50,822 nt of DNA from a virus, in the IMG/VR virus record IMGVR_UViG_3300035698_003328, positions 1 to 50,822 of that record; one strand, given 5' to 3'. Of the stretch, positions 1 through 50,822 are shown piece after piece (the stretch's first letter is position 1; the number at the start of each line of letters is the position of its first letter). The notes beneath the pieces were generated by a model. It was not told where the DNA came from, made no database searches, and saw only the letters and a program-made list of their open reading frames with translations. The position numbers and the translations under genes are program-made.

Positions 1-127
1 GTACTCTCTTGCACAATGTAAGAGAGTTTGAGGGAGAGAAAAGACTATGCCTAATCAGGGTTTACTTTCGAAGTTTATGAAAATGTTTGGAGGATACACC
101 GGAGCTGGTACTACAGCTGGCGGGCCA
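1..127. repeat. Terminal direct repeat, left copy (circular overlap)
   Basis: Bases 1-127 are identical to 50696-50822. Exactly 127 bases is a common largest k-mer of de Bruijn assemblers, so this is most simply the overlap left on a circular or circularly permuted contig and not a biological terminal repeat. It includes one palindrome copy and the start of the gene at 47. Confidence 0.93.
3..27. repeat. 25-bp palindrome copy 1 (with 50698-50722)
   Basis: Arms ACTCTCTTGCA and TGTAAGAGAGT around a short centre, 20 bases before the start of the 401-aa gene. Consensus of the ten copies: ACTCTCTTRCAT, one base, then ATGTAAGAGAGT, usually extended by AA/TT. All other copies are listed separately; the right-end one is the same locus because of the circular overlap. 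Confidence 0.88.
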
Positions 128-1252
128 GGAGGTTTTGACCTTGGACGTGAGGTTGCTATGTGGTCTGGTGCTGGGCATTCACAAGGACCGGGAGGGATAT
201 TTAATCCAGGAACTTGGATTGCTCCTGCTGCTAAGCCGATGACTGAGAGTTTACCAACGCCGATTCCCAGCGGAAGCCAGGGGGTAGCTCTTAACTCTAG
301 TCAGGGAAACATGGGGCCTAGTAGAGACACAGCTATTGCGGAACGTCCTACTCAAAGTGGAATGGGCTATGCTCTTGAAGGAGTGTCTCCTGAGCCATCA
401 AAATTATCTGACATGATGAGTTCAGTTAATAGTTTCTTTGCTAGTCCTAATACGCAGAAAGGCTTATTGTCTTTGGCCGAGATTGTTAATCCGAAGCTGC
501 AAGGAATCTCGGATTTCGGAAAGATTATTGATAACATGAGTCAAAAGAAGGTTGTTGGAGAGACTCTTGAGGGTTTTGAAGAAGGCGGGGTTGGTGAGTT
601 GGGGAAGACTCCTACTGATTTGGATAATAAGCAGCTTATTTCACGCACAAATCAGATAGGAGAGAGTCCAGAAGATAATCCAATGGATTTTGAGTCAGAA
701 GAAAATGTGACTCTTCCAACTGGGCCTATGGATCTTGGGGGAGCTGATGCAAGTCAGATTAATTTAATTAAGACTGAGGATCTTCCACTGGAATCGGGTT
801 CATCAAATCCTCAGTTTGAGCCTCTTTCTAAAATTCTCGGTAATCCTCCGAGCGTAAGTGCTAGCAAACCAATGATGACTGAGGTTACTCCGGGTGAAAC
901 TGTTTCTGCTGCTCCTGAGGCTGTTGTGGCTCCAGTAACTGCGCCAGTTTTCAAGGCTCCTACTCGAGCAGAGATAGAAAATCAACCGGGCTATCGTGGA
1001 CCTAAGACTACTACTCAGGAAAGTACTCTTTCTAAAAATGCCCAAGACACTGCAACTGAGTTTCTCACAGCATCTTATAATAATAGAGGATCTGAGGCAT
1101 TTATAGAAATGTCTAGTAGTGAACAGCTTGACTACTTAGAACGATCTCTTCCTAACTTATATATTGATATGGATTCACAAGAGCAACTTATAACCAGGAA
1201 AAAAATTAAACAGGTTATAGATTTTTATCGTAGAAAGAGGGAAGGAGAGTAA
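47..1252 (+). CDS. Putative virion-associated protein, Gly-rich N-terminus
   Basis: 401 aa protein of unknown family. The ATG follows a GGGAGAG ribosome site. Residues 12-60 are rich in Gly/Ala and resemble the Gly-rich C-terminus of the 532-aa protein encoded just upstream on the circle (49089). The middle is acidic and low-complexity; the last ~50 residues are charged and probably helical. It is third from the end of the structural operon, before the 321-aa and 1511-aa genes, which suggests an internal or ejection protein. That role is inferred from position only. Confidence 0.8.
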   Translation: MPNQGLLSKFMKMFGGYTGAGTTAGGPGGFDLGREVAMWSGAGHSQGPGGIFNPGTWIAPAAKPMTESLPTPIPSGSQGVALNSSQGNMGPSRDTAIAERPTQSGMGYALEGVSPEPSKLSDMMSSVNSFFASPNTQKGLLSLAEIVNPKLQGISDFGKIIDNMSQKKVVGETLEGFEEGGVGELGKTPTDLDNKQLISRTNQIGESPEDNPMDFESEENVTLPTGPMDLGGADASQINLIKTEDLPLESGSSNPQFEPLSKILGNPPSVSASKPMMTEVTPGETVSAAPEAVVAPVTAPVFKAPTRAEIENQPGYRGPKTTTQESTLSKNAQDTATEFLTASYNNRGSEAFIEMSSSEQLDYLERSLPNLYIDMDSQEQLITRKKIKQVIDFYRRKREGE

Positions 1253-1253
1253 A

Positions 1254-2219
1254 ATGCCGGAAACAACTCTTAGCCAAATGATCAAAGAGATTCAGACCAC
1301 TCCGACAGGGAGGAAGATAACTAAGTTTCCTGATCCGCATGGGCTTTCTCCAACGGATTATCAGAATACTGTTAGAATGGTCAGTGACGTTGTTAATCAA
1401 CAAGAGAATGCGCCAAGGCAACAAAGGATCACAACAATACTTAATGCGCTTAAGGCACAGGAGACTCAGCAGCATAATGTAAGTACTGAAGGGATTGCTC
1501 GACAACGGGCTGATGATTATAAGAGGAGCGTTGACGCAGCTGAACGGAGAAATCAGATAACTCAAAAGCGTCAACGCTTCCTCTATGATCCAGTGGAAGT
1601 AAAGGGTCTTCCAGAACAATACGCTGGAATGCTTCCTGAAGGATTTAAAGCTCCTCTCGCATGGCAGTATAATGTGGGTGCTGCATTAACAAGAGCAAAG
1701 CATGCGTTTAAGCTTAAAAATCTGTCTGCACAGCAGGGTAATAGTATTAAAGTTTGGGCTGCAAATACAAATATGGCTAAGGATTTTACTGGAATGCTAA
1801 CGCAGCTTACCAGACTTAAGGACTCAAGTGGAAATGATTTTTGGAACTTTATGCAAACTTTTACGAAGGGGAAGTCTCAACTTAGTATAGACCTTGCGAC
1901 TCCACAAGCAAAAGCATTAATGAATGCTAAGCAGAAACAGGGTGTCATTAAGTATATAAGAGATCGAATATCTTTTTATGAGGCTAATGCTGATATGCTT
2001 CAGAAGGGAGCTCTCTCAGATATTTTTACTGAAGAAATAGTTAGGAATAAAGATCTTCTTGACTCAATTGCCACTGATCCTTATCCTAGTAAGTATTTGC
2101 CTGATGATATTAAGATAGGTGCAGAGGATGTTGAGCCTAAACCAGTGTATGAGACTGATAATCCTAGCCATGTAGATAGCATGTATGAGAGACTTATTGG
2201 AAATCTTGATGGAGAATAA
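1254..2219 (+). CDS. Putative structural protein, unknown family
   Basis: 321 aa, unrecognised. It starts one base after the preceding stop, with its ribosome site (GGGAAGGAGAG) inside the end of that gene, so the two are translationally linked. The N-terminal ~110 residues are polar and helix-rich (many Gln, Arg and Glu). The rest is mixed, without a signal peptide or membrane segment. The next gene starts two bases after its stop. Its place between two probable internal virion proteins suggests it is also packaged in the particle; I see no diagnostic motif. Confidence 0.8.
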   Translation: MPETTLSQMIKEIQTTPTGRKITKFPDPHGLSPTDYQNTVRMVSDVVNQQENAPRQQRITTILNALKAQETQQHNVSTEGIARQRADDYKRSVDAAERRNQITQKRQRFLYDPVEVKGLPEQYAGMLPEGFKAPLAWQYNVGAALTRAKHAFKLKNLSAQQGNSIKVWAANTNMAKDFTGMLTQLTRLKDSSGNDFWNFMQTFTKGKSQLSIDLATPQAKALMNAKQKQGVIKYIRDRISFYEANADMLQKGALSDIFTEEIVRNKDLLDSIATDPYPSKYLPDDIKIGAEDVEPKPVYETDNPSHVDSMYERLIGNLDGE

Positions 2220-2221
2220 CT

Positions 2222-5200
2222 ATGCCTCGAACAATGACACTTGAGGATCTTCGGAAGGATGAAGAATTCAGTTCTGCTTCTCCTGAAGATCAGCAGGAAT
2301 TAATTGGAAGAATGAGGTCCGGAGGATTTCTTGCTGATCCACCGACAGCGGTGCCGACGGCTCAGCCTGTTCAAGCTTCTCAAGCTCCTCAGACTGAACA
2401 GATCACGCCCATTAATCCAGTTCAGACTGCTGTGAAGCCTACGATTAGTCCTAATGCTCTCACTCTCGAAGACCTTCAGAATGATGAGGAATTCAGAGAC
2501 TCTTCTCCGGAGGATAAGAATAAGTTAATCGAGAAGATGAAAGCTGCAGGAATTCTTCGAGACGTGGGAACATTCGAACATTACACAAGTACGCTAATGC
2601 GTGGGATGACTGGGCTTGTTAGTGGGGCTATGCAGGGAGCGCCTTATCTGGCTAAGTCTCTTCCGAAGCCGGAAGTTTCATATGTTCATGCTGCTATGAA
2701 GGCTATGCAAAGGGAGGTTCCGGAGGAGATCAGGCCCGAAGAAACCGCAATTTTTAAAGCGGGTCAGCAGATGCATAATTTTATTCAAAAGCATTATGCG
2801 ATAGATCCAGAAGAAGCTAAGACTCTTATTTCTGAAACAGTGGGAGCAGTCGGAAGTGTAGTTGGTTTTCTTGCAATTGGAATCATTCCATATTTAGGTT
2901 CAGCATCCGCAATAGCAATGGGTGCCTTGGATAATGCTTACATGAGCCGCGTTAATGCAGCAGCGAATATGGCTCCTGAAGAGAAACAAGACGCAGCAAC
3001 GTTGTGGGGATTTGGGACTGGGATGACTGAGGCTATTCCATTCATTCGTGGGATTAAGCAGGCAGTTACACGATTCGGTGAGTCGGCATTAAAGAGGGTC
3101 TATCATGCATTAAAGAGTGGTTTTAAAGAAGAAGGTTTTCAAGAGGGAATCCAGCAAACTGCAGATAATGTAGGCGCAATTCTTCTTTATGATAAAGATC
3201 GGAAGCTCTTCCAAGATGCATTGAAGAATGCTGGAATTGGTGCAGCAATTGGTGGACTTTCTCGTGGTCTTCTTAGTGCAGTCTTTGGACATAGATGGAA
3301 GCGGGCGAGGAATATTAATGATTTGTTTGATCAGAAAGTCCTTGATCAGGCTGATGAGATTTATGCAGCTACTAATCCTGGTTCAAAAGGAAAGCCAAGT
3401 CAGACTACTTATATGAAAGGCTCTGATGGAGGGTTGGTCGATATTTCAACCGGGAACACTGAAGCGACGCAGGAAGCAATTGATGTTGAGCAGAATGAGA
3501 ATATTGCTGCGGCGGTTGAGGATTTAGCAGCGCAGAGTGGAGTTGAAGTAAGTCCTCTTATTAGTAGTATTCATAAGGCGCTTAGGGAGGGTGGATTAGA
3601 AGAGGGAGGGACTGCGACGCCTTCTCCTACTCTTCAAGAGCTAAAGGCAAAGGGTTATATTCCAATATATAGGGGTGCTGGAAAGCGTGGATATAAAGAA
3701 GTTAAGTCTACCGAAGGCGGTGTGCTTGGAGATGGAGCTTACTTTTATACAGAACCTGGGCCAGCGAGAAGCCATGCTACTACAGATGGTGGAGTTATTA
3801 CGGGATTTATTAAGTCGGAAGATGCTAAAATACGGGGTAACGTGGCTGTAGTCTCAGATCCAAGCAAGATCATAATAAGGGGGAAAATACCAGTAACGGA
3901 AACTCTGGAGGGTGGCCAAGTATGGACTGATAGAACTGATCAAGCTTTAGAAGAGGCGGGTGCTCCTCCGACTCCTCCTTCTCAATCCGGAGGACCACGA
4001 ACCTCTGGAGTTGAAGAAACTCGAGCAGCTGTTGGAACAAGTGACAAGGGTGCTCTTCCTACGTTGGCGCGTGTTCGAACGGCTGAACACATATTGAGAT
4101 GGGGTGGAGAAGAAAGCACACTTGTTTTCGAGGCTGGAAGAGATCTTATTGGAACTAAGCAACGAGACACTGGTGTATTTCTTGACCGATATTTTAAAGC
4201 AGTAAAGGGAGCCACGGATGGAGAGAAGTTTGTAACTCTGTTGGCTCTTAATAATTTTGAATCTGTTGCGGATCTTCCAGCGAATTTACAGAAGGATGAA
4301 GCTTTCGTTAAAAGATTCGAAGAGACTCGTACACTTCTTGGAGACTTCCACCAATACATGGTTGATAAAGGTCTTAAAGTTGGATATCTCCAAGCCTTTC
4401 TTCCTCATGTTATGAATGCTAAGTATTGGATTAAGGATGGTGAACGGTCTATTCCAGCTCAGTCATTGAATGAAGCTGATGCAATTCTTCGAGGTTTTAG
4501 TGATCCAAATAATACAGATCTTTTTAATCCAGATGCTAATCCTTCTATGTGGCAAGAGACATCTGTTGGTGCTGATCCTGAGATGACTCTTTCGAAAGGG
4601 AAGTTTTATAAACTCCTTGGCGATTTACAAGGCGCGGTTCGAGATGGTCAGGGGAGTGTGGAGATTCTTTCGAGCGAAGAGGTTAAGGACGTTCTCAAGG
4701 GCGTTGTTAGACCGGATTTAGGGAAGAAAAGGTTCTTCGGGAATGTTCTTGAGAGAGTTAAGGATAATCCGCATTTCATTAAAGACCTCGATACAATAAT
4801 GGAATTCTACTTTTACGGAGGAGTTACTAAAGCTGCTCAAGATCAGTATCTTACGGTTTCTAAAGAGATGCTCAGCAAGATGCCGGAGGAGAAAAGTGGG
4901 CTGAAGAAATACATCACAGATTTGTATGAACCAAAGCTCCTTGGTCATCCAAGTGATTTCGAGAAGAACGTTGCGAGATCAATTAATCGACTGAGTAATG
5001 CTAATATCAAAGGTCACAATCTTCTTCCAAGGAGAGTGCAGAATATTCTGAAAGATGTTGAGGGAGCTGATCTAAGAAACTGGGTCCGGAAGGTTAATAG
5101 AGTTCAATATTTGTTTGATCTTGGTTTTGGTGTAGTTGCCTCACTTGTGAATGCATCTCAGATTCGGAATACAATTACAATGGTTGGCTTTAATTCAACG

Positions 5201-6757
5201 ATGATTGGAGCAGCTAAAGCTATTAGGGCGAAAGCGGGGAATAAAGCCTATAAGAGAGAGCTCTCTGAAATGAAGGCTCTGACTGGGATTAGCCCATTCA
5301 CAGGAGAGGTTATTGAGCGTGGAGGTGGTGGGCAGACTTTTAAAGCTGGAATGTTTATGTTCCAGAAGATTGAAGATTTTAATAGGATGACTGCTTATTT
5401 CGCTGGAAAGAATTATGGAGAGAAGAAGACTAAGAGCGGTCGCCGTGATGCGAAGAAGATAGCAGAGAGCTTTGGTTATGATTATGGGAAGTTAGCAAAC
5501 TTAGCAGATCAGTTTAATTCGACGACTAATCCAGTTGAGAAGAATAAGATTCGTGAAGAGTATTCTAAACAACTTGGTTTTGAAATGGTTGATAAGACAC
5601 AGTTTAGAACTGGCCGTGAGAATATGCCATTTATTCTTAATAATGAGTATGTTCGCTTGATCTCACCTTACAAGGGCTTCATAGTTAAGCAGCTTGCTTT
5701 TGAAGCTCGTGTTCTTGGCGATGCATTTAGGCATCCTACTTATGGAGTTCCACGTGCCCTTAAGATGATAGCTCTGGCAAGTGCGTTAGGTGGAGCAGTG
5801 ATTAGTCCATTTATCGCTTCGATTTATCATGGAGTAGATTGGTTAGCGAAAGAGGAATTTGATTTCAGTACAGATGAGTGGCTTAAGAAACAGGGGCTTT
5901 ATGAAGGAGTCACACCAACGATTATTCATAAGTTGACTAAGACTAAACAAACAGTTGAAGGATCAATAAGGATCATGGTCCCGACGAAGCCGATTGATGT
6001 TCTCGGTCGGTTTGGGAAGACAGCGTTTTACTTAGAAGAGTATGCAAGAAATTACATGAGTGGTGTTAGCGACTTCTCAAAGATTGCGAAGAGTGATGTT
6101 AATTTAAAGAAGGCTGTTCGTCAAATTCAACCTGGAATCGTTCAGCGTCTTGTTGATGCAGTGAAGATTTTTAAGACTGGAATGTATGAGTCACCGATTA
6201 CGAAATATCCAGTTAATATTACCCCCGAAGGAGTTGAACCTGGTTCGATGGAAGCGATTAAGTATGGGGTTGGTAGACTTCTTGGAACAATGCCGAGTGA
6301 GGTTGCGAAGCATTTTGACGCGAGTGAGCAAGCGCATTTAGTCTTGGATGAGTATAGTGAAGCATATAAAGGTTTGAATAAAGCGCTCATTGCTGGTGAT
6401 TTGGATACGGTTGTACGTGCTTGGGCTGATGCACAAGATATGATTAATAGGAATATTCAAAGTCCGAACATAGAAGTAAAGCTCCGCGCTGTCATGATGG
6501 GAATGTTTCTCTATAATTGGTCAACGAGGATTTTTACTAAAAATGGTTCGTTGATGAATGAACTTATGAGGCAAAGATTTCCAAGACAGTGGACTGAATT
6601 GAAAAGCCTTGCCCCAGTTGGAAGAATGGAGTTTTTGAGGCAGCAAATGCTTAGACCTGAGAAAGAGGGAGAGGAGGGAGGCTGGACTACTACGTCCCCT
6701 CAATATAATTATGCTAATCCTCCAGCTCCTCCTTCTCGATCCGAGGAGAGTCAATAA
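2222..6757 (+). CDS. Giant internal virion/ejection protein with ART-like segment
   Basis: 1511 aa, the largest protein here. Residues 5-37 and 80-112 are a duplicated motif (TLEDL..DEEF...SPED..LI..M...G.L), probably a small helical adaptor. Hydrophobic stretches lie at about 206-237, 337-356 and 1180-1209, which suits a protein that crosses or forms a channel in membranes during ejection. Residues ~480-565 carry an YRG then GDGAYFY pattern reminiscent of ADP-ribosyltransferase-like folds, followed by a Pro-rich linker; this is a weak similarity. Large multi-domain proteins at the end of podoviral structural operons are often ejected with the DNA. Its 3' end overlaps the convergent gene at 6714 by 44 bp. 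Confidence 0.8.
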   Translation: MPRTMTLEDLRKDEEFSSASPEDQQELIGRMRSGGFLADPPTAVPTAQPVQASQAPQTEQITPINPVQTAVKPTISPNALTLEDLQNDEEFRDSSPEDKNKLIEKMKAAGILRDVGTFEHYTSTLMRGMTGLVSGAMQGAPYLAKSLPKPEVSYVHAAMKAMQREVPEEIRPEETAIFKAGQQMHNFIQKHYAIDPEEAKTLISETVGAVGSVVGFLAIGIIPYLGSASAIAMGALDNAYMSRVNAAANMAPEEKQDAATLWGFGTGMTEAIPFIRGIKQAVTRFGESALKRVYHALKSGFKEEGFQEGIQQTADNVGAILLYDKDRKLFQDALKNAGIGAAIGGLSRGLLSAVFGHRWKRARNINDLFDQKVLDQADEIYAATNPGSKGKPSQTTYMKGSDGGLVDISTGNTEATQEAIDVEQNENIAAAVEDLAAQSGVEVSPLISSIHKALREGGLEEGGTATPSPTLQELKAKGYIPIYRGAGKRGYKEVKSTEGGVLGDGAYFYTEPGPARSHATTDGGVITGFIKSEDAKIRGNVAVVSDPSKIIIRGKIPVTETLEGGQVWTDRTDQALEEAGAPPTPPSQSGGPRTSGVEETRAAVGTSDKGALPTLARVRTAEHILRWGGEESTLVFEAGRDLIGTKQRDTGVFLDRYFKAVKGATDGEKFVTLLALNNFESVADLPANLQKDEAFVKRFEETRTLLGDFHQYMVDKGLKVGYLQAFLPHVMNAKYWIKDGERSIPAQSLNEADAILRGFSDPNNTDLFNPDANPSMWQETSVGADPEMTLSKGKFYKLLGDLQGAVRDGQGSVEILSSEEVKDVLKGVVRPDLGKKRFFGNVLERVKDNPHFIKDLDTIMEFYFYGGVTKAAQDQYLTVSKEMLSKMPEEKSGLKKYITDLYEPKLLGHPSDFEKNVARSINRLSNANIKGHNLLPRRVQNILKDVEGADLRNWVRKVNRVQYLFDLGFGVVASLVNASQIRNTITMVGFNSTMIGAAKAIRAKAGNKAYKRELSEMKALTGISPFTGEVIERGGGGQTFKAGMFMFQKIEDFNRMTAYFAGKNYGEKKTKSGRRDAKKIAESFGYDYGKLANLADQFNSTTNPVEKNKIREEYSKQLGFEMVDKTQFRTGRENMPFILNNEYVRLISPYKGFIVKQLAFEARVLGDAFRHPTYGVPRALKMIALASALGGAVISPFIASIYHGVDWLAKEEFDFSTDEWLKKQGLYEGVTPTIIHKLTKTKQTVEGSIRIMVPTKPIDVLGRFGKTAFYLEEYARNYMSGVSDFSKIAKSDVNLKKAVRQIQPGIVQRLVDAVKIFKTGMYESPITKYPVNITPEGVEPGSMEAIKYGVGRLLGTMPSEVAKHFDASEQAHLVLDEYSEAYKGLNKALIAGDLDTVVRAWADAQDMINRNIQSPNIEVKLRAVMMGMFLYNWSTRIFTKNGSLMNELMRQRFPRQWTELKSLAPVGRMEFLRQQMLRPEKEGEEGGWTTTSPQYNYANPPAPPSRSEESQ

Positions 6758-7097
6758 CTCCTATCTTCGTTAGTGGACTTGTAAGTGCCTCAATCACGGC
6801 GGTTGAGGCATTTGCATTCTTACGATAGATTGAGCTGAGAGCGACTGAGATTTCATTAAAAGCATCAGCAAGTTCAAGCGGCGTTAATGAGTGTTTCTCA
6901 CAGAGCTTCTCAATCTTTGTAGTCCATTTGCGAATAGTCTTTCCAATGTTCTTAGAGGCTTGTTCAAGTGTGACTTCTGCAGAGGTAGTATAGAAGTCGC
7001 ATTTTCCTGTTTCTGGCTTATGTTCAGGGCATCGAAGAACGTGAAGGTTGATGGAAGCAGCCAAGAGTGCGATGTTATTGGATGATTCGAAGTTCAT
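6714..7097 (-). CDS. Hypothetical early protein, last gene of leftward block
   Basis: 127 aa from the ATG at 7097, preceded by GAGGAGAG. Unrecognised; mostly alpha-helical with an acidic tail and a possible Cys/His pair near residues 21-31. The frame stays open to an ATG at 7217 that also has a good site (GGGAGGG), giving 167 aa; I prefer the shorter form because the extra residues look unlike protein and a different frame has a stop right at the 7097 ribosome site. The 3' end overlaps the giant virion gene on the other strand by 44 bp, so late and early messages are antisense here. Confidence 0.7.
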   Translation of the reverse strand: MNFESSNNIALLAASINLHVLRCPEHKPETGKCDFYTTSAEVTLEQASKNIGKTIRKWTTKIEKLCEKHSLTPLELADAFNEISVALSSIYRKNANASTAVIEALTSPLTKIGVIDSPRIEKEELED

Positions 7098-7219
7098 TTT
7101 AGCTCTCCTCTTTAATGTTATTAAGTCCATCTTTGTAATCAGTGGTTGATCCATTAGATGTACCTTGTCTGGTTGACGCAGCCAAGACATATCCATACGT
7201 AGCCAACCAACGTGCATGA

Positions 7220-7768
7220 CTATTCCCTCCCCGCGCTAATAGCGTAAAATTCAACTCCTTCATACTGGACCTTGCCATGTTTGCCGCTGAGGATTAATGC
7301 GAGTTCTTCCTCATTCGTCACAAGCATGTGATCATGATCAGCAGTGAAGAAGACTCGGTGGACTGGGATGAGTTTCTGGAATTCTCCAATCTCGTCAGAG
7401 TTAACTTGAGTTAAATTGAACTCAACTTCTCCATTAGGATTACCAAGCCCAGGATCATCACTCATTACATAGACTATGCATTCTTCAGGAATGTCAACTT
7501 CAGCAAAAGATACGGTGAATTTATTAGTCTCAAATATGTAGTCTTCAAACTCATCTTTGTTTATTAATAAATCAGTTGCCTGTACACGAAGAGTTGAGTT
7601 AACAATAACACTAAACATCTTAGGTCCGAGAAATAGTCTGTCTAATCTACCAGTAGGCCAAGCATAACCATAGACTGTTCCATCGAAGAGCCAAAGTGCC
7701 ATTATTCCTGAACCACTTGTGTTCGTGATTGGTTTAAGTATTGCTTTTTGCGGAATAGGGAGATTCAT
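7220..7768 (-). CDS. Hypothetical early protein
   Basis: 182 aa, beginning MNLPIPQKAILKP. The ATG at 7768 follows TTGGAGGAAATCCAA at ideal spacing; the TTG 15 bases upstream is part of that ribosome site. Unrecognised; beta-rich with many Val/Ile/Phe alternations and an acidic middle. It overlaps the end of the coiled-coil gene upstream (7734), so it is translated with it. No catalytic motif is visible. Confidence 0.75.
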   Translation of the reverse strand: MNLPIPQKAILKPITNTSGSGIMALWLFDGTVYGYAWPTGRLDRLFLGPKMFSVIVNSTLRVQATDLLINKDEFEDYIFETNKFTVSFAEVDIPEECIVYVMSDDPGLGNPNGEVEFNLTQVNSDEIGEFQKLIPVHRVFFTADHDHMLVTNEEELALILSGKHGKVQYEGVEFYAISAGRE

Positions 7769-8291
7769 TTGGATTTCCTCCAAGGGTTTCGTAAATTTGG
7801 TTAAGGTATTCTACTAATTTGTCTAAGTCAATTCGAGCCTGTTTGGTACTAATACCTAAATTAATGTAAGAGCAAAGTTTAAGAGAAGAGGATGTAAGTC
7901 TTTTAAGATTAGGGGCTTCTGTGGAATTGGTAAGTTCATTTCTTAAGTCCTCCATTTCCATTTGAGCCACACCTAATGTGCGTATGGCATGGTCCAGTTT
8001 AGTAAGCTTAATATATTCTGCTGCATCAGATAGACATTTAAGAGAGTTATTTATTAAACATAACTTTCTTGCATCATTCTCAAACTCTCTTACATTGTGT
8101 AAGACAGTTTGTTCTTCAAACAGTGATTTATTTAGCTCGTAGTTATGATCTCTAAGAGTCTTTCTTTTCTCTTCAGCTTGCTTAATCCGCTCCATCTCAC
8201 TACGTACAAATCCCCGGACTAGTTCTTCTAATTTAACTTGGGCTTTTAGCTTCTCTATTTCTTCAGCCAATTTTAGTATTGCATCTTCCAT
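7734..8291 (-). CDS. Coiled-coil early protein
   Basis: 185 aa, starting MEDAILKLAEEIEKLKAQ with AGGAGGAAGTAAG before the ATG. The first ~70 residues have heptad-like Leu/Ile spacing and strong charge, typical of a coiled coil; the rest is also helical. Unrecognised family. A copy of the genome-wide 25-bp palindrome lies inside this gene (8084-8108) and encodes TVLHNVRE, the only copy found inside an identifiable gene. It starts just after the ATPase gene stop at 8293, so they are cotranscribed. Confidence 0.75.
   Translation of the reverse strand: MEDAILKLAEEIEKLKAQVKLEELVRGFVRSEMERIKQAEEKRKTLRDHNYELNKSLFEEQTVLHNVREFENDARKLCLINNSLKCLSDAAEYIKLTKLDHAIRTLGVAQMEMEDLRNELTNSTEAPNLKRLTSSSLKLCSYINLGISTKQARIDLDKLVEYLNQIYETLGGNPNESPYSAKSNT
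8084..8108. repeat. 25-bp palindrome copy 2 (inside a gene)
   Basis: Arms ACTCTCTTACA and TGTAAGACAGT around a short centre. The only copy inside a coding region; see copy 1 at 3-27 for the family. Confidence 0.75.
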
Positions 8292-8292
8292 C

Positions 8293-9486
8293 TTACTTCC
8301 TCCTATCAAAGACTAAAAATTTCCCACCATCCTTGACTTCTCTTCTAATCTGACCAGTTTCAACCAACCCCTGCAAGATTCTTCCTAAGAGAAGTGGGTC
8401 ACTAACATCACTGATAAATCGTTTTATAAAACTCTCATACTTAACTCCTTCTTCCTTATGTTTCTTAATAAATTCAGTCATTTCATAAACCGTATTCGCA
8501 TCCTTCGATGCTCCATAACCTCCGAACGCATGGTGCATTACTTCTTCTGCTGAACCGAGAACTGCAGCAGCGCGTTCAAAGTCCTCAAGGATAAGCTCCA
8601 TTAAGCTTGATCGAGAGGCGCTAAGAATCATGCTGATCTTAAGGAGATGAAGTGCTCGACGCTTCTCATAAGGATCAAAGATTTTGCTTTCCCTCAAATG
8701 TTCAGGGGGTTCTTGCGTTTGATACCAGTTATCGTAAGCTTTTCGATATTCTTTCGTCGCGTGGAAGTCACCTTTCATTAGTTTAATTTCATTAAGATCG
8801 CTGATTAAGCGTTTCCTAAGATCAGAGATTGATTCACTTACATCTGTATCAAAGATTGAAATTTTTCGTGCTCGATCACGAGCGTAGATGAATAGGGTTC
8901 GGCTTGTGAATCCGCCTTCGATAGAGGAGCGTGGAAGGCTTTCACGAATTAAAGTCGGCGTTGTTGCGCCAATTAATGTGAGCCAGCCATTATAAACTTC
9001 CTCCTTTCCTCGTCCGATAGTTTCGTAGTCTCGATGATCCGGGCAATCATATAAGTCACATAGAACATCGAGCAACTCACCCTCTTGTCTTCGAAGGAAG
9101 ACGGTTAATTCTTCGCTGAAAATTGTCATTGAGCTGTGTTCAATCTGCTCTCCGCTTGGCATTGAAACATTCTCACGAGTTTGAGTTAGCTGGAGGAATA
9201 GTGCCTGCAATGATCCGGAGGTTGACGCAAGATTTACTCCAACACTGTCGAGCATTAGTTTAATCGGCTTAAGAGCAGTTCCTTTCCGCGCTCCCGAAGG
9301 CCCAACAAGAACGAGGAAGAGATTTGGGTAGATTACTAAGTCAGGTGAAAAATAAAGTCGGCATTTTCTCTGTAGAGCACTCGCAATGCATGCTATTCCT
9401 GCCCAGGCTCTAAAGAGATCAGAGCTTTCTGAGTTCTTCGTATATATTAGATAGTTGCTTAGCCAATCCTTCAGAGTTCGAGGCAT
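8293..9486 (-). CDS. DUF3987-like ATPase, putative replicative helicase
   Basis: 397 aa. Residues 62-70 read GPSGARKGT, a Walker A variant typical of DUF3987/YfjI-type P-loop proteins, and 120-127 MTIFSEEL looks like Walker B. The C-terminal ~80 residues resemble a winged-helix (final segment on switching and residue pairs like GRILQGLVETGQIRREV). Such proteins sit beside phage DNA polymerases and are thought to act as helicases or primase-helicases; no separate helicase or primase is visible in this genome. The start overlaps the polymerase gene end by 68 bp and has AAGGAGG upstream. The call rests on motifs and context. Confidence 0.75.
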   Translation of the reverse strand: MPRTLKDWLSNYLIYTKNSESSDLFRAWAGIACIASALQRKCRLYFSPDLVIYPNLFLVLVGPSGARKGTALKPIKLMLDSVGVNLASTSGSLQALFLQLTQTRENVSMPSGEQIEHSSMTIFSEELTVFLRRQEGELLDVLCDLYDCPDHRDYETIGRGKEEVYNGWLTLIGATTPTLIRESLPRSSIEGGFTSRTLFIYARDRARKISIFDTDVSESISDLRKRLISDLNEIKLMKGDFHATKEYRKAYDNWYQTQEPPEHLRESKIFDPYEKRRALHLLKISMILSASRSSLMELILEDFERAAAVLGSAEEVMHHAFGGYGASKDANTVYEMTEFIKKHKEEGVKYESFIKRFISDVSDPLLLGRILQGLVETGQIRREVKDGGKFLVFDRRK

Positions 9487-12025
9487 TTACTTCAACCTCC
9501 TTCATATCACGCATGTTTAAGCCGACCTTGAAATCAGCAGGAATGATGAATTGAGTGCCTTTCCACGAAACTGGCGTTTCGAGGTTCATCTTTATTTCAA
9601 TAAGTTCACATGCCAGAAGTATCCACTGAGCATGGTTATTGGGTGCTGGTGATTCAAAGAGAATAGAGTCGTGAATTTGATTAAGTAAAATTATGTTATT
9701 GTATAAAGCATCATGATAATAAATCGGCTCAATGCCTTCGTGATTAATCTTATGTGCAACAGTTGATTGTGGGATGTAGGAATAAGCTTCTTTAAAAAGA
9801 TCTTCGCTTAATCGACCAAGAAACAAACGCTTCTTCCCATAACAATCCGTGAGGAAGCGTGTTCGAGAAACTTCATCCTTGACCCACTGATGGTATTTGC
9901 GGATTCCTGGATAAGCACGATGATAACCTTCGACAATTATTTTAGCTTCACTCTCAGGCATTTCATATTGAAGTGCGAAGCCTCTGTAAGAGAGTCCATA
10001 GTTGAGTGAATGATTAGCTTTCTTCCCCCAAAATCTCTCGCTGAAAGCTCCTCCTGCAATAGAAGAGGAGCCTTTCTCATCGCTGATCTCCTCAGTTGGT
10101 TTATTAAATATTCCACTAGCCGTGAGTCTATGCACATCAACGCCATCAAGAAAGGCTTGTTGCATCTTCGGTTCAGGAGCGATCTCTGCTACATCCCGGT
10201 TTTCGGCTTGGGAGAGATCAACGTTAATAAGTAAGCATCCGTCATCGGCAATGATGTATTGCTGCATTTCTGGCGGGAGATTTTGTACGTTTGTCCCAGT
10301 TCCAAAGATATTCGATGAGCTGGAGAGCCGTCCGGAAGTAGTACCAACAGGATTATAGGAGCACCTGAGTCGTTCATCAGAGTCAAGCTGGACATCGAGG
10401 TAGGTTCCTTTGAGCTTTTGCAGATGACGGATTTCCAGTAAAATTCCCGCTTCCTTAAAACCTTTACGGCTGAGTCTCTTAAGCGCCTTCTCATCCGTCG
10501 TAACGCTCTGCGTACGTTTCCCACTCTTATCTTTAGTTGTTTTAACATAAGCCTTTAGTCCTTTTAAGACGTAAAAGTGATTAGCGATTTGAGCAGGTGA
10601 GTTAGGATTAATTTCGTAACCAATGGTTTCGTTTAGTTCGGTTGATAATTCTGCGAGCCCGAGTTCTGCATTAGCGCTCGCTTCACGTAATCCTTTCACA
10701 TCTACTTTCATCCCATGCTCTTGCACGAAGGTGAGGGGTTCGATTAGTCGAAGACGGTTTTCATAAGCAGGAATGTTACCTTGCTTCTCAAGATCCTTAA
10801 TTACTTCAGGATAAATATCTAATGTGGTTGCTGCATCGAGTGCATTGTAGTTCCAAAATTGTTTCCATGAACCTGTTTGAAGTTTGAACCACGTTTTACC
10901 TTCGTCTTTGTAATAGGGCTGACGAGTGTGGATGGAAGTGAGGAAGTCAAGTCCTTTGGGAAATTGGGGATGAGAGATTCCAGCCGCAATCATTGTGTCA
11001 CCAATGTTGCGAGTTATTATTCCATACTTACGGAAGAGAAAGTGAGAGTCAAAGAGGATGTTCTGGCCGATTTTTTTCACATTAGGATTTTCAAGCAAGC
11101 GTGAGATTGATTGCCAGATTTTAGCTTCATTCTCTGAGGACCAATAGTTTTGCCAATCTTCAAGGAAAGCTATAGTTCTTGAGCAAATTACTGAAGTAGG
11201 AATTTTAAATGGTCCACCACGTTGCTCAACCCAAACATTATCATAGTGTGCAAATGCAATGCACGCAACTTCTCCTCGCATTACCTCAATATCGTAAGAG
11301 ACTTGTTCTTTGTATTCTAGTTCTTTTATCCAGCCTAAAGTATCATTTATAGAAAACCATTTGTCGGGGAGCATAATTTGATATGGTGGTTTGATGACTT
11401 CAGGAAACTCACTCTCCTCACGAACACGGTTGAGATCTTGCATAATATAGTATTTGTATAAATATTGTCCTGGAGTAGCGAAAGTGGTTTCTTCATTCCT
11501 TCTATCCCGAGATAATGCAGCGCTTGGATGAATAATAGGGATTACTTTAATTGGCCGGCCAAGAAAATCACTTTCGTAAATTGATCCTCGTCGTTTAGTT
11601 ATTTTAGGTAAGTTACAGAAAACCCACATAGGAACATTCCCACAAAGAACGAAGACGTTAGCAGAGCAAGTTTGAAGTTCTTCTTTAAGAAGCTCAACAT
11701 AATAATCAAATTCAGGAGTTGTTTTAGCTTCCCCTTTCTTATTAAATGTGATGAATTTACTGATGTTATTATTCTCTGGTCGCTCCTTAACAACATTAGT
11801 AATATAAATCTGTTTACGATTTAGGTAAGAACTAACAAGACATTCGTTCAACAAGCGTCCAGCTGGTCCGATGAATGGCTTTCCACACTCTTCCGGAGAG
11901 AGTTTAGGAAAGTCCGATCTTTGTTGGTCTGTTGCACGGACTTCCATCTCTCCAGGAGCTTCGCCAATGATACATATTTGGCAAGTTTCCTTTGGTCCTT
12001 CTCCGTAGACGAGAGTTTTAGGCAT
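9419..12025 (-). CDS. DNA polymerase family A fused to uracil-DNA glycosylase
   Basis: 868 aa. Residues 1-~190 match family 4/5 uracil-DNA glycosylases: GEAPGEME, then GKPFIGPAGRLLNE after an insertion, TNVVKERP and a late IHPS. A 3'-5' exonuclease domain follows with DIE (~243), a FD in the second motif (~325) and a YNALD third motif (~393), so proofreading looks intact. The polymerase has motif A DLSQAENR (~601-608), motif B RFWGKKANHSLNYG (~662-675) and motif C QIHDSI (~781). It copies the phage genome; the fused glycosylase could remove or stall at uracil. The ATG at 12025 is chosen over an upstream TTG because GGAGAAAGCT sits just before it. Confidence 0.92.
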   Translation of the reverse strand: MPKTLVYGEGPKETCQICIIGEAPGEMEVRATDQQRSDFPKLSPEECGKPFIGPAGRLLNECLVSSYLNRKQIYITNVVKERPENNNISKFITFNKKGEAKTTPEFDYYVELLKEELQTCSANVFVLCGNVPMWVFCNLPKITKRRGSIYESDFLGRPIKVIPIIHPSAALSRDRRNEETTFATPGQYLYKYYIMQDLNRVREESEFPEVIKPPYQIMLPDKWFSINDTLGWIKELEYKEQVSYDIEVMRGEVACIAFAHYDNVWVEQRGGPFKIPTSVICSRTIAFLEDWQNYWSSENEAKIWQSISRLLENPNVKKIGQNILFDSHFLFRKYGIITRNIGDTMIAAGISHPQFPKGLDFLTSIHTRQPYYKDEGKTWFKLQTGSWKQFWNYNALDAATTLDIYPEVIKDLEKQGNIPAYENRLRLIEPLTFVQEHGMKVDVKGLREASANAELGLAELSTELNETIGYEINPNSPAQIANHFYVLKGLKAYVKTTKDKSGKRTQSVTTDEKALKRLSRKGFKEAGILLEIRHLQKLKGTYLDVQLDSDERLRCSYNPVGTTSGRLSSSSNIFGTGTNVQNLPPEMQQYIIADDGCLLINVDLSQAENRDVAEIAPEPKMQQAFLDGVDVHRLTASGIFNKPTEEISDEKGSSSIAGGAFSERFWGKKANHSLNYGLSYRGFALQYEMPESEAKIIVEGYHRAYPGIRKYHQWVKDEVSRTRFLTDCYGKKRLFLGRLSEDLFKEAYSYIPQSTVAHKINHEGIEPIYYHDALYNNIILLNQIHDSILFESPAPNNHAQWILLACELIEIKMNLETPVSWKGTQFIIPADFKVGLNMRDMKEVEVNASNSEGLAKQLSNIYEELRKL

Positions 12026-12050
12026 AGCTTTCTCCAATGATTAAGGTAGT

Positions 12051-12075
12051 ACTGTCTTGCATGATGTAAGAGAGT
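12051..12075. repeat. 25-bp palindrome copy 3
   Basis: Arms ACTGTCTTGCAT and ATGTAAGAGAGT. It fills the gap between the 61-aa gene's stop (12077) and the polymerase start (12025). Confidence 0.85.
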
Positions 12076-12076
12076 T

Positions 12077-12259
12077 TCAAGAATTATCAATTTTCTTTTC
12101 GAGTCTTTCAATCTCTTCTATCATGTGATTAGTAAATCCATCCATTTCTTCCCGCATCATTTTTATAGTAATTCCTGTATCATTTTTCCACTTATGCTTA
12201 GTATGTGGAATAGAAAACGCTTGAAAGCCAAGATAATATAAAAGTTTACTATTCATCAT
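12077..12259 (-). CDS. Small hypothetical protein
   Basis: About 60 aa, ending in a charged helix (EEIERLEKKIDN). Two consecutive ATGs (12259, 12256) follow GGGAGGTAGTG; either may be used. It overlaps the stop of the zinc-finger gene upstream. No recognised family. A palindrome copy lies two bases past its stop. Confidence 0.65.
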   Translation of the reverse strand: MMNSKLLYYLGFQAFSIPHTKHKWKNDTGITIKMMREEMDGFTNHMIEEIERLEKKIDNS

Positions 12260-12512
12260 CACTACCTCCCACTAAAATCTCACTTGCATTAGGAATTTCA
12301 AGTATGCTTCTTGCTGTGAATGAGGAGATTATGTGCCAACAATCATTGCAATAACACGGACGTTTTCCTTCATACTTCTTACTACATTCAAGACAAGTGT
12401 GTTCTTTAACCTGCATTCTTCGTGGTCGAGCATAAGAACGATCAAGGGGCTCGAGTTCATAATCAAAGAATGCGGCGAGTTTGCGCCAGCTTTTGGAACG
12501 TTTATTAGTCAT
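12249..12512 (-). CDS. Small zinc-finger protein
   Basis: 87 aa, starting MTNKRSKSWRKL after GGGAGTTTGGTG. The centre carries CLEC and, about ten residues later, CYCNDC, a probable four-cysteine zinc knuckle, with a strongly basic N-terminal half (RSYARPRRMQVK). That combination suggests nucleic-acid binding. Its start overlaps the end of the ParB-methyltransferase gene by 8 bp, so it is probably coupled to it. Confidence 0.75.
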   Translation of the reverse strand: MTNKRSKSWRKLAAFFDYELEPLDRSYARPRRMQVKEHTCLECSKKYEGKRPCYCNDCWHIISSFTARSILEIPNASEILVGGSDDE

Positions 12513-13836
12513 CACCAAACTCCCTCTCCGCAAGTCGTTGGAGGAATAATAACTTCATCTCCGTTTCAATCTCGTAGCCAAACGCGCTCATCCCGACTTC
12601 TCTCGCGGCGATGAGAGTGTTTCCGCTTCCAAGAAATGGAACCATGATGCGACTAGTTTCCATGCAGAATGTTTGAAGGATTTGTTTAAGAAGCTCGATT
12701 GGTCGCTCAGTTACATGAATGCGGTTGTTGCTTGGAATCGTTGGGTGGAAGAAAGTGTTTAGTCTTCCACCTTTATTGAGCATCGCACGGCCCTTGGTCA
12801 TGTAATAAAATTGATCCTGAGCACAAGCAAGATGATAACTGGGCGCGTTGCAGATTCCATTTGGCTTGATCCAGAAGCCAGGATTACGCGTGCCACGGAA
12901 GCCGACGAGTTGAAGTTCATTAAAGACAACTTCTTGCCAAGGCTCATTCGAGAACCAGACAATGATCCAACAGTTATCGCGTAGGACGCGAAAGCATTCT
13001 TCGAAAACCTTCTTAAGGAATGAAACATATTCATGCGCTGCGATCTCGTGGTAGAGAGAAGTTGGGCCTATTGTTTGCTCAGCGTTCTTGCTCCTCCGGC
13101 TGCTTTGAATATCAATTGCGTAAGGTGGATCAAGTTCAATGAAATCCACACTCTTGTCGGGGACTTTCTTGACGAGTTTAAAGAAATCTCCTGTTATGAA
13201 TGCATCGCTTAAGTAACGCTTTGCTTGATCATCTTCGAATTCATTGTTTCCGCTCATTGCATTAATCGCACGAACGCGATGTTCAAGTTTTCTCATAGTG
13301 TTCATAATTTCAAGCTGTGAACCAGCGCCTTCAAGTTCGGGAAACATATCAACTGCGTCAGCAACATGAACATGGCGAGAGATAGTTGCTTCTGTTACAC
13401 CGAGCATAGTTGCGGTGTCTTTCATAGTCCATCCGCATCCGTAAGAGACTTGATCAGGGTCGATTCCACGAGCTTCGAGTTGCAAGCAATGGATGTCTCG
13501 GGTTAAGCGAGCTTCTTGCGCTGGTGTGAATTCCTTTCGACGGAGGTTTTCAGCAAGCTCAATTGCTTTAATCTCAATTGCGTTAATATCTTTACGGACT
13601 ACGTGGACTGGGACTTCAGTCCATTGGAGTGAAATGATTGCACGAATCCGTCGCTCGCCCGCAAGGAGTCGCAGAGTCCCATCCTGATCACAGACGACAG
13701 GGAAGTGGAGAAGTCCTTCATGTTCGATGGAGGATGCGAGTCCAGAAATATCTCCAAGATCGTTTTCACGAGCACGATCGGTTATTAGGATTGAGCTGAT
13801 TGGGACAACTCGAACATCAGGAAGATTTCCTTTCAT
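12505..13836 (-). CDS. ParB-domain / DNA methyltransferase fusion
   Basis: 443 aa. Residues ~5-95 are a ParB/Srx-type N-terminal domain (LLAGERRIRA). Residues ~135-165 look like the KorB/ParB helix-turn-helix (DTATMLGVTEATISRHV). The C-terminal half is an adenine- or cytosine-N4 methyltransferase with DPPYAID (~236) preceding FLGSGNT (~399), the order of the beta class. It probably methylates phage DNA, either to resist host restriction or to mark sites; the HTH may supply specificity. No partner endonuclease is nearby. The ATG at 13836 has AAGGAGG upstream and overlaps the previous gene by 20 bp. Confidence 0.88.
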   Translation of the reverse strand: MKGNLPDVRVVPISSILITDRARENDLGDISGLASSIEHEGLLHFPVVCDQDGTLRLLAGERRIRAIISLQWTEVPVHVVRKDINAIEIKAIELAENLRRKEFTPAQEARLTRDIHCLQLEARGIDPDQVSYGCGWTMKDTATMLGVTEATISRHVHVADAVDMFPELEGAGSQLEIMNTMRKLEHRVRAINAMSGNNEFEDDQAKRYLSDAFITGDFFKLVKKVPDKSVDFIELDPPYAIDIQSSRRSKNAEQTIGPTSLYHEIAAHEYVSFLKKVFEECFRVLRDNCWIIVWFSNEPWQEVVFNELQLVGFRGTRNPGFWIKPNGICNAPSYHLACAQDQFYYMTKGRAMLNKGGRLNTFFHPTIPSNNRIHVTERPIELLKQILQTFCMETSRIMVPFLGSGNTLIAAREVGMSAFGYEIETEMKLLFLQRLAEREFGDD

Positions 13837-14008
13837 TAGTCTTAGCCTCCTTCTTAATTTCTTCAATTCTTTTTATTAAGTCATCAACCATTTTATCAGA
13901 ATCATATCCGAACTCTCGCAGCTCTTCCTTTAATTTTTCAATAGTCATTCCTTCAGAGTCTTCTAAGTATTTATAGAAGGATTTAAGAAACTGTCCGAGA
14001 TTCTTCAT
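13817..14008 (-). CDS. Small helical hypothetical protein
   Basis: 63 aa, starting MKNLGQFLKSFYKYLE after AAGGAGACTAGTG. Very charged and predicted mostly helical. No family recognised. It overlaps the genes on both sides by about 20 bp. Confidence 0.7.
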   Translation of the reverse strand: MKNLGQFLKSFYKYLEDSEGMTIEKLKEELREFGYDSDKMVDDLIKRIEEIKKEAKTNERKSS

Positions 14009-14270
14009 CACTAGTCTCCTTTCCACTAGTTTCTTTTCCTAAAAGTACTTCATCTCGTATAAATGTATAGAATAGTCGTGCATCTTTTTCTAATTGACAA
14101 TGTATAAGCCAAATGACGCTATTCTGCATATAAATACTTAATTTTTTTTCCTGTAGAGCAACTCCTAAAATATCGTTACTGAAGAATGAAGTGAGATCAT
14201 CACTTGAGCCCTTAAACTCAAGAATTGCCTTTTCATTATCGCCGTGTAATAGACTCATTGTTCCTTTCAT
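13983..14270 (-). CDS. Small hypothetical protein
   Basis: 95 aa from the ATG at 14270, with AGGAGATTAGTG before it; a GTG immediately upstream is a less likely start. Beta-then-helix pattern with an acidic tail. Unrecognised, though its length and layout resemble the small proteins at 14472 and 16434. It overlaps the next gene downstream and nearly abuts the stop of the one upstream. Confidence 0.7.
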   Translation of the reverse strand: MKGTMSLLHGDNEKAILEFKGSSDDLTSFFSNDILGVALQEKKLSIYMQNSVIWLIHCQLEKDARLFYTFIRDEVLLGKETSGKETSDEESRTVS

Positions 14271-14272
14271 CA

Positions 14273-14500
14273 CTAATCTCCTAACAACTTCGCTAACGTT
14301 TCTGGATCAAGATTTCCAGCGATCTTCATAAGCTTCGCAAGATCAGAAGATCCATTAGTGGAAGCTTTCTTCGAACGCGAAGCAGGCTTTGGCGGAGGAA
14401 CAACGCGATTCATGCGGACTTGATGAATGCGTTGCTCGACCTCGGCGAGTGAAAGCTCATGGATTGGTGGACTATTCCGGAGGTTGAATAGGTTCATCAT
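14273..14500 (-). CDS. Small hypothetical protein
   Basis: 75 aa (or 74 from the second ATG), following GAGGAGATTA. The middle is basic and Pro-rich (PPPKPASRSKK); the C-terminus is a short amphipathic helix (LAKLMKIAGNLDPETLAKLL). This could be a linker-tethered interaction motif; function unknown. Its 5' end overlaps the gene at 14472 by 29 bp. Confidence 0.7.
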   Translation of the reverse strand: MMNLFNLRNSPPIHELSLAEVEQRIHQVRMNRVVPPPKPASRSKKASTNGSSDLAKLMKIAGNLDPETLAKLLGD

Positions 14501-14723
14501 TAATCTCCTCTTTAAATACTTGACCTTCTGTGTCTTTAGAGGTTTTGTGTATTATCATTTGTGCTCCAGCTAAAATGAGAAAAGAGTTACCCATAAGCAC
14601 TCTCTCAGCTTCACCATTTCCATAGAAGACTGCTATTCCAATAGCTTCACAGCCATGTTCTATTATTTTACTTAAGATCCTAGCTATTGCATGTTCTGTT
14701 TCGACTAACGTTTCATCATTCAT
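14472..14723 (-). CDS. Small hypothetical protein
   Basis: 83 aa with AGGAGAGC before the ATG. It has a helix, then beta strands around GIAVFYGNG.AERVLMGN, then an acidic tail. The central pattern is similar to the protein at 16434 (VFLLQCPDGAALRFMSG), so the two may be distant paralogues. Its ATG overlaps the stop of the gene upstream (TAATG), a sign of coupled translation. Confidence 0.7.
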   Translation of the reverse strand: MNDETLVETEHAIARILSKIIEHGCEAIGIAVFYGNGEAERVLMGNSFLILAGAQMIIHKTSKDTEGQVFKEEINDEPIQPPE

Positions 14724-14971
14724 TAAAAGCTCTCCTCTTCATCGAGCTCAAGCTCCCGATCATCTTGGTTGTAAAATTTGTTCATTGCAAGGATAACTTT
14801 ATCACGAATTGCCTTCGGCATTTCAATGAATCGAAGGAGTAGGAATTGAAGAAGTTTCGAACGCAGTCCATGAGGAACATTCAGGCGCATCCAAGTTACT
14901 TGGTCTTCAGTCACATCAATATAATAGCGAAAGCGCTTTCTCGTTCGCTCTTTCTCGATTATTTCTGCCAT
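14723..14971 (-). CDS. Small hypothetical protein, possible DNA-binding
   Basis: 82 aa: a basic N-terminus (EKERTRKRFRYYI), a short beta strand, two helices, then an acidic tail. The strand-helix-helix order suggests a ribbon-helix-helix-like fold, which is an inference only. The ATG follows AAGGAACTT. A GC-rich hairpin (14991-15009) sits in the gap upstream. Confidence 0.7.
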   Translation of the reverse strand: MAEIIEKERTRKRFRYYIDVTEDQVTWMRLNVPHGLRSKLLQFLLLRFIEMPKAIRDKVILAMNKFYNQDDRELELDEEESF

Positions 14972-14990
14972 TTTTAAGTTCCTTCTTCTT

Positions 14991-15009
14991 AGGGGCGCTT
15001 AGCGCCCCT
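14991..15009. repeat. GC-rich hairpin with TTA loop
   Basis: AGGGGCGC and GCGCCCCT are perfect 8-bp arms around TTA, between the genes at 14971 and 15032. There is no T-run on either side, so it is not a classic terminator. It may stabilise or process the message; it belongs to a set of short-loop hairpins in the gaps of this block. Confidence 0.75.
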
Positions 15010-15031
15010 GTTAGAATGATTAGTTAACTAA

Positions 15032-15448
15032 TTACTTCCCCGGCGAGATGAGCTTCTTGATTGAGTTCTGCATTCCGTATTCTTCTTTGTCTTCTTCCCG
15101 AAGCACGGCCCAGAACTTCATTCCAGCGAGCTGATCAAAACCATTTCCGTTTTCATCGGGGACTTCAAAGCCACCACTAATTCCAGCGCAGTCTTTAAAT
15201 CTCTTCAGCTGGAGAAGCTTTGCATTTCGAGTCTTTTCTTCATCGCCCTCAAACGGGAGGTTAATAAAGTGGGAAAAGTCCTTGAAGAATGAAATTTCTT
15301 CACACGTCAGCATGAGTTGAATGTAAGGCTTGCCACTGTTCTTAGAAACGCCTTGTTTTGAAGTAACGATAGTAAGAAGTTGTTCCTTGCCGTCGGGGGC
15401 AGTTTGCATTTCTTGGGCGTCGTCGGTGTTAAAGTCGATGAATGACAT
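15032..15448 (-). CDS. Putative single-stranded DNA-binding (OB-fold) protein
   Basis: 138 aa with AAGGAACAAACC before the ATG. Beta-rich start (LLTIVTSKQGVSKNSGKPYIQLMLTCEE) then KLLQLKRFKDCAGISGGFEV, reminiscent of DUF669-like SSB-type phage proteins. The immediate neighbour upstream is a Sak4-like ATPase; such ATPases are commonly paired with a phage SSB. It would coat single-stranded DNA in replication and annealing. Moderate confidence; the family call rests on pattern and context. Confidence 0.6.
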   Translation of the reverse strand: MSFIDFNTDDAQEMQTAPDGKEQLLTIVTSKQGVSKNSGKPYIQLMLTCEEISFFKDFSHFINLPFEGDEEKTRNAKLLQLKRFKDCAGISGGFEVPDENGNGFDQLAGMKFWAVLREEDKEEYGMQNSIKKLISPGK

Positions 15449-15492
15449 GGTTTGTTCCTTTCGATAGTTTTATTAGTTTATTTATTTATTAA

Positions 15493-16272
15493 TTAAATCA
15501 ACTCCCTATCCTCTACTGAATATCCTCCTCTCTTTAATAGTTCTTTAATACTCGGCTCGACGAATGTTTTCTGCTCACCTCCTTCTCTTGCAAGACGTGA
15601 GCGGGCTTGATAAATCCCGTTCAGGCCAGTCATGAGTGTATATTCAGCGCCCTTTGGAGAAGGACGGGCTTCTGTGAAGAGAACTTCATCGAAGAGCAAA
15701 GGAATGTAGCCCTTAAGACGCTTAGTTACCATAAGCCCTGCGTAGATTCGTCCGCTGAGCTCATCCTTCACTTGATCAACGTGAGCTGTGACGATAGTGT
15801 GACATGGAAGTCGAGTTATTGCACGAAGTTCATCCAGGATTGTCATTGTGTTGCGATTATAGTGTTGGAGTTCAGGAATACGAGTCTTGTGATTACCCTT
15901 TTTCATAGTCCAATTCATTGTTGCATTGACGAACATCGTTAGTGAATCAAGGACGTAAGTCCCAATTGAGTCAAAATAGCCCATGTTGAGTCGCTCGTGC
16001 ATAGCCTTTCCCCAAGATTCGTAAGCCCACGGCGCACTATCATCTTCTTTTTCGAAGGAAGTGTCAGCGATGATTATGCCTTCGTGGATGGCTTTGCGAA
16101 CGCTCACTGTTCCACCTGGATCGAAAGAGTCAATGTGAACAGGCGCGGGGCAAGTTTCAGCAAGAACAGTTTTACCAGTTCCACTATTACCAATGATTAG
16201 GAAGTTGACTTTCTTCCGTTCTTCATTGTAAGTGGAGCGAATTTGTTCAGCGTATTCAGTTGGAGTTAGCAT
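15493..16272 (-). CDS. Sak4-like RecA/AAA ATPase
   Basis: 259 aa. Walker A is GNSGTGKT (28-35) and Walker B is YVLDSLTMF around Asp109; the rest fits the RecA-core AAA_24 proteins of phages, here called Sak4-like. These promote single-strand annealing or strand exchange with the phage SSB. The ATG at 16272 has GAGGAGGATT; a longer reading adds 18 unsupported residues. Neighbours are the SSB-like gene downstream and, three small genes upstream, the Fe-S nuclease, making a recombination module. Confidence 0.82.
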   Translation of the reverse strand: MLTPTEYAEQIRSTYNEERKKVNFLIIGNSGTGKTVLAETCPAPVHIDSFDPGGTVSVRKAIHEGIIIADTSFEKEDDSAPWAYESWGKAMHERLNMGYFDSIGTYVLDSLTMFVNATMNWTMKKGNHKTRIPELQHYNRNTMTILDELRAITRLPCHTIVTAHVDQVKDELSGRIYAGLMVTKRLKGYIPLLFDEVLFTEARPSPKGAEYTLMTGLNGIYQARSRLAREGGEQKTFVEPSIKELLKRGGYSVEDRELI

Positions 16273-16447
16273 TAGAATCCTCCTCTTCTTGTATAAAGTC
16301 TCTGGTATATAGTTTAAAGCTTTCATTTAATCCTTTTGTATTGTCTTTAAACCATGCAGCCACCTTTATACACTCCACTTCATAAATTGCAAGCTTTTCC
16401 ATAAGCTTTTCAAGCCTTATTCTAACATCATCATTAATGGATTTCAT
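16256..16447 (-). CDS. Small helical hypothetical protein
   Basis: 63 aa after AATAGGAGGAAAG. Almost entirely helical with an acidic C-terminus. Not recognised. It overlaps the Sak4-like gene start by 17 bp and the upstream gene by 14 bp. Confidence 0.7.
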   Translation of the reverse strand: MKSINDDVRIRLEKLMEKLAIYEVECIKVAAWFKDNTKGLNESFKLYTRDFIQEEEDSNANSN

Positions 16448-16685
16448 TAGACTTTCCTCCTATTATTGGTCTTATGGCTTCAGCTCTAATCATGTCGCTA
16501 ACAATGTGGACTTCTGCCTTTTTGATTATGGCTAAGCAAGCTTCATATTCTCCACTCATGAATCTCAAGGCAGCTCCATCAGGACACTGTAAGAGGAAGA
16601 CTAGTCCACGAACTCCATGAGCTTTGACTTCCTTAATTGCAGCAGTTAGGAATTCTACTGATCCTTCGACGGAAGTTTCGATCAT
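16434..16685 (-). CDS. Small hypothetical protein (possible paralogue of 14472)
   Basis: 83 aa with GAGGAGGAGC before the ATG. Helix, then beta strands in LVFLLQCPDGAALRFMSGEYEA, then helix. The strand-turn-strand pattern echoes the protein at 14472. Function unknown. Confidence 0.7.
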   Translation of the reverse strand: MIETSVEGSVEFLTAAIKEVKAHGVRGLVFLLQCPDGAALRFMSGEYEACLAIIKKAEVHIVSDMIRAEAIRPIIGGKSNEIH

Positions 16686-16686
16686 T

Positions 16687-17010
16687 TTAAGCTCCTCCTC
16701 TTAGTTCTACATAATCAGAGAAAATTTCTATTACTGCTTCCCAAGACTTATCTGATTTAATAATTCTCTCATTCATGTCATCTACTTCTGCTGGTAAGTA
16801 ACCTTCCTCTAAAATTTCTCGTTCGATTATTCCGGAAAGTTCAGCAACTTTTGGAAGAACCTCTCCGTAGATTGCTCGAGCGACTAAGCCCATATAATTA
16901 AAGAGAGTTTTTTCCTCACTAACATCATCGAGATTAACAGTCGGCTTTTCATAGTCTATTATGATTTCATCGAAGCTAGCTATGATTTTCCTTTTCTTTG
17001 TATTAGGCAT
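16687..17010 (-). CDS. Small hypothetical protein
   Basis: 107 aa beginning MPNTKKRKIIASFDE, with GAAAGGAGC before the ATG at 17010. An upstream reading to 17229 lacks a ribosome site and lies wholly within the nuclease gene. Acidic, helix-rich; no motif recognised. Its ATG lies two bases past the nuclease stop. Confidence 0.72.
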   Translation of the reverse strand: MPNTKKRKIIASFDEIIIDYEKPTVNLDDVSEEKTLFNYMGLVARAIYGEVLPKVAELSGIIEREILEEGYLPAEVDDMNERIIKSDKSWEAVIEIFSDYVELRGGA

Positions 17011-17011
17011 T

Positions 17012-18025
17012 TTAAGCTCCTTTCTCTTCAATTTTATTACCGACCAAAGTTGCTTTCGCATCTTCTTCAAGCGAACGGGGGTCCCAAAATTCGCGCTTGA
17101 AATCGACTGGAGGATTCTCAGCGAACCGGTCGAGTTGCTTAAGAGGATTCGGCCATGCAGTGCAGAAGCGGTGGTAAGAGCACAGGCGGTTCCACTTTGT
17201 GCATGAGATTGGACGGAGGGGGAAAGCACTCATTATAGTTGGAGGATGACTGTCTTCCATAGCTATGATTGTATCTTCTAAGATATTTGTTTCCCTACGA
17301 AGTTCACTAAACCAATAAAGAATATTGTCGAGCCACTGAGAAGCATCAATGAACGTTCGTCTGCATGGAACACGTTCGAAGCAAGCAGATTTAGACTTAT
17401 AGAATGCAGTTATGTTCACGATGATTCCGTAGACTTTTTCTGCTGGAGTGTAACAAGTTAGGGCATAATGATAAGCTCCAATCTGAGTGCTAAGAAGGAA
17501 GTCGCTAAGCGATGCGTCGCTGATTTGGGACGCAGTCTTATGTTCGAGAGAGAGAAGTAAGCCAGTTTCATTATCCTCTGCGATTGAGTCCATTCGGAAG
17601 TGGAGGGAGATTTCTGGATCTTCACAGAGCATGACTGCACCTGCGACTTCAGTGTGAAGAACCGAATAGCGATGAGCATCTTCAGCGTGAAATTGAACAT
17701 AGTCAGTGAATCCTTCAAGCGCCTTCGCAGCAGTCTTAGGAGCACGTGCTTCATCCGTCTCTCGATCAGGGTAAGTTTCTTCATAATAAGGCATGAAGAA
17801 GTGTTCCCAAGCATCATGAGCAGTCTTGAGACAATAATCGTTGGTTCGAAGAATGTGAGCCAAGCCGCGATGCCAAGCTTCTCCGAAGATCAAGTGATGA
17901 GAAGTTATGTCCGAAGACCATCCAAGTATGTGACGGTAGAAGTAGAATCGTGGACATAGCATGAAGTCGGTTAGTTTACTTGGGTCGATTATTGAGTGTT
18001 CAGGCTGAGTTGGGATGAGATTCAT
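17012..18025 (-). CDS. Cas4/RecB-like PD-(D/E)XK nuclease with Fe-S cluster cysteines
   Basis: 337 aa. The nuclease core shows GEAWHRGL (49-55), Asp146 in FRMDS, ELEHK-type Glu161/Lys163 (SLEHKT) and the QIGAY motif with Gln181 and Tyr185. Cys24 near the N-terminus plus Cys275, Cys282 and Cys288 match the split four-cysteine iron-sulfur layout of Cas4 and AddB. It probably processes DNA ends in recombination or degrades host DNA. Upstream signal AAAAAAGGAGG. A palindrome copy lies between it and the secreted glycosidase gene upstream. Confidence 0.85.
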   Translation of the reverse strand: MNLIPTQPEHSIIDPSKLTDFMLCPRFYFYRHILGWSSDITSHHLIFGEAWHRGLAHILRTNDYCLKTAHDAWEHFFMPYYEETYPDRETDEARAPKTAAKALEGFTDYVQFHAEDAHRYSVLHTEVAGAVMLCEDPEISLHFRMDSIAEDNETGLLLSLEHKTASQISDASLSDFLLSTQIGAYHYALTCYTPAEKVYGIIVNITAFYKSKSACFERVPCRRTFIDASQWLDNILYWFSELRRETNILEDTIIAMEDSHPPTIMSAFPLRPISCTKWNRLCSYHRFCTAWPNPLKQLDRFAENPPVDFKREFWDPRSLEEDAKATLVGNKIEEKGA

Positions 18026-18069
18026 GATTAAAGTCCTCCTTTTTTAAAACATTCTTGCATTCGTCTGGA

Positions 18070-18094
18070 ACTCTCTTGCATAATGTAAGACAGT
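18070..18094. repeat. 25-bp palindrome copy 4
   Basis: Arms ACTCTCTTGCAT and ATGTAAGACAGT. It starts seven bases past the stop of the lipoprotein gene (18101) and precedes the nuclease start. Confidence 0.85.
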
Positions 18095-18100
18095 TTGGCG

Positions 18101-19102
18101 TTAATCATTCACAGTGGCATTCTTAATTCCATCTTCCAGCGGCGTTCTGAGAACCTTCCAGCCGCTTAATCCTTGAGAATAGTTCGCAACGAAGATGACA
18201 AATGCTTTAAGTTCGTAAGATTGAGAGAGATAAGAGTAGACGTTTTTGAGTGTGATTAATTTGTCTGAATCTGATACATTTTGTTCATGAGTATTGACTT
18301 CTGTGACGAAGAGCTTACGATTAGCAGCTTTCGTAAGAGTGGCGAAATGAGAAAGAATGCTTATTTCGCTTGACGTTAATGAACTGCGTGAATAAATGTG
18401 AATATTAAGATCGCTGTGTTCAAGAATTCCACAAACGATGAGATCATTGAGCCAATTATAGTAGCGCGTTTTGCTAGCGATATAAGTCGTCCCGCTCATG
18501 AGAACAATCGCAGTCGGATGAATTTTAAGAACCTCTTCCTGTGACGCTCGGAACCATGCTACGTATTCTTCAGGAGTTAAAGCTCCACATCCTGGGCCGA
18601 GCATGGTCCAATCAACGTTCATGACTTCATTACCGATCTGATAACCGAAGGCATAGTTCTTAGTTGCTGTGACTACATCTTTAAGATAGATGAGCCAATC
18701 AGAGTTAAACCAAGCGTCATTCGCGCAAGTCGGATTAGTTCCCTTAATATTATAGACTGAGGAGTCTTCTAAACGAATGATGTAATTCAGTCCAGATTCC
18801 TTAGCCCAATGAGCTTGTTCAATTAATCGAGGTTGAGCAAGAGGATCATACCAGCGGTCTTTGAAGAATTCTGCAACAGCCCATTTTCCGAGTTGAGCAG
18901 CACGAGTGAAGGTTTCGCGAGTAGGATAATTAGCAGCAAGATTTCCGTTTTCATCAGTGTAGACTTCGTAAGTTAAAATGTGAAGGCCGAGATTAGCATG
19001 ATTAAATGGAATGTTAGTGATTGATGGTTTAGTTGATCCTCCGTGTGAGCAAGCCATGAGAGTGAGAACGATGAGGCAAAGGATGATGGTGAAAGTTTTC
19101 AT
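18101..19102 (-). CDS. Secreted lipoprotein, putative clan GH-A glycoside hydrolase
   Basis: 333 aa. The N-terminus is a lipoprotein signal: MKTFTIILCLIVLTL then the lipobox LMAC with Cys18, followed by Ser, which in diderms would direct sorting to the outer membrane. The mature part fits a TIM-barrel retaining glycosidase of clan GH-A: Asn158-Glu159 in QIGNEV as acid/base, H.Y at 235-237, and Glu268 in LFVTEVN as nucleophile. The likely role is cleavage of a polysaccharide at the host cell surface. It is unusual to find this in an early, non-virion operon. Start supported by GAAGGAGAA. The substrate cannot be told. Confidence 0.85.
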   Translation of the reverse strand: MKTFTIILCLIVLTLMACSHGGSTKPSITNIPFNHANLGLHILTYEVYTDENGNLAANYPTRETFTRAAQLGKWAVAEFFKDRWYDPLAQPRLIEQAHWAKESGLNYIIRLEDSSVYNIKGTNPTCANDAWFNSDWLIYLKDVVTATKNYAFGYQIGNEVMNVDWTMLGPGCGALTPEEYVAWFRASQEEVLKIHPTAIVLMSGTTYIASKTRYYNWLNDLIVCGILEHSDLNIHIYSRSSLTSSEISILSHFATLTKAANRKLFVTEVNTHEQNVSDSDKLITLKNVYSYLSQSYELKAFVIFVANYSQGLSGWKVLRTPLEDGIKNATVND

Positions 19103-19117
19103 TTAGTATTCTCCTTC

Positions 19118-19636
19118 TTATTTAACTCTTACGATAAGACCTTCAAACCTTTTAAGACGCTCTTCTAATATAGTGCTTCGATTTGATAAACTTTCAATCC
19201 TTCTGTTATAGCTTTCTCCTTTATCAGTCAAAAATAATATTTCACGGTTCTTTTCTTTAAGGAGGTCTGTTATCTTAAGTAGTCTAAGATTAACTCCATT
19301 CTTCCAGCCTTCAAGCTTATCAAGTCGATCATCAATAGAGCAAAGGGAGCTATTGATATTTTTTAGCCAGTCTACGTGCCTTTGAAAAGTCTTCTCTATT
19401 CGTTTCTCAAGCGTTAGTGTTTCTGCGTTAGTTTCCTCATACTTCACCCACTCCGCAACAAACATCCAAGGTCTAATAATTAGTTCTTCAAAATCCTTGC
19501 ATGTTTTCCCACCAAACTCGCGGACGATTATATCTCTTTCAGGAATATACCAGACTACATAGTGAACTCCCATAAACTTAGTTGTATACTTCTCTCCACT
19601 CTCAACCATTTCACCAAACGCTTCAGCTCCTGTCAT
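19118..19636 (-). CDS. Coiled-coil hypothetical protein
   Basis: 172 aa beginning MTGAEAFGEMVESGEKY, with GAAGGAGAAG before the ATG at 19636. The first ~70 residues form a compact beta-rich domain with aromatic residues (VHYVVWYIPERDIIV); the rest is a long coiled coil. The N-terminal part resembles small phage domains about which little is known. It ends 15 bp before the lipoprotein gene and overlaps the DUF1937-like gene by 14 bp. Confidence 0.75.
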   Translation of the reverse strand: MTGAEAFGEMVESGEKYTTKFMGVHYVVWYIPERDIIVREFGGKTCKDFEELIIRPWMFVAEWVKYEETNAETLTLEKRIEKTFQRHVDWLKNINSSLCSIDDRLDKLEGWKNGVNLRLLKITDLLKEKNREILFLTDKGESYNRRIESLSNRSTILEERLKRFEGLIVRVK

Positions 19637-20009
19637 CTTCTTCTCCTTCGTTAAGCGTGTTAAAAACATCAATTACTTTAACCAGTTTTCCTCTGCAAAG
19701 AGCTTCATAGATTTCCATTTGAATGCCGACTGAATCTTCCCAGCCATTAAGTGGGAGAATCCATAATTCATCACATTTGCTAAGCATGAGAAGATCGAAA
19801 TTGCTCCAACAGTAAAATCCGACTTCAAACTCTCCCAGTGTTGCAATAGGATGAGTGTAAGCAATGGGTGAGAAGACTGCGTAGCCTTCCTTAAATAATT
19901 TAATCGTTGCTTCGAGAGCAAGCGCATAGCGTTTCTTTTGAACGCGCTTGGATTCTTCTTCATCTTCGCTGATGAATGTGTAAGGTGAAGCGAGGTAGAT
20001 TAGTTTCAT
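19623..20009 (-). CDS. DUF1937-like / nucleoside 2-deoxyribosyltransferase-like protein
   Basis: 128 aa. YLASPY at the start, FSPIAYTHPIA in the middle and DELWILPLNGWEDSVGIQMEI near residue 90 are the landmarks of DUF1937, whose fold resembles nucleoside 2-deoxyribosyltransferases. It may act on nucleotides, but activity is not established for the family. Start after AAAAAGGAGAACG; its ATG overlaps the stop of the 50-aa gene upstream (ATGA). Confidence 0.8.
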   Translation of the reverse strand: MKLIYLASPYTFISEDEEESKRVQKKRYALALEATIKLFKEGYAVFSPIAYTHPIATLGEFEVGFYCWSNFDLLMLSKCDELWILPLNGWEDSVGIQMEIYEALCRGKLVKVIDVFNTLNEGEEDDRS

Positions 20010-20158
20010 CCTTCGTTCTCCTTTTTGTTAAGTTCATCCAGCCCTGGATGTGGCGCTACTGGGGCGAATTTGCAATCGATAAACCGAGTAGCGAACGCTG
20101 ATGACATGCCCTTTCTATGGCGGTTGTTTTTTAGTAAGTATTTCTCGCCAGGCTTCAT
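20006..20158 (-). CDS. Short hypothetical protein (50 aa)
   Basis: 50 aa starting MKPGEKYLLKNNRHRKGMSS. The ATG is seven bases after AAGGAGA, its stop overlaps the next start as ATGA, and it fills an otherwise empty slot in the operon, so it is probably real. Basic N-terminal half; no family recognised. A second in-frame ATG six bases upstream is too close to the ribosome site. Confidence 0.7.
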   Translation of the reverse strand: MKPGEKYLLKNNRHRKGMSSAFATRFIDCKFAPVAPHPGLDELNKKENEG

Positions 20159-20160
20159 CT

Positions 20161-20373
20161 TCATTCTCCTTCCTTCGAAACAAAGACAAAGTCGCCCACT
20201 TCAGCATCGCATTCATAAAGATCGTAAGACTTTCTCAGTTGATCATGCTCGACTAACGCAATCTCACGCAAGTCGAGGAGTGTCGCTTTAAGTGGAACTT
20301 CTTTGAATCGAATCTGAAGCCCGCATTTCGAGCATCGCCAAAGTTCGTTCTTGGAAGTGAATTCGTTATTCAT
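20161..20373 (-). CDS. Small zinc-binding hypothetical protein
   Basis: 70 aa from MNNEFTSKNELW after GGGAGAACC. Contains WRCSKCGLQIRF, one clear zinc-knuckle half, and only one further Cys (YECDAE). The fold is probably a small zinc ribbon or a degenerate one. Its stop overlaps the start region of the 50-aa gene. Confidence 0.7.
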   Translation of the reverse strand: MNNEFTSKNELWRCSKCGLQIRFKEVPLKATLLDLREIALVEHDQLRKSYDLYECDAEVGDFVFVSKEGE

Positions 20374-20412
20374 CTTGGTTCTCCCAAAGCCCTGGGGCAC
20401 TAATCTAACTTG

Positions 20413-20462
20413 GACAAAAAGAAGCCCGCGAAAACCTTAGCCCCGTTCAGCTTTCGCGGGCT
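20413..20462 (-). terminator. Rho-independent terminator of the 20545-20913 gene
   Basis: AGCCCGCGAAA (20423-20433) pairs with TTTCGCGGGCT (20452-20462), an 11-bp perfect stem. On the minus strand it is followed by TCTTTTTG. It lies about 80 bp past the 122-aa gene's stop, so it ends that message before the next operon. Confidence 0.85.
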
Positions 20463-20544
20463 GTTAGCAGGAGAAGGAAAGGAGGAAAGCTTCCACCGCG
20501 TTAGTTAGGTTGAATGGTTGATGAGTTATGAGGAGGAGGACGAA

Positions 20545-20913
20545 TTACTTCTTCATCGTTTTCCGCATTTTCTCCTGGACCTCAGCCGGAAGTTTCGCAA
20601 ACATTTCGATGAACTTCTCTTCGTCAGTCTTCTTCTGGCGGCCAGTGGTTTCCGAAGGCTTCCACTCGGTTTCCAAGTAATTCTTAACCTCTTCGGGCGT
20701 CTTGCCGAGGGCGAGCATTCTACGACCAACGGAGCCGGCTTGGACCTTGAGAGCCTTGACAGCAACATTAAAGGTTGGTCGCTCTCCGAAGAGTTTGACA
20801 AATTCAGTCAGATTCTCACCAACATTCAGATCAGCGACGGCTTTAATTGCTGGGCCAGCATTTTTCTTGTCTGCATCTTTGGGCTGAAAAGTAATTTCCG
20901 TTCTTGTTACCAT
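20545..20913 (-). CDS. Independently expressed early protein
   Basis: 122 aa, basic at the C-terminus, with helix-rich sequence (KFIEMFAKLPAEVQEKMRKTMKK) and a possible DNA-binding central helix pair (AGSVGRRMLALGKTPEEVKNYLE). Unrecognised family. It is the only gene here with its own consensus sigma70 promoter (TTGACA, 17 bp, TATAAT), a strong ribosome site (CAGGAGGAACC) and terminators on both sides. High early expression is therefore likely; an abundant DNA-binding or host-takeover protein is one reading. Confidence 0.82.
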   Translation of the reverse strand: MVTRTEITFQPKDADKKNAGPAIKAVADLNVGENLTEFVKLFGERPTFNVAVKALKVQAGSVGRRMLALGKTPEEVKNYLETEWKPSETTGRQKKTDEEKFIEMFAKLPAEVQEKMRKTMKK

Positions 20914-20957
20914 TTTTGGTTCCTCCTGTTTCGGTGAATGATTTATGATATGGTTTC

Positions 20958-20986
20958 ATTATACGTCGGATGATTGTGGATGTCAA
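20958..20986 (-). promoter_or_regulatory. Consensus sigma70 promoter for the 122-aa gene
   Basis: On the minus strand, TTGACA at 20986-20981, a 17-bp spacer and TATAAT at 20963-20958, both perfect matches. Initiation would fall near 20950, about 40 bases before the ATG at 20913. Confidence 0.9.
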
Positions 20987-21008
20987 GGTTTTTTAATGTT
21001 TAAGGAGA

Positions 21009-21046
21009 GAAAAACATCATTTTTTCTAATGTTCATGATGTTTTTC
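21009..21046 (-). terminator. Terminator upstream of the isolated gene
   Basis: GAAAAACATCAT (21009-21020) pairs with ATGATGTTTTTC (21035-21046), a 12-bp perfect stem whose U-rich arm can serve as the tract. It lies about 30 bp past the 91-aa gene's stop and so would end that message; the arms allow action in both directions. Confidence 0.75.
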
Positions 21047-21076
21047 TTGTGAAATTGTGAAAAACTGCGTTGCTCC

Positions 21077-21352
21077 TCATTCATCCTCCTTATAGTAGCT
21101 TATTATAAGTTTTTCCAAGACTTTCGTTGGACCATATTCTCCATTAGCATTCTCTGCGAGCATTAAAGACTCATCTTCTTCATTCTCATGGGGGAGTCGG
21201 GCATAAATTGCAATTTGTCCAGTAGTTAACACTTCACATGAGAAGATCAGTCCAAGTTCATCAGCAAGAGCTTCGACTTCTGGACGAAGGTCGCGAACTT
21301 CTACGATCTTCTTTTCTCCGTTTGGACGAAGGTATTGAGTTACTTCTAACAT
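21077..21352 (-). CDS. Small hypothetical protein
   Basis: 91 aa after AAAAGGAGAAAG. A beta hairpin (MLEVTQYLRPNGEKKIVEV) followed by helix and beta strands, with an acidic loop; alternating alpha/beta. Unrecognised. It is the last gene before the terminator at 21009-21046. Confidence 0.7.
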   Translation of the reverse strand: MLEVTQYLRPNGEKKIVEVRDLRPEVEALADELGLIFSCEVLTTGQIAIYARLPHENEEDESLMLAENANGEYGPTKVLEKLIISYYKEDE

Positions 21353-21364
21353 AGCTTTCTCCTT

Positions 21365-21439
21365 TTAACTCATTAGCATTAAAAAAATACAAAATGCGAT
21401 CACGGCGAGGAAGTATAGGAAGTCGCGTAAGTCGCTCAT
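21365..21439 (-). CDS. 24-residue single-span membrane peptide
   Basis: MSDLRDFLYFLAVIAFCIFL then MLMS: a polar head and one hydrophobic helix. Its GGGAGAATAA site spans the stop of the upstream gene, with about ten bases to the ATG, and its stop is 12 bp before the next start. It is too short to be certain, but neat operon spacing and a clear membrane helix favour a real gene. Function unknown. Confidence 0.5.
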   Translation of the reverse strand: MSDLRDFLYFLAVIAFCIFLMLMS

Positions 21440-21444
21440 TCGCG

Positions 21445-21861
21445 TTATTCTCCCTCTTCTTCGAAGCCGCCCTCGAAAGCGCGATCAATGAATTCACCTG
21501 CGTCTTGGAGATCAATTTTAGAAAGTTCTCTCCCAACATCCTCGATCTGGATTTGACGAAGGACTTTCTCCGTCAGATTACCACCTTTCGAGCGGAGTGA
21601 AGGAAGTGCGAATCCTCTTCGTTCAAGGTATTCGATTGCGTCGTCAGTTTTTGCGAAGCGATCATCTTCATTTCGGACAGCATGGTTGAGGAGCACGATT
21701 AGGGATTTCTTAACGACGCTGCTGATGCGAGTGATTATTATATTATGCTCGTCGAACCATTTAACAAGATCAGCTATCATTCGGATGTCAAGTTGAGATT
21801 GAGCATTAAGTGTTTGAGGGGAATTCTCCTCATTAGTTGTAAGTTCCTCTTTAATTGTCAT
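21445..21861 (-). CDS. Small acidic hypothetical protein
   Basis: 138 aa starting MTIKEELTTNEENSPQT after GAAGGAGAACAAAGG. Acidic ends and a helical core with Leu/Ile/Val clusters. Not recognised. A copy of the 25-bp palindrome sits upstream (21881-21905), so this may open a new transcription unit. Confidence 0.75.
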   Translation of the reverse strand: MTIKEELTTNEENSPQTLNAQSQLDIRMIADLVKWFDEHNIIITRISSVVKKSLIVLLNHAVRNEDDRFAKTDDAIEYLERRGFALPSLRSKGGNLTEKVLRQIQIEDVGRELSKIDLQDAGEFIDRAFEGGFEEEGE

Positions 21862-21880
21862 CCTTTGTTCTCCTTCTCAA

Positions 21881-21905
21881 ACTCTCTTACATAATGTAAG
21901 AGAGT
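21881..21905. repeat. 25-bp palindrome copy 5 (perfect)
   Basis: Arms ACTCTCTTACAT and ATGTAAGAGAGT are perfectly complementary; flanking AA and TT extend pairing to 14 bp. The best-matching copy. It lies between the genes at 21861 and 21939. Confidence 0.9.
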
Positions 21906-21925
21906 TTTTAATAATTAATCATCAG

Positions 21926-21938
21926 CGGTCGTAGACCG
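21926..21938. repeat. Short-loop hairpin
   Basis: CGGTC and GACCG around GTA. It abuts the stop of the zinc protein at 21939. One of several small hairpins in this block. Confidence 0.55.
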
Positions 21939-22199
21939 TTAACGAACACTAAGACGCTTGAATAATTCTGTCAACATCATCGGAACGTGTTTGTTCCAAC
22001 AATCGTTGCAGAGGTCGAGCGGGAGTTTGTTCTCATCCTTCATGAAGAGGTTGAGTCGAATCAATTTACTTTCTACGACAAGCTCTACTGCGTGCATTGA
22101 TGAGCCTTTGAAGGTAATGTAATTAGCAATAGCTAATTCTCGTACGCATGGGCGAGCCTCAGCGCCACATAAGTCACATTTAGTTACTTCTACTTTCAT
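21939..22199 (-). CDS. Small zinc-binding protein
   Basis: 86 aa after AAAAGGAGAATAATT. CDLCGAEARPC near the N-terminus and LDLCNDCWNKHVP near the C-terminus give two Cys pairs, probably one zinc site. The C-terminal part (LCNDCW then a helix) is similar to the protein at 22389 (LCNECF), so the two look like paralogues. Confidence 0.78.
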   Translation of the reverse strand: MKVEVTKCDLCGAEARPCVRELAIANYITFKGSSMHAVELVVESKLIRLNLFMKDENKLPLDLCNDCWNKHVPMMLTELFKRLSVR

Positions 22200-22201
22200 G
22201 A

Positions 22202-22384
22202 TTAATTATTCTCCTTTTCTTTCTTCATCATTTGTTCTTCAAAAACTCGAAGCTCATACCCTCCTTTGCAAGCACCTTCTCTACAACAAAGACAAGGAGC
22301 AACAATAAACAGGGACTCAAGATTTATGGCTACTCTACTTGTTACGTTTAATTTTTCTCCGCAGTATTGACAATAAAATTTCAT
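22202..22384 (-). CDS. Small zinc-ribbon-like protein
   Basis: 60 aa: FYCQYCGEKL and, about 25 residues later, CLCCREGACKGG give five cysteines. This is the zinc-knuckle layout of many phage early proteins. Start supported by GAAGGATAATGTT. Partner and function unknown. Confidence 0.72.
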   Translation of the reverse strand: MKFYCQYCGEKLNVTSRVAINLESLFIVAPCLCCREGACKGGYELRVFEEQMMKKEKENN

Positions 22385-22388
22385 AACA

Positions 22389-22580
22389 TTATCCTTCTTC
22401 TGGTTGAATGAAGAGCTTCGTTAATGCACTTGGTGCTAATTGTTCGAAGCATTCATTACAAAGCGTTGCAAACATTCCCCGATCAAGGAAGGAGATTTTT
22501 AAACTAACTTCTTCATTAATCGGAGTTTTTCTGAAATGAACATCAGTTAGTTTTTTACAGACTGCGCATAGTTCTCTCAT
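22389..22580 (-). CDS. Small zinc-binding protein (paralogue of 21939)
   Basis: 63 aa from MRELCAVCKKLTDV after GGAGGAATAATT. Cys pairs in LCAVC and ATLCNECFEQL. The C-terminal half resembles the protein at 21939. It starts three bases past the stop of the 183-aa gene. Confidence 0.75.
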   Translation of the reverse strand: MRELCAVCKKLTDVHFRKTPINEEVSLKISFLDRGMFATLCNECFEQLAPSALTKLFIQPEEG

Positions 22581-22582
22581 AA

Positions 22583-23134
22583 TTATTCCTCCAAGCCTCC
22601 ACAATCAATCTCATAGGTTGTTACAGTATTCCTTCGAACAGCCTCTTCCTGAGCAGCCTCCAGGGCTTCATCGTAAGAGCGAAGCTTCGTAGTCTTTGGT
22701 TGAATCTTGCAGACAGTTTCAAGGTCTTTTAGATTAATCATGATGCGAAGAGAATAGAATTGACCATGATGAGTGAATTCACCCTTAATGGAGAGTTCTG
22801 TTTCGCTGCTCGCTTTAATCTCCCATCGAAGTCCTTTAGTATTGTTAAGCCAGCTTTCCTTGAATTGTTTGTAAATTGGTCTGCAGAAGTGTTCGAGAAC
22901 TTCTTCAAGATCGAATGAAGCGGTGTAAATGTAAATCCATCCGGTGAAGACGCTTGAATAATCAGCACGGAAATTTTGTGGCTGCGTTGATGCACAGTAT
23001 TTCGCTAGCGGCGTATTGAAGACGAGGGGGAAAATATCATTAAGCGTTTGCCTCTGCTCCCGCATTCGTTCACGAAGTCGAGAGTGGTCTTTGGAAATTT
23101 CTTTTCGTAGTTTTTGAAGACTTGTGTAAGACAT
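22583..23134 (-). CDS. Hypothetical early protein
   Basis: 183 aa after GAGAGGAGTTAAAAA. Begins with a charged helix, then a beta-rich domain with alternating hydrophobics (TGWIYIYTASFDLE, FYSLRIMINLK). Unrecognised. It is in a tight run with zinc proteins on one side and the 160-aa gene on the other. Confidence 0.75.
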   Translation of the reverse strand: MSYTSLQKLRKEISKDHSRLRERMREQRQTLNDIFPLVFNTPLAKYCASTQPQNFRADYSSVFTGWIYIYTASFDLEEVLEHFCRPIYKQFKESWLNNTKGLRWEIKASSETELSIKGEFTHHGQFYSLRIMINLKDLETVCKIQPKTTKLRSYDEALEAAQEEAVRRNTVTTYEIDCGGLEE

Positions 23135-23137
23135 TTT

Positions 23138-23620
23138 TTAACTCCTCTCACTACGTTCGATTCCGAACGCGGCTTGAATTTCATCTATCATCATAGTTTT
23201 ATCATTCTCTTCGAGGGAGTGGAATAATGCGCTTCCTTCATTGTAGAAATCAGGAGCCAGGTTAGAAGGACTGTATCCGAACATTCGAACGAGATAATGA
23301 TCAAAATCAGGATGACAAGTAGGATTAAGGACTTTAAAAATCCACTCAAGTTCATTTGCTTGACGAGGAAAAAGCAATGTTAGAGCTGGAACAGAGGAAC
23401 TTTCATACTCCATCCTCTCTCCAACGCCGAGCCAATTCGCTGCATCAGCGAACGGGCAATAGTTATTTGTGATTCCTCTCCAACTAATCGGAGGCAACCA
23501 GCGATACTCGTTCCAGTTCTTGACAAGATTAATGAGAAGATCTCGTGCTCCATAGGCTGAGTATTCTTCAAGAGCGAAGAGTGCAGCGCGGATTATGAGT
23601 TCTCGATCTTCGTGAGTCAT
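23138..23620 (-). CDS. Hypothetical early protein
   Basis: 160 aa after AAAAGGAGAATAACGA. Helical start, then Trp/Tyr-rich middle (NEYRWLPPISWRGITNNYCPFADAANW, shown in part) and a helical end. Cys and His are scattered; no metal motif clear. Unrecognised. Confidence 0.72.
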   Translation of the reverse strand: MTHEDRELIIRAALFALEEYSAYGARDLLINLVKNWNEYRWLPPISWRGITNNYCPFADAANWLGVGERMEYESSSVPALTLLFPRQANELEWIFKVLNPTCHPDFDHYLVRMFGYSPSNLAPDFYNEGSALFHSLEENDKTMMIDEIQAAFGIERSERS

Positions 23621-23635
23621 TCGTTATTCTCCTTT

Positions 23636-23650
23636 TCGTTCTTCGAACGA
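23636..23650. repeat. Short-loop hairpin TCGTTC-TTC-GAACGA
   Basis: Perfect 6-bp arms around TTC in the gap before the 160-aa gene; related in stem sequence to 26401 and to the array at 28820. Confidence 0.6.
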
Positions 23651-23729
23651 GGTTTATTTCACAAAGAGTGTTTTTAATTCGATTATTGGTGACATTATTA
23701 TTCTTTCTTCGAAGGATTCCTTCCAAACT

Positions 23730-23900
23730 TTATCTCGGATCGTACTTAGGCTGAAGCGTCCCACAATCTTTGCAGTAGTTATCCTTTCTATCGCCGATGC
23801 GCCCGCATTCAACGCACCGCTTGAACTGATCTTTGCCGCATTGCGAGCAATACCACTCAATACTGGATACTTCTTTTCTGCACCTTGAGCACGTTTTCAT
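23730..23900 (-). CDS. Double zinc-ribbon mini-protein
   Basis: 56 aa: MKTCSRCRKEVSSIEWYCSQ, then CGKDQFKRCVECGRIGD and NYCKDCGTLQPKYDPR. Eight cysteines in four CxxC pairs are the hallmark of two zinc ribbons, the strongest zinc-binding signature here. AAGGAGAACTAAA precedes the ATG at 23900. An overlapping open frame on the same strand (68 codons, ending at 23654) is a shadow. Such small double ribbons often bind nucleic acids or polymerases; the target is unknown. Confidence 0.85.
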   Translation of the reverse strand: MKTCSRCRKEVSSIEWYCSQCGKDQFKRCVECGRIGDRKDNYCKDCGTLQPKYDPR

Positions 23901-23914
23901 TTTAGTTCTCCTTC

Positions 23915-24181
23915 TTATTCTCCGACTAAGCGGAATTTATTATCATGCTCATTCAGCGGAACATAATAAATAAATAACTTCCCGTCCTTAACCTCTGCTT
24001 CTTGCTCTTGTTCAAAATCCAGAACGCGGCCGAGATTAAGAGCAAAATCTTCGTTGATTGCTTGAGTAAAATTCTCTTTCCCATCTTCGAGTGTTAGTGT
24101 AATAATTGGAAAGCGTTCTACATCCTCTGCTCCAATGTACTCGATTGCGAGAATGATTCGTTGCTTCTCTTCTTTTTTCAT
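23915..24181 (-). CDS. Small hypothetical protein
   Basis: 88 aa after GGAAGGAGTAGGAAG. A small alpha/beta protein with beta strands at both ends (RIILAIEYIG, KLFIYYVPLNE). Unrecognised; the run of closely spaced neighbours suggests it is real. Confidence 0.72.
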   Translation of the reverse strand: MKKEEKQRIILAIEYIGAEDVERFPIITLTLEDGKENFTQAINEDFALNLGRVLDFEQEQEAEVKDGKLFIYYVPLNEHDNKFRLVGE

Positions 24182-24206
24182 CTTCCTACTCCTTCCTTCA
24201 TTGAAG

Positions 24207-24611
24207 TTAAAAATCTAATGTATCATAATCCCCACCGCGTGCTTCGGCAAACTTAAGCAAGAGCGGCAAATCTTGAATGGATAGATTAATTGGCTTGATC
24301 CAAGCATGAATAGAGTCAAATGGCTCACTTGCATTCCCTAAGCGCATCACGTCAATATCATTCCCATGTTCGTCTGTTTCCACATCCGCTTCATCAATCA
24401 TTAAACCATCAAGCATTCCACTATCGCACGCTTCATCAAATGCATCCTGCACGTCTGAAGCCCATACTAAGCAAAGAACTCCATACTCATTCCCAATAAT
24501 CCAGGGGCGAGCACTGTGCGGGTTAAATTCATGGGAGAAAGTAACATCATTAGCTAAAATTCTGTCTTCTGGTAATTCTACTACTTCATCCTTATTAATC
24601 TTGATTTTCAT
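24207..24611 (-). CDS. Phage conserved hypothetical protein
   Basis: 134 aa after AAAGGAGAATAAG. NPHSARPWIIGNEYGVLCLV and VWASDVQDAFDEACDSGMLD look like a domain I associate with other phage proteins of unknown function: an N-terminal beta strand, then an acidic middle. Its ATG overlaps the stop of the 34-aa gene upstream (ATGA). Confidence 0.75.
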   Translation of the reverse strand: MKIKINKDEVVELPEDRILANDVTFSHEFNPHSARPWIIGNEYGVLCLVWASDVQDAFDEACDSGMLDGLMIDEADVETDEHGNDIDVMRLGNASEPFDSIHAWIKPINLSIQDLPLLLKFAEARGGDYDTLDF

Positions 24612-24712
24612 CTTCTTATTCTCCTTTCTTCAAATCCTCGAATGAGATCCAGACAGACACGAGTTTTTTCTCTTCCTAAAGAAGTAAAATTTAACGAATA
24701 GTGATCTTTCAT
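24608..24712 (-). CDS. 34-residue hypothetical peptide
   Basis: MKDHYSLNFTSLGREKTRVC onward, ending RRIRR. AAAGGAGCAGGAAG precedes the ATG and the stop overlaps the next start as ATGA, which supports a real, coupled gene. Basic C-terminus. It is the first gene after the promoter at 24821-24849. Confidence 0.6.
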   Translation of the reverse strand: MKDHYSLNFTSLGREKTRVCLDLIRGFEERRIRR

Positions 24713-24820
24713 CTTCCTGCTCCTTTCATTAATTATTTTTCGAGCAATTAAAAATAATTCCTGAACATTAGAGGTTTTTGGAACATTAGGAATGTTAATG
24801 TTTCTTTTATACGTTCATTC

Positions 24821-24849
24821 ATCATAATGTAAATATAGAATGATGTCAA
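24821..24849 (-). promoter_or_regulatory. Sigma70-type promoter for the zinc-protein operon
   Basis: On the minus strand TTGACA (24849-24844), 17-bp spacer, TATGAT (24826-24821). The -35 is perfect and the -10 misses one base. It would drive the operon from the 34-aa gene at 24712 to about 21.1 kb. Confidence 0.82.
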
Positions 24850-25124
24850 GAAAAAAGATCTGTAATGATTTCAAGGTGTTTGGAGAAGATTCTTATGCCT
24901 CTATGGAATTATTATTGTACGAACCCCCCCTACCTCTTTATTTTAAGGTAGGCAAGAATTGTGCCAGTTTTTGTGTCGTGAAACGACACGTCTTTGTCTA
25001 TAGGTTATATATTTTTTTATAACTATTATTATCTTTTATATATTATTTATATATTAATTATATATAATTTATATATATATTTAGATCATTAAAAATATTG
25101 GCAATAATAGATAAATATTATTAA

Positions 25125-25146
25125 TATAATGAATATATTCATTATA
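25125..25146. repeat. 22-bp perfect palindrome in AT-rich tract
   Basis: TATAATGAATA followed by its exact reverse complement. The 13-mer TATAATGAATATA recurs 18 bp to the right (25143-25155). It could be a binding site for an origin protein. Confidence 0.7.
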
Positions 25147-25265
25147 ATGAATATATAGAATAATCGACTATTCTCTTAAAAAATATCTAATAATATCAAC
25201 CATTTATGATTTCCGAATCCTGAATGGGGTACCCCCCCCTAGTACAATTATAAATCCATAAGACC

Positions 25266-25307
25266 ATAAGAAATTTCTCCTAACAGGTTGAAATTGTTAG
25301 AAGAAAT
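25266..25307 (-). terminator. Probable terminator after the 62-aa zinc gene
   Basis: ATTTCTTCTAACA and TGTTAGGAGAAAT (minus sense) pair with one mismatch over 13 bp around a 9-base loop, followed by TTTCTTATGG. It lies about 45 bp past the stop at 25351 and ends that upstream operon. Confidence 0.65.
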
Positions 25308-25350
25308 CTCTTCGTGACACGGTTCTATAATCTCATTCTCACCAATGTTC

Positions 25351-25539
25351 TTATTCCCCTAAGTCTTCAATGTCATGGCCACACTTTGGACAATACATAT
25401 AGTCTTCCTCATATTTCCCGCCTTCATGAACGTTCGTTCCTCCGCAACATGACCAACAAAATTCTTGGCCACATTCTGAGCATTCTCTAATGCTATAAGG
25501 ATGTTCACAATCATTCGTTGCTTCGTCTTGAAATTTCAT
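25351..25539 (-). CDS. Small zinc-binding protein
   Basis: 62 aa after AAAAGGAGAAACTAGC. C11, CSEC, CWSCC and CPKC give eight cysteines, plus His at positions 13, 38 and 54; probably two zinc sites (ribbon/RING-like). Its ATG overlaps the stop of the previous gene (ATGA). The GGAGAAACTAGC leader is shared with three other small genes at 26.7-27.2 kb. Confidence 0.78.
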   Translation of the reverse strand: MKFQDEATNDCEHPYSIRECSECGQEFCWSCCGGTNVHEGGKYEEDYMYCPKCGHDIEDLGE

Positions 25540-25751
25540 GCTAGTTTCTCCTTTTTAATGAATGAATTCGGCGAATGCCGAACTCTATAATTCTCCTCTG
25601 CTATCATTATTATCTTAATCTTACTAGTAACATCGAACTCTTCACCAGGAAGCAGATCATTCCAAATAACTCCTAAATATGTCCGCTTCCAGTCTTTATG
25701 ATAATACTCAGATATTAATTCTTCGGCTTGATTGGTGGATAATTGCTTCAT
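25536..25751 (-). CDS. Small hypothetical protein
   Basis: 71 aa after TAGGAGGATTAAGAGG. A helical start, then beta strands (KRTYLGVIWNDLLPGEEFDV, KIKIIMIAEENYR). It looks like a small compact alpha/beta protein. Unrecognised. The GGTTC hairpin at 25782 lies just upstream. Confidence 0.68.
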   Translation of the reverse strand: MKQLSTNQAEELISEYYHKDWKRTYLGVIWNDLLPGEEFDVTSKIKIIMIAEENYRVRHSPNSFIKKEKLA

Positions 25752-25781
25752 CCTCTTAATCCTCCTATTATTTAAATGAAT

Positions 25782-25800
25782 GAAGGTTCTTCGAACCTTC
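25782..25800. repeat. Hairpin GAAGGTTC-TTC-GAACCTTC
   Basis: Perfect 8-bp arms with a TTC loop in the leader upstream of 25751. Part of the short-loop hairpin family. Confidence 0.7.
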
Positions 25801-25815
25801 TTGCATTCTCCCCGA

Positions 25816-25840
25816 ACTCTCTTACATTATGCAAGACAGT
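25816..25840. repeat. 25-bp palindrome copy 6
   Basis: Arms ACTCTCTTACAT and ATGCAAGACAGT. It lies between the 162-aa gene's stop (25896) and the next start (25751), 16 bp from the hairpin at 25782. Confidence 0.85.
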
Positions 25841-25895
25841 TTGAGAATAATCATAATCCTAATCTTCCTGAATCGACACTAGTTCAATTAATGAT

Positions 25896-26384
25896 CTAAC
25901 TATCCAAATTCATCAACCTATCAACCTGAGCCTTAGGCATCCCGGCCTTAATCATCTTCAACCTGAGCGCCTCGCAATCTTCCTCGATAGTTGTCGGCTT
26001 TTTCGGCGTCCGCGTCCGTTTCTCGGGCGTGAAAACACTAGCCATAATCGGCTCACCTAATTTTGCCATCTCGATCATATCCTCAACATTCTCACGTGCA
26101 AAGATTTGCGACCTCAGAGTCTTCAACGCATGTTGTGCAAGATAAACCGTGTCCTTGAAACCAAGATTCCATTCCACCGTAATCGAAACTTGACGTTCGT
26201 TCACGGTAATTAAATTATCGGTCTCAATCTTGCTTTCCAAGAATGAAAATGTCTGTTCAATCGAGAATGGCTGCAATTCCTGAACATTATCAACATCTGT
26301 GAAATTCCATCCCGAACTAGCCTTCTCCAGAACATTCCCTGCGACATCTTGAACTATTCTAACTCGTTCTTTCTTTTCGGCCAT
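25896..26384 (-). CDS. Hypothetical early protein, possible DNA- or RNA-interacting
   Basis: 162 aa after AAAAGGAGGATAG. A beta-rich first half (RVRIVQDVAGNVLEKASSGW, QVSITVEWNLGFKDTVYLAQ) followed by a basic linker (TPEKRTRTPKKPTT) and a helical C-terminal motif (CEALRLKMIKAGMPKAQVDR). The second half may be a small three-helix motif. Unrecognised. Confidence 0.75.
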   Translation of the reverse strand: MAEKKERVRIVQDVAGNVLEKASSGWNFTDVDNVQELQPFSIEQTFSFLESKIETDNLITVNERQVSITVEWNLGFKDTVYLAQHALKTLRSQIFARENVEDMIEMAKLGEPIMASVFTPEKRTRTPKKPTTIEEDCEALRLKMIKAGMPKAQVDRLMNLDS

Positions 26385-26399
26385 AATTCTATCCTCCTT

Positions 26400-26416
26400 T
26401 TCGTTCGAAGAACGAA
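26400..26416. repeat. Hairpin TTCGTTC-GAA-GAACGAA
   Basis: Perfect 7-bp arms with a GAA loop, upstream of the 162-aa gene ribosome site. The stem matches that at 23636. Confidence 0.65.
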
Positions 26417-26495
26417 CTAGTGCCGATTAAGAAAGATTAAGATATTCAATTATCAAAGAACTATTATTCGTTATTGTGAATTCTACTAGTTTCTC

Positions 26496-26546
26496 AAAAG
26501 AACCACCAAGAATGATGATTATGATGATTCTTATGTCAAACTAGTC
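26496..26546. repeat. Duplicated intergenic element, copy A
   Basis: Carries AAAGAACCACCA, then ATGATGATTATGATGATTCTT, then ACTAGTCT over the end of the gene at 26541. It matches 26799-26843 with a few changes and a short length difference. It overlaps the stop of each gene, so the repeat spans a 3' end. Confidence 0.75.
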
Positions 26547-26753
26547 TGAAAAACGAAGAATATCAATTTCTGGGAATCTCTGCACAATCTTACAATCATT
26601 TATCATCCCAAAAAGAACACATGCAAATGATGCACTCGTGGAATCTTCACCGTCAAAAACCGGCAAATGCCATTCTTTCTTCAATCTTCCATCTTCGAAA
26701 GATTGAATAATTACATCGTCCATGTTCGTCTTTAATGTGTATGTAATTTCCAT
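26541..26753 (-). CDS. Small hypothetical protein
   Basis: 70 aa after GGAGGAAACTAGCA. Beta-rich (MEITYTLKTNMDDVIIQSFE) with a hydrophobic middle. Unrecognised. Its 3' end lies in copy A of a duplicated element shared with the gene at 26837, which has similar length and layout; they may be diverged duplicates. Confidence 0.7.
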   Translation of the reverse strand: MEITYTLKTNMDDVIIQSFEDGRLKKEWHLPVFDGEDSTSASFACVLFGMINDCKIVQRFPEIDILRFSD

Positions 26754-26798
26754 TGCTAGTTTCCTCCATTCTTTAATTGTTTCTATTCTAATCCCTCG

Positions 26799-26843
26799 AA
26801 AGAACCACCATCAATGATGATGATTCTTACGTCGGACTAGTCT
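26799..26843. repeat. Duplicated intergenic element, copy B
   Basis: Same order of blocks as 26496-26546 (AAAGAACCACCA, ATGATGATGATTCTTA, ACTAGTCT), spanning the stop of the gene at 26837. Confidence 0.75.
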
Positions 26844-27049
26844 CTCATTCTCTTTAAACTAGAGTTCATTGATTCTAATTCGATGATCCTATTCATCAAT
26901 GCCATAATTACATGCGATTCTGTATTCCCATCTTTTCCATGAATGAAAACCGTTTCATTATCACAAATTTCAATCTCACCGATCACCGGCAAACAAGATC
27001 TTGATCGAAATGATCCATCCGATGTTACGGTATGAAGATGAATTATCAT
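26837..27049 (-). CDS. Small hypothetical protein
   Basis: 70 aa after CGGAGAACTAGCC. Beta-rich first half (MIIHLHTVTSDGSF, IEICDNETVFIHGK), helical end (VIMALMNRIIELESMNSSLK). Unrecognised. Its upstream neighbour's stop lies three bases before its start. Confidence 0.7.
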   Translation of the reverse strand: MIIHLHTVTSDGSFRSRSCLPVIGEIEICDNETVFIHGKDGNTESHVIMALMNRIIELESMNSSLKRMRD

Positions 27050-27051
27050 GG

Positions 27052-27204
27052 CTAGTTCTCCGTCATTCTCTGAATGATATATTCTAAATTCTCCTGAATC
27101 TCTTCAGGGTTTGTCACGATCTTTTTCGTGAAATGATTTGTAAATGTTACCTTCGAGCCCGTTGTTGAATGTTTGACCGTGATCGTAAATTTCTCCGTTT
27201 TCAT
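27052..27204 (-). CDS. 50-residue hypothetical protein, first gene of leftward block
   Basis: MKTEKFTITVKHSTTGSKVT onward: a basic beta hairpin then an acidic helix (NPEEIQENLEYIIQRM). The ATG follows CAAAGGAGAACTAGCA, and the stop is two bases before the next gene's start codon. It is the first confident leftward gene after the control region. Unrecognised. Confidence 0.72.
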   Translation of the reverse strand: MKTEKFTITVKHSTTGSKVTFTNHFTKKIVTNPEEIQENLEYIIQRMTEN

Positions 27205-27231
27205 TGCTAGTTCTCCTTTGTTAGGGGTGGG

Positions 27232-27248
27232 CGGCCTTCAGGAGGCCG
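27232..27248. repeat. Hairpin in leftward leader
   Basis: CGGCCT and AGGCCG around TCAGG, 45 bp before the first leftward gene. CACTAG/CTAGTG and TGGGC/GCCCA arms follow at ~27251-27292, so the leader of that message could fold into consecutive stems. Confidence 0.5.
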
Positions 27249-27377
27249 GGACACTAGCAGAATATGCAACTAGTGGGCCAAGATGGTGCCCAGAGGCACG
27301 AATTATGGAATATTCAATGATATCAATAAGATACGCATCATTGAATGACATACCCTCTTGTGAATTCTCTCACGTTC

Positions 27378-27397
27378 GTAAAAGGAATTTTACCGGT
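27378..27397. repeat. GTAAA-type dyad, copy 1
   Basis: GTAAAAGGAATTTTACCGGT; arms GTAAAA and TTTTAC are perfect. Related copies occur at 27456-27475 and 27476-27494. Confidence 0.65.
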
Positions 27398-27455
27398 CTA
27401 TTACCATCTATGATACATGCATCCGATTGATGAATGAAATCAATAGGTTGAAGGG

Positions 27456-27494
27456 GTAAAGGAATTTATACCGGTGTAAAGGGATTTCTACGCC
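27456..27494. repeat. GTAAA-type dyads, copies 2 and 3 in tandem
   Basis: GTAAAGGAATTTATACCGGT (27456-27475) and GTAAAGGGATTTCTACGCC (27476-27494) are adjacent, on a 20-bp period. Confidence 0.65.
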
Positions 27495-27645
27495 ATCGTC
27501 CCTCGATCCATGCATTCTTCCATGCGTGGTGCCTGTGCCTCTCCTGGTCCATCCTCCGTGACCTAATGGCCCTCTCCTGATCTGACCCCTCGCCGATTAG
27601 GCCTGGCCTTGGCCTTGGTCTGATCACACATGAATACATATTCAT
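27466..27645 (-). CDS. Doubtful Arg-rich 59-residue ORF in control region
   Basis: Reads MNMYSCVIRPRPRPGLIGEG, then a strongly basic stretch with many Arg and His, ending NPFTPV. No ribosome site precedes the first ATGs; an internal ATG (MDQER) has GGAGG too close. AGG codons dominate, unlike the neighbours. It may be a small basic DNA-binding protein, a remnant or chance. Confidence 0.2.
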   Translation of the reverse strand: MNMYSCVIRPRPRPGLIGEGSDQERAIRSRRMDQERHRHHAWKNAWIEGRWRRNPFTPV

Positions 27646-27756
27646 ATGAACATCTATTCAATTATTCAATGGATCAAATGAACGCGTGAACATATGAACA
27701 TCTATTCCATGGAACAAATGAACATCTGTTCATCTGCTCACTCGTACACCTGTACG
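27631..27756. promoter_or_regulatory. Dyad array on a 24-bp grid (operator or iteron cluster)
   Basis: TGAATACATATTCA (27631), TGAACATCTATTCA (27647), TGAACATCTATTCC (27695), TGAACATCTGTTCA (27719) and CGTACACCTGTACG (27743). From 27647 the sites start at 0, 48, 72 and 96 bp. The 27719 and 27743 sites have perfect 6-bp arms. They lie downstream of the leftward promoter, where a bound dimer could block early transcription. Confidence 0.7.
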
Positions 27757-27861
27757 ATGAAAGGGGGGGCCTTAGGGGAGTTGATAAGGTATTGGTAGTA
27801 CATTGCTAGTCACGAATCGCTTTCACTATCTTGAAATATTATATGCCCCAGGACATCATTC

Positions 27862-27890
27862 ATTATACTCAGGAATAATGATCTTGACAA
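27862..27890 (-). promoter_or_regulatory. Leftward sigma70-type promoter
   Basis: Minus strand TTGTCA (27890-27885), 17-bp spacer, TATAAT (27867-27862). Its -35 overlaps the -35 of the rightward promoter, so the two polymerases would compete. The transcript would run through the dyad array. Confidence 0.72.
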
Positions 27891-27913
27891 ACGAGCATCA
27901 TTCGTGTTATAGT
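27884..27913 (+). promoter_or_regulatory. Rightward sigma70-type promoter
   Basis: TTGACA at 27884-27889, an 18-bp spacer and TATAGT at 27908-27913. It would start near 27920 and drive the 95-aa gene and terminase genes. Confidence 0.8.
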
Positions 27914-27987
27914 GAAGGCATGAATGGAAGGTGTTTGGAAGAGAGTCAGCCGCATTTGTCATTAACAATGAATGAGGAGAATTAGCG

Positions 27988-28275
27988 ATGATTGGGAAGG
28001 TTTTAGATGAAGCGAAAGCTTTAATTAATGGGGCGAGACGAGAATCGTATGGGAGTCCGCAGGAGAGCCTCAACCGCGTTGCCGCGTTCTGGAGGAATTA
28101 TTTATCTGTTATTGATAATGGAGAATATGCTCCGAAAGTTAACATAACTGGTGCTGATGTCGCGCTGATGATGGTTCTTTTTAAAGTTGCTCGTGAATCT
28201 AATGAGCATTCTCGTGATAATATTGTGGATATTGCAGGCTACGCAGGATTAGCGGGGGAGTTTGAAGATGAGTAA
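27988..28275 (+). CDS. DUF6378-like phage protein
   Basis: 95 aa starting MIGKVLDEAKALINGARRES after GAGGAGAATTAGCG. The features ARRESYGSPQESLNRVAAFW, ADVALMMVLFKVARE and DNIVDIAGYAGL match DUF6378, a helical phage family that may resemble nucleotide pyrophosphohydrolases (MazG-like) but has no proven activity. It is the first rightward gene and overlaps the terminase small subunit by 8 bp. Confidence 0.8.
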   Translation: MIGKVLDEAKALINGARRESYGSPQESLNRVAAFWRNYLSVIDNGEYAPKVNITGADVALMMVLFKVARESNEHSRDNIVDIAGYAGLAGEFEDE

Positions 28276-28816
28276 TGGTAAGCTAATTCCTCTGCGCCGT
28301 GATCTAAGGCGGAACCCGGATGGCTCACGAACAACGTATGTGAAGGAGATGCAGGCTTGGCATCAGAATGTTCTCGTGATGAAGACGATGGGCTGGACGA
28401 ATGTTGATATTGCAGCGAAGACTGGGTTTTCGAAAGAGCATATTAGCACGATTGTGAATTCGCCAGTCTTTAAAGCCGCGATGGAGCAATTCATTAAAGC
28501 GCATGTGGCTGATACGTTGGATTTGCAGAAAGAGCTCATGCACCTTGTTCCCTCCTCGATTGCGGCAATCAGCGAAACGTTGAGCGATGGTGAGGCGAAG
28601 GCTAATGATAAATTGAGAGCCGCATTTAGTGTTCTCGACCGCGTTGGGGCTCCACCGAAGGGTCGGTTTAACGAATTCGGCGCAGGAGCGCCCGGCGATC
28701 AGCAGCATCTTCACATTCATCTAAGTGATGCAGAGGCTGATGAACTGAGGCAAAGGGCGAAGATTGCGAGAGTTCCTGAATTCATTAATGGGGAGGTTGA
28801 GAATGATGATGACTAG
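28268..28816 (+). CDS. terS: Terminase small subunit
   Basis: 182 aa from the ATG at 28268 (GGGGGAG upstream); a TTG six bases earlier is not needed. A helix-turn-helix lies at about residues 44-65 (TNVDIAAKTGFSKEHISTIV), the usual DNA-recognition part of small terminases, followed by a helical middle and acidic tail. It would select phage DNA for packaging with the large subunit at 29014. The hairpin array sits between the two genes. Confidence 0.8.
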   Translation: MSNGKLIPLRRDLRRNPDGSRTTYVKEMQAWHQNVLVMKTMGWTNVDIAAKTGFSKEHISTIVNSPVFKAAMEQFIKAHVADTLDLQKELMHLVPSSIAAISETLSDGEAKANDKLRAAFSVLDRVGAPPKGRFNEFGAGAPGDQQHLHIHLSDAEADELRQRAKIARVPEFINGEVENDDD

Positions 28817-28819
28817 CCT

Positions 28820-28942
28820 CGTTTGCCCCAGGCAAACGCATAGCCCATTCATTCTTCTCTCCGTTTGCTCCGCAAACGCGTTAGATGCGTCCTCCTCGTT
28901 CCCCAGAGGGAACGCAGTAGCCCCTTCGTTCGCAAGCGAACG
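28820..28942. repeat. Four tandem hairpins with compensatory stems
   Basis: CGTTTGCC/GGCAAACG (28820-28838), CGTTTGC/GCAAACG (28862-28878), CGTTCCC/GGGAACG (28897-28914), CGTTCGC/GCGAACG (28927-28942). All stems are perfect although their sequences differ, and the downstream flanks share short GCATAG, GTTAG, GCAGTAG and GCTTAG blocks. Successive starts are 42, 35 and 30 bp apart. Confidence 0.85.
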
Positions 28943-28970
28943 CTTAGCCAGATTCGATTATGAAGGACGA

Positions 28971-28995
28971 ACTCTCCTGCATGATGTAAGAGAGT
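28971..28995. repeat. 25-bp palindrome copy 7
   Basis: Arms ACTCTCCTGCAT and ATGTAAGAGAGT, 19 bp before the large terminase start codon. Confidence 0.85.
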
Positions 28996-29013
28996 TTGTG
29001 GGAAGAATAAACC

Positions 29014-30501
29014 GTGATCATTCCTAACCTTGCTGAGCCAGAATTTCAGAAACTCGCTGAACGGTGCGCGTTCGACACGCGGATGTTCGCACAAGTTTTT
29101 ATGAAAGACGTTTTTGACTTACCATTCTCCCCTGTCCACGATGAGATTTTCCGCATTTTCGATGATGATGAGATTCAGATGGCTGCAATCGCAGCTCCTC
29201 GTGGCTGGGGCAAAACTTCTCTTTGTCGTGCTCTTGAAGCTCGTCACATCTGCTACCAGTCGAAGAACTACATTGTCCCGGTTTCTAAGACTGCAACGCA
29301 GGCTGAAGAACAATCGGAGAATCTTAAACACGAGCTCCAATCCAATGCGATGATTAGGAAAATCTTCGGAAGCATTAAGCAGAAAGTCGCTCGTGGGGAT
29401 CAATTTTCGAAAACTGCTTGGGTCACGGACACTGACATTAAAGTAATGCCTCGCGGCGCAGGTCAGCAAATTCGTGGAACTAATCATCATAGTAAGCGCC
29501 CGGACTTAATCCTCTTCGATGACTTTGAAGACAGTGATGAGGTTCAGAATGAAGAGCTAAGACGAAAGAATAAACTCTGGTTCTCCTCTGATGCTCGATT
29601 CGCTGTGCAAGATTATCGTAAAGACTGGCGGATTCTCGTCGTCGGGACTGTTCTCCATGAAGACTCCCTCCTCCAGAATCTCCTTGATAGTGAAAACTGG
29701 TATTCAATTCGTCTTGAAGCTTGTGATGATAATCTGAATTCGAACTGGCCCGCGGTTGTTACTAATCAACGGATTTTGGAACTCCGTGAGGAGTTCAAGA
29801 GAGAAGGCTTACTCGACGTATTTTATCGTGAATATCGCAACATGCCTATTTCAACTGAAGATGCAGTCTTCCGGCCTGAGTATTTTCAAAACTATGATGA
29901 GATGATTGAGAAACTTGACGATAATGATCAAGTCGAGAATGTCGTCCTCGTTGATCCTGCGAAGACGGTGAAGATGCACTCTGCCGACAGCGCAATTGTG
30001 GGCGTAGGCGTTAAGCATGATGGTCCGGGAATCTATGTGCGGGATATTGAAGCTGGTAAAATGCACCCCGATGAAATCTATGAATGTGCGATTAAGATGG
30101 CTCTTCGCCTTGGCTCTCGTGTGATTGGTGTGGAAGTAACCTCGCTGAATGAATTCATAACTTACCCGTTCCAAGATGCTATTAAGCGAAGTGGTCGATT
30201 TATTGAACTGGTTGAGCTGAAGGCTCGAGCGCATAAACAAGATCGGATTGCGGCTCTCGCTCCATTCTACCGAAAAGGCTTGGTCTTCCACAATCCTCGC
30301 GTAAGTGGAATTCTGGAACAACAACTAATGGCGTTCCCGCGTGCGAAGCGCTGGGACGTAATGGATGCGTTTGCTTACATCGTTGAACTCCTCGACATCG
30401 GTGATCGGTTCTTCGCTCCTGCTGAAGATATGTATGAAGAGGAACTCAGCCGTCTTGATCGGGAGGCTGAAAACCTTGGTGATTGGCGTTATGCTCCATA
30501 A
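29014..30501 (+). CDS. terL: Terminase large subunit
   Basis: 495 aa from a GTG at 29014 (GGGAAGAATAAACC upstream). Walker A is APRGWGKTS (61-69), Walker B LILFDDFED (165-173). The RNase H-like nuclease has Asp314 (LVDPAKT), Glu374 (GVEVT) and Asp448/Asp451 (WDVMDAFAYI). It cuts and pumps phage DNA into the capsid with the small subunit upstream. The complete motif set gives high confidence. Confidence 0.95.
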   Translation: MIIPNLAEPEFQKLAERCAFDTRMFAQVFMKDVFDLPFSPVHDEIFRIFDDDEIQMAAIAAPRGWGKTSLCRALEARHICYQSKNYIVPVSKTATQAEEQSENLKHELQSNAMIRKIFGSIKQKVARGDQFSKTAWVTDTDIKVMPRGAGQQIRGTNHHSKRPDLILFDDFEDSDEVQNEELRRKNKLWFSSDARFAVQDYRKDWRILVVGTVLHEDSLLQNLLDSENWYSIRLEACDDNLNSNWPAVVTNQRILELREEFKREGLLDVFYREYRNMPISTEDAVFRPEYFQNYDEMIEKLDDNDQVENVVLVDPAKTVKMHSADSAIVGVGVKHDGPGIYVRDIEAGKMHPDEIYECAIKMALRLGSRVIGVEVTSLNEFITYPFQDAIKRSGRFIELVELKARAHKQDRIAALAPFYRKGLVFHNPRVSGILEQQLMAFPRAKRWDVMDAFAYIVELLDIGDRFFAPAEDMYEEELSRLDREAENLGDWRYAP

Positions 30502-30532
30502 TCTATTAACCTGAAAGAAGAGGAGTAAAATC

Positions 30533-30811
30533 ATGGGAATCTTTAGCATTCTAACTCTCATCCTACCGTTGCTATTCCAAACTATCCGCGCCGTTGAAGA
30601 AGCAATCCCAGGCGAGGGCGAGGGAGAGAAGAAGCTGGCTGCCGTCGGAGATGTGATCAGAACGGTTGCTGATGTGATTGGCGTTGCGGGTGATGATAAG
30701 ATTCAGCTAATTAATGCAATTCCGAGTGTCGTTAGCGGAATTGTTAGTGCGTTGAATAAGGCTGGTGTGTTTAAGGCGAGCTCGGGAATTCCTACTGAAT
30801 CTCAATATTAA
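30533..30811 (+). CDS. Small membrane protein, possible holin
   Basis: 92 aa starting MGIFSILTLILPLLFQTIRA: an N-terminal membrane helix, an acidic Gly/Glu stretch and a second hydrophobic segment (VIGVAGDDKIQLINAIPSVV). Position after terminase and before the SleB-like hydrolase suggests a lysis role. RBS GAAGAGGAGTAAAATC. The second segment is only moderately hydrophobic, so a holin call is tentative. Confidence 0.6.
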   Translation: MGIFSILTLILPLLFQTIRAVEEAIPGEGEGEKKLAAVGDVIRTVADVIGVAGDDKIQLINAIPSVVSGIVSALNKAGVFKASSGIPTESQY

Positions 30812-30819
30812 GATCCTGA

Positions 30820-30844
30820 ACTCTCTTGCATGATGTAAGAGAGT
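30820..30844. repeat. 25-bp palindrome copy 8
   Basis: Arms ACTCTCTTGCAT and ATGTAAGAGAGT, nine bases past the 92-aa gene stop and 21 bases before the next start. Confidence 0.88.
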
Positions 30845-30864
30845 CACTCTAAAGGAATCTACTA

Positions 30865-31284
30865 ATGAGCGAATCTCCGTCTGATGAGCAGTTTAAAACT
30901 CTACTTAAGCAGATAGATAAACTTGAGAAGAATGTTGAGGAGAGACTTAGTAATATTGGGTCTGCGATAACTGCAGTCGCTGTTCAACAGTCGGAGATTC
31001 ATCAAATTCAAGAAGAAGTTAAAACCCTATTCGATAAATACGATGGCTTAGCCAAGCCAAATGGCACCATCAGCCGAATCCTTGGTCATCAGGCTCAGTG
31101 TCCTGGACCGGTGTTAGCGAAGAATATAAATGGCTTATCAAACGATGTGGATAGACGATCTGGAATATTTAAGTGGGTCATGGGGGGGCTTGGAACTTCA
31201 ATGCTGGGGCTTGGCGCAATGCTTATAAAAATCATGATTGACTTGAATCATCTGAGCCTCTGCGTAGGAGCGGTAATTAAATGA
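30865..31284 (+). CDS. Coiled-coil membrane protein, holin/spanin candidate
   Basis: 139 aa: a long helical region (residues 1-70) and one C-terminal membrane helix (~110-130, MGGLGTSMLGLGAMLIKIMI). Layout resembles XhlA-like haemolysin/holin accessory proteins: a cytoplasmic coiled coil and membrane anchor. It overlaps the hydrolase start as ATGA, so they are coupled. A lysis function is inferred from this. Confidence 0.65.
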   Translation: MSESPSDEQFKTLLKQIDKLEKNVEERLSNIGSAITAVAVQQSEIHQIQEEVKTLFDKYDGLAKPNGTISRILGHQAQCPGPVLAKNINGLSNDVDRRSGIFKWVMGGLGTSMLGLGAMLIKIMIDLNHLSLCVGAVIK

Positions 31285-31769
31285 GACCGATGATTCGACA
31301 GAGTCAACTTAATGAAATTGATTCGCGGAAGCCCCGCAAAGTCTTTGAAAGACCTTCAGTCCGAGGATATGAAGAAGTTCCGACAATCGACTTACTCGCT
31401 TCTCTCTTGGTTGGCGAAGCCGAAAGTAAATCAATTGAACAGATGAGAATAATTGCTAAGATAGTCTCGAATCGGAATAATAAGGAAGATAAACGCTACG
31501 GGAATGACATACGAGAAGTGATGCTTAAATATAAGCAATTCTACGGACTAAGTGACCCACCGGCTCGTGCGAGAATCGCGCAGAATTTCGCTCGTGGCTC
31601 AGACGCTCTTCAGAGGGCTCGTCAGGTTGCTTACGAAACAATGACTGGAACCCTTGAAGTTCCTGACTGGGCACTTAATGCCACGCATTTTGATCATAGT
31701 CTCACTTCGCATGAGACTCTTAAGCTCCTTGGCGAGATGGATGGGCTAAGGGTTTTTCAGGAAGAATAA
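31281..31769 (+). CDS. SleB-like cell-wall hydrolase (endolysin)
   Basis: 162 aa matching the Hydrolase_2 (SleB) pattern: LLASLLVGEAESKSIEQM with the presumed catalytic Glu46, SNRNN, REVMLKYKQFYG and a DWALNATHFDH end. It cleaves peptidoglycan to release progeny. There is no signal peptide, so a holin is needed to let it through; two candidate small membrane proteins are directly upstream. The next gene starts at once after its stop. Confidence 0.85.
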   Translation: MRPMIRQSQLNEIDSRKPRKVFERPSVRGYEEVPTIDLLASLLVGEAESKSIEQMRIIAKIVSNRNNKEDKRYGNDIREVMLKYKQFYGLSDPPARARIAQNFARGSDALQRARQVAYETMTGTLEVPDWALNATHFDHSLTSHETLKLLGEMDGLRVFQEE

Positions 31770-32639
31770 ATGAAACAATTATTACTGACATTGTTCATGA
31801 TGCTGGCCCTGTGCTCGGGGGCGTGGGGGGCGGCATTCACCGCAACACAGACTGGCAACTGGTCTGCAGCGGCAACGTGGGGCGGCGGAGGAGTTCCAGG
31901 CAATGGGGACACCGCAACGACGAATTATGCCGTAACTGTCGATACAAACACCACCGTAGGCTCCAGCCCTGCCGATCAAACCACGATGGTGCTCACGATC
32001 AGTTCCGCTGGGACCGTGACGGTTGCAACCGATATTACCCTAACTGTTCGCGGAAACATCTACAACAACGCTGGAACGTCCGGGAATCCTACGCATGGAA
32101 TCCTGCTCGGTCCTGGTTCCGTGCTTTCGATGGATAGCTCGGCTGCGACGCCTGACACGACAGCCTATGTCGTAAAACATGGCTTCTATGGTCAGACATA
32201 TGCTCACGGAACGTCAGGAAACCGGGCTGAAATATCTTCTCTTGCTGGATATGGAACGGCACGTTTCACTGCAGCGGCTGCGGGCCGTAGTCCTGGTTTG
32301 GATTTCGACTACGTAGATGTATATAGGTTGGGTGATAACAGTAATAAGGGTATTTTCGCAGGAGTAGGACTCACGAACTATTGTCAAACAATTTCTATCA
32401 CAAATAGCATGTTTGACTCTTGTGGGACACTGGAATTTGAGGCGAAGTCCACGGCAGGGACCATAACGTTTGCTGATTCCGTTGTTCAGAATACCGTTGA
32501 AACCGGAGCATTAACAGTTTGGTTTATCGGTTATGCTGCAAATTCCAACCTGACAATAAATAGAGCCATTTTCAATTCTCGGGTTTATTTCGGGCCTCCC
32601 GCTGGGTTTGACGTACAAAATAGTTATTTTGCGGCATAA
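31770..32639 (+). CDS. Signal-peptide beta-helix-like protein, N-terminal part before an in-frame stop
   Basis: 289 aa before a TAA at 32637-32639; the same frame stays open after it to 33776. MKQLLLTLFMMLALCSGAWG is a Sec signal peptide. Residues ~24-110 (NWSAAATWGGGGVPGNGDTA onward) look like the N-terminal cap seen on right-handed beta-helix proteins, then repeats of beta strands with Asn/Thr/Gly turns. It may be a tail spike or a secreted polysaccharide-binding protein. AGGAAGAATAA precedes the ATG. Base composition is more GC-rich than the flanks, suggesting recent gain. Confidence 0.75.
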   Translation: MKQLLLTLFMMLALCSGAWGAAFTATQTGNWSAAATWGGGGVPGNGDTATTNYAVTVDTNTTVGSSPADQTTMVLTISSAGTVTVATDITLTVRGNIYNNAGTSGNPTHGILLGPGSVLSMDSSAATPDTTAYVVKHGFYGQTYAHGTSGNRAEISSLAGYGTARFTAAAAGRSPGLDFDYVDVYRLGDNSNKGIFAGVGLTNYCQTISITNSMFDSCGTLEFEAKSTAGTITFADSVVQNTVETGALTVWFIGYAANSNLTINRAIFNSRVYFGPPAGFDVQNSYFAA

Positions 32640-33776
32640 CTCAGCACTGGTTCAACAACCGCTGCGAATAAGCAGTTTTCTGTGCTTCAAAACAATTTCG
32701 TTCTATGGCCGTCCTCTGGGGCTGTAGATTTAGACTCAGATATCACTGATATATACATACTCGATGATTCTAATTATAGCAATCCGAGCGTGTTTAACTT
32801 AGTTGCAGCCTACGCAGACAATACTGTATCAGGGGTCATTATAGACCCGGCCCATACCGCAGCCGATGCTGCTGGAGATTATCTATTTCCGGAATCCAGC
32901 AATGGATATACAAACATCATTGAACAGTGCATCATGCTCCCAAATCCGCTTGGCAAATCTACGGGCAAGATTATTTCGGATGCGTACATGGAAGCAGACA
33001 CCCTTATAGAGATAAACAGAAACACATACATTAGTCACGATAAGGGCGGTTCGGGCTCGGAAACAGGGGTAGGCGTTGGAGAAGGGGCGAACGCCTATGC
33101 TGGAGAGGTGACTAAATTCAAAAATAACCTGGTCTGGACTTATCCAGGGCAGACTGGCGGATTTAAAATGGTTCGCCAAGCACAAGAGGTTCAGGATTTA
33201 GTGTCAGCCGCAAACGCGGACTATAATTGGGGATGGAATCTTGGGGCTGGTAGTGAGGGGGCTGGATATGATTGCTTCGATTCATATCAAGCAAATGCGT
33301 TTTTTTCTACTGGAACCCCAGACGTTAATGGCGGAAACGGAGATCCTCAATTCGAGGACTATACTCGCAACTGCGCCCGGTTTGATACGGACTATCTATC
33401 CAACAGTGAGACTGCATGGGCAGACGCTACTGGCTATGTTGTTGGGAATATAGTTTCAACGGCGAGCGCCAGTTTCTATGGAAACGATACAATTAATTTC
33501 AGGTGCGTAGCGGATCATACATCAAATGATGGCGACGCAACGGACGGGCAGCCGGGCGTGGCTGCGAACTGGCGAACGAATTGGGAGCTGGCTACGCTTT
33601 ACAGGCTGCGGACTGACACAACTCAAATCGCTACGTTGATCACGTGGGTAAAGGCTGGATTCGTACCTCACAATAGCGCTCTTGATGGCACTGGGGACGG
33701 AGGCGTGGACATCGGCGCGATGGATTACGAGTCATCAAGTAGCCTAATTAACTTTTTACGTCATTACTACCAATAG
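32640..33776 (+). CDS. Beta-helix-like protein, C-terminal part after the in-frame stop
   Basis: 379 codons in the same frame as 31770, directly after the TAA (begins LSTGSTTAANKQFSVLQNNF). A GTG at 32682 is the first alternative start but has no ribosome site. The beta-strand, Asn/Asp-rich pattern continues through the stop, so this is one gene interrupted by a stop codon, with the final part (GGVDIGAMDYESSS) a typical C-terminal end. Either a nonsense mutation, readthrough or a mixed population explains it. Confidence 0.7.
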   Translation, partial: LSTGSTTAANKQFSVLQNNFVLWPSSGAVDLDSDITDIYILDDSNYSNPSVFNLVAAYADNTVSGVIIDPAHTAADAAGDYLFPESSNGYTNIIEQCIMLPNPLGKSTGKIISDAYMEADTLIEINRNTYISHDKGGSGSETGVGVGEGANAYAGEVTKFKNNLVWTYPGQTGGFKMVRQAQEVQDLVSAANADYNWGWNLGAGSEGAGYDCFDSYQANAFFSTGTPDVNGGNGDPQFEDYTRNCARFDTDYLSNSETAWADATGYVVGNIVSTASASFYGNDTINFRCVADHTSNDGDATDGQPGVAANWRTNWELATLYRLRTDTTQIATLITWVKAGFVPHNSALDGTGDGGVDIGAMDYESSSSLINFLRHYYQ

Positions 33777-33786
33777 GGGAAACACA

Positions 33787-34767
33787 ATGAAAAAACTACT
33801 CGCAATTGCAGTCGTCATCCTGGCCCTGTTGGTGGGGAACGCCTGGGCGCTTGGGCCGTATGCCGTTAAAGCTGAGGCGGAGGGTCAGGAAATCACGCTC
33901 TTTATCGGGGATTCCACGACTGGGCTTGCCGAAACGGGCGTGACAGATGCAAATATCGACCATCTATATTATCGCCGAGCCGGGACAAACGATAAAGTAG
34001 CCATCACGCCGGACACGCTTGCAACCGTTGACGCGGCATGGACTACGGGTGGTTTTATCCACATTGCGAACGGACTATACCGGCTGTGCGTTCCGAATGC
34101 GGCACTTGTGGCTGGTTCGCCCAACGTGGCTATTTTCGGTGATGAGACGGATATGGTCGTGTTTCAGGAAATGATTAATATCAGTCCGCCCGCCGGTGCG
34201 GTTGCGTCAGTCACTGGTGCTGTTGGTTCAGTAACCGGCGCTGTAGGATCGGTAACGGGTGCGGTTGGTTCCGTCGCCGGAAACGTGGATGGCAGTGTGT
34301 CGGGAAACGTAACCGGGACCGTTGGTAAGAGTGCAATGACCTTGGCCTCCGGGGACGTTTCCGGAAATCTTCCTGCTGACGTGATAGCCATTTCAACCAG
34401 CACTGTGGCTGCTAACAATCTCGAAACAGCCGGGATCGCTTATTCGGCGACACGGGGGTTCTCCGGGACTGCCCTACCTGGGGCGGTGGCTGATGCAGCT
34501 GGTGGACTCTTGCTTTCCGACTTGGGCGGATTCGACATTGATAGCCTAATCACGAATCTACTTGCAACTGAGATTGATAATGATGGCAGCGCGATTTCGA
34601 TTACTGAATTCTATAGCTTAATGCTCGCGGTCTTCACGGGCGAGACTGATGGAAGTGGAACTTCAACCTTAACATTCTACGGTGTTGATGGAACTACGCC
34701 GAGGTTGGTTGTTACTATAAGCCCGGCTGGAAACCGCACGGCGATTGGAACTCGTGATGGGAGCTAA
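33787..34767 (+). CDS. Secreted repeat protein, putative tail/fibre
   Basis: 326 aa with a Sec-like signal peptide (MKKLLAIAVVILALLVGNAW) and a tandem region of VTGAVGS / VAGNVDGS heptads around residues 140-175, typical of phage fibre-like proteins with Val-Gly repeats. The first ~110 residues (EITLFIGDSTTGLAETGVTD) are beta-rich. AGGGGAAACACA precedes the ATG. A signal peptide on a virion protein is unusual; it may instead be exported. Confidence 0.75.
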   Translation: MKKLLAIAVVILALLVGNAWALGPYAVKAEAEGQEITLFIGDSTTGLAETGVTDANIDHLYYRRAGTNDKVAITPDTLATVDAAWTTGGFIHIANGLYRLCVPNAALVAGSPNVAIFGDETDMVVFQEMINISPPAGAVASVTGAVGSVTGAVGSVTGAVGSVAGNVDGSVSGNVTGTVGKSAMTLASGDVSGNLPADVIAISTSTVAANNLETAGIAYSATRGFSGTALPGAVADAAGGLLLSDLGGFDIDSLITNLLATEIDNDGSAISITEFYSLMLAVFTGETDGSGTSTLTFYGVDGTTPRLVVTISPAGNRTAIGTRDGS

Positions 34768-34769
34768 TC

Positions 34770-34928
34770 ATGCCTGACGATAAAAATACACCGAAGAAGT
34801 TTTGGCCTGATGACTATTGGCCTCAAGGATACTCTCCGGAGGTTGAGTCGGGATCAAGCGCAGCAAAATTTAATGAGAGGAGAACTCCTAATGATTCCAT
34901 CTTTAGTTTTTGGACCCACAGGCGTTGA
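34770..34928 (+). CDS. 52-residue Trp/Pro-rich peptide
   Basis: MPDDKNTPKKFWPDDYWPQG onward, with GGGAGCTAATC before the ATG. The WPDDYWP-type sequence recurs in small phage proteins near tail-fibre genes. It overlaps the start of the next gene by 38 bp. Function unknown; a real gene is likely given the ribosome site. Confidence 0.65.
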   Translation: MPDDKNTPKKFWPDDYWPQGYSPEVESGSSAAKFNERRTPNDSIFSFWTHRR

Positions 34929-35205
34929 AACAATTACTATGACGGCTAGCTCAACGGCGGCTGGAATTACATCGAGCGCGTTGACTAATGTGGCTGGAAA
35001 GCCTGCGATTTGGGCTGAAGTAACTGCGATGGATTATCCGATTCTTTATGCTTTCGGAACTGATCCTGTTACTGCAACTTTTGGCCATATCTTAGGTGAG
35101 GATCAGACTATGATCCTTAGTTGCCCAGGAGATATTAAGAACTTTAAATTCTGCTCGAAGGTACTTACTTCGAACGCAACTGTCATTATTACACCAAAAT
35201 TCTGA
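34891..35205 (+). CDS. Small structural-like protein
   Basis: 104 aa from MIPSLVFGPTGVETITMTAS, with GAGGAGAACTCCTA before the ATG at 34891. Beta-rich, small Ala/Thr/Ser-rich protein with an even distribution of hydrophobics, similar in style to head-decoration or fibre-cap proteins. Unrecognised. A palindrome copy overlaps the two bases after its stop. Confidence 0.72.
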   Translation: MIPSLVFGPTGVETITMTASSTAAGITSSALTNVAGKPAIWAEVTAMDYPILYAFGTDPVTATFGHILGEDQTMILSCPGDIKNFKFCSKVLTSNATVIITPKF

Positions 35206-35206
35206 A

Positions 35207-35231
35207 ACTGTCTTACATGATGTAAGAGAGT
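35207..35231. repeat. 25-bp palindrome copy 9 plus a half-site
   Basis: Arms ACTGTCTTACAT and ATGTAAGAGAGT, starting two bases past the stop at 35205. A right-arm half-site, ACGTAAGAGAGTT, follows at 35241-35253. Confidence 0.85.
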
Positions 35232-35264
35232 TTGTGATAAACGTAAGAGAGTTAATGGAACGAG

Positions 35265-35489
35265 ATGACTGACTACACTGTAGGCATAGGCTGGACTGAG
35301 AACGCTGCAATTGCATCCTCGGGCGATCCCACGTTTGATGAGTTCTTCCAGGGTCTTCGTGTGACTAAGACTCCGTCAGACCCTGAGGAAGTCCTCCGTC
35401 TCGAAGACCTTGACAACATTCTCTTCATAGGAATTCCCGGCTCTGGAACCTCAATCATCGACACTCCCGATATGACTGGCTTCGGGTGA
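35265..35489 (+). CDS. Tail-fibre-like protein, N-terminal part before an in-frame UGA
   Basis: 74 aa (MTDYTVGIGWTENAAIASSG onward) ended by TGA at 35487-35489. The same frame is open for 795 codons after it. The sequence around the stop reads TGFG-stop-GGGEGQLAF: a Gly-rich linker in which a GGA glycine codon could have become TGA by one change. An 8-bp hairpin (GAAGGCCA/TGGCCTTC, 35499-35516) begins nine bases after the stop. Readthrough would give a ~869-aa fibre. The first part looks like a fibre attachment domain. Confidence 0.72.
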   Translation: MTDYTVGIGWTENAAIASSGDPTFDEFFQGLRVTKTPSDPEEVLRLEDLDNILFIGIPGSGTSIIDTPDMTGFG

Positions 35490-37874
35490 GGCGGCGGAGA
35501 AGGCCAGTTGGCCTTCCTATGGGATGGGGTTGATGCGAGCACTGATCATTTCGGCTTGAACTATGGCGCTCTCTTCATGTACGATGCGGGGACTGGCGGC
35601 ATTGCAGTTGCTGCTCGCGTCCAACCGTTCGTTAATGCAGCGAATGCTGTTGATTGCGCTGGAGGCTATTGGATCGGAGTCGGGGGCCGCTACGAAGCGG
35701 GTGATAAATTCCTTGCTCAGCGCCTCGGCGTTCGTGTTCCAGGTGCGAGTCTTGAAAGCGCAGCTCTCACGGTCGGAGCGTGGCATGAAACTGGTGCAGA
35801 TAATGATCGCTGGATAGCATTCCGTCGAACAGATGCGTATGCTGGCGCAGCTGCTCCTGTAAAATATGCCTTGCTTTATAACTATGCTGCTGCCACTCCC
35901 TTTGGGATGTATTTGTATGAAGTTACACTTGAAACAGCTGATCCGATTACTGTTCAAGAACGCTTTGTAATCTCTGATTGGCGTGCTGATGGTGGAGATT
36001 ACGCTGGCCTTGCGGGTGGCTATGGCGGCTTCGGCTTTAACACTCTGCCTGCTGTGGGCGAACTGGCTCGCGGCCTCCTCGATTACGCTGGCGAAGTTTA
36101 TTGGATTGCTCAGAATTCTACTGCTGCCGGAAGCACTCAATTCAAGACTGAAGGTGATACCGCAACGATCTGGACTTCGATGGGAGTTGGAAGCTCCTCT
36201 CATGCTGATGCTCCTGATTGGTGCTGGGCTGGATGGACCGGCGCTGATTCTAATGGAATCTGCCTTGGGGGATTTGGAAACACAGTGACGGCTGCAGGGG
36301 CTTCACTCGTCATCCATAATCAAAGCGGAACTCAACCTGCTCACGCGATTGCATTTAAGGGAAATGCGCTGTTCTTCGGAGCGACTGACGTGACAGATGG
36401 AGGTGGAGGAGCTCTTACTGCTCTGACTGCTGGAGGATTAGCTTACTCTGGTGGAGCTTTCTATGCTTGTGATGGCGCTGCTTGGAATGCGTTTGGATCT
36501 GGAATTTGGGTGCGCGACACTTACGGGATTTCGTTTAATGAGGCCACGAAGAATATAGGAGTTGGACAATCCTCGCAAGCTAACTCTAAGATGCGATTAA
36601 CTTGGGATTATTCAACAAGCGGAGTATCCTCAATCTATGGTGGGTATTTCACTACAGCCACAACTCTAAATAGCGCTGATTGGCATGGTAGCATTGCATT
36701 TCTTGGGATTGCGTATGTAAATATTTCCGGTGCTTATGCCACAAGTGGCCGTCACGTTGGAGCCCATGCAAGATGTACCTTGGAAAGTGCAACTGCTGGA
36801 AGCACCAACACTGGATACCTTGCAGGATTAGAGATTTTATCCGGCCACAACGCTGGGTCATGCACAACCGCTACGGTCTATGGCGTAAAAATAACACCTT
36901 ATTGGAAAACCGGAACCGTTACAACCTACTATGGTTGTTTTATCGACGAACCCGAAGATGGGGGTACTTGCTCAAATAAATATGCTTTTTATGCTAAAGA
37001 AGCTACCATGCTGAACTACTTCGCCGGCAACGTTGGAATGGGTACTCTTCCTATTGCTGCTGCTGACCTTCGTGTGCTTGGTCCAACGCAGATGGGAGAT
37101 TCAAATAGTCAATATTATAGAGAAACTCTTTTAGTCCAGGAAAGCTGGACCCAAACAACTGGTGATGACTACATGACCCATTTCAATGCTTCAGTTACTT
37201 TTAACGGCGCGAACTCAATGTCCGGAGGCTCTTTGCTTGCAAAACTTTATCCCGGTCTTGCAAGTAATGCGGCTAATGCTGGAGGTTATGCAATTCTCGC
37301 CCATGCTACTTGGGACAGAGACACTGGGGTTGGCTATACTCTTGGAGCTATAGCCGGAATCGTGAGTCAATATGGCATAAACAATGGCGGCGATGATATA
37401 TCAATAAATGTTGCAATGGGCATGTACATTCAGCCACATCATATGCGGAAAAATGGCTCTAGTGGAACTTGTGCCATTACTGTTGATCATTCTATAAGCA
37501 TCGCTGCACCAATTCACACTGGTGGTACAGCAATCGTTCCGACAACTTATCATGGACTTCATTTGGCTACTTGGGGCATTAAAACTCGTCCAGCAGCTGG
37601 AAACTATTTCGGAATTTACCAGGAAGATCCTAGTGCTGAGAACTGGTTCGCTGGTAATGTAGGCTTTGGAACTGGTGGAAGCAATCCGGCTGAGGATGTT
37701 CATGCTAAAGATACCGTTCGAGCTGATCAACGATTTAATTGCGCCGGTTTTGATGGGTACAGTGCGGCTGGCGAAACTATTTATACCTTTAGAATTGATG
37801 CTCCGGACTTTGATACGCAATTACATATCACCGTTGCTGGTGGCTTGATAACTAATATAACGAAGACCACATAA
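35490..37874 (+). CDS. Large tail-fibre/tail protein, C-terminal part after the in-frame UGA
   Basis: 795 codons in frame with 35265. A TTG at 35508 has GGAG eight bases upstream, so independent initiation (788 aa) is also possible; that site overlaps the hairpin. Beta-rich, Gly/Ala/Thr-rich, with sequences such as NIGVGQSSQANSKMRLTWDY and NYFGIYQEDPSAENWFAGNV typical of tail-fibre and spike stalks. Probably the receptor-binding fibre. The domain near the end recurs in weaker form at 38588. Confidence 0.78.
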   Translation, partial: GGGEGQLAFLWDGVDASTDHFGLNYGALFMYDAGTGGIAVAARVQPFVNAANAVDCAGGYWIGVGGRYEAGDKFLAQRLGVRVPGASLESAALTVGAWHETGADNDRWIAFRRTDAYAGAAAPVKYALLYNYAAATPFGMYLYEVTLETADPITVQERFVISDWRADGGDYAGLAGGYGGFGFNTLPAVGELARGLLDYAGEVYWIAQNSTAAGSTQFKTEGDTATIWTSMGVGSSSHADAPDWCWAGWTGADSNGICLGGFGNTVTAAGASLVIHNQSGTQPAHAIAFKGNALFFGATDVTDGGGGALTALTAGGLAYSGGAFYACDGAAWNAFGSGIWVRDTYGISFNEATKNIGVGQSSQANSKMRLTWDYSTSGVSSIYGGYFTTATTLNSADWHGSIAFLGIAYVNISGAYATSGRHVGAHARCTLESATAGSTNTGYLAGLEILSGHNAGSCTTATVYGVKITPYWKTGTVTTYYGCFIDEPEDGGTCSNKYAFYAKEATMLNYFAGNVGMGTLPIAAADLRVLGPTQMGDSNSQYYRETLLVQESWTQTTGDDYMTHFNASVTFNGANSMSGGSLLAKLYPGLASNAANAGGYAILAHATWDRDTGVGYTLGAIAGIVSQYGINNGGDDISINVAMGMYIQPHHMRKNGSSGTCAITVDHSISIAAPIHTGGTAIVPTTYHGLHLATWGIKTRPAAGNYFGIYQEDPSAENWFAGNVGFGTGGSNPAEDVHAKDTVRADQRFNCAGFDGYSAAGETIYTFRIDAPDFDTQLHITVAGGLITNITKTT
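35499..35516 (+). promoter_or_regulatory. Stem-loop just after the UGA of the fibre gene
   Basis: GAAGGCCA and TGGCCTTC, 8-bp arms around GT, starting nine bases past the stop codon. Spacing is like that of recoding elements but could also mask the alternative TTG start. Confidence 0.6.
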
Positions 37875-37894
37875 TTAAGTAGGACTCTAACACC

Positions 37895-38185
37895 ATGAAA
37901 AAAGTCCGCATTCTCGTAGAAAAAGATGTTCCAGACGGAACTGATATCTTAACTGTAACAGCTTCACCTACAGACAAGATTCTTAATCGGAATGAAGTAA
38001 CCTTCATGGGCTTCTCAGTCTTCGAGTGGGATGATATTGGCTTCGAAGACAAGCCGCCTGGGTTCCAAATAACTCTGCATCTTGGTCCGAGGGGTTCGAA
38101 CGAACAAGCTGTCGGCATTAATGAAACGCCTGAATTAATTAAGTTGATTAATCAACTTAAGCAACAACTTGAATCGCATTTCTAA
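37895..38185 (+). CDS. Small hypothetical protein of fibre region
   Basis: 96 aa starting MKKVRILVEKDVPDGTDILT with a weak TAGGACT signal. A beta-rich first half (ILTVTASPTDKILNRNEVTF), then an acidic loop and a C-terminal helix (LIKLINQLKQQLESHF). May be a fibre chaperone or attachment factor; position only. Confidence 0.65.
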   Translation: MKKVRILVEKDVPDGTDILTVTASPTDKILNRNEVTFMGFSVFEWDDIGFEDKPPGFQITLHLGPRGSNEQAVGINETPELIKLINQLKQQLESHF

Positions 38186-38234
38186 GATGCCAACTAAAAT
38201 TAAACGAGAACGAATAAAGAGAAGGAGAATTAAA

Positions 38235-38591
38235 TTGCTTATTGACAAATCTACCTTAAACACTGTAATTAATGATCCGATAACTGGAAAAGCGCTCTTT
38301 GATGCTCGTGGAACCTGGACTGTCCGTCGAATCCTCTACGACGCAATTAACACAATGACTCAAGAAGACCAAGATCCATCAAAGCGTGATGCTCGATTTA
38401 AATTGGGCGAGCTTTCTATGCGGATTGCTAACGCTCCCGATGGCATTACGATTAATTTGGAAGAAGCTTCAACCCTAAAGGAACGAGTCTCAATGGTTTG
38501 GTCGCCAGCAATAGTTTTCCAAACTCATGAGATTCTTGAAAAATTAGCCGGATCTGCGAAAGCAGATCCAAAAGAGGAGAAGAAAGAATGA
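38235..38591 (+). CDS. Small hypothetical protein
   Basis: 118 aa from a TTG start with AAGGAGAATTAAA at ideal spacing; an ATG at 38187 in the same frame lacks a ribosome site and would add a very basic leader. Mostly helical (RRILYDAINTMTQEDQDPSK, RVSMVWSPAIVFQTHEILEK). Unrecognised. It overlaps the next start as ATGA. Confidence 0.65.
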   Translation: MLIDKSTLNTVINDPITGKALFDARGTWTVRRILYDAINTMTQEDQDPSKRDARFKLGELSMRIANAPDGITINLEEASTLKERVSMVWSPAIVFQTHEILEKLAGSAKADPKEEKKE

Positions 38592-39391
38592 GTGTATTAG
38601 GAAAATTAAACAAGGTTCTAAGCTATGAAACTGATATTGAAGAGGTCTACTCGAGCGGTGATATAATCTATCGAGAGCGGGTTACTGGAAATGGTGCGAC
38701 TATTTACTTTGGTGAAAGTGGAAGTGGCCTGAACTGCACTTGGTGGGGGGCTACATCATCTTATCGAATGCGGTGGATGGAAGCTAGCAATCGCCTTGAT
38801 ATTCATGGGCAGACTAAGTTCCACTTCCACGATACTACTCAAACTTATGGAACTGAGCTGAAGTATGACTACAATGGCACTGATGCTCTTGGTTGGGGAT
38901 TGGTAAACACTGCTCAGCTGGAAGCAGCTATGACGGCTGGTGGCTTGTACGCTAATGGAGGCGTGGCTCGACTTGCTGCAACCTTCACTATGACCGGTGG
39001 TGCTCTGGTTGGTACATATTCTCAGGCCCACAACAATGGGACTATGAATGGTGCTAATGTCTTTATGGATGCGGCTTACTTCTTAATCGAAGACGGCGGA
39101 GTATTTACATCCGTGAATCACATTGCGGCTTTGTGGCTTGATAGTCATTTGGACAAAACAGTCACTTCTGGTGCTACCAACTTCCTCCACATCACCAACA
39201 ACGGCGACACAGTATGGGACAATGCTTTCTACATCTATGCTGGTCATAACATAACTAACCTGTTCACAATTGCTACGGCTGATGGCATGGTTAGTGCTGC
39301 AACAACCGCGGATTATACATTCACTAAGACTCGCAAAATTAAGGTCGTTGCTGGAGGCGAGACTGGATATTTAATTATGGACATAGTTTAA
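38588..39391 (+). CDS. Tail-fibre-like protein
   Basis: 267 aa, beta-rich, Gly/Thr/Ala-rich, with ATGANGGALVGTYSQAHNN-like strands typical of fibre stalks (segment from residue ~137). Shares style and possibly one domain with the large fibre at 35490 (motifs like NFLHITNNGDTVWDNAFYIY). Its N-terminal ~70 residues (SGDIIYRERVTGNGATIYFG) may anchor it. GAGGAGAAGAAAGA precedes the ATG, which overlaps the previous stop. Confidence 0.72.
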   Translation: MSVLGKLNKVLSYETDIEEVYSSGDIIYRERVTGNGATIYFGESGSGLNCTWWGATSSYRMRWMEASNRLDIHGQTKFHFHDTTQTYGTELKYDYNGTDALGWGLVNTAQLEAAMTAGGLYANGGVARLAATFTMTGGALVGTYSQAHNNGTMNGANVFMDAAYFLIEDGGVFTSVNHIAALWLDSHLDKTVTSGATNFLHITNNGDTVWDNAFYIYAGHNITNLFTIATADGMVSAATTADYTFTKTRKIKVVAGGETGYLIMDIV

Positions 39392-39402
39392 GGAGATTTA
39401 AA

Positions 39403-39735
39403 GTGAAACTAAATACATTTGAGCGTATAACTCTGTTAAATATATTACCTATTGAGGGTGATATTACAACAATTAAGATTATCCAAAAACTTCGTGAAGA
39501 CTTAAGTTTCACTGAGGAAGAGCATGAGGATCTTGATATTAAAGTAGAGCACTCTAAAGAAACTGGAAAAAGTAAAGTCTTCTGGAAAGCTGAGGCTGCG
39601 AGTGAGAAGGATGTGAAAATTGGATCAGTTGCTCAAGGCTTAATATCGAGCACTCTAACTGATCTGAATACTGCGAAGAAGCTCACTAGCGACCACTTGT
39701 CTTTGTTTGAGAAGTTTTGTGAGAACTTATCATGA
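39403..39735 (+). CDS. Small hypothetical protein
   Basis: 110 aa from a GTG with AAGGAGATTTAAA. Charged and helical, with a run KVFWKAEAASEKDVKIGSVA. It resembles small phage proteins next to terminase/portal modules but no family is certain. It overlaps the glycosyltransferase start as ATGA. Confidence 0.68.
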   Translation: MKLNTFERITLLNILPIEGDITTIKIIQKLREDLSFTEEEHEDLDIKVEHSKETGKSKVFWKAEAASEKDVKIGSVAQGLISSTLTDLNTAKKLTSDHLSLFEKFCENLS

Positions 39736-40829
39736 GAATCTTATTCGTAAGCCACTATTGCTGCGTTCGGACTGTGAAGGAAGGATTGGCTCTTCTTTCT
39801 CTTGGCCATGATGTGATCTTTGTCCAGCAGATGGTTGGGAATCTGGCTTTCCTCCCAATCCTCCCAAGTCTTCGTTTCTATGAGGAACTTGAACAGTTGG
39901 GCCGGATCATTAAAGCTGCTAAGGTCGATCTCGTTCACGTCCACAATGGCCCGGATGATCTCGTTCTCATAGCGAAAGAAAACACTGATGCTCCCGTTAT
40001 CTACGATGCTCATGACTTGGTCAGCGTCTTTAAGCCTGAGAATGCGGAAGCCGCTTTAATAGAAGCTAAAGCAATCGAAGTCTGCGATGGCATGGTTGTT
40101 CCAAGCCGCGGATATTTAAATTACGTTCAGAATCATTACTTATTCGATAAACCTATCGAAGTAATCTGCTCATGGTGTAATGAGTGGATGCTCGAGCTCG
40201 TGAAGAATCGACCGAAGCTGAGCCGCATTAACGGAATCGCATTCGAAGGAGGCGTAGCTAACTTCGATAAGAATGGAAGGATTGTGAATGAGTGGGAAAC
40301 TTTCCGAGATTATCGGAAGATTGTTAGTGATCTGAATGATCTTGGAATTCCTATGCACATCTTCACTCCTGATCCGAAGAATGCTCCCTACTATCATCGT
40401 GCCGGCGCGGAAGTAGTCTCCGGCCTACTCTTCCGTGATATGCTTTGGAAACTAACTCGCTATGACTGGGGCTTTTGTGGAACTCCTCATCCGCATCAAC
40501 AATGGGACTGGGCAATGCCGAATAAGTTCTTCGAATACATCTGCGCTGGTCTTCCTGTAATCGTTATGAATGCGGCTGAGTGTGCTGATTTCGTTCGTGA
40601 GATGAATGTAGGAATCGTGGTTAAAGATGCTCATGAAATCCGGGAACGTTATGATGAGCATGAAGACTTAAAGAAGAATGTTCTTGAACTTCGTGAGACT
40701 CTTCTTATTGAGAATCACATTGGTGAGTTAGATAAACTTTATAAGCGCGTTCTGGAGAAAGCGACAGATGCCTGTTACTCTACGGACCCCGATGGCGGGC
40801 TCAGGATTGGGCTCGCTGGACGGAGTTAA
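39732..40829 (+). CDS. GT4-like glycosyltransferase (GT-B fold)
   Basis: 365 aa. An N-terminal Rossmann start (MRILFVSHYCCVRTVKEGLA, DLVHVHNGPDD, YDAHD, VVPS) and C-terminal NKFFEYICAGLPVIVMNA with the acidic helix fit glycosyltransferase family 4. It could glycosylate the phage fibre or DNA, or modify the host surface to block superinfection. It is encoded between fibre and portal genes and overlaps the portal start by 62 bp. The substrate is unknown. Confidence 0.8.
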   Translation: MRILFVSHYCCVRTVKEGLALLSLGHDVIFVQQMVGNLAFLPILPSLRFYEELEQLGRIIKAAKVDLVHVHNGPDDLVLIAKENTDAPVIYDAHDLVSVFKPENAEAALIEAKAIEVCDGMVVPSRGYLNYVQNHYLFDKPIEVICSWCNEWMLELVKNRPKLSRINGIAFEGGVANFDKNGRIVNEWETFRDYRKIVSDLNDLGIPMHIFTPDPKNAPYYHRAGAEVVSGLLFRDMLWKLTRYDWGFCGTPHPHQQWDWAMPNKFFEYICAGLPVIVMNAAECADFVREMNVGIVVKDAHEIRERYDEHEDLKKNVLELRETLLIENHIGELDKLYKRVLEKATDACYSTDPDGGLRIGLAGRS

Positions 40830-42720
40830 ATACGATTACGATTATCCAGAAGGTCTTGACCTACGACCGACGAGTGAGCTTCACGGCCAAATCGTAGGCA
40901 AGGTAATGGATTACGCTCGTGATTCGCGTTCTCATATGGAGCGGCGCTACGACTCGTGGAATGAGATTGATGAATCGCTTACTGCTTATGTTCCTGTAAC
41001 GGAGAAAGAGCAGCAAGTCCTCTATAAAGACAAGCGTAAACCAGTCACGGTAATCATTCCTCAATCCTTTGCGACGCTGGAAGTCTTTCTAACTTATTGC
41101 ATGGCTGCATTCTTCCAAGATCCGATCTTTCGTTTTGAAGGTTTTAGTCCTGAAGACGAGCTTGGTGCAATAATGTTGGAGAAGGTTGTTGAACTTCATT
41201 GCATTCGCTCGAAGGTTGCGCTTGCTCTTCATACGATGATTCGGGATGCAACTGCGTACGGACTTGGACCAGTTGCGCCCTTTTGGGACATTAAGCATGG
41301 ATTCACGCGTAAAGCTGTTAATCTGGAGGAATCAAGCTTCTTCGGCCGCGTTATTAATCAATTCAGTCCGAAGAAACAGAAGGTTCGAGAAGAGACTGTT
41401 CTCTTTGAAGGTAATGCACTTAATACGATTGATCCATATAAGTTTCTCCCTGATCCTAATGTCTCGATTCATGAAACGCAGCGCGGAGAATTCCTCGGTT
41501 ACATTAGCCGTGATTCTCTTTCTAATCTACTTCGAAAAGAACGTGATGATACGACACTCTTTAATATTAAATACTTAAAACATATTGATGGTCGTAGCAC
41601 TCTTTATGGAGAAGACCAAAGCCATCGGGAAGAAAAGCTCGGTTATCGTTCTTCAGAAAGTTACTCAACAACTAAACCTGTTGATACTGTTGATATGTAC
41701 ATCGACATTGTTCCTAAAGACTGGGAACTTGGAAAAGGGGACTTTCCTGAAAAGTGGTTCTTCTCCGTTGCTGGAGATAATCTCCTGATCGAAGCTCGTC
41801 CACTTGGCTTAGATCATGAAATGTATCCAGTTTGCGTTGCTGCTCCAGATTATGATGGTCATAGTTGTAGTCCAATCTCACGGCTTGAAACGATCTTCCC
41901 GCTGCAGAAAACTGCGGATTGGCTCATTACTAGTCACATTACTAATGTCCGTAAAGCGATTAATGATATGCTGGTCGTTGATCCGGCTCTCATTAATGTT
42001 GAGGATTTGAAAGATCCTAAGCCTGGTAAGATTATCAGACTTCGAAGAAGTGCATGGGGCAGGGGCGTTGGTGATGCGGTTAGTCAGCTTAAGATCATGG
42101 ATATCACTCAGAATCACATTGCTGATGCTTCTTTCATGATCGACATGCTTGAGCGCGGAGGCGGTGCGGTTCAGAATCTCCAAGGCGTAATGCGGCCAGG
42201 AAGTGAACGAAGAAGTGCGACTGAGGCGCAGGGAGTTCAAACAAGTGCAATGAGTCGGATGGAGCACTTTGCTCGAATGATCAGCCTTCAAGCGATGCAA
42301 GATATTGCTACTATGTTCGCTTCTCATACTCAGCAATTCATGAGTCAAGAGCTTTATGTAAAAACCACTGGCGACTGGCAATCGACACTTGCGAGTGTTT
42401 ATGGAAAAAGTGCGAGTCGAATGAAAGTTACCCCCTTCGATCTGCTCATCGCTTACGATGTTATTCCGCGTGATGGGAGTGTTCCAGGAGGAAGTAATAC
42501 AGAATTTTGGGGGCAAGTCTTTAACACTCTTGCTCAGAATCCTCTTTTAACCCAAACTTTCGACATTGTTCGAATCTTCAAACACATGGCTATTTCTGCT
42601 GGAGCAAAGAATGTTAATCAATTCGTTAGAGAAGGCGCGGATATTAATGCTCAAGTCGTCCCTGATGAGGTTGCTTCTCGTCAGGCTGAAGCCGGGAACG
42701 TAGTTCCTTTGAGAGGATGA
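40768..42720 (+). CDS. Portal protein
   Basis: 650 aa. The sequence fits podoviral portals: YDSWNEIDESLTAYVP near the N-terminus, a long helical core (QDPIFRFEG..., DATAYGLGPVAPFW) and MIDMLERGGGAVQNLQGV with a Ser/Arg-rich stretch. It makes the ring through which DNA enters the capsid. Its start is internal to the glycosyltransferase gene with GGAG ten bases before the ATG. It is followed directly by capsid-module genes. Confidence 0.85.
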   Translation: MPVTLRTPMAGSGLGSLDGVKYDYDYPEGLDLRPTSELHGQIVGKVMDYARDSRSHMERRYDSWNEIDESLTAYVPVTEKEQQVLYKDKRKPVTVIIPQSFATLEVFLTYCMAAFFQDPIFRFEGFSPEDELGAIMLEKVVELHCIRSKVALALHTMIRDATAYGLGPVAPFWDIKHGFTRKAVNLEESSFFGRVINQFSPKKQKVREETVLFEGNALNTIDPYKFLPDPNVSIHETQRGEFLGYISRDSLSNLLRKERDDTTLFNIKYLKHIDGRSTLYGEDQSHREEKLGYRSSESYSTTKPVDTVDMYIDIVPKDWELGKGDFPEKWFFSVAGDNLLIEARPLGLDHEMYPVCVAAPDYDGHSCSPISRLETIFPLQKTADWLITSHITNVRKAINDMLVVDPALINVEDLKDPKPGKIIRLRRSAWGRGVGDAVSQLKIMDITQNHIADASFMIDMLERGGGAVQNLQGVMRPGSERRSATEAQGVQTSAMSRMEHFARMISLQAMQDIATMFASHTQQFMSQELYVKTTGDWQSTLASVYGKSASRMKVTPFDLLIAYDVIPRDGSVPGGSNTEFWGQVFNTLAQNPLLTQTFDIVRIFKHMAISAGAKNVNQFVREGADINAQVVPDEVASRQAEAGNVVPLRG

Positions 42721-42721
42721 G

Positions 42722-43075
42722 ATGGCTGGAAAGAGGACCAAGCTAAATCTACAGCAAGAAGGGCAGTTTGGGGATTGGTATTCTTCTTATGTTAAGAAAA
42801 CTGGACTGAACCCAAACCCAGATCATCCGCTGCATTATTATGATTATAGAGGAGCTTGGCTTGGAGGAGCAAAACTTGGGGCAGACTTACATATGCCTTC
42901 TAAGTGGAAAGATGATGATCATCCTAATCGCTTTGTCCGTCTTCCAAGTGGTGAGATGCTTGATTCTAAGAATGACCAAATTATTAGAGAACCATCAGAA
43001 CAGCTACTTAATAATCCACAATCATTGAAACTTAGTGACATGATTAGATTACTTCATTTGGGAGGTAAGAAATAA
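42722..43075 (+). CDS. Conserved phage hypothetical protein
   Basis: 117 aa. WYSSYVKKTGLNPNPDHPLH, DYRGAWLGGAKLGADLHMPS and SKWKDDDHPNRFVRL look like a small domain I have seen after portal genes in podoviruses. Its ATG overlaps the portal stop (GATGAGATG context). Role in the head not known. Confidence 0.78.
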   Translation: MAGKRTKLNLQQEGQFGDWYSSYVKKTGLNPNPDHPLHYYDYRGAWLGGAKLGADLHMPSKWKDDDHPNRFVRLPSGEMLDSKNDQIIREPSEQLLNNPQSLKLSDMIRLLHLGGKK

Positions 43076-43345
43076 GTGACCAAAAACCGCGAAGAAGAAA
43101 TTGAATTTAGTATGAATGACTTACGGGAGCTCCGTGAGAATCGGGCTTTCCGAGCATTCATTGAATCTGTCCAAGAACGGGCTGATGAGTTTGCGAGCGA
43201 TCTTTGCATTCCTTCGCAGACTTCGACTATAGAACTTATTCGAACTATCCAAGGCAGCGTTAGCGAGGACAAGTGGGTAATCCGTTGGTTCTCGATTGCT
43301 GAAAGTCAATTAAAACAAGAGGAGAATGAAAATGCCGAGCGATGA
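43076..43345 (+). CDS. Small helical hypothetical protein
   Basis: 89 aa from a GTG with GGGAGGTAAGAAATAA. Almost wholly helical and charged. It overlaps the scaffold start by 14 bp. May assist capsid assembly; not recognised. Confidence 0.7.
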   Translation: MTKNREEEIEFSMNDLRELRENRAFRAFIESVQERADEFASDLCIPSQTSTIELIRTIQGSVSEDKWVIRWFSIAESQLKQEENENAER

Positions 43346-44240
43346 AAGTCTTCCCAAAAACGATCAGACTGAAGATGATCTTCAAAATGAACTCGACGAG
43401 TTCGATGGGCCTTTGTCAAATGATGCGGAAGAGCTTGAGCAAGATCCTACTGTTGAACTTGAGAAGGAAAAGGATGAAGGAGAAAGTGCATCCTCCAAGG
43501 AAGCTGAGGATCAAGGAACTTCAAAGGAAGATCCGGCTGGTGATAAAGATGACTCCAGCACTGTTAGTGAGCAAGAGACTCACATTGATCCTATTATTGA
43601 AGACGTTAGTCTTAAAACAGAAGGGGATGATAGAGTAGCAGAGTATGATGCAGAGCTTCTGGCTGTAAAGGAACAAAATCGAGTCCTGATGGAAAAGGTT
43701 AATGAGCTCGCTAATGCGGGTGTTTATCCTGAAGCTGTTAAAGATTTAGAACTTAAACCTTTTGATTTCGATTTCACGGAAGAGGATTTTGCGAAAGCCT
43801 TTGAAAGTCCTGAGAATTTTAAGGCCACGATGCAGAAGCTTCTTAATCAGGCTAAGAATGAGGCCGTGAATGAAAGTCGTGAACGAATGCGAATGGAGCT
43901 TCCTAAGCTCGCTAATGATGTTTATGCAGTTCAGAATCAAGTTAACACTTTGTTCAAAGACTTTGAAGACCAAAATCCGGATTTGATTCCGGTAAAGCAG
44001 TTTGTCGTTTCCCAACTTGCTAAAGTCGAAGCTGAAAATCCCGGAAAATCTCACGCGGAAGTGCTTGAACTGGCTGGACAAAGAACACGGGACTTGCTGA
44101 AAATCCAACGACAAGCTCAAGAAGACGCTGCTCATGCGGCGCGGGCGAAGCCTGCATTTGCAACCCAAAGGGGCTCTGCAAATAGAGGCAAACAGAAGAG
44201 TGAAGTTACTAAACTCCAACAAGAATTAGATGAACTTTAG
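43332..44240 (+). CDS. Capsid scaffolding protein
   Basis: 302 aa from the ATG at 43332 (GGAGAATGAAA before it; the earlier ATG is too close). Residues 1-100 are extremely acidic (Asp/Glu runs), the rest is helical coiled-coil-like with a basic tail (AKPAFATQRGSANRGKQKSE). This acidic-helical profile and position just upstream of the capsid gene are typical of internal scaffolds that guide procapsid assembly. Confidence 0.78.
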   Translation: MPSDESLPKNDQTEDDLQNELDEFDGPLSNDAEELEQDPTVELEKEKDEGESASSKEAEDQGTSKEDPAGDKDDSSTVSEQETHIDPIIEDVSLKTEGDDRVAEYDAELLAVKEQNRVLMEKVNELANAGVYPEAVKDLELKPFDFDFTEEDFAKAFESPENFKATMQKLLNQAKNEAVNESRERMRMELPKLANDVYAVQNQVNTLFKDFEDQNPDLIPVKQFVVSQLAKVEAENPGKSHAEVLELAGQRTRDLLKIQRQAQEDAAHAARAKPAFATQRGSANRGKQKSEVTKLQQELDEL

Positions 44241-44249
44241 GAGAGTCTG

Positions 44250-44627
44250 ATGGCTGCTACAGTTATTTCTTATAGCGGAGGGCTTGCAGGATTGAAGAAG
44301 CAAACTCTCTATGGAAAAGATCAAATTGTGACTGTTGTACCTGGCGCGACTGGTGACACAGGATACTCTGTGGCGCTCACTGATCGACTGATTTACGTAC
44401 CACTTGGCTTGGCCGGTTATGCTTTTACGCTAACACTTCCGAAAGTTGATGAGGCTATTGGTCTGATCTTTTCGGTTTACCTTGGCGCAACTGGAACCGT
44501 GACTGTTCAGGATAATGATGAATCAGCTGACTGGGGCGGAGATTATGATCTTGATGCTTCGGCTGATAGCATTACTCTCTACAGTAATGGAATCCGCTGG
44601 ATTGAACTTGACAATGCGATTGCCTAA
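44250..44627 (+). CDS. Small capsid-associated protein (decoration-like)
   Basis: 125 aa after TAGGAGAGTCTG. Beta-rich with Thr/Val/Gly strands (YAFTLTLPKVDEAIGLIFSV). Its position between scaffold and capsid genes suits a decoration or head-stabilising protein. No known family recognised. Confidence 0.7.
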   Translation: MAATVISYSGGLAGLKKQTLYGKDQIVTVVPGATGDTGYSVALTDRLIYVPLGLAGYAFTLTLPKVDEAIGLIFSVYLGATGTVTVQDNDESADWGGDYDLDASADSITLYSNGIRWIELDNAIA

Positions 44628-44632
44628 CGAAA

Positions 44633-44657
44633 ACTCTCTTGCATAATGTAAGAGAGT
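44633..44657. repeat. 25-bp palindrome copy 10 plus partial
   Basis: Arms ACTCTCTTGCAT and ATGTAAGAGAGT, six bases past the decoration-like gene's stop; AATGTAAGAATGTTT, a degenerate right arm, follows at about 44666-44680. The capsid gene starts 40 bases on. Confidence 0.88.
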
Positions 44658-44696
44658 TTCAACTAAATGTAAGAATGTTTACGATGGAGAAATAAG

Positions 44697-46007
44697 ATGG
44701 CAACATACCCTTTTCTTGGAATGCGTGGAACTGGTGACTGGACTGACTCTGATATGAGGCCGAAGAACTGGAGGCAGAAAATCTTCCAGCTCTATCCAAA
44801 CGGAAAAATGCCTTTGACTGCGATCATGAGTATGATGAGTCAAGAATCAACTAATGATCCTCAATACTATTGGTGGGAGCAAGACTTCCCGGCTCAAGGC
44901 GGAGATGTTACGGCGGGAGAAGTCTACACTGATGTTATTCTTAACAGCGCTTATGGAAGTGGCGGCGTAACTGGTGAAACTGTCTATGTGAAGCTGACTG
45001 AAGCGGTTGCGAAAGAATTCAGGGCTGGTCATATTGCGATCCTCTTGGATAAGAGTGATTATAGTATGATCGTCCAAGGACTAATCACAACGAGAGTGCT
45101 TGCTGGCGCTAGCTCCTATGTGGGCTTCCAACTCCAAGAAGATGATGATAATGGTGTTGGCGATCTAAGTGACGCTGATCGAATTCTCATCATCGGCAAT
45201 GCGAATGAGGAAGGCGCTGAAATGCCTGACGCGATCGCTTACGATCCCTATAAACTTTATAACTACACCCAAATTTTTCGTACCCCTCTTGAGCTCACTC
45301 GAACCGCAAAGAAAACTAATCTGCGAACTGGAGATGCTTATAAGAAGGCGAAACGTGAGGCACTCGAAATCCACGGACTGGAGATGGAGAAGGCTTTCAT
45401 CTTCGGAGAGCGACGAGAAACGACTGGCTCGGGTGGTAAGCCGATGCGGTTCACTCGTGGGCTTCTGCGTTCGATTTCTACTAATAGTGCAATGGTTACG
45501 CCTGGGACTTACGACTTTACTCAGGCTACTGATTACACTGGTAAAACGTGGGAAGAGCGCGGAGAAGACTGGCTCGATGACATAATCGAGGTTAATATGC
45601 GCTACGGGGCTACTGAAAAGATGTGTCTCTGTGGCTCAGGCGCGATGAAAGGGATTTCTCGACTGGTGAAGAACGTCGGCCAGTTCTCTTTCACTCCACA
45701 GACTACTTCTTACGGAATTAAGGTCGTTGAATGGGTAACTCCCTTCGGCGTGATCTACTTGAAAACTCATCCTCTGATGAGCTTTGAGGCTTCCTTCCGT
45801 AACACGATGATCATCTTCGAGCCGAAGAATCTTCAAATGCGGACGCTTGATGACACTTTCTTTAAGAAAGACGCTGGAGAGAAAGAAGGCGGCTTTACTA
45901 ACCGTGACGGAACGAAGGATGAGTACTTGACAGAAATCGGAATGGAGCAGCATCTTGAAAAAGCTCATATGTTCGTCGCTGGTGTGGGCGAAGATAACGC
46001 TCTTTAA
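44697..46007 (+). CDS. Major capsid protein, SU10-like
   Basis: 436 aa. MATYPFLGMRGTGDW, RPKNWRQKIFQLYPNGKMPL and TAIMSMMSQESTNDPQYYWW match the N-terminal pattern of the SU10-type major capsid family (DUF5309), with an alternating beta/helix body as in HK97-fold capsids. It should be the most abundant virion protein. RBS GGAGAAATAAG. A palindrome copy in the leader may control its expression. Confidence 0.82.
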   Translation: MATYPFLGMRGTGDWTDSDMRPKNWRQKIFQLYPNGKMPLTAIMSMMSQESTNDPQYYWWEQDFPAQGGDVTAGEVYTDVILNSAYGSGGVTGETVYVKLTEAVAKEFRAGHIAILLDKSDYSMIVQGLITTRVLAGASSYVGFQLQEDDDNGVGDLSDADRILIIGNANEEGAEMPDAIAYDPYKLYNYTQIFRTPLELTRTAKKTNLRTGDAYKKAKREALEIHGLEMEKAFIFGERRETTGSGGKPMRFTRGLLRSISTNSAMVTPGTYDFTQATDYTGKTWEERGEDWLDDIIEVNMRYGATEKMCLCGSGAMKGISRLVKNVGQFSFTPQTTSYGIKVVEWVTPFGVIYLKTHPLMSFEASFRNTMIIFEPKNLQMRTLDDTFFKKDAGEKEGGFTNRDGTKDEYLTEIGMEQHLEKAHMFVAGVGEDNAL

Positions 46008-46030
46008 CCCTAACCCCCTGGAGAGTTAAG

Positions 46031-46759
46031 ATGACTCTTGCAGAAATAAGAGTTAAACTTAGAGACTTAACGGGGCGCTTTGACCTTGTTGACCCGGATG
46101 ACGACTCGGATAATGGAGCGGATTTTTTAATCCAGAGTGCGATCAGGATGCTTGATCGACTAGTAGATTCTCCAAAATCGAAGGGTCGTTATCTGGTCAA
46201 CATTACGTCAGGGAGCTATAGTACTTCTTTTCAACACTGTAGAGCTATTCAGGAAGTTTGGTGCCTGAGCTCTACAGAACGTTGGAAGCTTGAGAAGTCT
46301 GATATTGGAGAGCTCTATGCTTATTACAGTGACATAACCAGTGAAATTGACACTGGAGAGCCGAAGTATTATGCTCCTGGACTCCTGCGTCCTATTCCTG
46401 AATCTTTAACTGGAACTCAGACTGATGCTTTCGTAGGCAGCTTTCTTGATCTGCTTATCGCAAGTAATTACGACTATAATGGAATCGTCTTTGCTCCTCC
46501 AGCGGATGATAGTTACACTCTTGATATTCATGGACTTTTTGAGTCGCTTCAACTAACAGCTGATGGTGATCAGAACTATTGGTCCATTGTTCATCCGGAT
46601 TTGTTAATCCTTGCTACTCAATATCAAATTGAAACGCAGAAATACCGTAACTCTCAGGGCGCTCAAGATTACATGAATTCGATCATTGAGCAGATTCGTT
46701 GGATCACCGCTGATAAGATTGAACAGGAACTTGCTGAGACAGATCAAATGGAAGGATGA
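46031..46759 (+). CDS. Head-tail adaptor protein
   Basis: 242 aa. MTLAEIRVKLRDLTGRFDLV, helices (NGADFLIQSAIRMLDRLVDS) then beta strands, then a helical end. The order after the capsid gene and general shape match the adaptor that connects portal and tail in SU10/phiEco32-like podoviruses. No family name claimed. The ribosome site is GGAGAGTTAAG. Confidence 0.72.
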   Translation: MTLAEIRVKLRDLTGRFDLVDPDDDSDNGADFLIQSAIRMLDRLVDSPKSKGRYLVNITSGSYSTSFQHCRAIQEVWCLSSTERWKLEKSDIGELYAYYSDITSEIDTGEPKYYAPGLLRPIPESLTGTQTDAFVGSFLDLLIASNYDYNGIVFAPPADDSYTLDIHGLFESLQLTADGDQNYWSIVHPDLLILATQYQIETQKYRNSQGAQDYMNSIIEQIRWITADKIEQELAETDQMEG

Positions 46760-46763
46760 TAAG

Positions 46764-47243
46764 ATGGCTATGATTAGAACCATGAAGGATGTTGAAGAGC
46801 GACGAATTAAGCGGATTAAGGACTTCGAAGAGCGTAAGGCTAATCAGACTTTCATTTCTCCTGCTTTTGTCTCAGCTTATGTTAGTAACTTTCAATTAGC
46901 CGATTCAGATTTCTTCCGCTATATGTTTCCGATTAGTGGAACCTTGCAGCATGGACTTATCTTTCTCGACTTCGTCGCTGGAATGAAAAAAATTCTAACC
47001 ATGCGTGCTGGACTTGTGGGCCCTAGTGGGGGAAGTTTTTATGACTTCACTGTGAAAGAAGGATATAATAGAATTAAGCCTTCGATTCCCATTCCTGCGG
47101 GGACAAGACTGGCTCTCGGTTTCATTAATGTGCCAGAGAAGATGGAAGTTCGAGGAATCTGGATCGGCTTTACATTTGCCACTCAAGGAGTTCTCACTCT
47201 GGATGAAGATGTTGAGGCTCTGGAGATTGACGAAAATGCGTGA
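46764..47243 (+). CDS. Small tail-connector-like protein
   Basis: 159 aa from the ATG at 46764, supported by GGAAGGATGATAAG. A short helical start, then a beta-rich body (GTLQHGLIFLDFVAGMKKIL, FYDFTVKEGYNRIKPSIPIP). Probably a tail or adaptor component. It overlaps the next gene's start. Confidence 0.68.
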   Translation: MAMIRTMKDVEERRIKRIKDFEERKANQTFISPAFVSAYVSNFQLADSDFFRYMFPISGTLQHGLIFLDFVAGMKKILTMRAGLVGPSGGSFYDFTVKEGYNRIKPSIPIPAGTRLALGFINVPEKMEVRGIWIGFTFATQGVLTLDEDVEALEIDENA

Positions 47244-48693
47244 ATTCTACCTAAAATTCGATGATGGACTTAAGAGTGGATTGAGAAAGACTTCTCGTCA
47301 CCCACGTGGCTCGGAAGGATTAGTCGAGAGTTATGGCTTTAAGCCAACCGAGAGCGGCTCCTCGGTTGTTGAAGAGGCTAATATTCCTGCAAGCGGAGCT
47401 GCAATCGACTGGCCCTTTCCGCAAATGTTTGATACTGTTGAAGGGATGTTCATTGCTGAGGAGTCTACGATTAGCGCTGTTGACTCCACAACGTGGGCAT
47501 TGACGGAGAAAGTTGGATCTGTCACGGCTGGAAGTGCGTGGAACGTGGCTGATTTTGGAACCTATCAAGTCTGGATGAATGGGAAGAAAACGATTCTTAA
47601 TGTTGATGGAACTTGGAGTACGTTTGCTGGCGATGAGATTCCTTGTGGGAGAGCGCTTTGTAACTTCCGGGGCCAAGCTATTGCAGGTGGGTTTGAAACT
47701 GAGTGGACAGGCGTGGCAGCGAGTGGCAATGGTGTTGGTCTTAATGGAGTTGCGTGGAGTCATATAGGGCATATTAGTTTCAAGCCTCTCTACGCTGTTA
47801 TTGATGCGGAGGGAACTGAGCGTCTTTGGCGACTTAATGAAGCTGGTTTCGCTCCCATGAGCTGGCCAGGAGAAGTTTATGATATTAAGCTACTCGGAGC
47901 AGGAGTAATCATTTATGGGAGCGGCGGGATCAGTGCCTTCGTTCCAGTCATTGGGCCCAAGTATGCAGCAGGATCGTGGAAGCTCATCGACATCATACGT
48001 TTGGGAACCGCGAACAGGAGAGCAGTGGGAGGAAACTCCTCTATGCATGTTTTCGTGGCTGAAGATGGGCAGCTTTGGACACTCAGTGCGGATCTCAAAC
48101 TTGCACGACTTAACTACTCTGAATACCTTGCTGACTTACTTGACGAAGATGTAATTGTTTCCTGGAATGAGAGTGAACAAGAAGCTTGGATCTGTAATAG
48201 CACAGGAGGATTCATCTACAATCAATGGGGCTTAGGTGAGCTTCGTCAACTTCCGAGCGATCTTATTTTTACTCAGGGCGGTTTGGTTGCTCCTAATGCC
48301 GTTGATCTCGCAGACCAGGGAGTTCTTCTTGTAACTGACATAATTGACATTGGACTTCGCGGCGTCAAACACATTTTCTCTGTTGAAGTTGGAACTGACT
48401 CAGCTGAGAATATTGATGTCGCTCTTGACTATCGCTACAACCGGGCTAATTCATTTAATCGAACAGCATGGACGCGGCTTAATAATGAGGGAATCGGTTT
48501 TCCAGTTTGTAGTGGAATCGAATTTCGCATTGCAATCCGCGTTAGCGAACCTGGTGAGGGTTCGATTTCGGCATTTGACATAGACTATTTAACCTGCCGC
48601 TGGCAGCTCAGCGACAAACGCGATATTCGAGGAACTTATGGCACTGACTCGCTTACTCCCAGAACAAGTAGCAAAGCTCTGGCCGGAGATTAA
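47236..48693 (+). CDS. Putative tail nozzle / beta-propeller structural protein
   Basis: 485 aa from MREFYLKFDDGLKSGLRKTS (GGAG ten bases before the ATG; overlaps the previous stop by 8 bp). Many short beta-strands with Trp, Gly and Asp turns (SWPGEVYDIKLLGAGVIIYG) suggest a beta-propeller, as in podoviral nozzle proteins. No signal peptide. Position after the adaptor supports a tail nozzle, but that name is inferred. Confidence 0.7.
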   Translation: MREFYLKFDDGLKSGLRKTSRHPRGSEGLVESYGFKPTESGSSVVEEANIPASGAAIDWPFPQMFDTVEGMFIAEESTISAVDSTTWALTEKVGSVTAGSAWNVADFGTYQVWMNGKKTILNVDGTWSTFAGDEIPCGRALCNFRGQAIAGGFETEWTGVAASGNGVGLNGVAWSHIGHISFKPLYAVIDAEGTERLWRLNEAGFAPMSWPGEVYDIKLLGAGVIIYGSGGISAFVPVIGPKYAAGSWKLIDIIRLGTANRRAVGGNSSMHVFVAEDGQLWTLSADLKLARLNYSEYLADLLDEDVIVSWNESEQEAWICNSTGGFIYNQWGLGELRQLPSDLIFTQGGLVAPNAVDLADQGVLLVTDIIDIGLRGVKHIFSVEVGTDSAENIDVALDYRYNRANSFNRTAWTRLNNEGIGFPVCSGIEFRIAIRVSEPGEGSISAFDIDYLTCRWQLSDKRDIRGTYGTDSLTPRTSSKALAGD

Positions 48694-49078
48694 GCCGATT
48701 GTTTTTAAAGCTCTTCCTCCAACAGCTACTGAGACTTATGATGGAATGCTTAGCATTCTCAATAGTTTCATTACTGGCCTCCTTCATTGTTGGATTATTA
48801 CTAATGATGAAGATAATACGATTACTGGGATTCTTACGACTTGCGTTATTCCTGAACCGATTACTAATCAGAGGAGCTTACTCATTTACACAATTTCATC
48901 GGTGGGTGACGGGAAGCTTGGAACGCTTGTGAAGGAATTTAAACGGTTGTTAGAGTTTGCAAAAGCTGTTGGTTGTGTGAAGGTAATGGCTTATACAGCT
49001 AATCCAAAGATGATAAGTTTCGCAAAACATCTTGGATGGGATACAAGTTTCATCCTCGCAACATATTCGATTTATTAG
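48638..49078 (+). CDS. GNAT-like protein in the tail module
   Basis: 146 aa after GAGGAACTT. LLHCWIITNDEDNTITGILT, YTISSVGDGKLGTLVKEFKR and MISFAKHLGWDTSFILAT are consistent with a GNAT acetyltransferase fold (beta strands, P-loop-like region, helix). It would be unusual in a tail cluster, unless it modifies virion parts. The start overlaps the previous gene by 56 bp. Confidence 0.68.
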   Translation: MALTRLLPEQVAKLWPEIKPIVFKALPPTATETYDGMLSILNSFITGLLHCWIITNDEDNTITGILTTCVIPEPITNQRSLLIYTISSVGDGKLGTLVKEFKRLLEFAKAVGCVKVMAYTANPKMISFAKHLGWDTSFILATYSIY

Positions 49079-49088
49079 GAGAAAAGCG

Positions 49089-50687
49089 ATGGGCGGCGGA
49101 GGAGGAGCTACAGGGAAGATAGGGTTTCCGGAGTATTTGGAGAATTATAATTCAAGCATGATTCGTAGTATTACTACTGGCGATGCGGATTATTGGGACT
49201 CTGGCTATGATTTATATACTGCGTTCGGCGCTGCGTGGGGAGGAAGTCCTTATGGCAGCGGCCCTGGTTATGATCCTACGAATATAGTTGCTTCAATAGA
49301 TACGATTGCTTACACGGGAGCGAATTCAGGAACTAACATTCATTTTGCAACTAACTTCGGATGGTTAATTAATTGTGATTGGACTACTAACACAGCTTCA
49401 TCAACATCTTTCACTGATGCAACGAAATTAATTAGTCCTGCTACTGATTGGACTGCTTCATTCGCTGTGATTGAAGGATTGTTTTCTGCTTGGAATTATA
49501 ATTTCGCTAGTCCTCCGGTTGCAGGATCGGTTCCTGAAGAGTCTTTCACTGATGGTCTTCCAAGTGACATTAGTCTTGAATCTCTTAGCGCGATTGGAGA
49601 TATTACGGTTAGTGATGTTTCTCTTGAAGCAGTTACAGCGCCTGAAGATGTTGCTGTTTCAACCGTGACTCTTGATTCTCTCAGTGATGAGATTAATGCA
49701 GCTGCAAGTAATTACGAGGAATTCCTTGAACAGACTGAGAGCGATGATGCTCTTGCTCGATTCCGTGCTGGAATGCGGGATAATAATCTCGTGGTCAGTT
49801 CCGCGTTTGTTCTTGGTCAAGCCTTAATCGAAGACACTCGAACGCATTCAATCCTGCGTTTTCATTCTGATATGTCTTTGAAAGCTATCCTTGAAGAACG
49901 TAAGTTGAGCTATGAGAATGATAATCGAAAGCGGGAACTTGAACTCCAAGAGGATCTTGATAAGAGGAAGCTTATAACTGAAATCTCTATGGACGCAAGA
50001 CGACTGACTCTTGAAGAAGACGTTGATAAGAGGAAGCTTACATTCCAAGAAGACATTGATAAACGCGGTAAGACTGTTGAATCTGAGATGGACGCAAGAC
50101 GGCTTGCACTTCAAGAAGATATTAATAAGAGAGAAATTCTTGCTCGGCTTTATGGAGAATATGCAATAGCGCAGAACAAGATTAATCTCGGTGTGTTTCA
50201 TGAACAGATGATGCTTTATGGCCTAATGGTTGGTCATGCGCTTCAAGCTATCTCTGGCCATTCTGGTTATAAGATGCAAGCGCTTCTTGAAACTGGAAAG
50301 ATTGCCTTGGAATACGCGAGGGTTGGAATTTCGAAAGTAATGCACAGCACTGATGCTCAGATTGAGGCTAAGAGAGTTGAATTCGTGATGGAGAAAGAAT
50401 ACGAGACTGATAGTCTTGAATATGAAGTAAAAGACGTTCTCTGGAATCTTAATCTCTTTCAGCCACTCGCCAATATGCTCGCATCTCCAAGTGGTGGGAC
50501 TGCTCTCCTTGGCGAATCAGGACCAAGTACGGCTGCAAGTGCAATAGGTGGTGGGTTAGCCGGTGCAGGAGTTGGTGCGTCGGTTGGAGCACAGTGGGGA
50601 AGTGCCTCTGGTAATCCTTACGGCGCTGCAATTGGTGCTGGTCTTGGTGCGGTGTTAGGTGCAGCGGGTGGACTGGCTTCACGTTAA
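49089..50687 (+). CDS. Putative internal virion protein with coiled coil and glycine-zipper
   Basis: 532 aa from MGGGGGATGKIGFPEYLENY with AGGAGAAAAGCG. A beta/Thr-rich N-terminal half, then a long coiled coil (~260-360) built from repeats of MDARRLTLEEDVDKRKL-like units, and a C-terminal glycine-zipper tail (GGGLAGAGVGASVGAQWGSA) that can insert in a membrane. The layout fits an ejected protein that makes a channel in the host envelope. Position before the 401-, 321- and 1511-aa genes is consistent. Confidence 0.78.
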   Translation: MGGGGGATGKIGFPEYLENYNSSMIRSITTGDADYWDSGYDLYTAFGAAWGGSPYGSGPGYDPTNIVASIDTIAYTGANSGTNIHFATNFGWLINCDWTTNTASSTSFTDATKLISPATDWTASFAVIEGLFSAWNYNFASPPVAGSVPEESFTDGLPSDISLESLSAIGDITVSDVSLEAVTAPEDVAVSTVTLDSLSDEINAAASNYEEFLEQTESDDALARFRAGMRDNNLVVSSAFVLGQALIEDTRTHSILRFHSDMSLKAILEERKLSYENDNRKRELELQEDLDKRKLITEISMDARRLTLEEDVDKRKLTFQEDIDKRGKTVESEMDARRLALQEDINKREILARLYGEYAIAQNKINLGVFHEQMMLYGLMVGHALQAISGHSGYKMQALLETGKIALEYARVGISKVMHSTDAQIEAKRVEFVMEKEYETDSLEYEVKDVLWNLNLFQPLANMLASPSGGTALLGESGPSTAASAIGGGLAGAGVGASVGAQWGSASGNPYGAAIGAGLGAVLGAAGGLASR

Positions 50688-50695
50688 CGATGCAA

Positions 50696-50822
50696 GTACT
50701 CTCTTGCACAATGTAAGAGAGTTTGAGGGAGAGAAAAGACTATGCCTAATCAGGGTTTACTTTCGAAGTTTATGAAAATGTTTGGAGGATACACCGGAGC
50801 TGGTACTACAGCTGGCGGGCCA
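50696..50822. repeat. Terminal direct repeat, right copy
   Basis: Identical to bases 1-127. It re-enters the gene at 47, so the rightward operon continues across the contig ends. The unique genome length is 50,695 bp. Confidence 0.93.

Follow-up and report, generated by a model that had tools for sequence, protein, structure and literature searches.

Four small hairpins between the small and large terminase genes of a phage with SU10-type portal and capsid

Introduction

In the cip-cel operon, stem-loops located between the genes of one complex set the ratios of the transcripts, as they direct cleavage and shield the resulting ends (PMC4423207, PMC10311766). The pac region of phage SPP1, where packaging is initiated, contains direct repeats, grouped in three sets, around the beginning of the small terminase gene (PMC4737164). 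Hairpin stems can also originate by mutation, as template switching can make a whole stem in one event and may help to keep its arms paired, its part in the maintenance of short stems being described as less clear (PMC8794818).

Here we describe four small hairpins located between the small (terS) and large (terL) terminase genes in the genome of an uncultivated phage, IMG/VR record IMGVR_UViG_3300035698_003328, which was analysed as a single stretch of 50,822 nucleotides (the window). The portal and capsid are of SU10 type. The window has identical ends (1-127 and 50696-50822) whose length of 127 bp is that of a common assembler k-mer, from which we infer that the contig end displays circular closure and not the ends of the virion DNA; the window is probably a circular assembly, and these ends are probably not true terminal repeats. 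Two multidomain gene products were encountered elsewhere in the window: a single 872-aa frame (9419-12037) joins, in this order, a uracil-DNA glycosylase domain and a family A DNA polymerase that includes a 3'-5' exonuclease, an unusual fusion, and the frame at 12505-13866 fuses a ParB N-terminal domain to an N6/N4 DNA methylase domain.

Anatomy and significance of the hairpin array

The four perfect stems that a sequence-only reading had reported at 28820-28942 proved to be exact in both coordinates and pairing, and their location between terS and terL was confirmed by PHROG matches and by matches of the terS ORF in relatives (Table 1). On the + strand, reading from the terS stop, the order of elements is TAG-CCT-H1-CA-TAG-(18 nt, nearly all pyrimidine)-H2-CGT-TAG-(12 nt)-H3-CAG-TAG-CCCCTT-H4-CT-TAG, with start-to-start spacings of 42, 35 and 30 nt. 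The fifth TAG, located 5' of H1, is the stop codon of terS and at the same time the first TAG of the repeat pattern. The short shared flanks had been taken as a hint of a repeated unit, and alignment of the four units bears this out: constancy is confined to the CGTT/AACG foot and to the 3' flank, C N(1-3) TAG (CATAG, CGTTAG, CAGTAG and CTTAG), while the apex, the loop and the linker are variable. From the foot and flanks that they have in common, the units descend from one ancestor.

Table 1. Coordinates of the hairpin array and of the neighbouring features in the window.
Feature	Coordinates	Strand	Description
H1	28820-28838	n/a	CGTTTGCC-cca-GGCAAACG; 8 bp, loop CCA (3 nt); RNA MFE -9.8 kcal/mol
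H2	28862-28878	n/a	CGTTTGC-tcc-GCAAACG; 7 bp, loop TCC (3 nt); RNA MFE -6.5 kcal/mol
H3	28897-28914	n/a	CGTTCCC-caga-GGGAACG; 7 bp, loop CAGA (4 nt); RNA MFE -9.9 kcal/mol
H4	28927-28942	n/a	CGTTCGC-aa-GCGAACG; 7 bp, loop AA (2 nt); fold gives 6 bp, loop CAAG; RNA MFE -5.8 kcal/mol
Whole array	28814..28947	+	four units: TAG - pyrimidine-rich linker - hairpin - C N(1-3) - TAG
AACTCTCTTRCATNATGTAAGAGAGTT copy before terL	28970..28996	+	18 nt before terL start; RNA fold -16.2 kcal/mol; separate from array
terS (small terminase subunit, HTH)	28262..28816	+	phrog_2538 E=1.9e-4; terS ORFs of relatives matched down to E=1.2e-14; alignment
terL (large terminase subunit), GTG start	29014..30501	+	phrog_38 E=8e-75; relatives to 54% identity
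74-codon open frame, judged non-genic	28803..29027	+	good Shine-Dalgarno; codon score -0.05

The array contains four perfect hairpins within 123 nt, compared with a maximum of two in 150 dinucleotide shuffles of the whole window (0/150 above two), and at least three hairpins were obtained in none of 20,000 shuffles of the 135-nt array stretch. The window as a whole contains 26 perfect hairpins (perfect stem of at least 7 bp, loop of 2-4) versus 11.4 +/- 3.5 in shuffles. Folding of the array gave z = -5.4 as single-stranded DNA, and z = -3.2 and -3.4 for the two strands as RNA. The array is real and non-random, and the symmetry of its arms is certain, because pairing drops to 23-46% in a sliding-partner control. 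That this symmetry was selected is less secure.

The stems had been described as compensated, each right arm changing to match the left. The matching is real, but the amount of compensated variation is small, being confined to two of the seven pair positions (T-A/C-G and G-C/C-G) in four copies, and formal covariation is weak, as the 100% pairing of the four copies was matched by 21/500 shuffles. No wobble pairs are present in the four stems. Of the proposal that structure and not sequence was selected, the part that places structure over fixed sequence is supported, while selection itself is not required, since template-switch mutation can make perfect hairpins and keep them so (PMC8794818). 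Half-site spacing inside the 7-bp arms is 5, 3, 4 and 2 nt for H1 to H4, respectively; because this spacing varies, hairpins in RNA or single-stranded DNA fit better than a rigid dimeric DNA operator, and the array is unlikely to be read by a DNA-binding protein that forms a rigid dimer.

The terS-terL gap and the terL leader

The late operon is tightly packed, with a median gap of 1 nt, and the gap of 197 nt between terS and terL is its second largest; the largest, located before position 35508, may in part be due to a start codon assigned too far downstream. An open frame crosses the terS-terL gap, and the array might thus be part of a small coding gene, a reading we find hardly credible. 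The frame possesses a strong Shine-Dalgarno sequence and overlaps both terS and terL by 14 nt, and some relatives have a small gene at this position. Its codon score, however, lies at the wrong-frame median (-0.06) and below the 1st percentile of real genes (0.05), the hairpins fall in two frames, the frame has no PHROG match, and a regulatory palindrome is located inside it. A coding gene at this position was rejected on its codon use.

This palindrome, the 27-bp near-perfect AACTCTCTTRCATNATGTAAGAGAGTT, is found at ten sites in the window (2, 8083, 12050, 18069, 21880, 25815, 28970, 30819, 35206 and 44632). At eight of these, a gene starts 13-64 nt further on; those at 8083 and 35206 are farther from the assigned starts, and the gene calls there may be wrong. 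An extra half-site is present about 21 bp downstream of five of the ten copies. As the geometry is nearly constant across copies, the palindrome behaves like an operator/promoter family, and its sites are likely to form such a family genome-wide, the copy at 28970-28996 being the probable operator/leader element of terL. Four other late-strand copies begin 0-9 nt after the upstream stop codon, whereas the terL copy begins 153 nt after the terS stop, and it is the array that fills those 153 nt, from the terS stop to the leader palindrome. Given this displacement, the array appears to have been inserted, or to have expanded, at the terS 3' end and outside the terL leader, a birth that is read from distant junctions because the best terL identity among relatives is only 54%. 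The translational control of terL that had been proposed for the array becomes less direct, as the palindrome lies between the two and is the nearer candidate regulator.

Dispersed families of 12-mers with a spacing of several kb are present in related genomes (G004, G006, G007, G009, G016, G017, G019 and G021; loci L214-L251). Examples are AAGTGTCCTAGG, TGCTATGTTACA, ATTTAAAATAAA and CTGAGCGGTCAA; these families mostly differ between lineages and may represent phage-specific promoters.

Absence of the array from relatives

Two terL-alignment scans, combined with earlier matches, provided 150 terL loci in 94 groups without a shared 40-mer, and a hairpin array was found in the terS-terL junction of none of them. 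In relatives with terL immediately after terS, the two mostly overlap, by 3-22 nt, or lie almost end to end; in other relatives, one small gene or several genes separate them. No cluster is present in the scanned 40 kb of SU10 or in the Desulfofustis phage. The sequence-only reading had raised a packaging signal and had named homologous phages without conserved stems as its refutation; this is what the SU10-like phages displayed at terL, so that a packaging signal general to this group is not supported, and on this comparison a conserved packaging signal is disfavoured.

A similarity search of the array region in phages and plasmids gave no match, and no close relative was found by terS or by the dispersed palindrome used as an exact pattern. 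The window contains no second CGTTYSC hairpin outside the array, and nothing similar was present in phage or plasmid records. A motif scan of viral contigs returned 14 scattered single matches and no array like that of the window, and a scan of genome contigs gave no TAG-flanked array among the matches listed. A mobile family with dispersed copies is unsupported, because the motif was found nowhere else. In Blastococcus and Geodermatophilus genomes (L107, L166 and L167), the matches listed also included CGTTCCCGCGGGAACG palindromes in pairs 26-42 bp apart, which apparently belong to an unrelated host repeat family.

Unrelated hairpin clusters in the clade

Three relatives (G007, comprising L031 and L032; G004; and L331) possess hairpin clusters upstream of terS, the sequences of which are unrelated to those of the window. 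The hairpins of G007 (L031/L032; also L216) have the feet GGTGAATT, with a conserved foot and a variable apex; perfect hairpins occur over this genome at 2.35 per kb versus 0.29 expected, some of them inside the terS coding sequence. G004 carries GTCTGAC stems with the loops GCA, GAA and GTA, and L331 varied stems with loops that are mostly GCA or GGA. The arrays at L331:60-330 and L248:60-390 are non-coding, located upstream of terS, and contain many C-GNA-G loops, the motif that characterises mini-hairpins of very high stability in single-stranded DNA. Scanning of thirteen other genomes gave no cluster under the settings that recovered the G007 hairpins, and one weak AT-rich cluster, in G012, under another set of settings only. 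The hairpins of L026 were rejected as an array, being collagen-like GGP codon repeats.

Between L031 and L032, which are 81% identical, some stems are kept with turnover of the loop, some hairpins have decayed, and others occur in just one of the two phages. With at most one compensated double change per comparison direction, this pair does not point strongly to structural selection. Since clusters occur in three relatives and units were gained or lost within one pair, template switching could maintain the symmetry, which could persist in this way without selection.

Like the array of the window, those of G007, G004 and L331 consist of short, perfect hairpins clustered in non-coding DNA. They differ in being located upstream of terS, within about 2 kb, and not between terS and terL, and the loops of G004 and L331 are mostly of the C-GNA-G type, to which in the window only H2 conforms (minus strand, GGA). 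That all these clusters are shape-defined arrays near the terminase genes with one function, read as structure on single-stranded DNA or RNA in the start of replication, the start of packaging or terminase expression, and with a sequence re-invented in each lineage, seems to us quite improbable.

Discussion

We consider it about an even chance that the array is a cluster of non-coding, non-autonomous hairpin repeats, specific to this lineage, in the terS-terL gap, with a possible effect on the late mRNA. The TAG-linker-hairpin unit would have been duplicated locally at the 3' end of terS, upstream of the palindromic leader of terL, and the two arms of each hairpin would have changed together by template-switch copying, by weak selection for folding, or by both; duplication and independent selection are inseparable with four copies. 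In the late mRNA, the four stem-loops would provide terS with a GC-rich, structured 3' flank lacking a terminator U-tract, where they might impede 3'-5' degradation or mark a site of processing, leading to an unequal abundance of terS and terL transcripts. In general, the two terminase subunits are required in differing amounts. The effect of the array, if any, is most likely exerted on mRNA processing or stability between the two genes.

The same hairpins might be neutral repeats without function, made and kept symmetrical by template switching at quasi-palindromes during replication, which we regard as a possible but rather unlikely account. Template switching can create whole stems and may help to maintain pairing (PMC8794818), and the excess of hairpins in G007, the hairpins found in only one of L031 and L032, the lack of conservation of the site in relatives and the perfect pairing of the stems, free of wobble, are all in line with neutrality. 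The same source, however, calls the role of template switching in maintaining short stems less clear, and the genome contains a single cluster, located in one of its few real gaps, with foot and flanks conserved.

Two further readings assign the palindromes to a DNA-binding protein. A pac site, in which TerS would bind the four palindromes beside its own gene, is suggested by the adjacency of the array to terS and by known pac sites, which are located in or near terS and contain repeats; we hold it improbable, given the absence of an array at terL in the 150 loci of relatives, the poor fit of a varying half-site spacing to a rigid dimer, and the DNA-binding domain of SF6 TerS, which was found to be non-sequence-specific towards its own pac region (PMC4737164). 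The end repeat of the contig, being of assembler k-mer length, does not locate the true genome ends. Multiple double-stranded DNA operators, through which a phage or host regulator would control transcription of terL, would match the palindromic CGTTYSC half-sites, their short spacing and their position upstream of terL. This reading is very doubtful, as the half-sites are spaced by 2 to 5 bp and change symmetrically, and as the genome already possesses an operator-like family of nearly constant geometry with ten sites, including one at terL.

Control of the terS:terL RNA ratio by the hairpins would make the locus a compact phage example in which stem-loops between genes set the stoichiometry of a molecular motor. 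Should the hairpins be neutral, the locus warns that compensation in the stems of a single genome need not imply selection for structure, as template switching can yield such stems. In both cases, unrelated hairpin arrays recur near the terminase genes of several relatives, which is a testable pattern.

Comparison with known element classes

Several classes of element were considered for the array and dropped, among them tRNA, CRISPR-like arrays (the repeats are not identical) and integron attC sites (GTTAGATGC resembles one box, for which no partner box was seen by eye). A search of Rfam gave no family at gathering score, the best match (E=0.21) being far below it. No intrinsic terminator, consisting of a GC hairpin and a U-tract, was found, and plain termination is unlikely because no U-tract follows any of the hairpins. 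The N4-type single-stranded DNA hairpin promoters have a uniform short stem and a 3-nt loop, and were dropped; the loops of the array differ in length (3, 3, 4 and 2 nt) and have no shared bases. A 1511-aa protein of the phage gave one weak match to the virion RNA polymerase profile (E 4e-4), too short and too near the N terminus (positions 302-433 of 3406) to indicate a polymerase, and PF00940, used as a test for this polymerase, matched neither the phage nor the control genomes.

The REP/BIME elements of bacteria resemble the array in being tandem extragenic palindromes that lie 3' of a gene, have a foot in common and vary in a complementary way, and the array likewise clusters its four palindromes in 123 nt of a non-coding gap. 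It is REP-like in look and fails the tests for REP membership: the window contains one cluster only in place of many dispersed copies, GTAG or GGAG at the hairpin foot is absent from the array flanks, and a Y1 (RAYT) transposase (PF01797) is absent from the phage genome. The double-hairpin and repetitive hairpin elements of organelles (e.g. PMC2800124) are also small, structured intergenic repeats of variable sequence, but are present in many dispersed copies, in contrast to the single local cluster in the window. The headful pac sites of SPP1 and SF6 (PMC4737164) share with the array the presence of repeats near terS; those of SPP1, however, are direct repeats across the promoters and the start of terS, whereas the array consists of inverted repeats after terS that are not conserved. 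In comparison with the selective RNA processing systems, the array is made up of four tandem small hairpins of one family and is located in a phage. It shares with these systems the presence of GC-rich stem-loops between the genes of one multi-subunit complex in one operon, terS and terL being encoded on the same strand and assumed to be co-transcribed, and might likewise make the levels of the two transcripts unequal.
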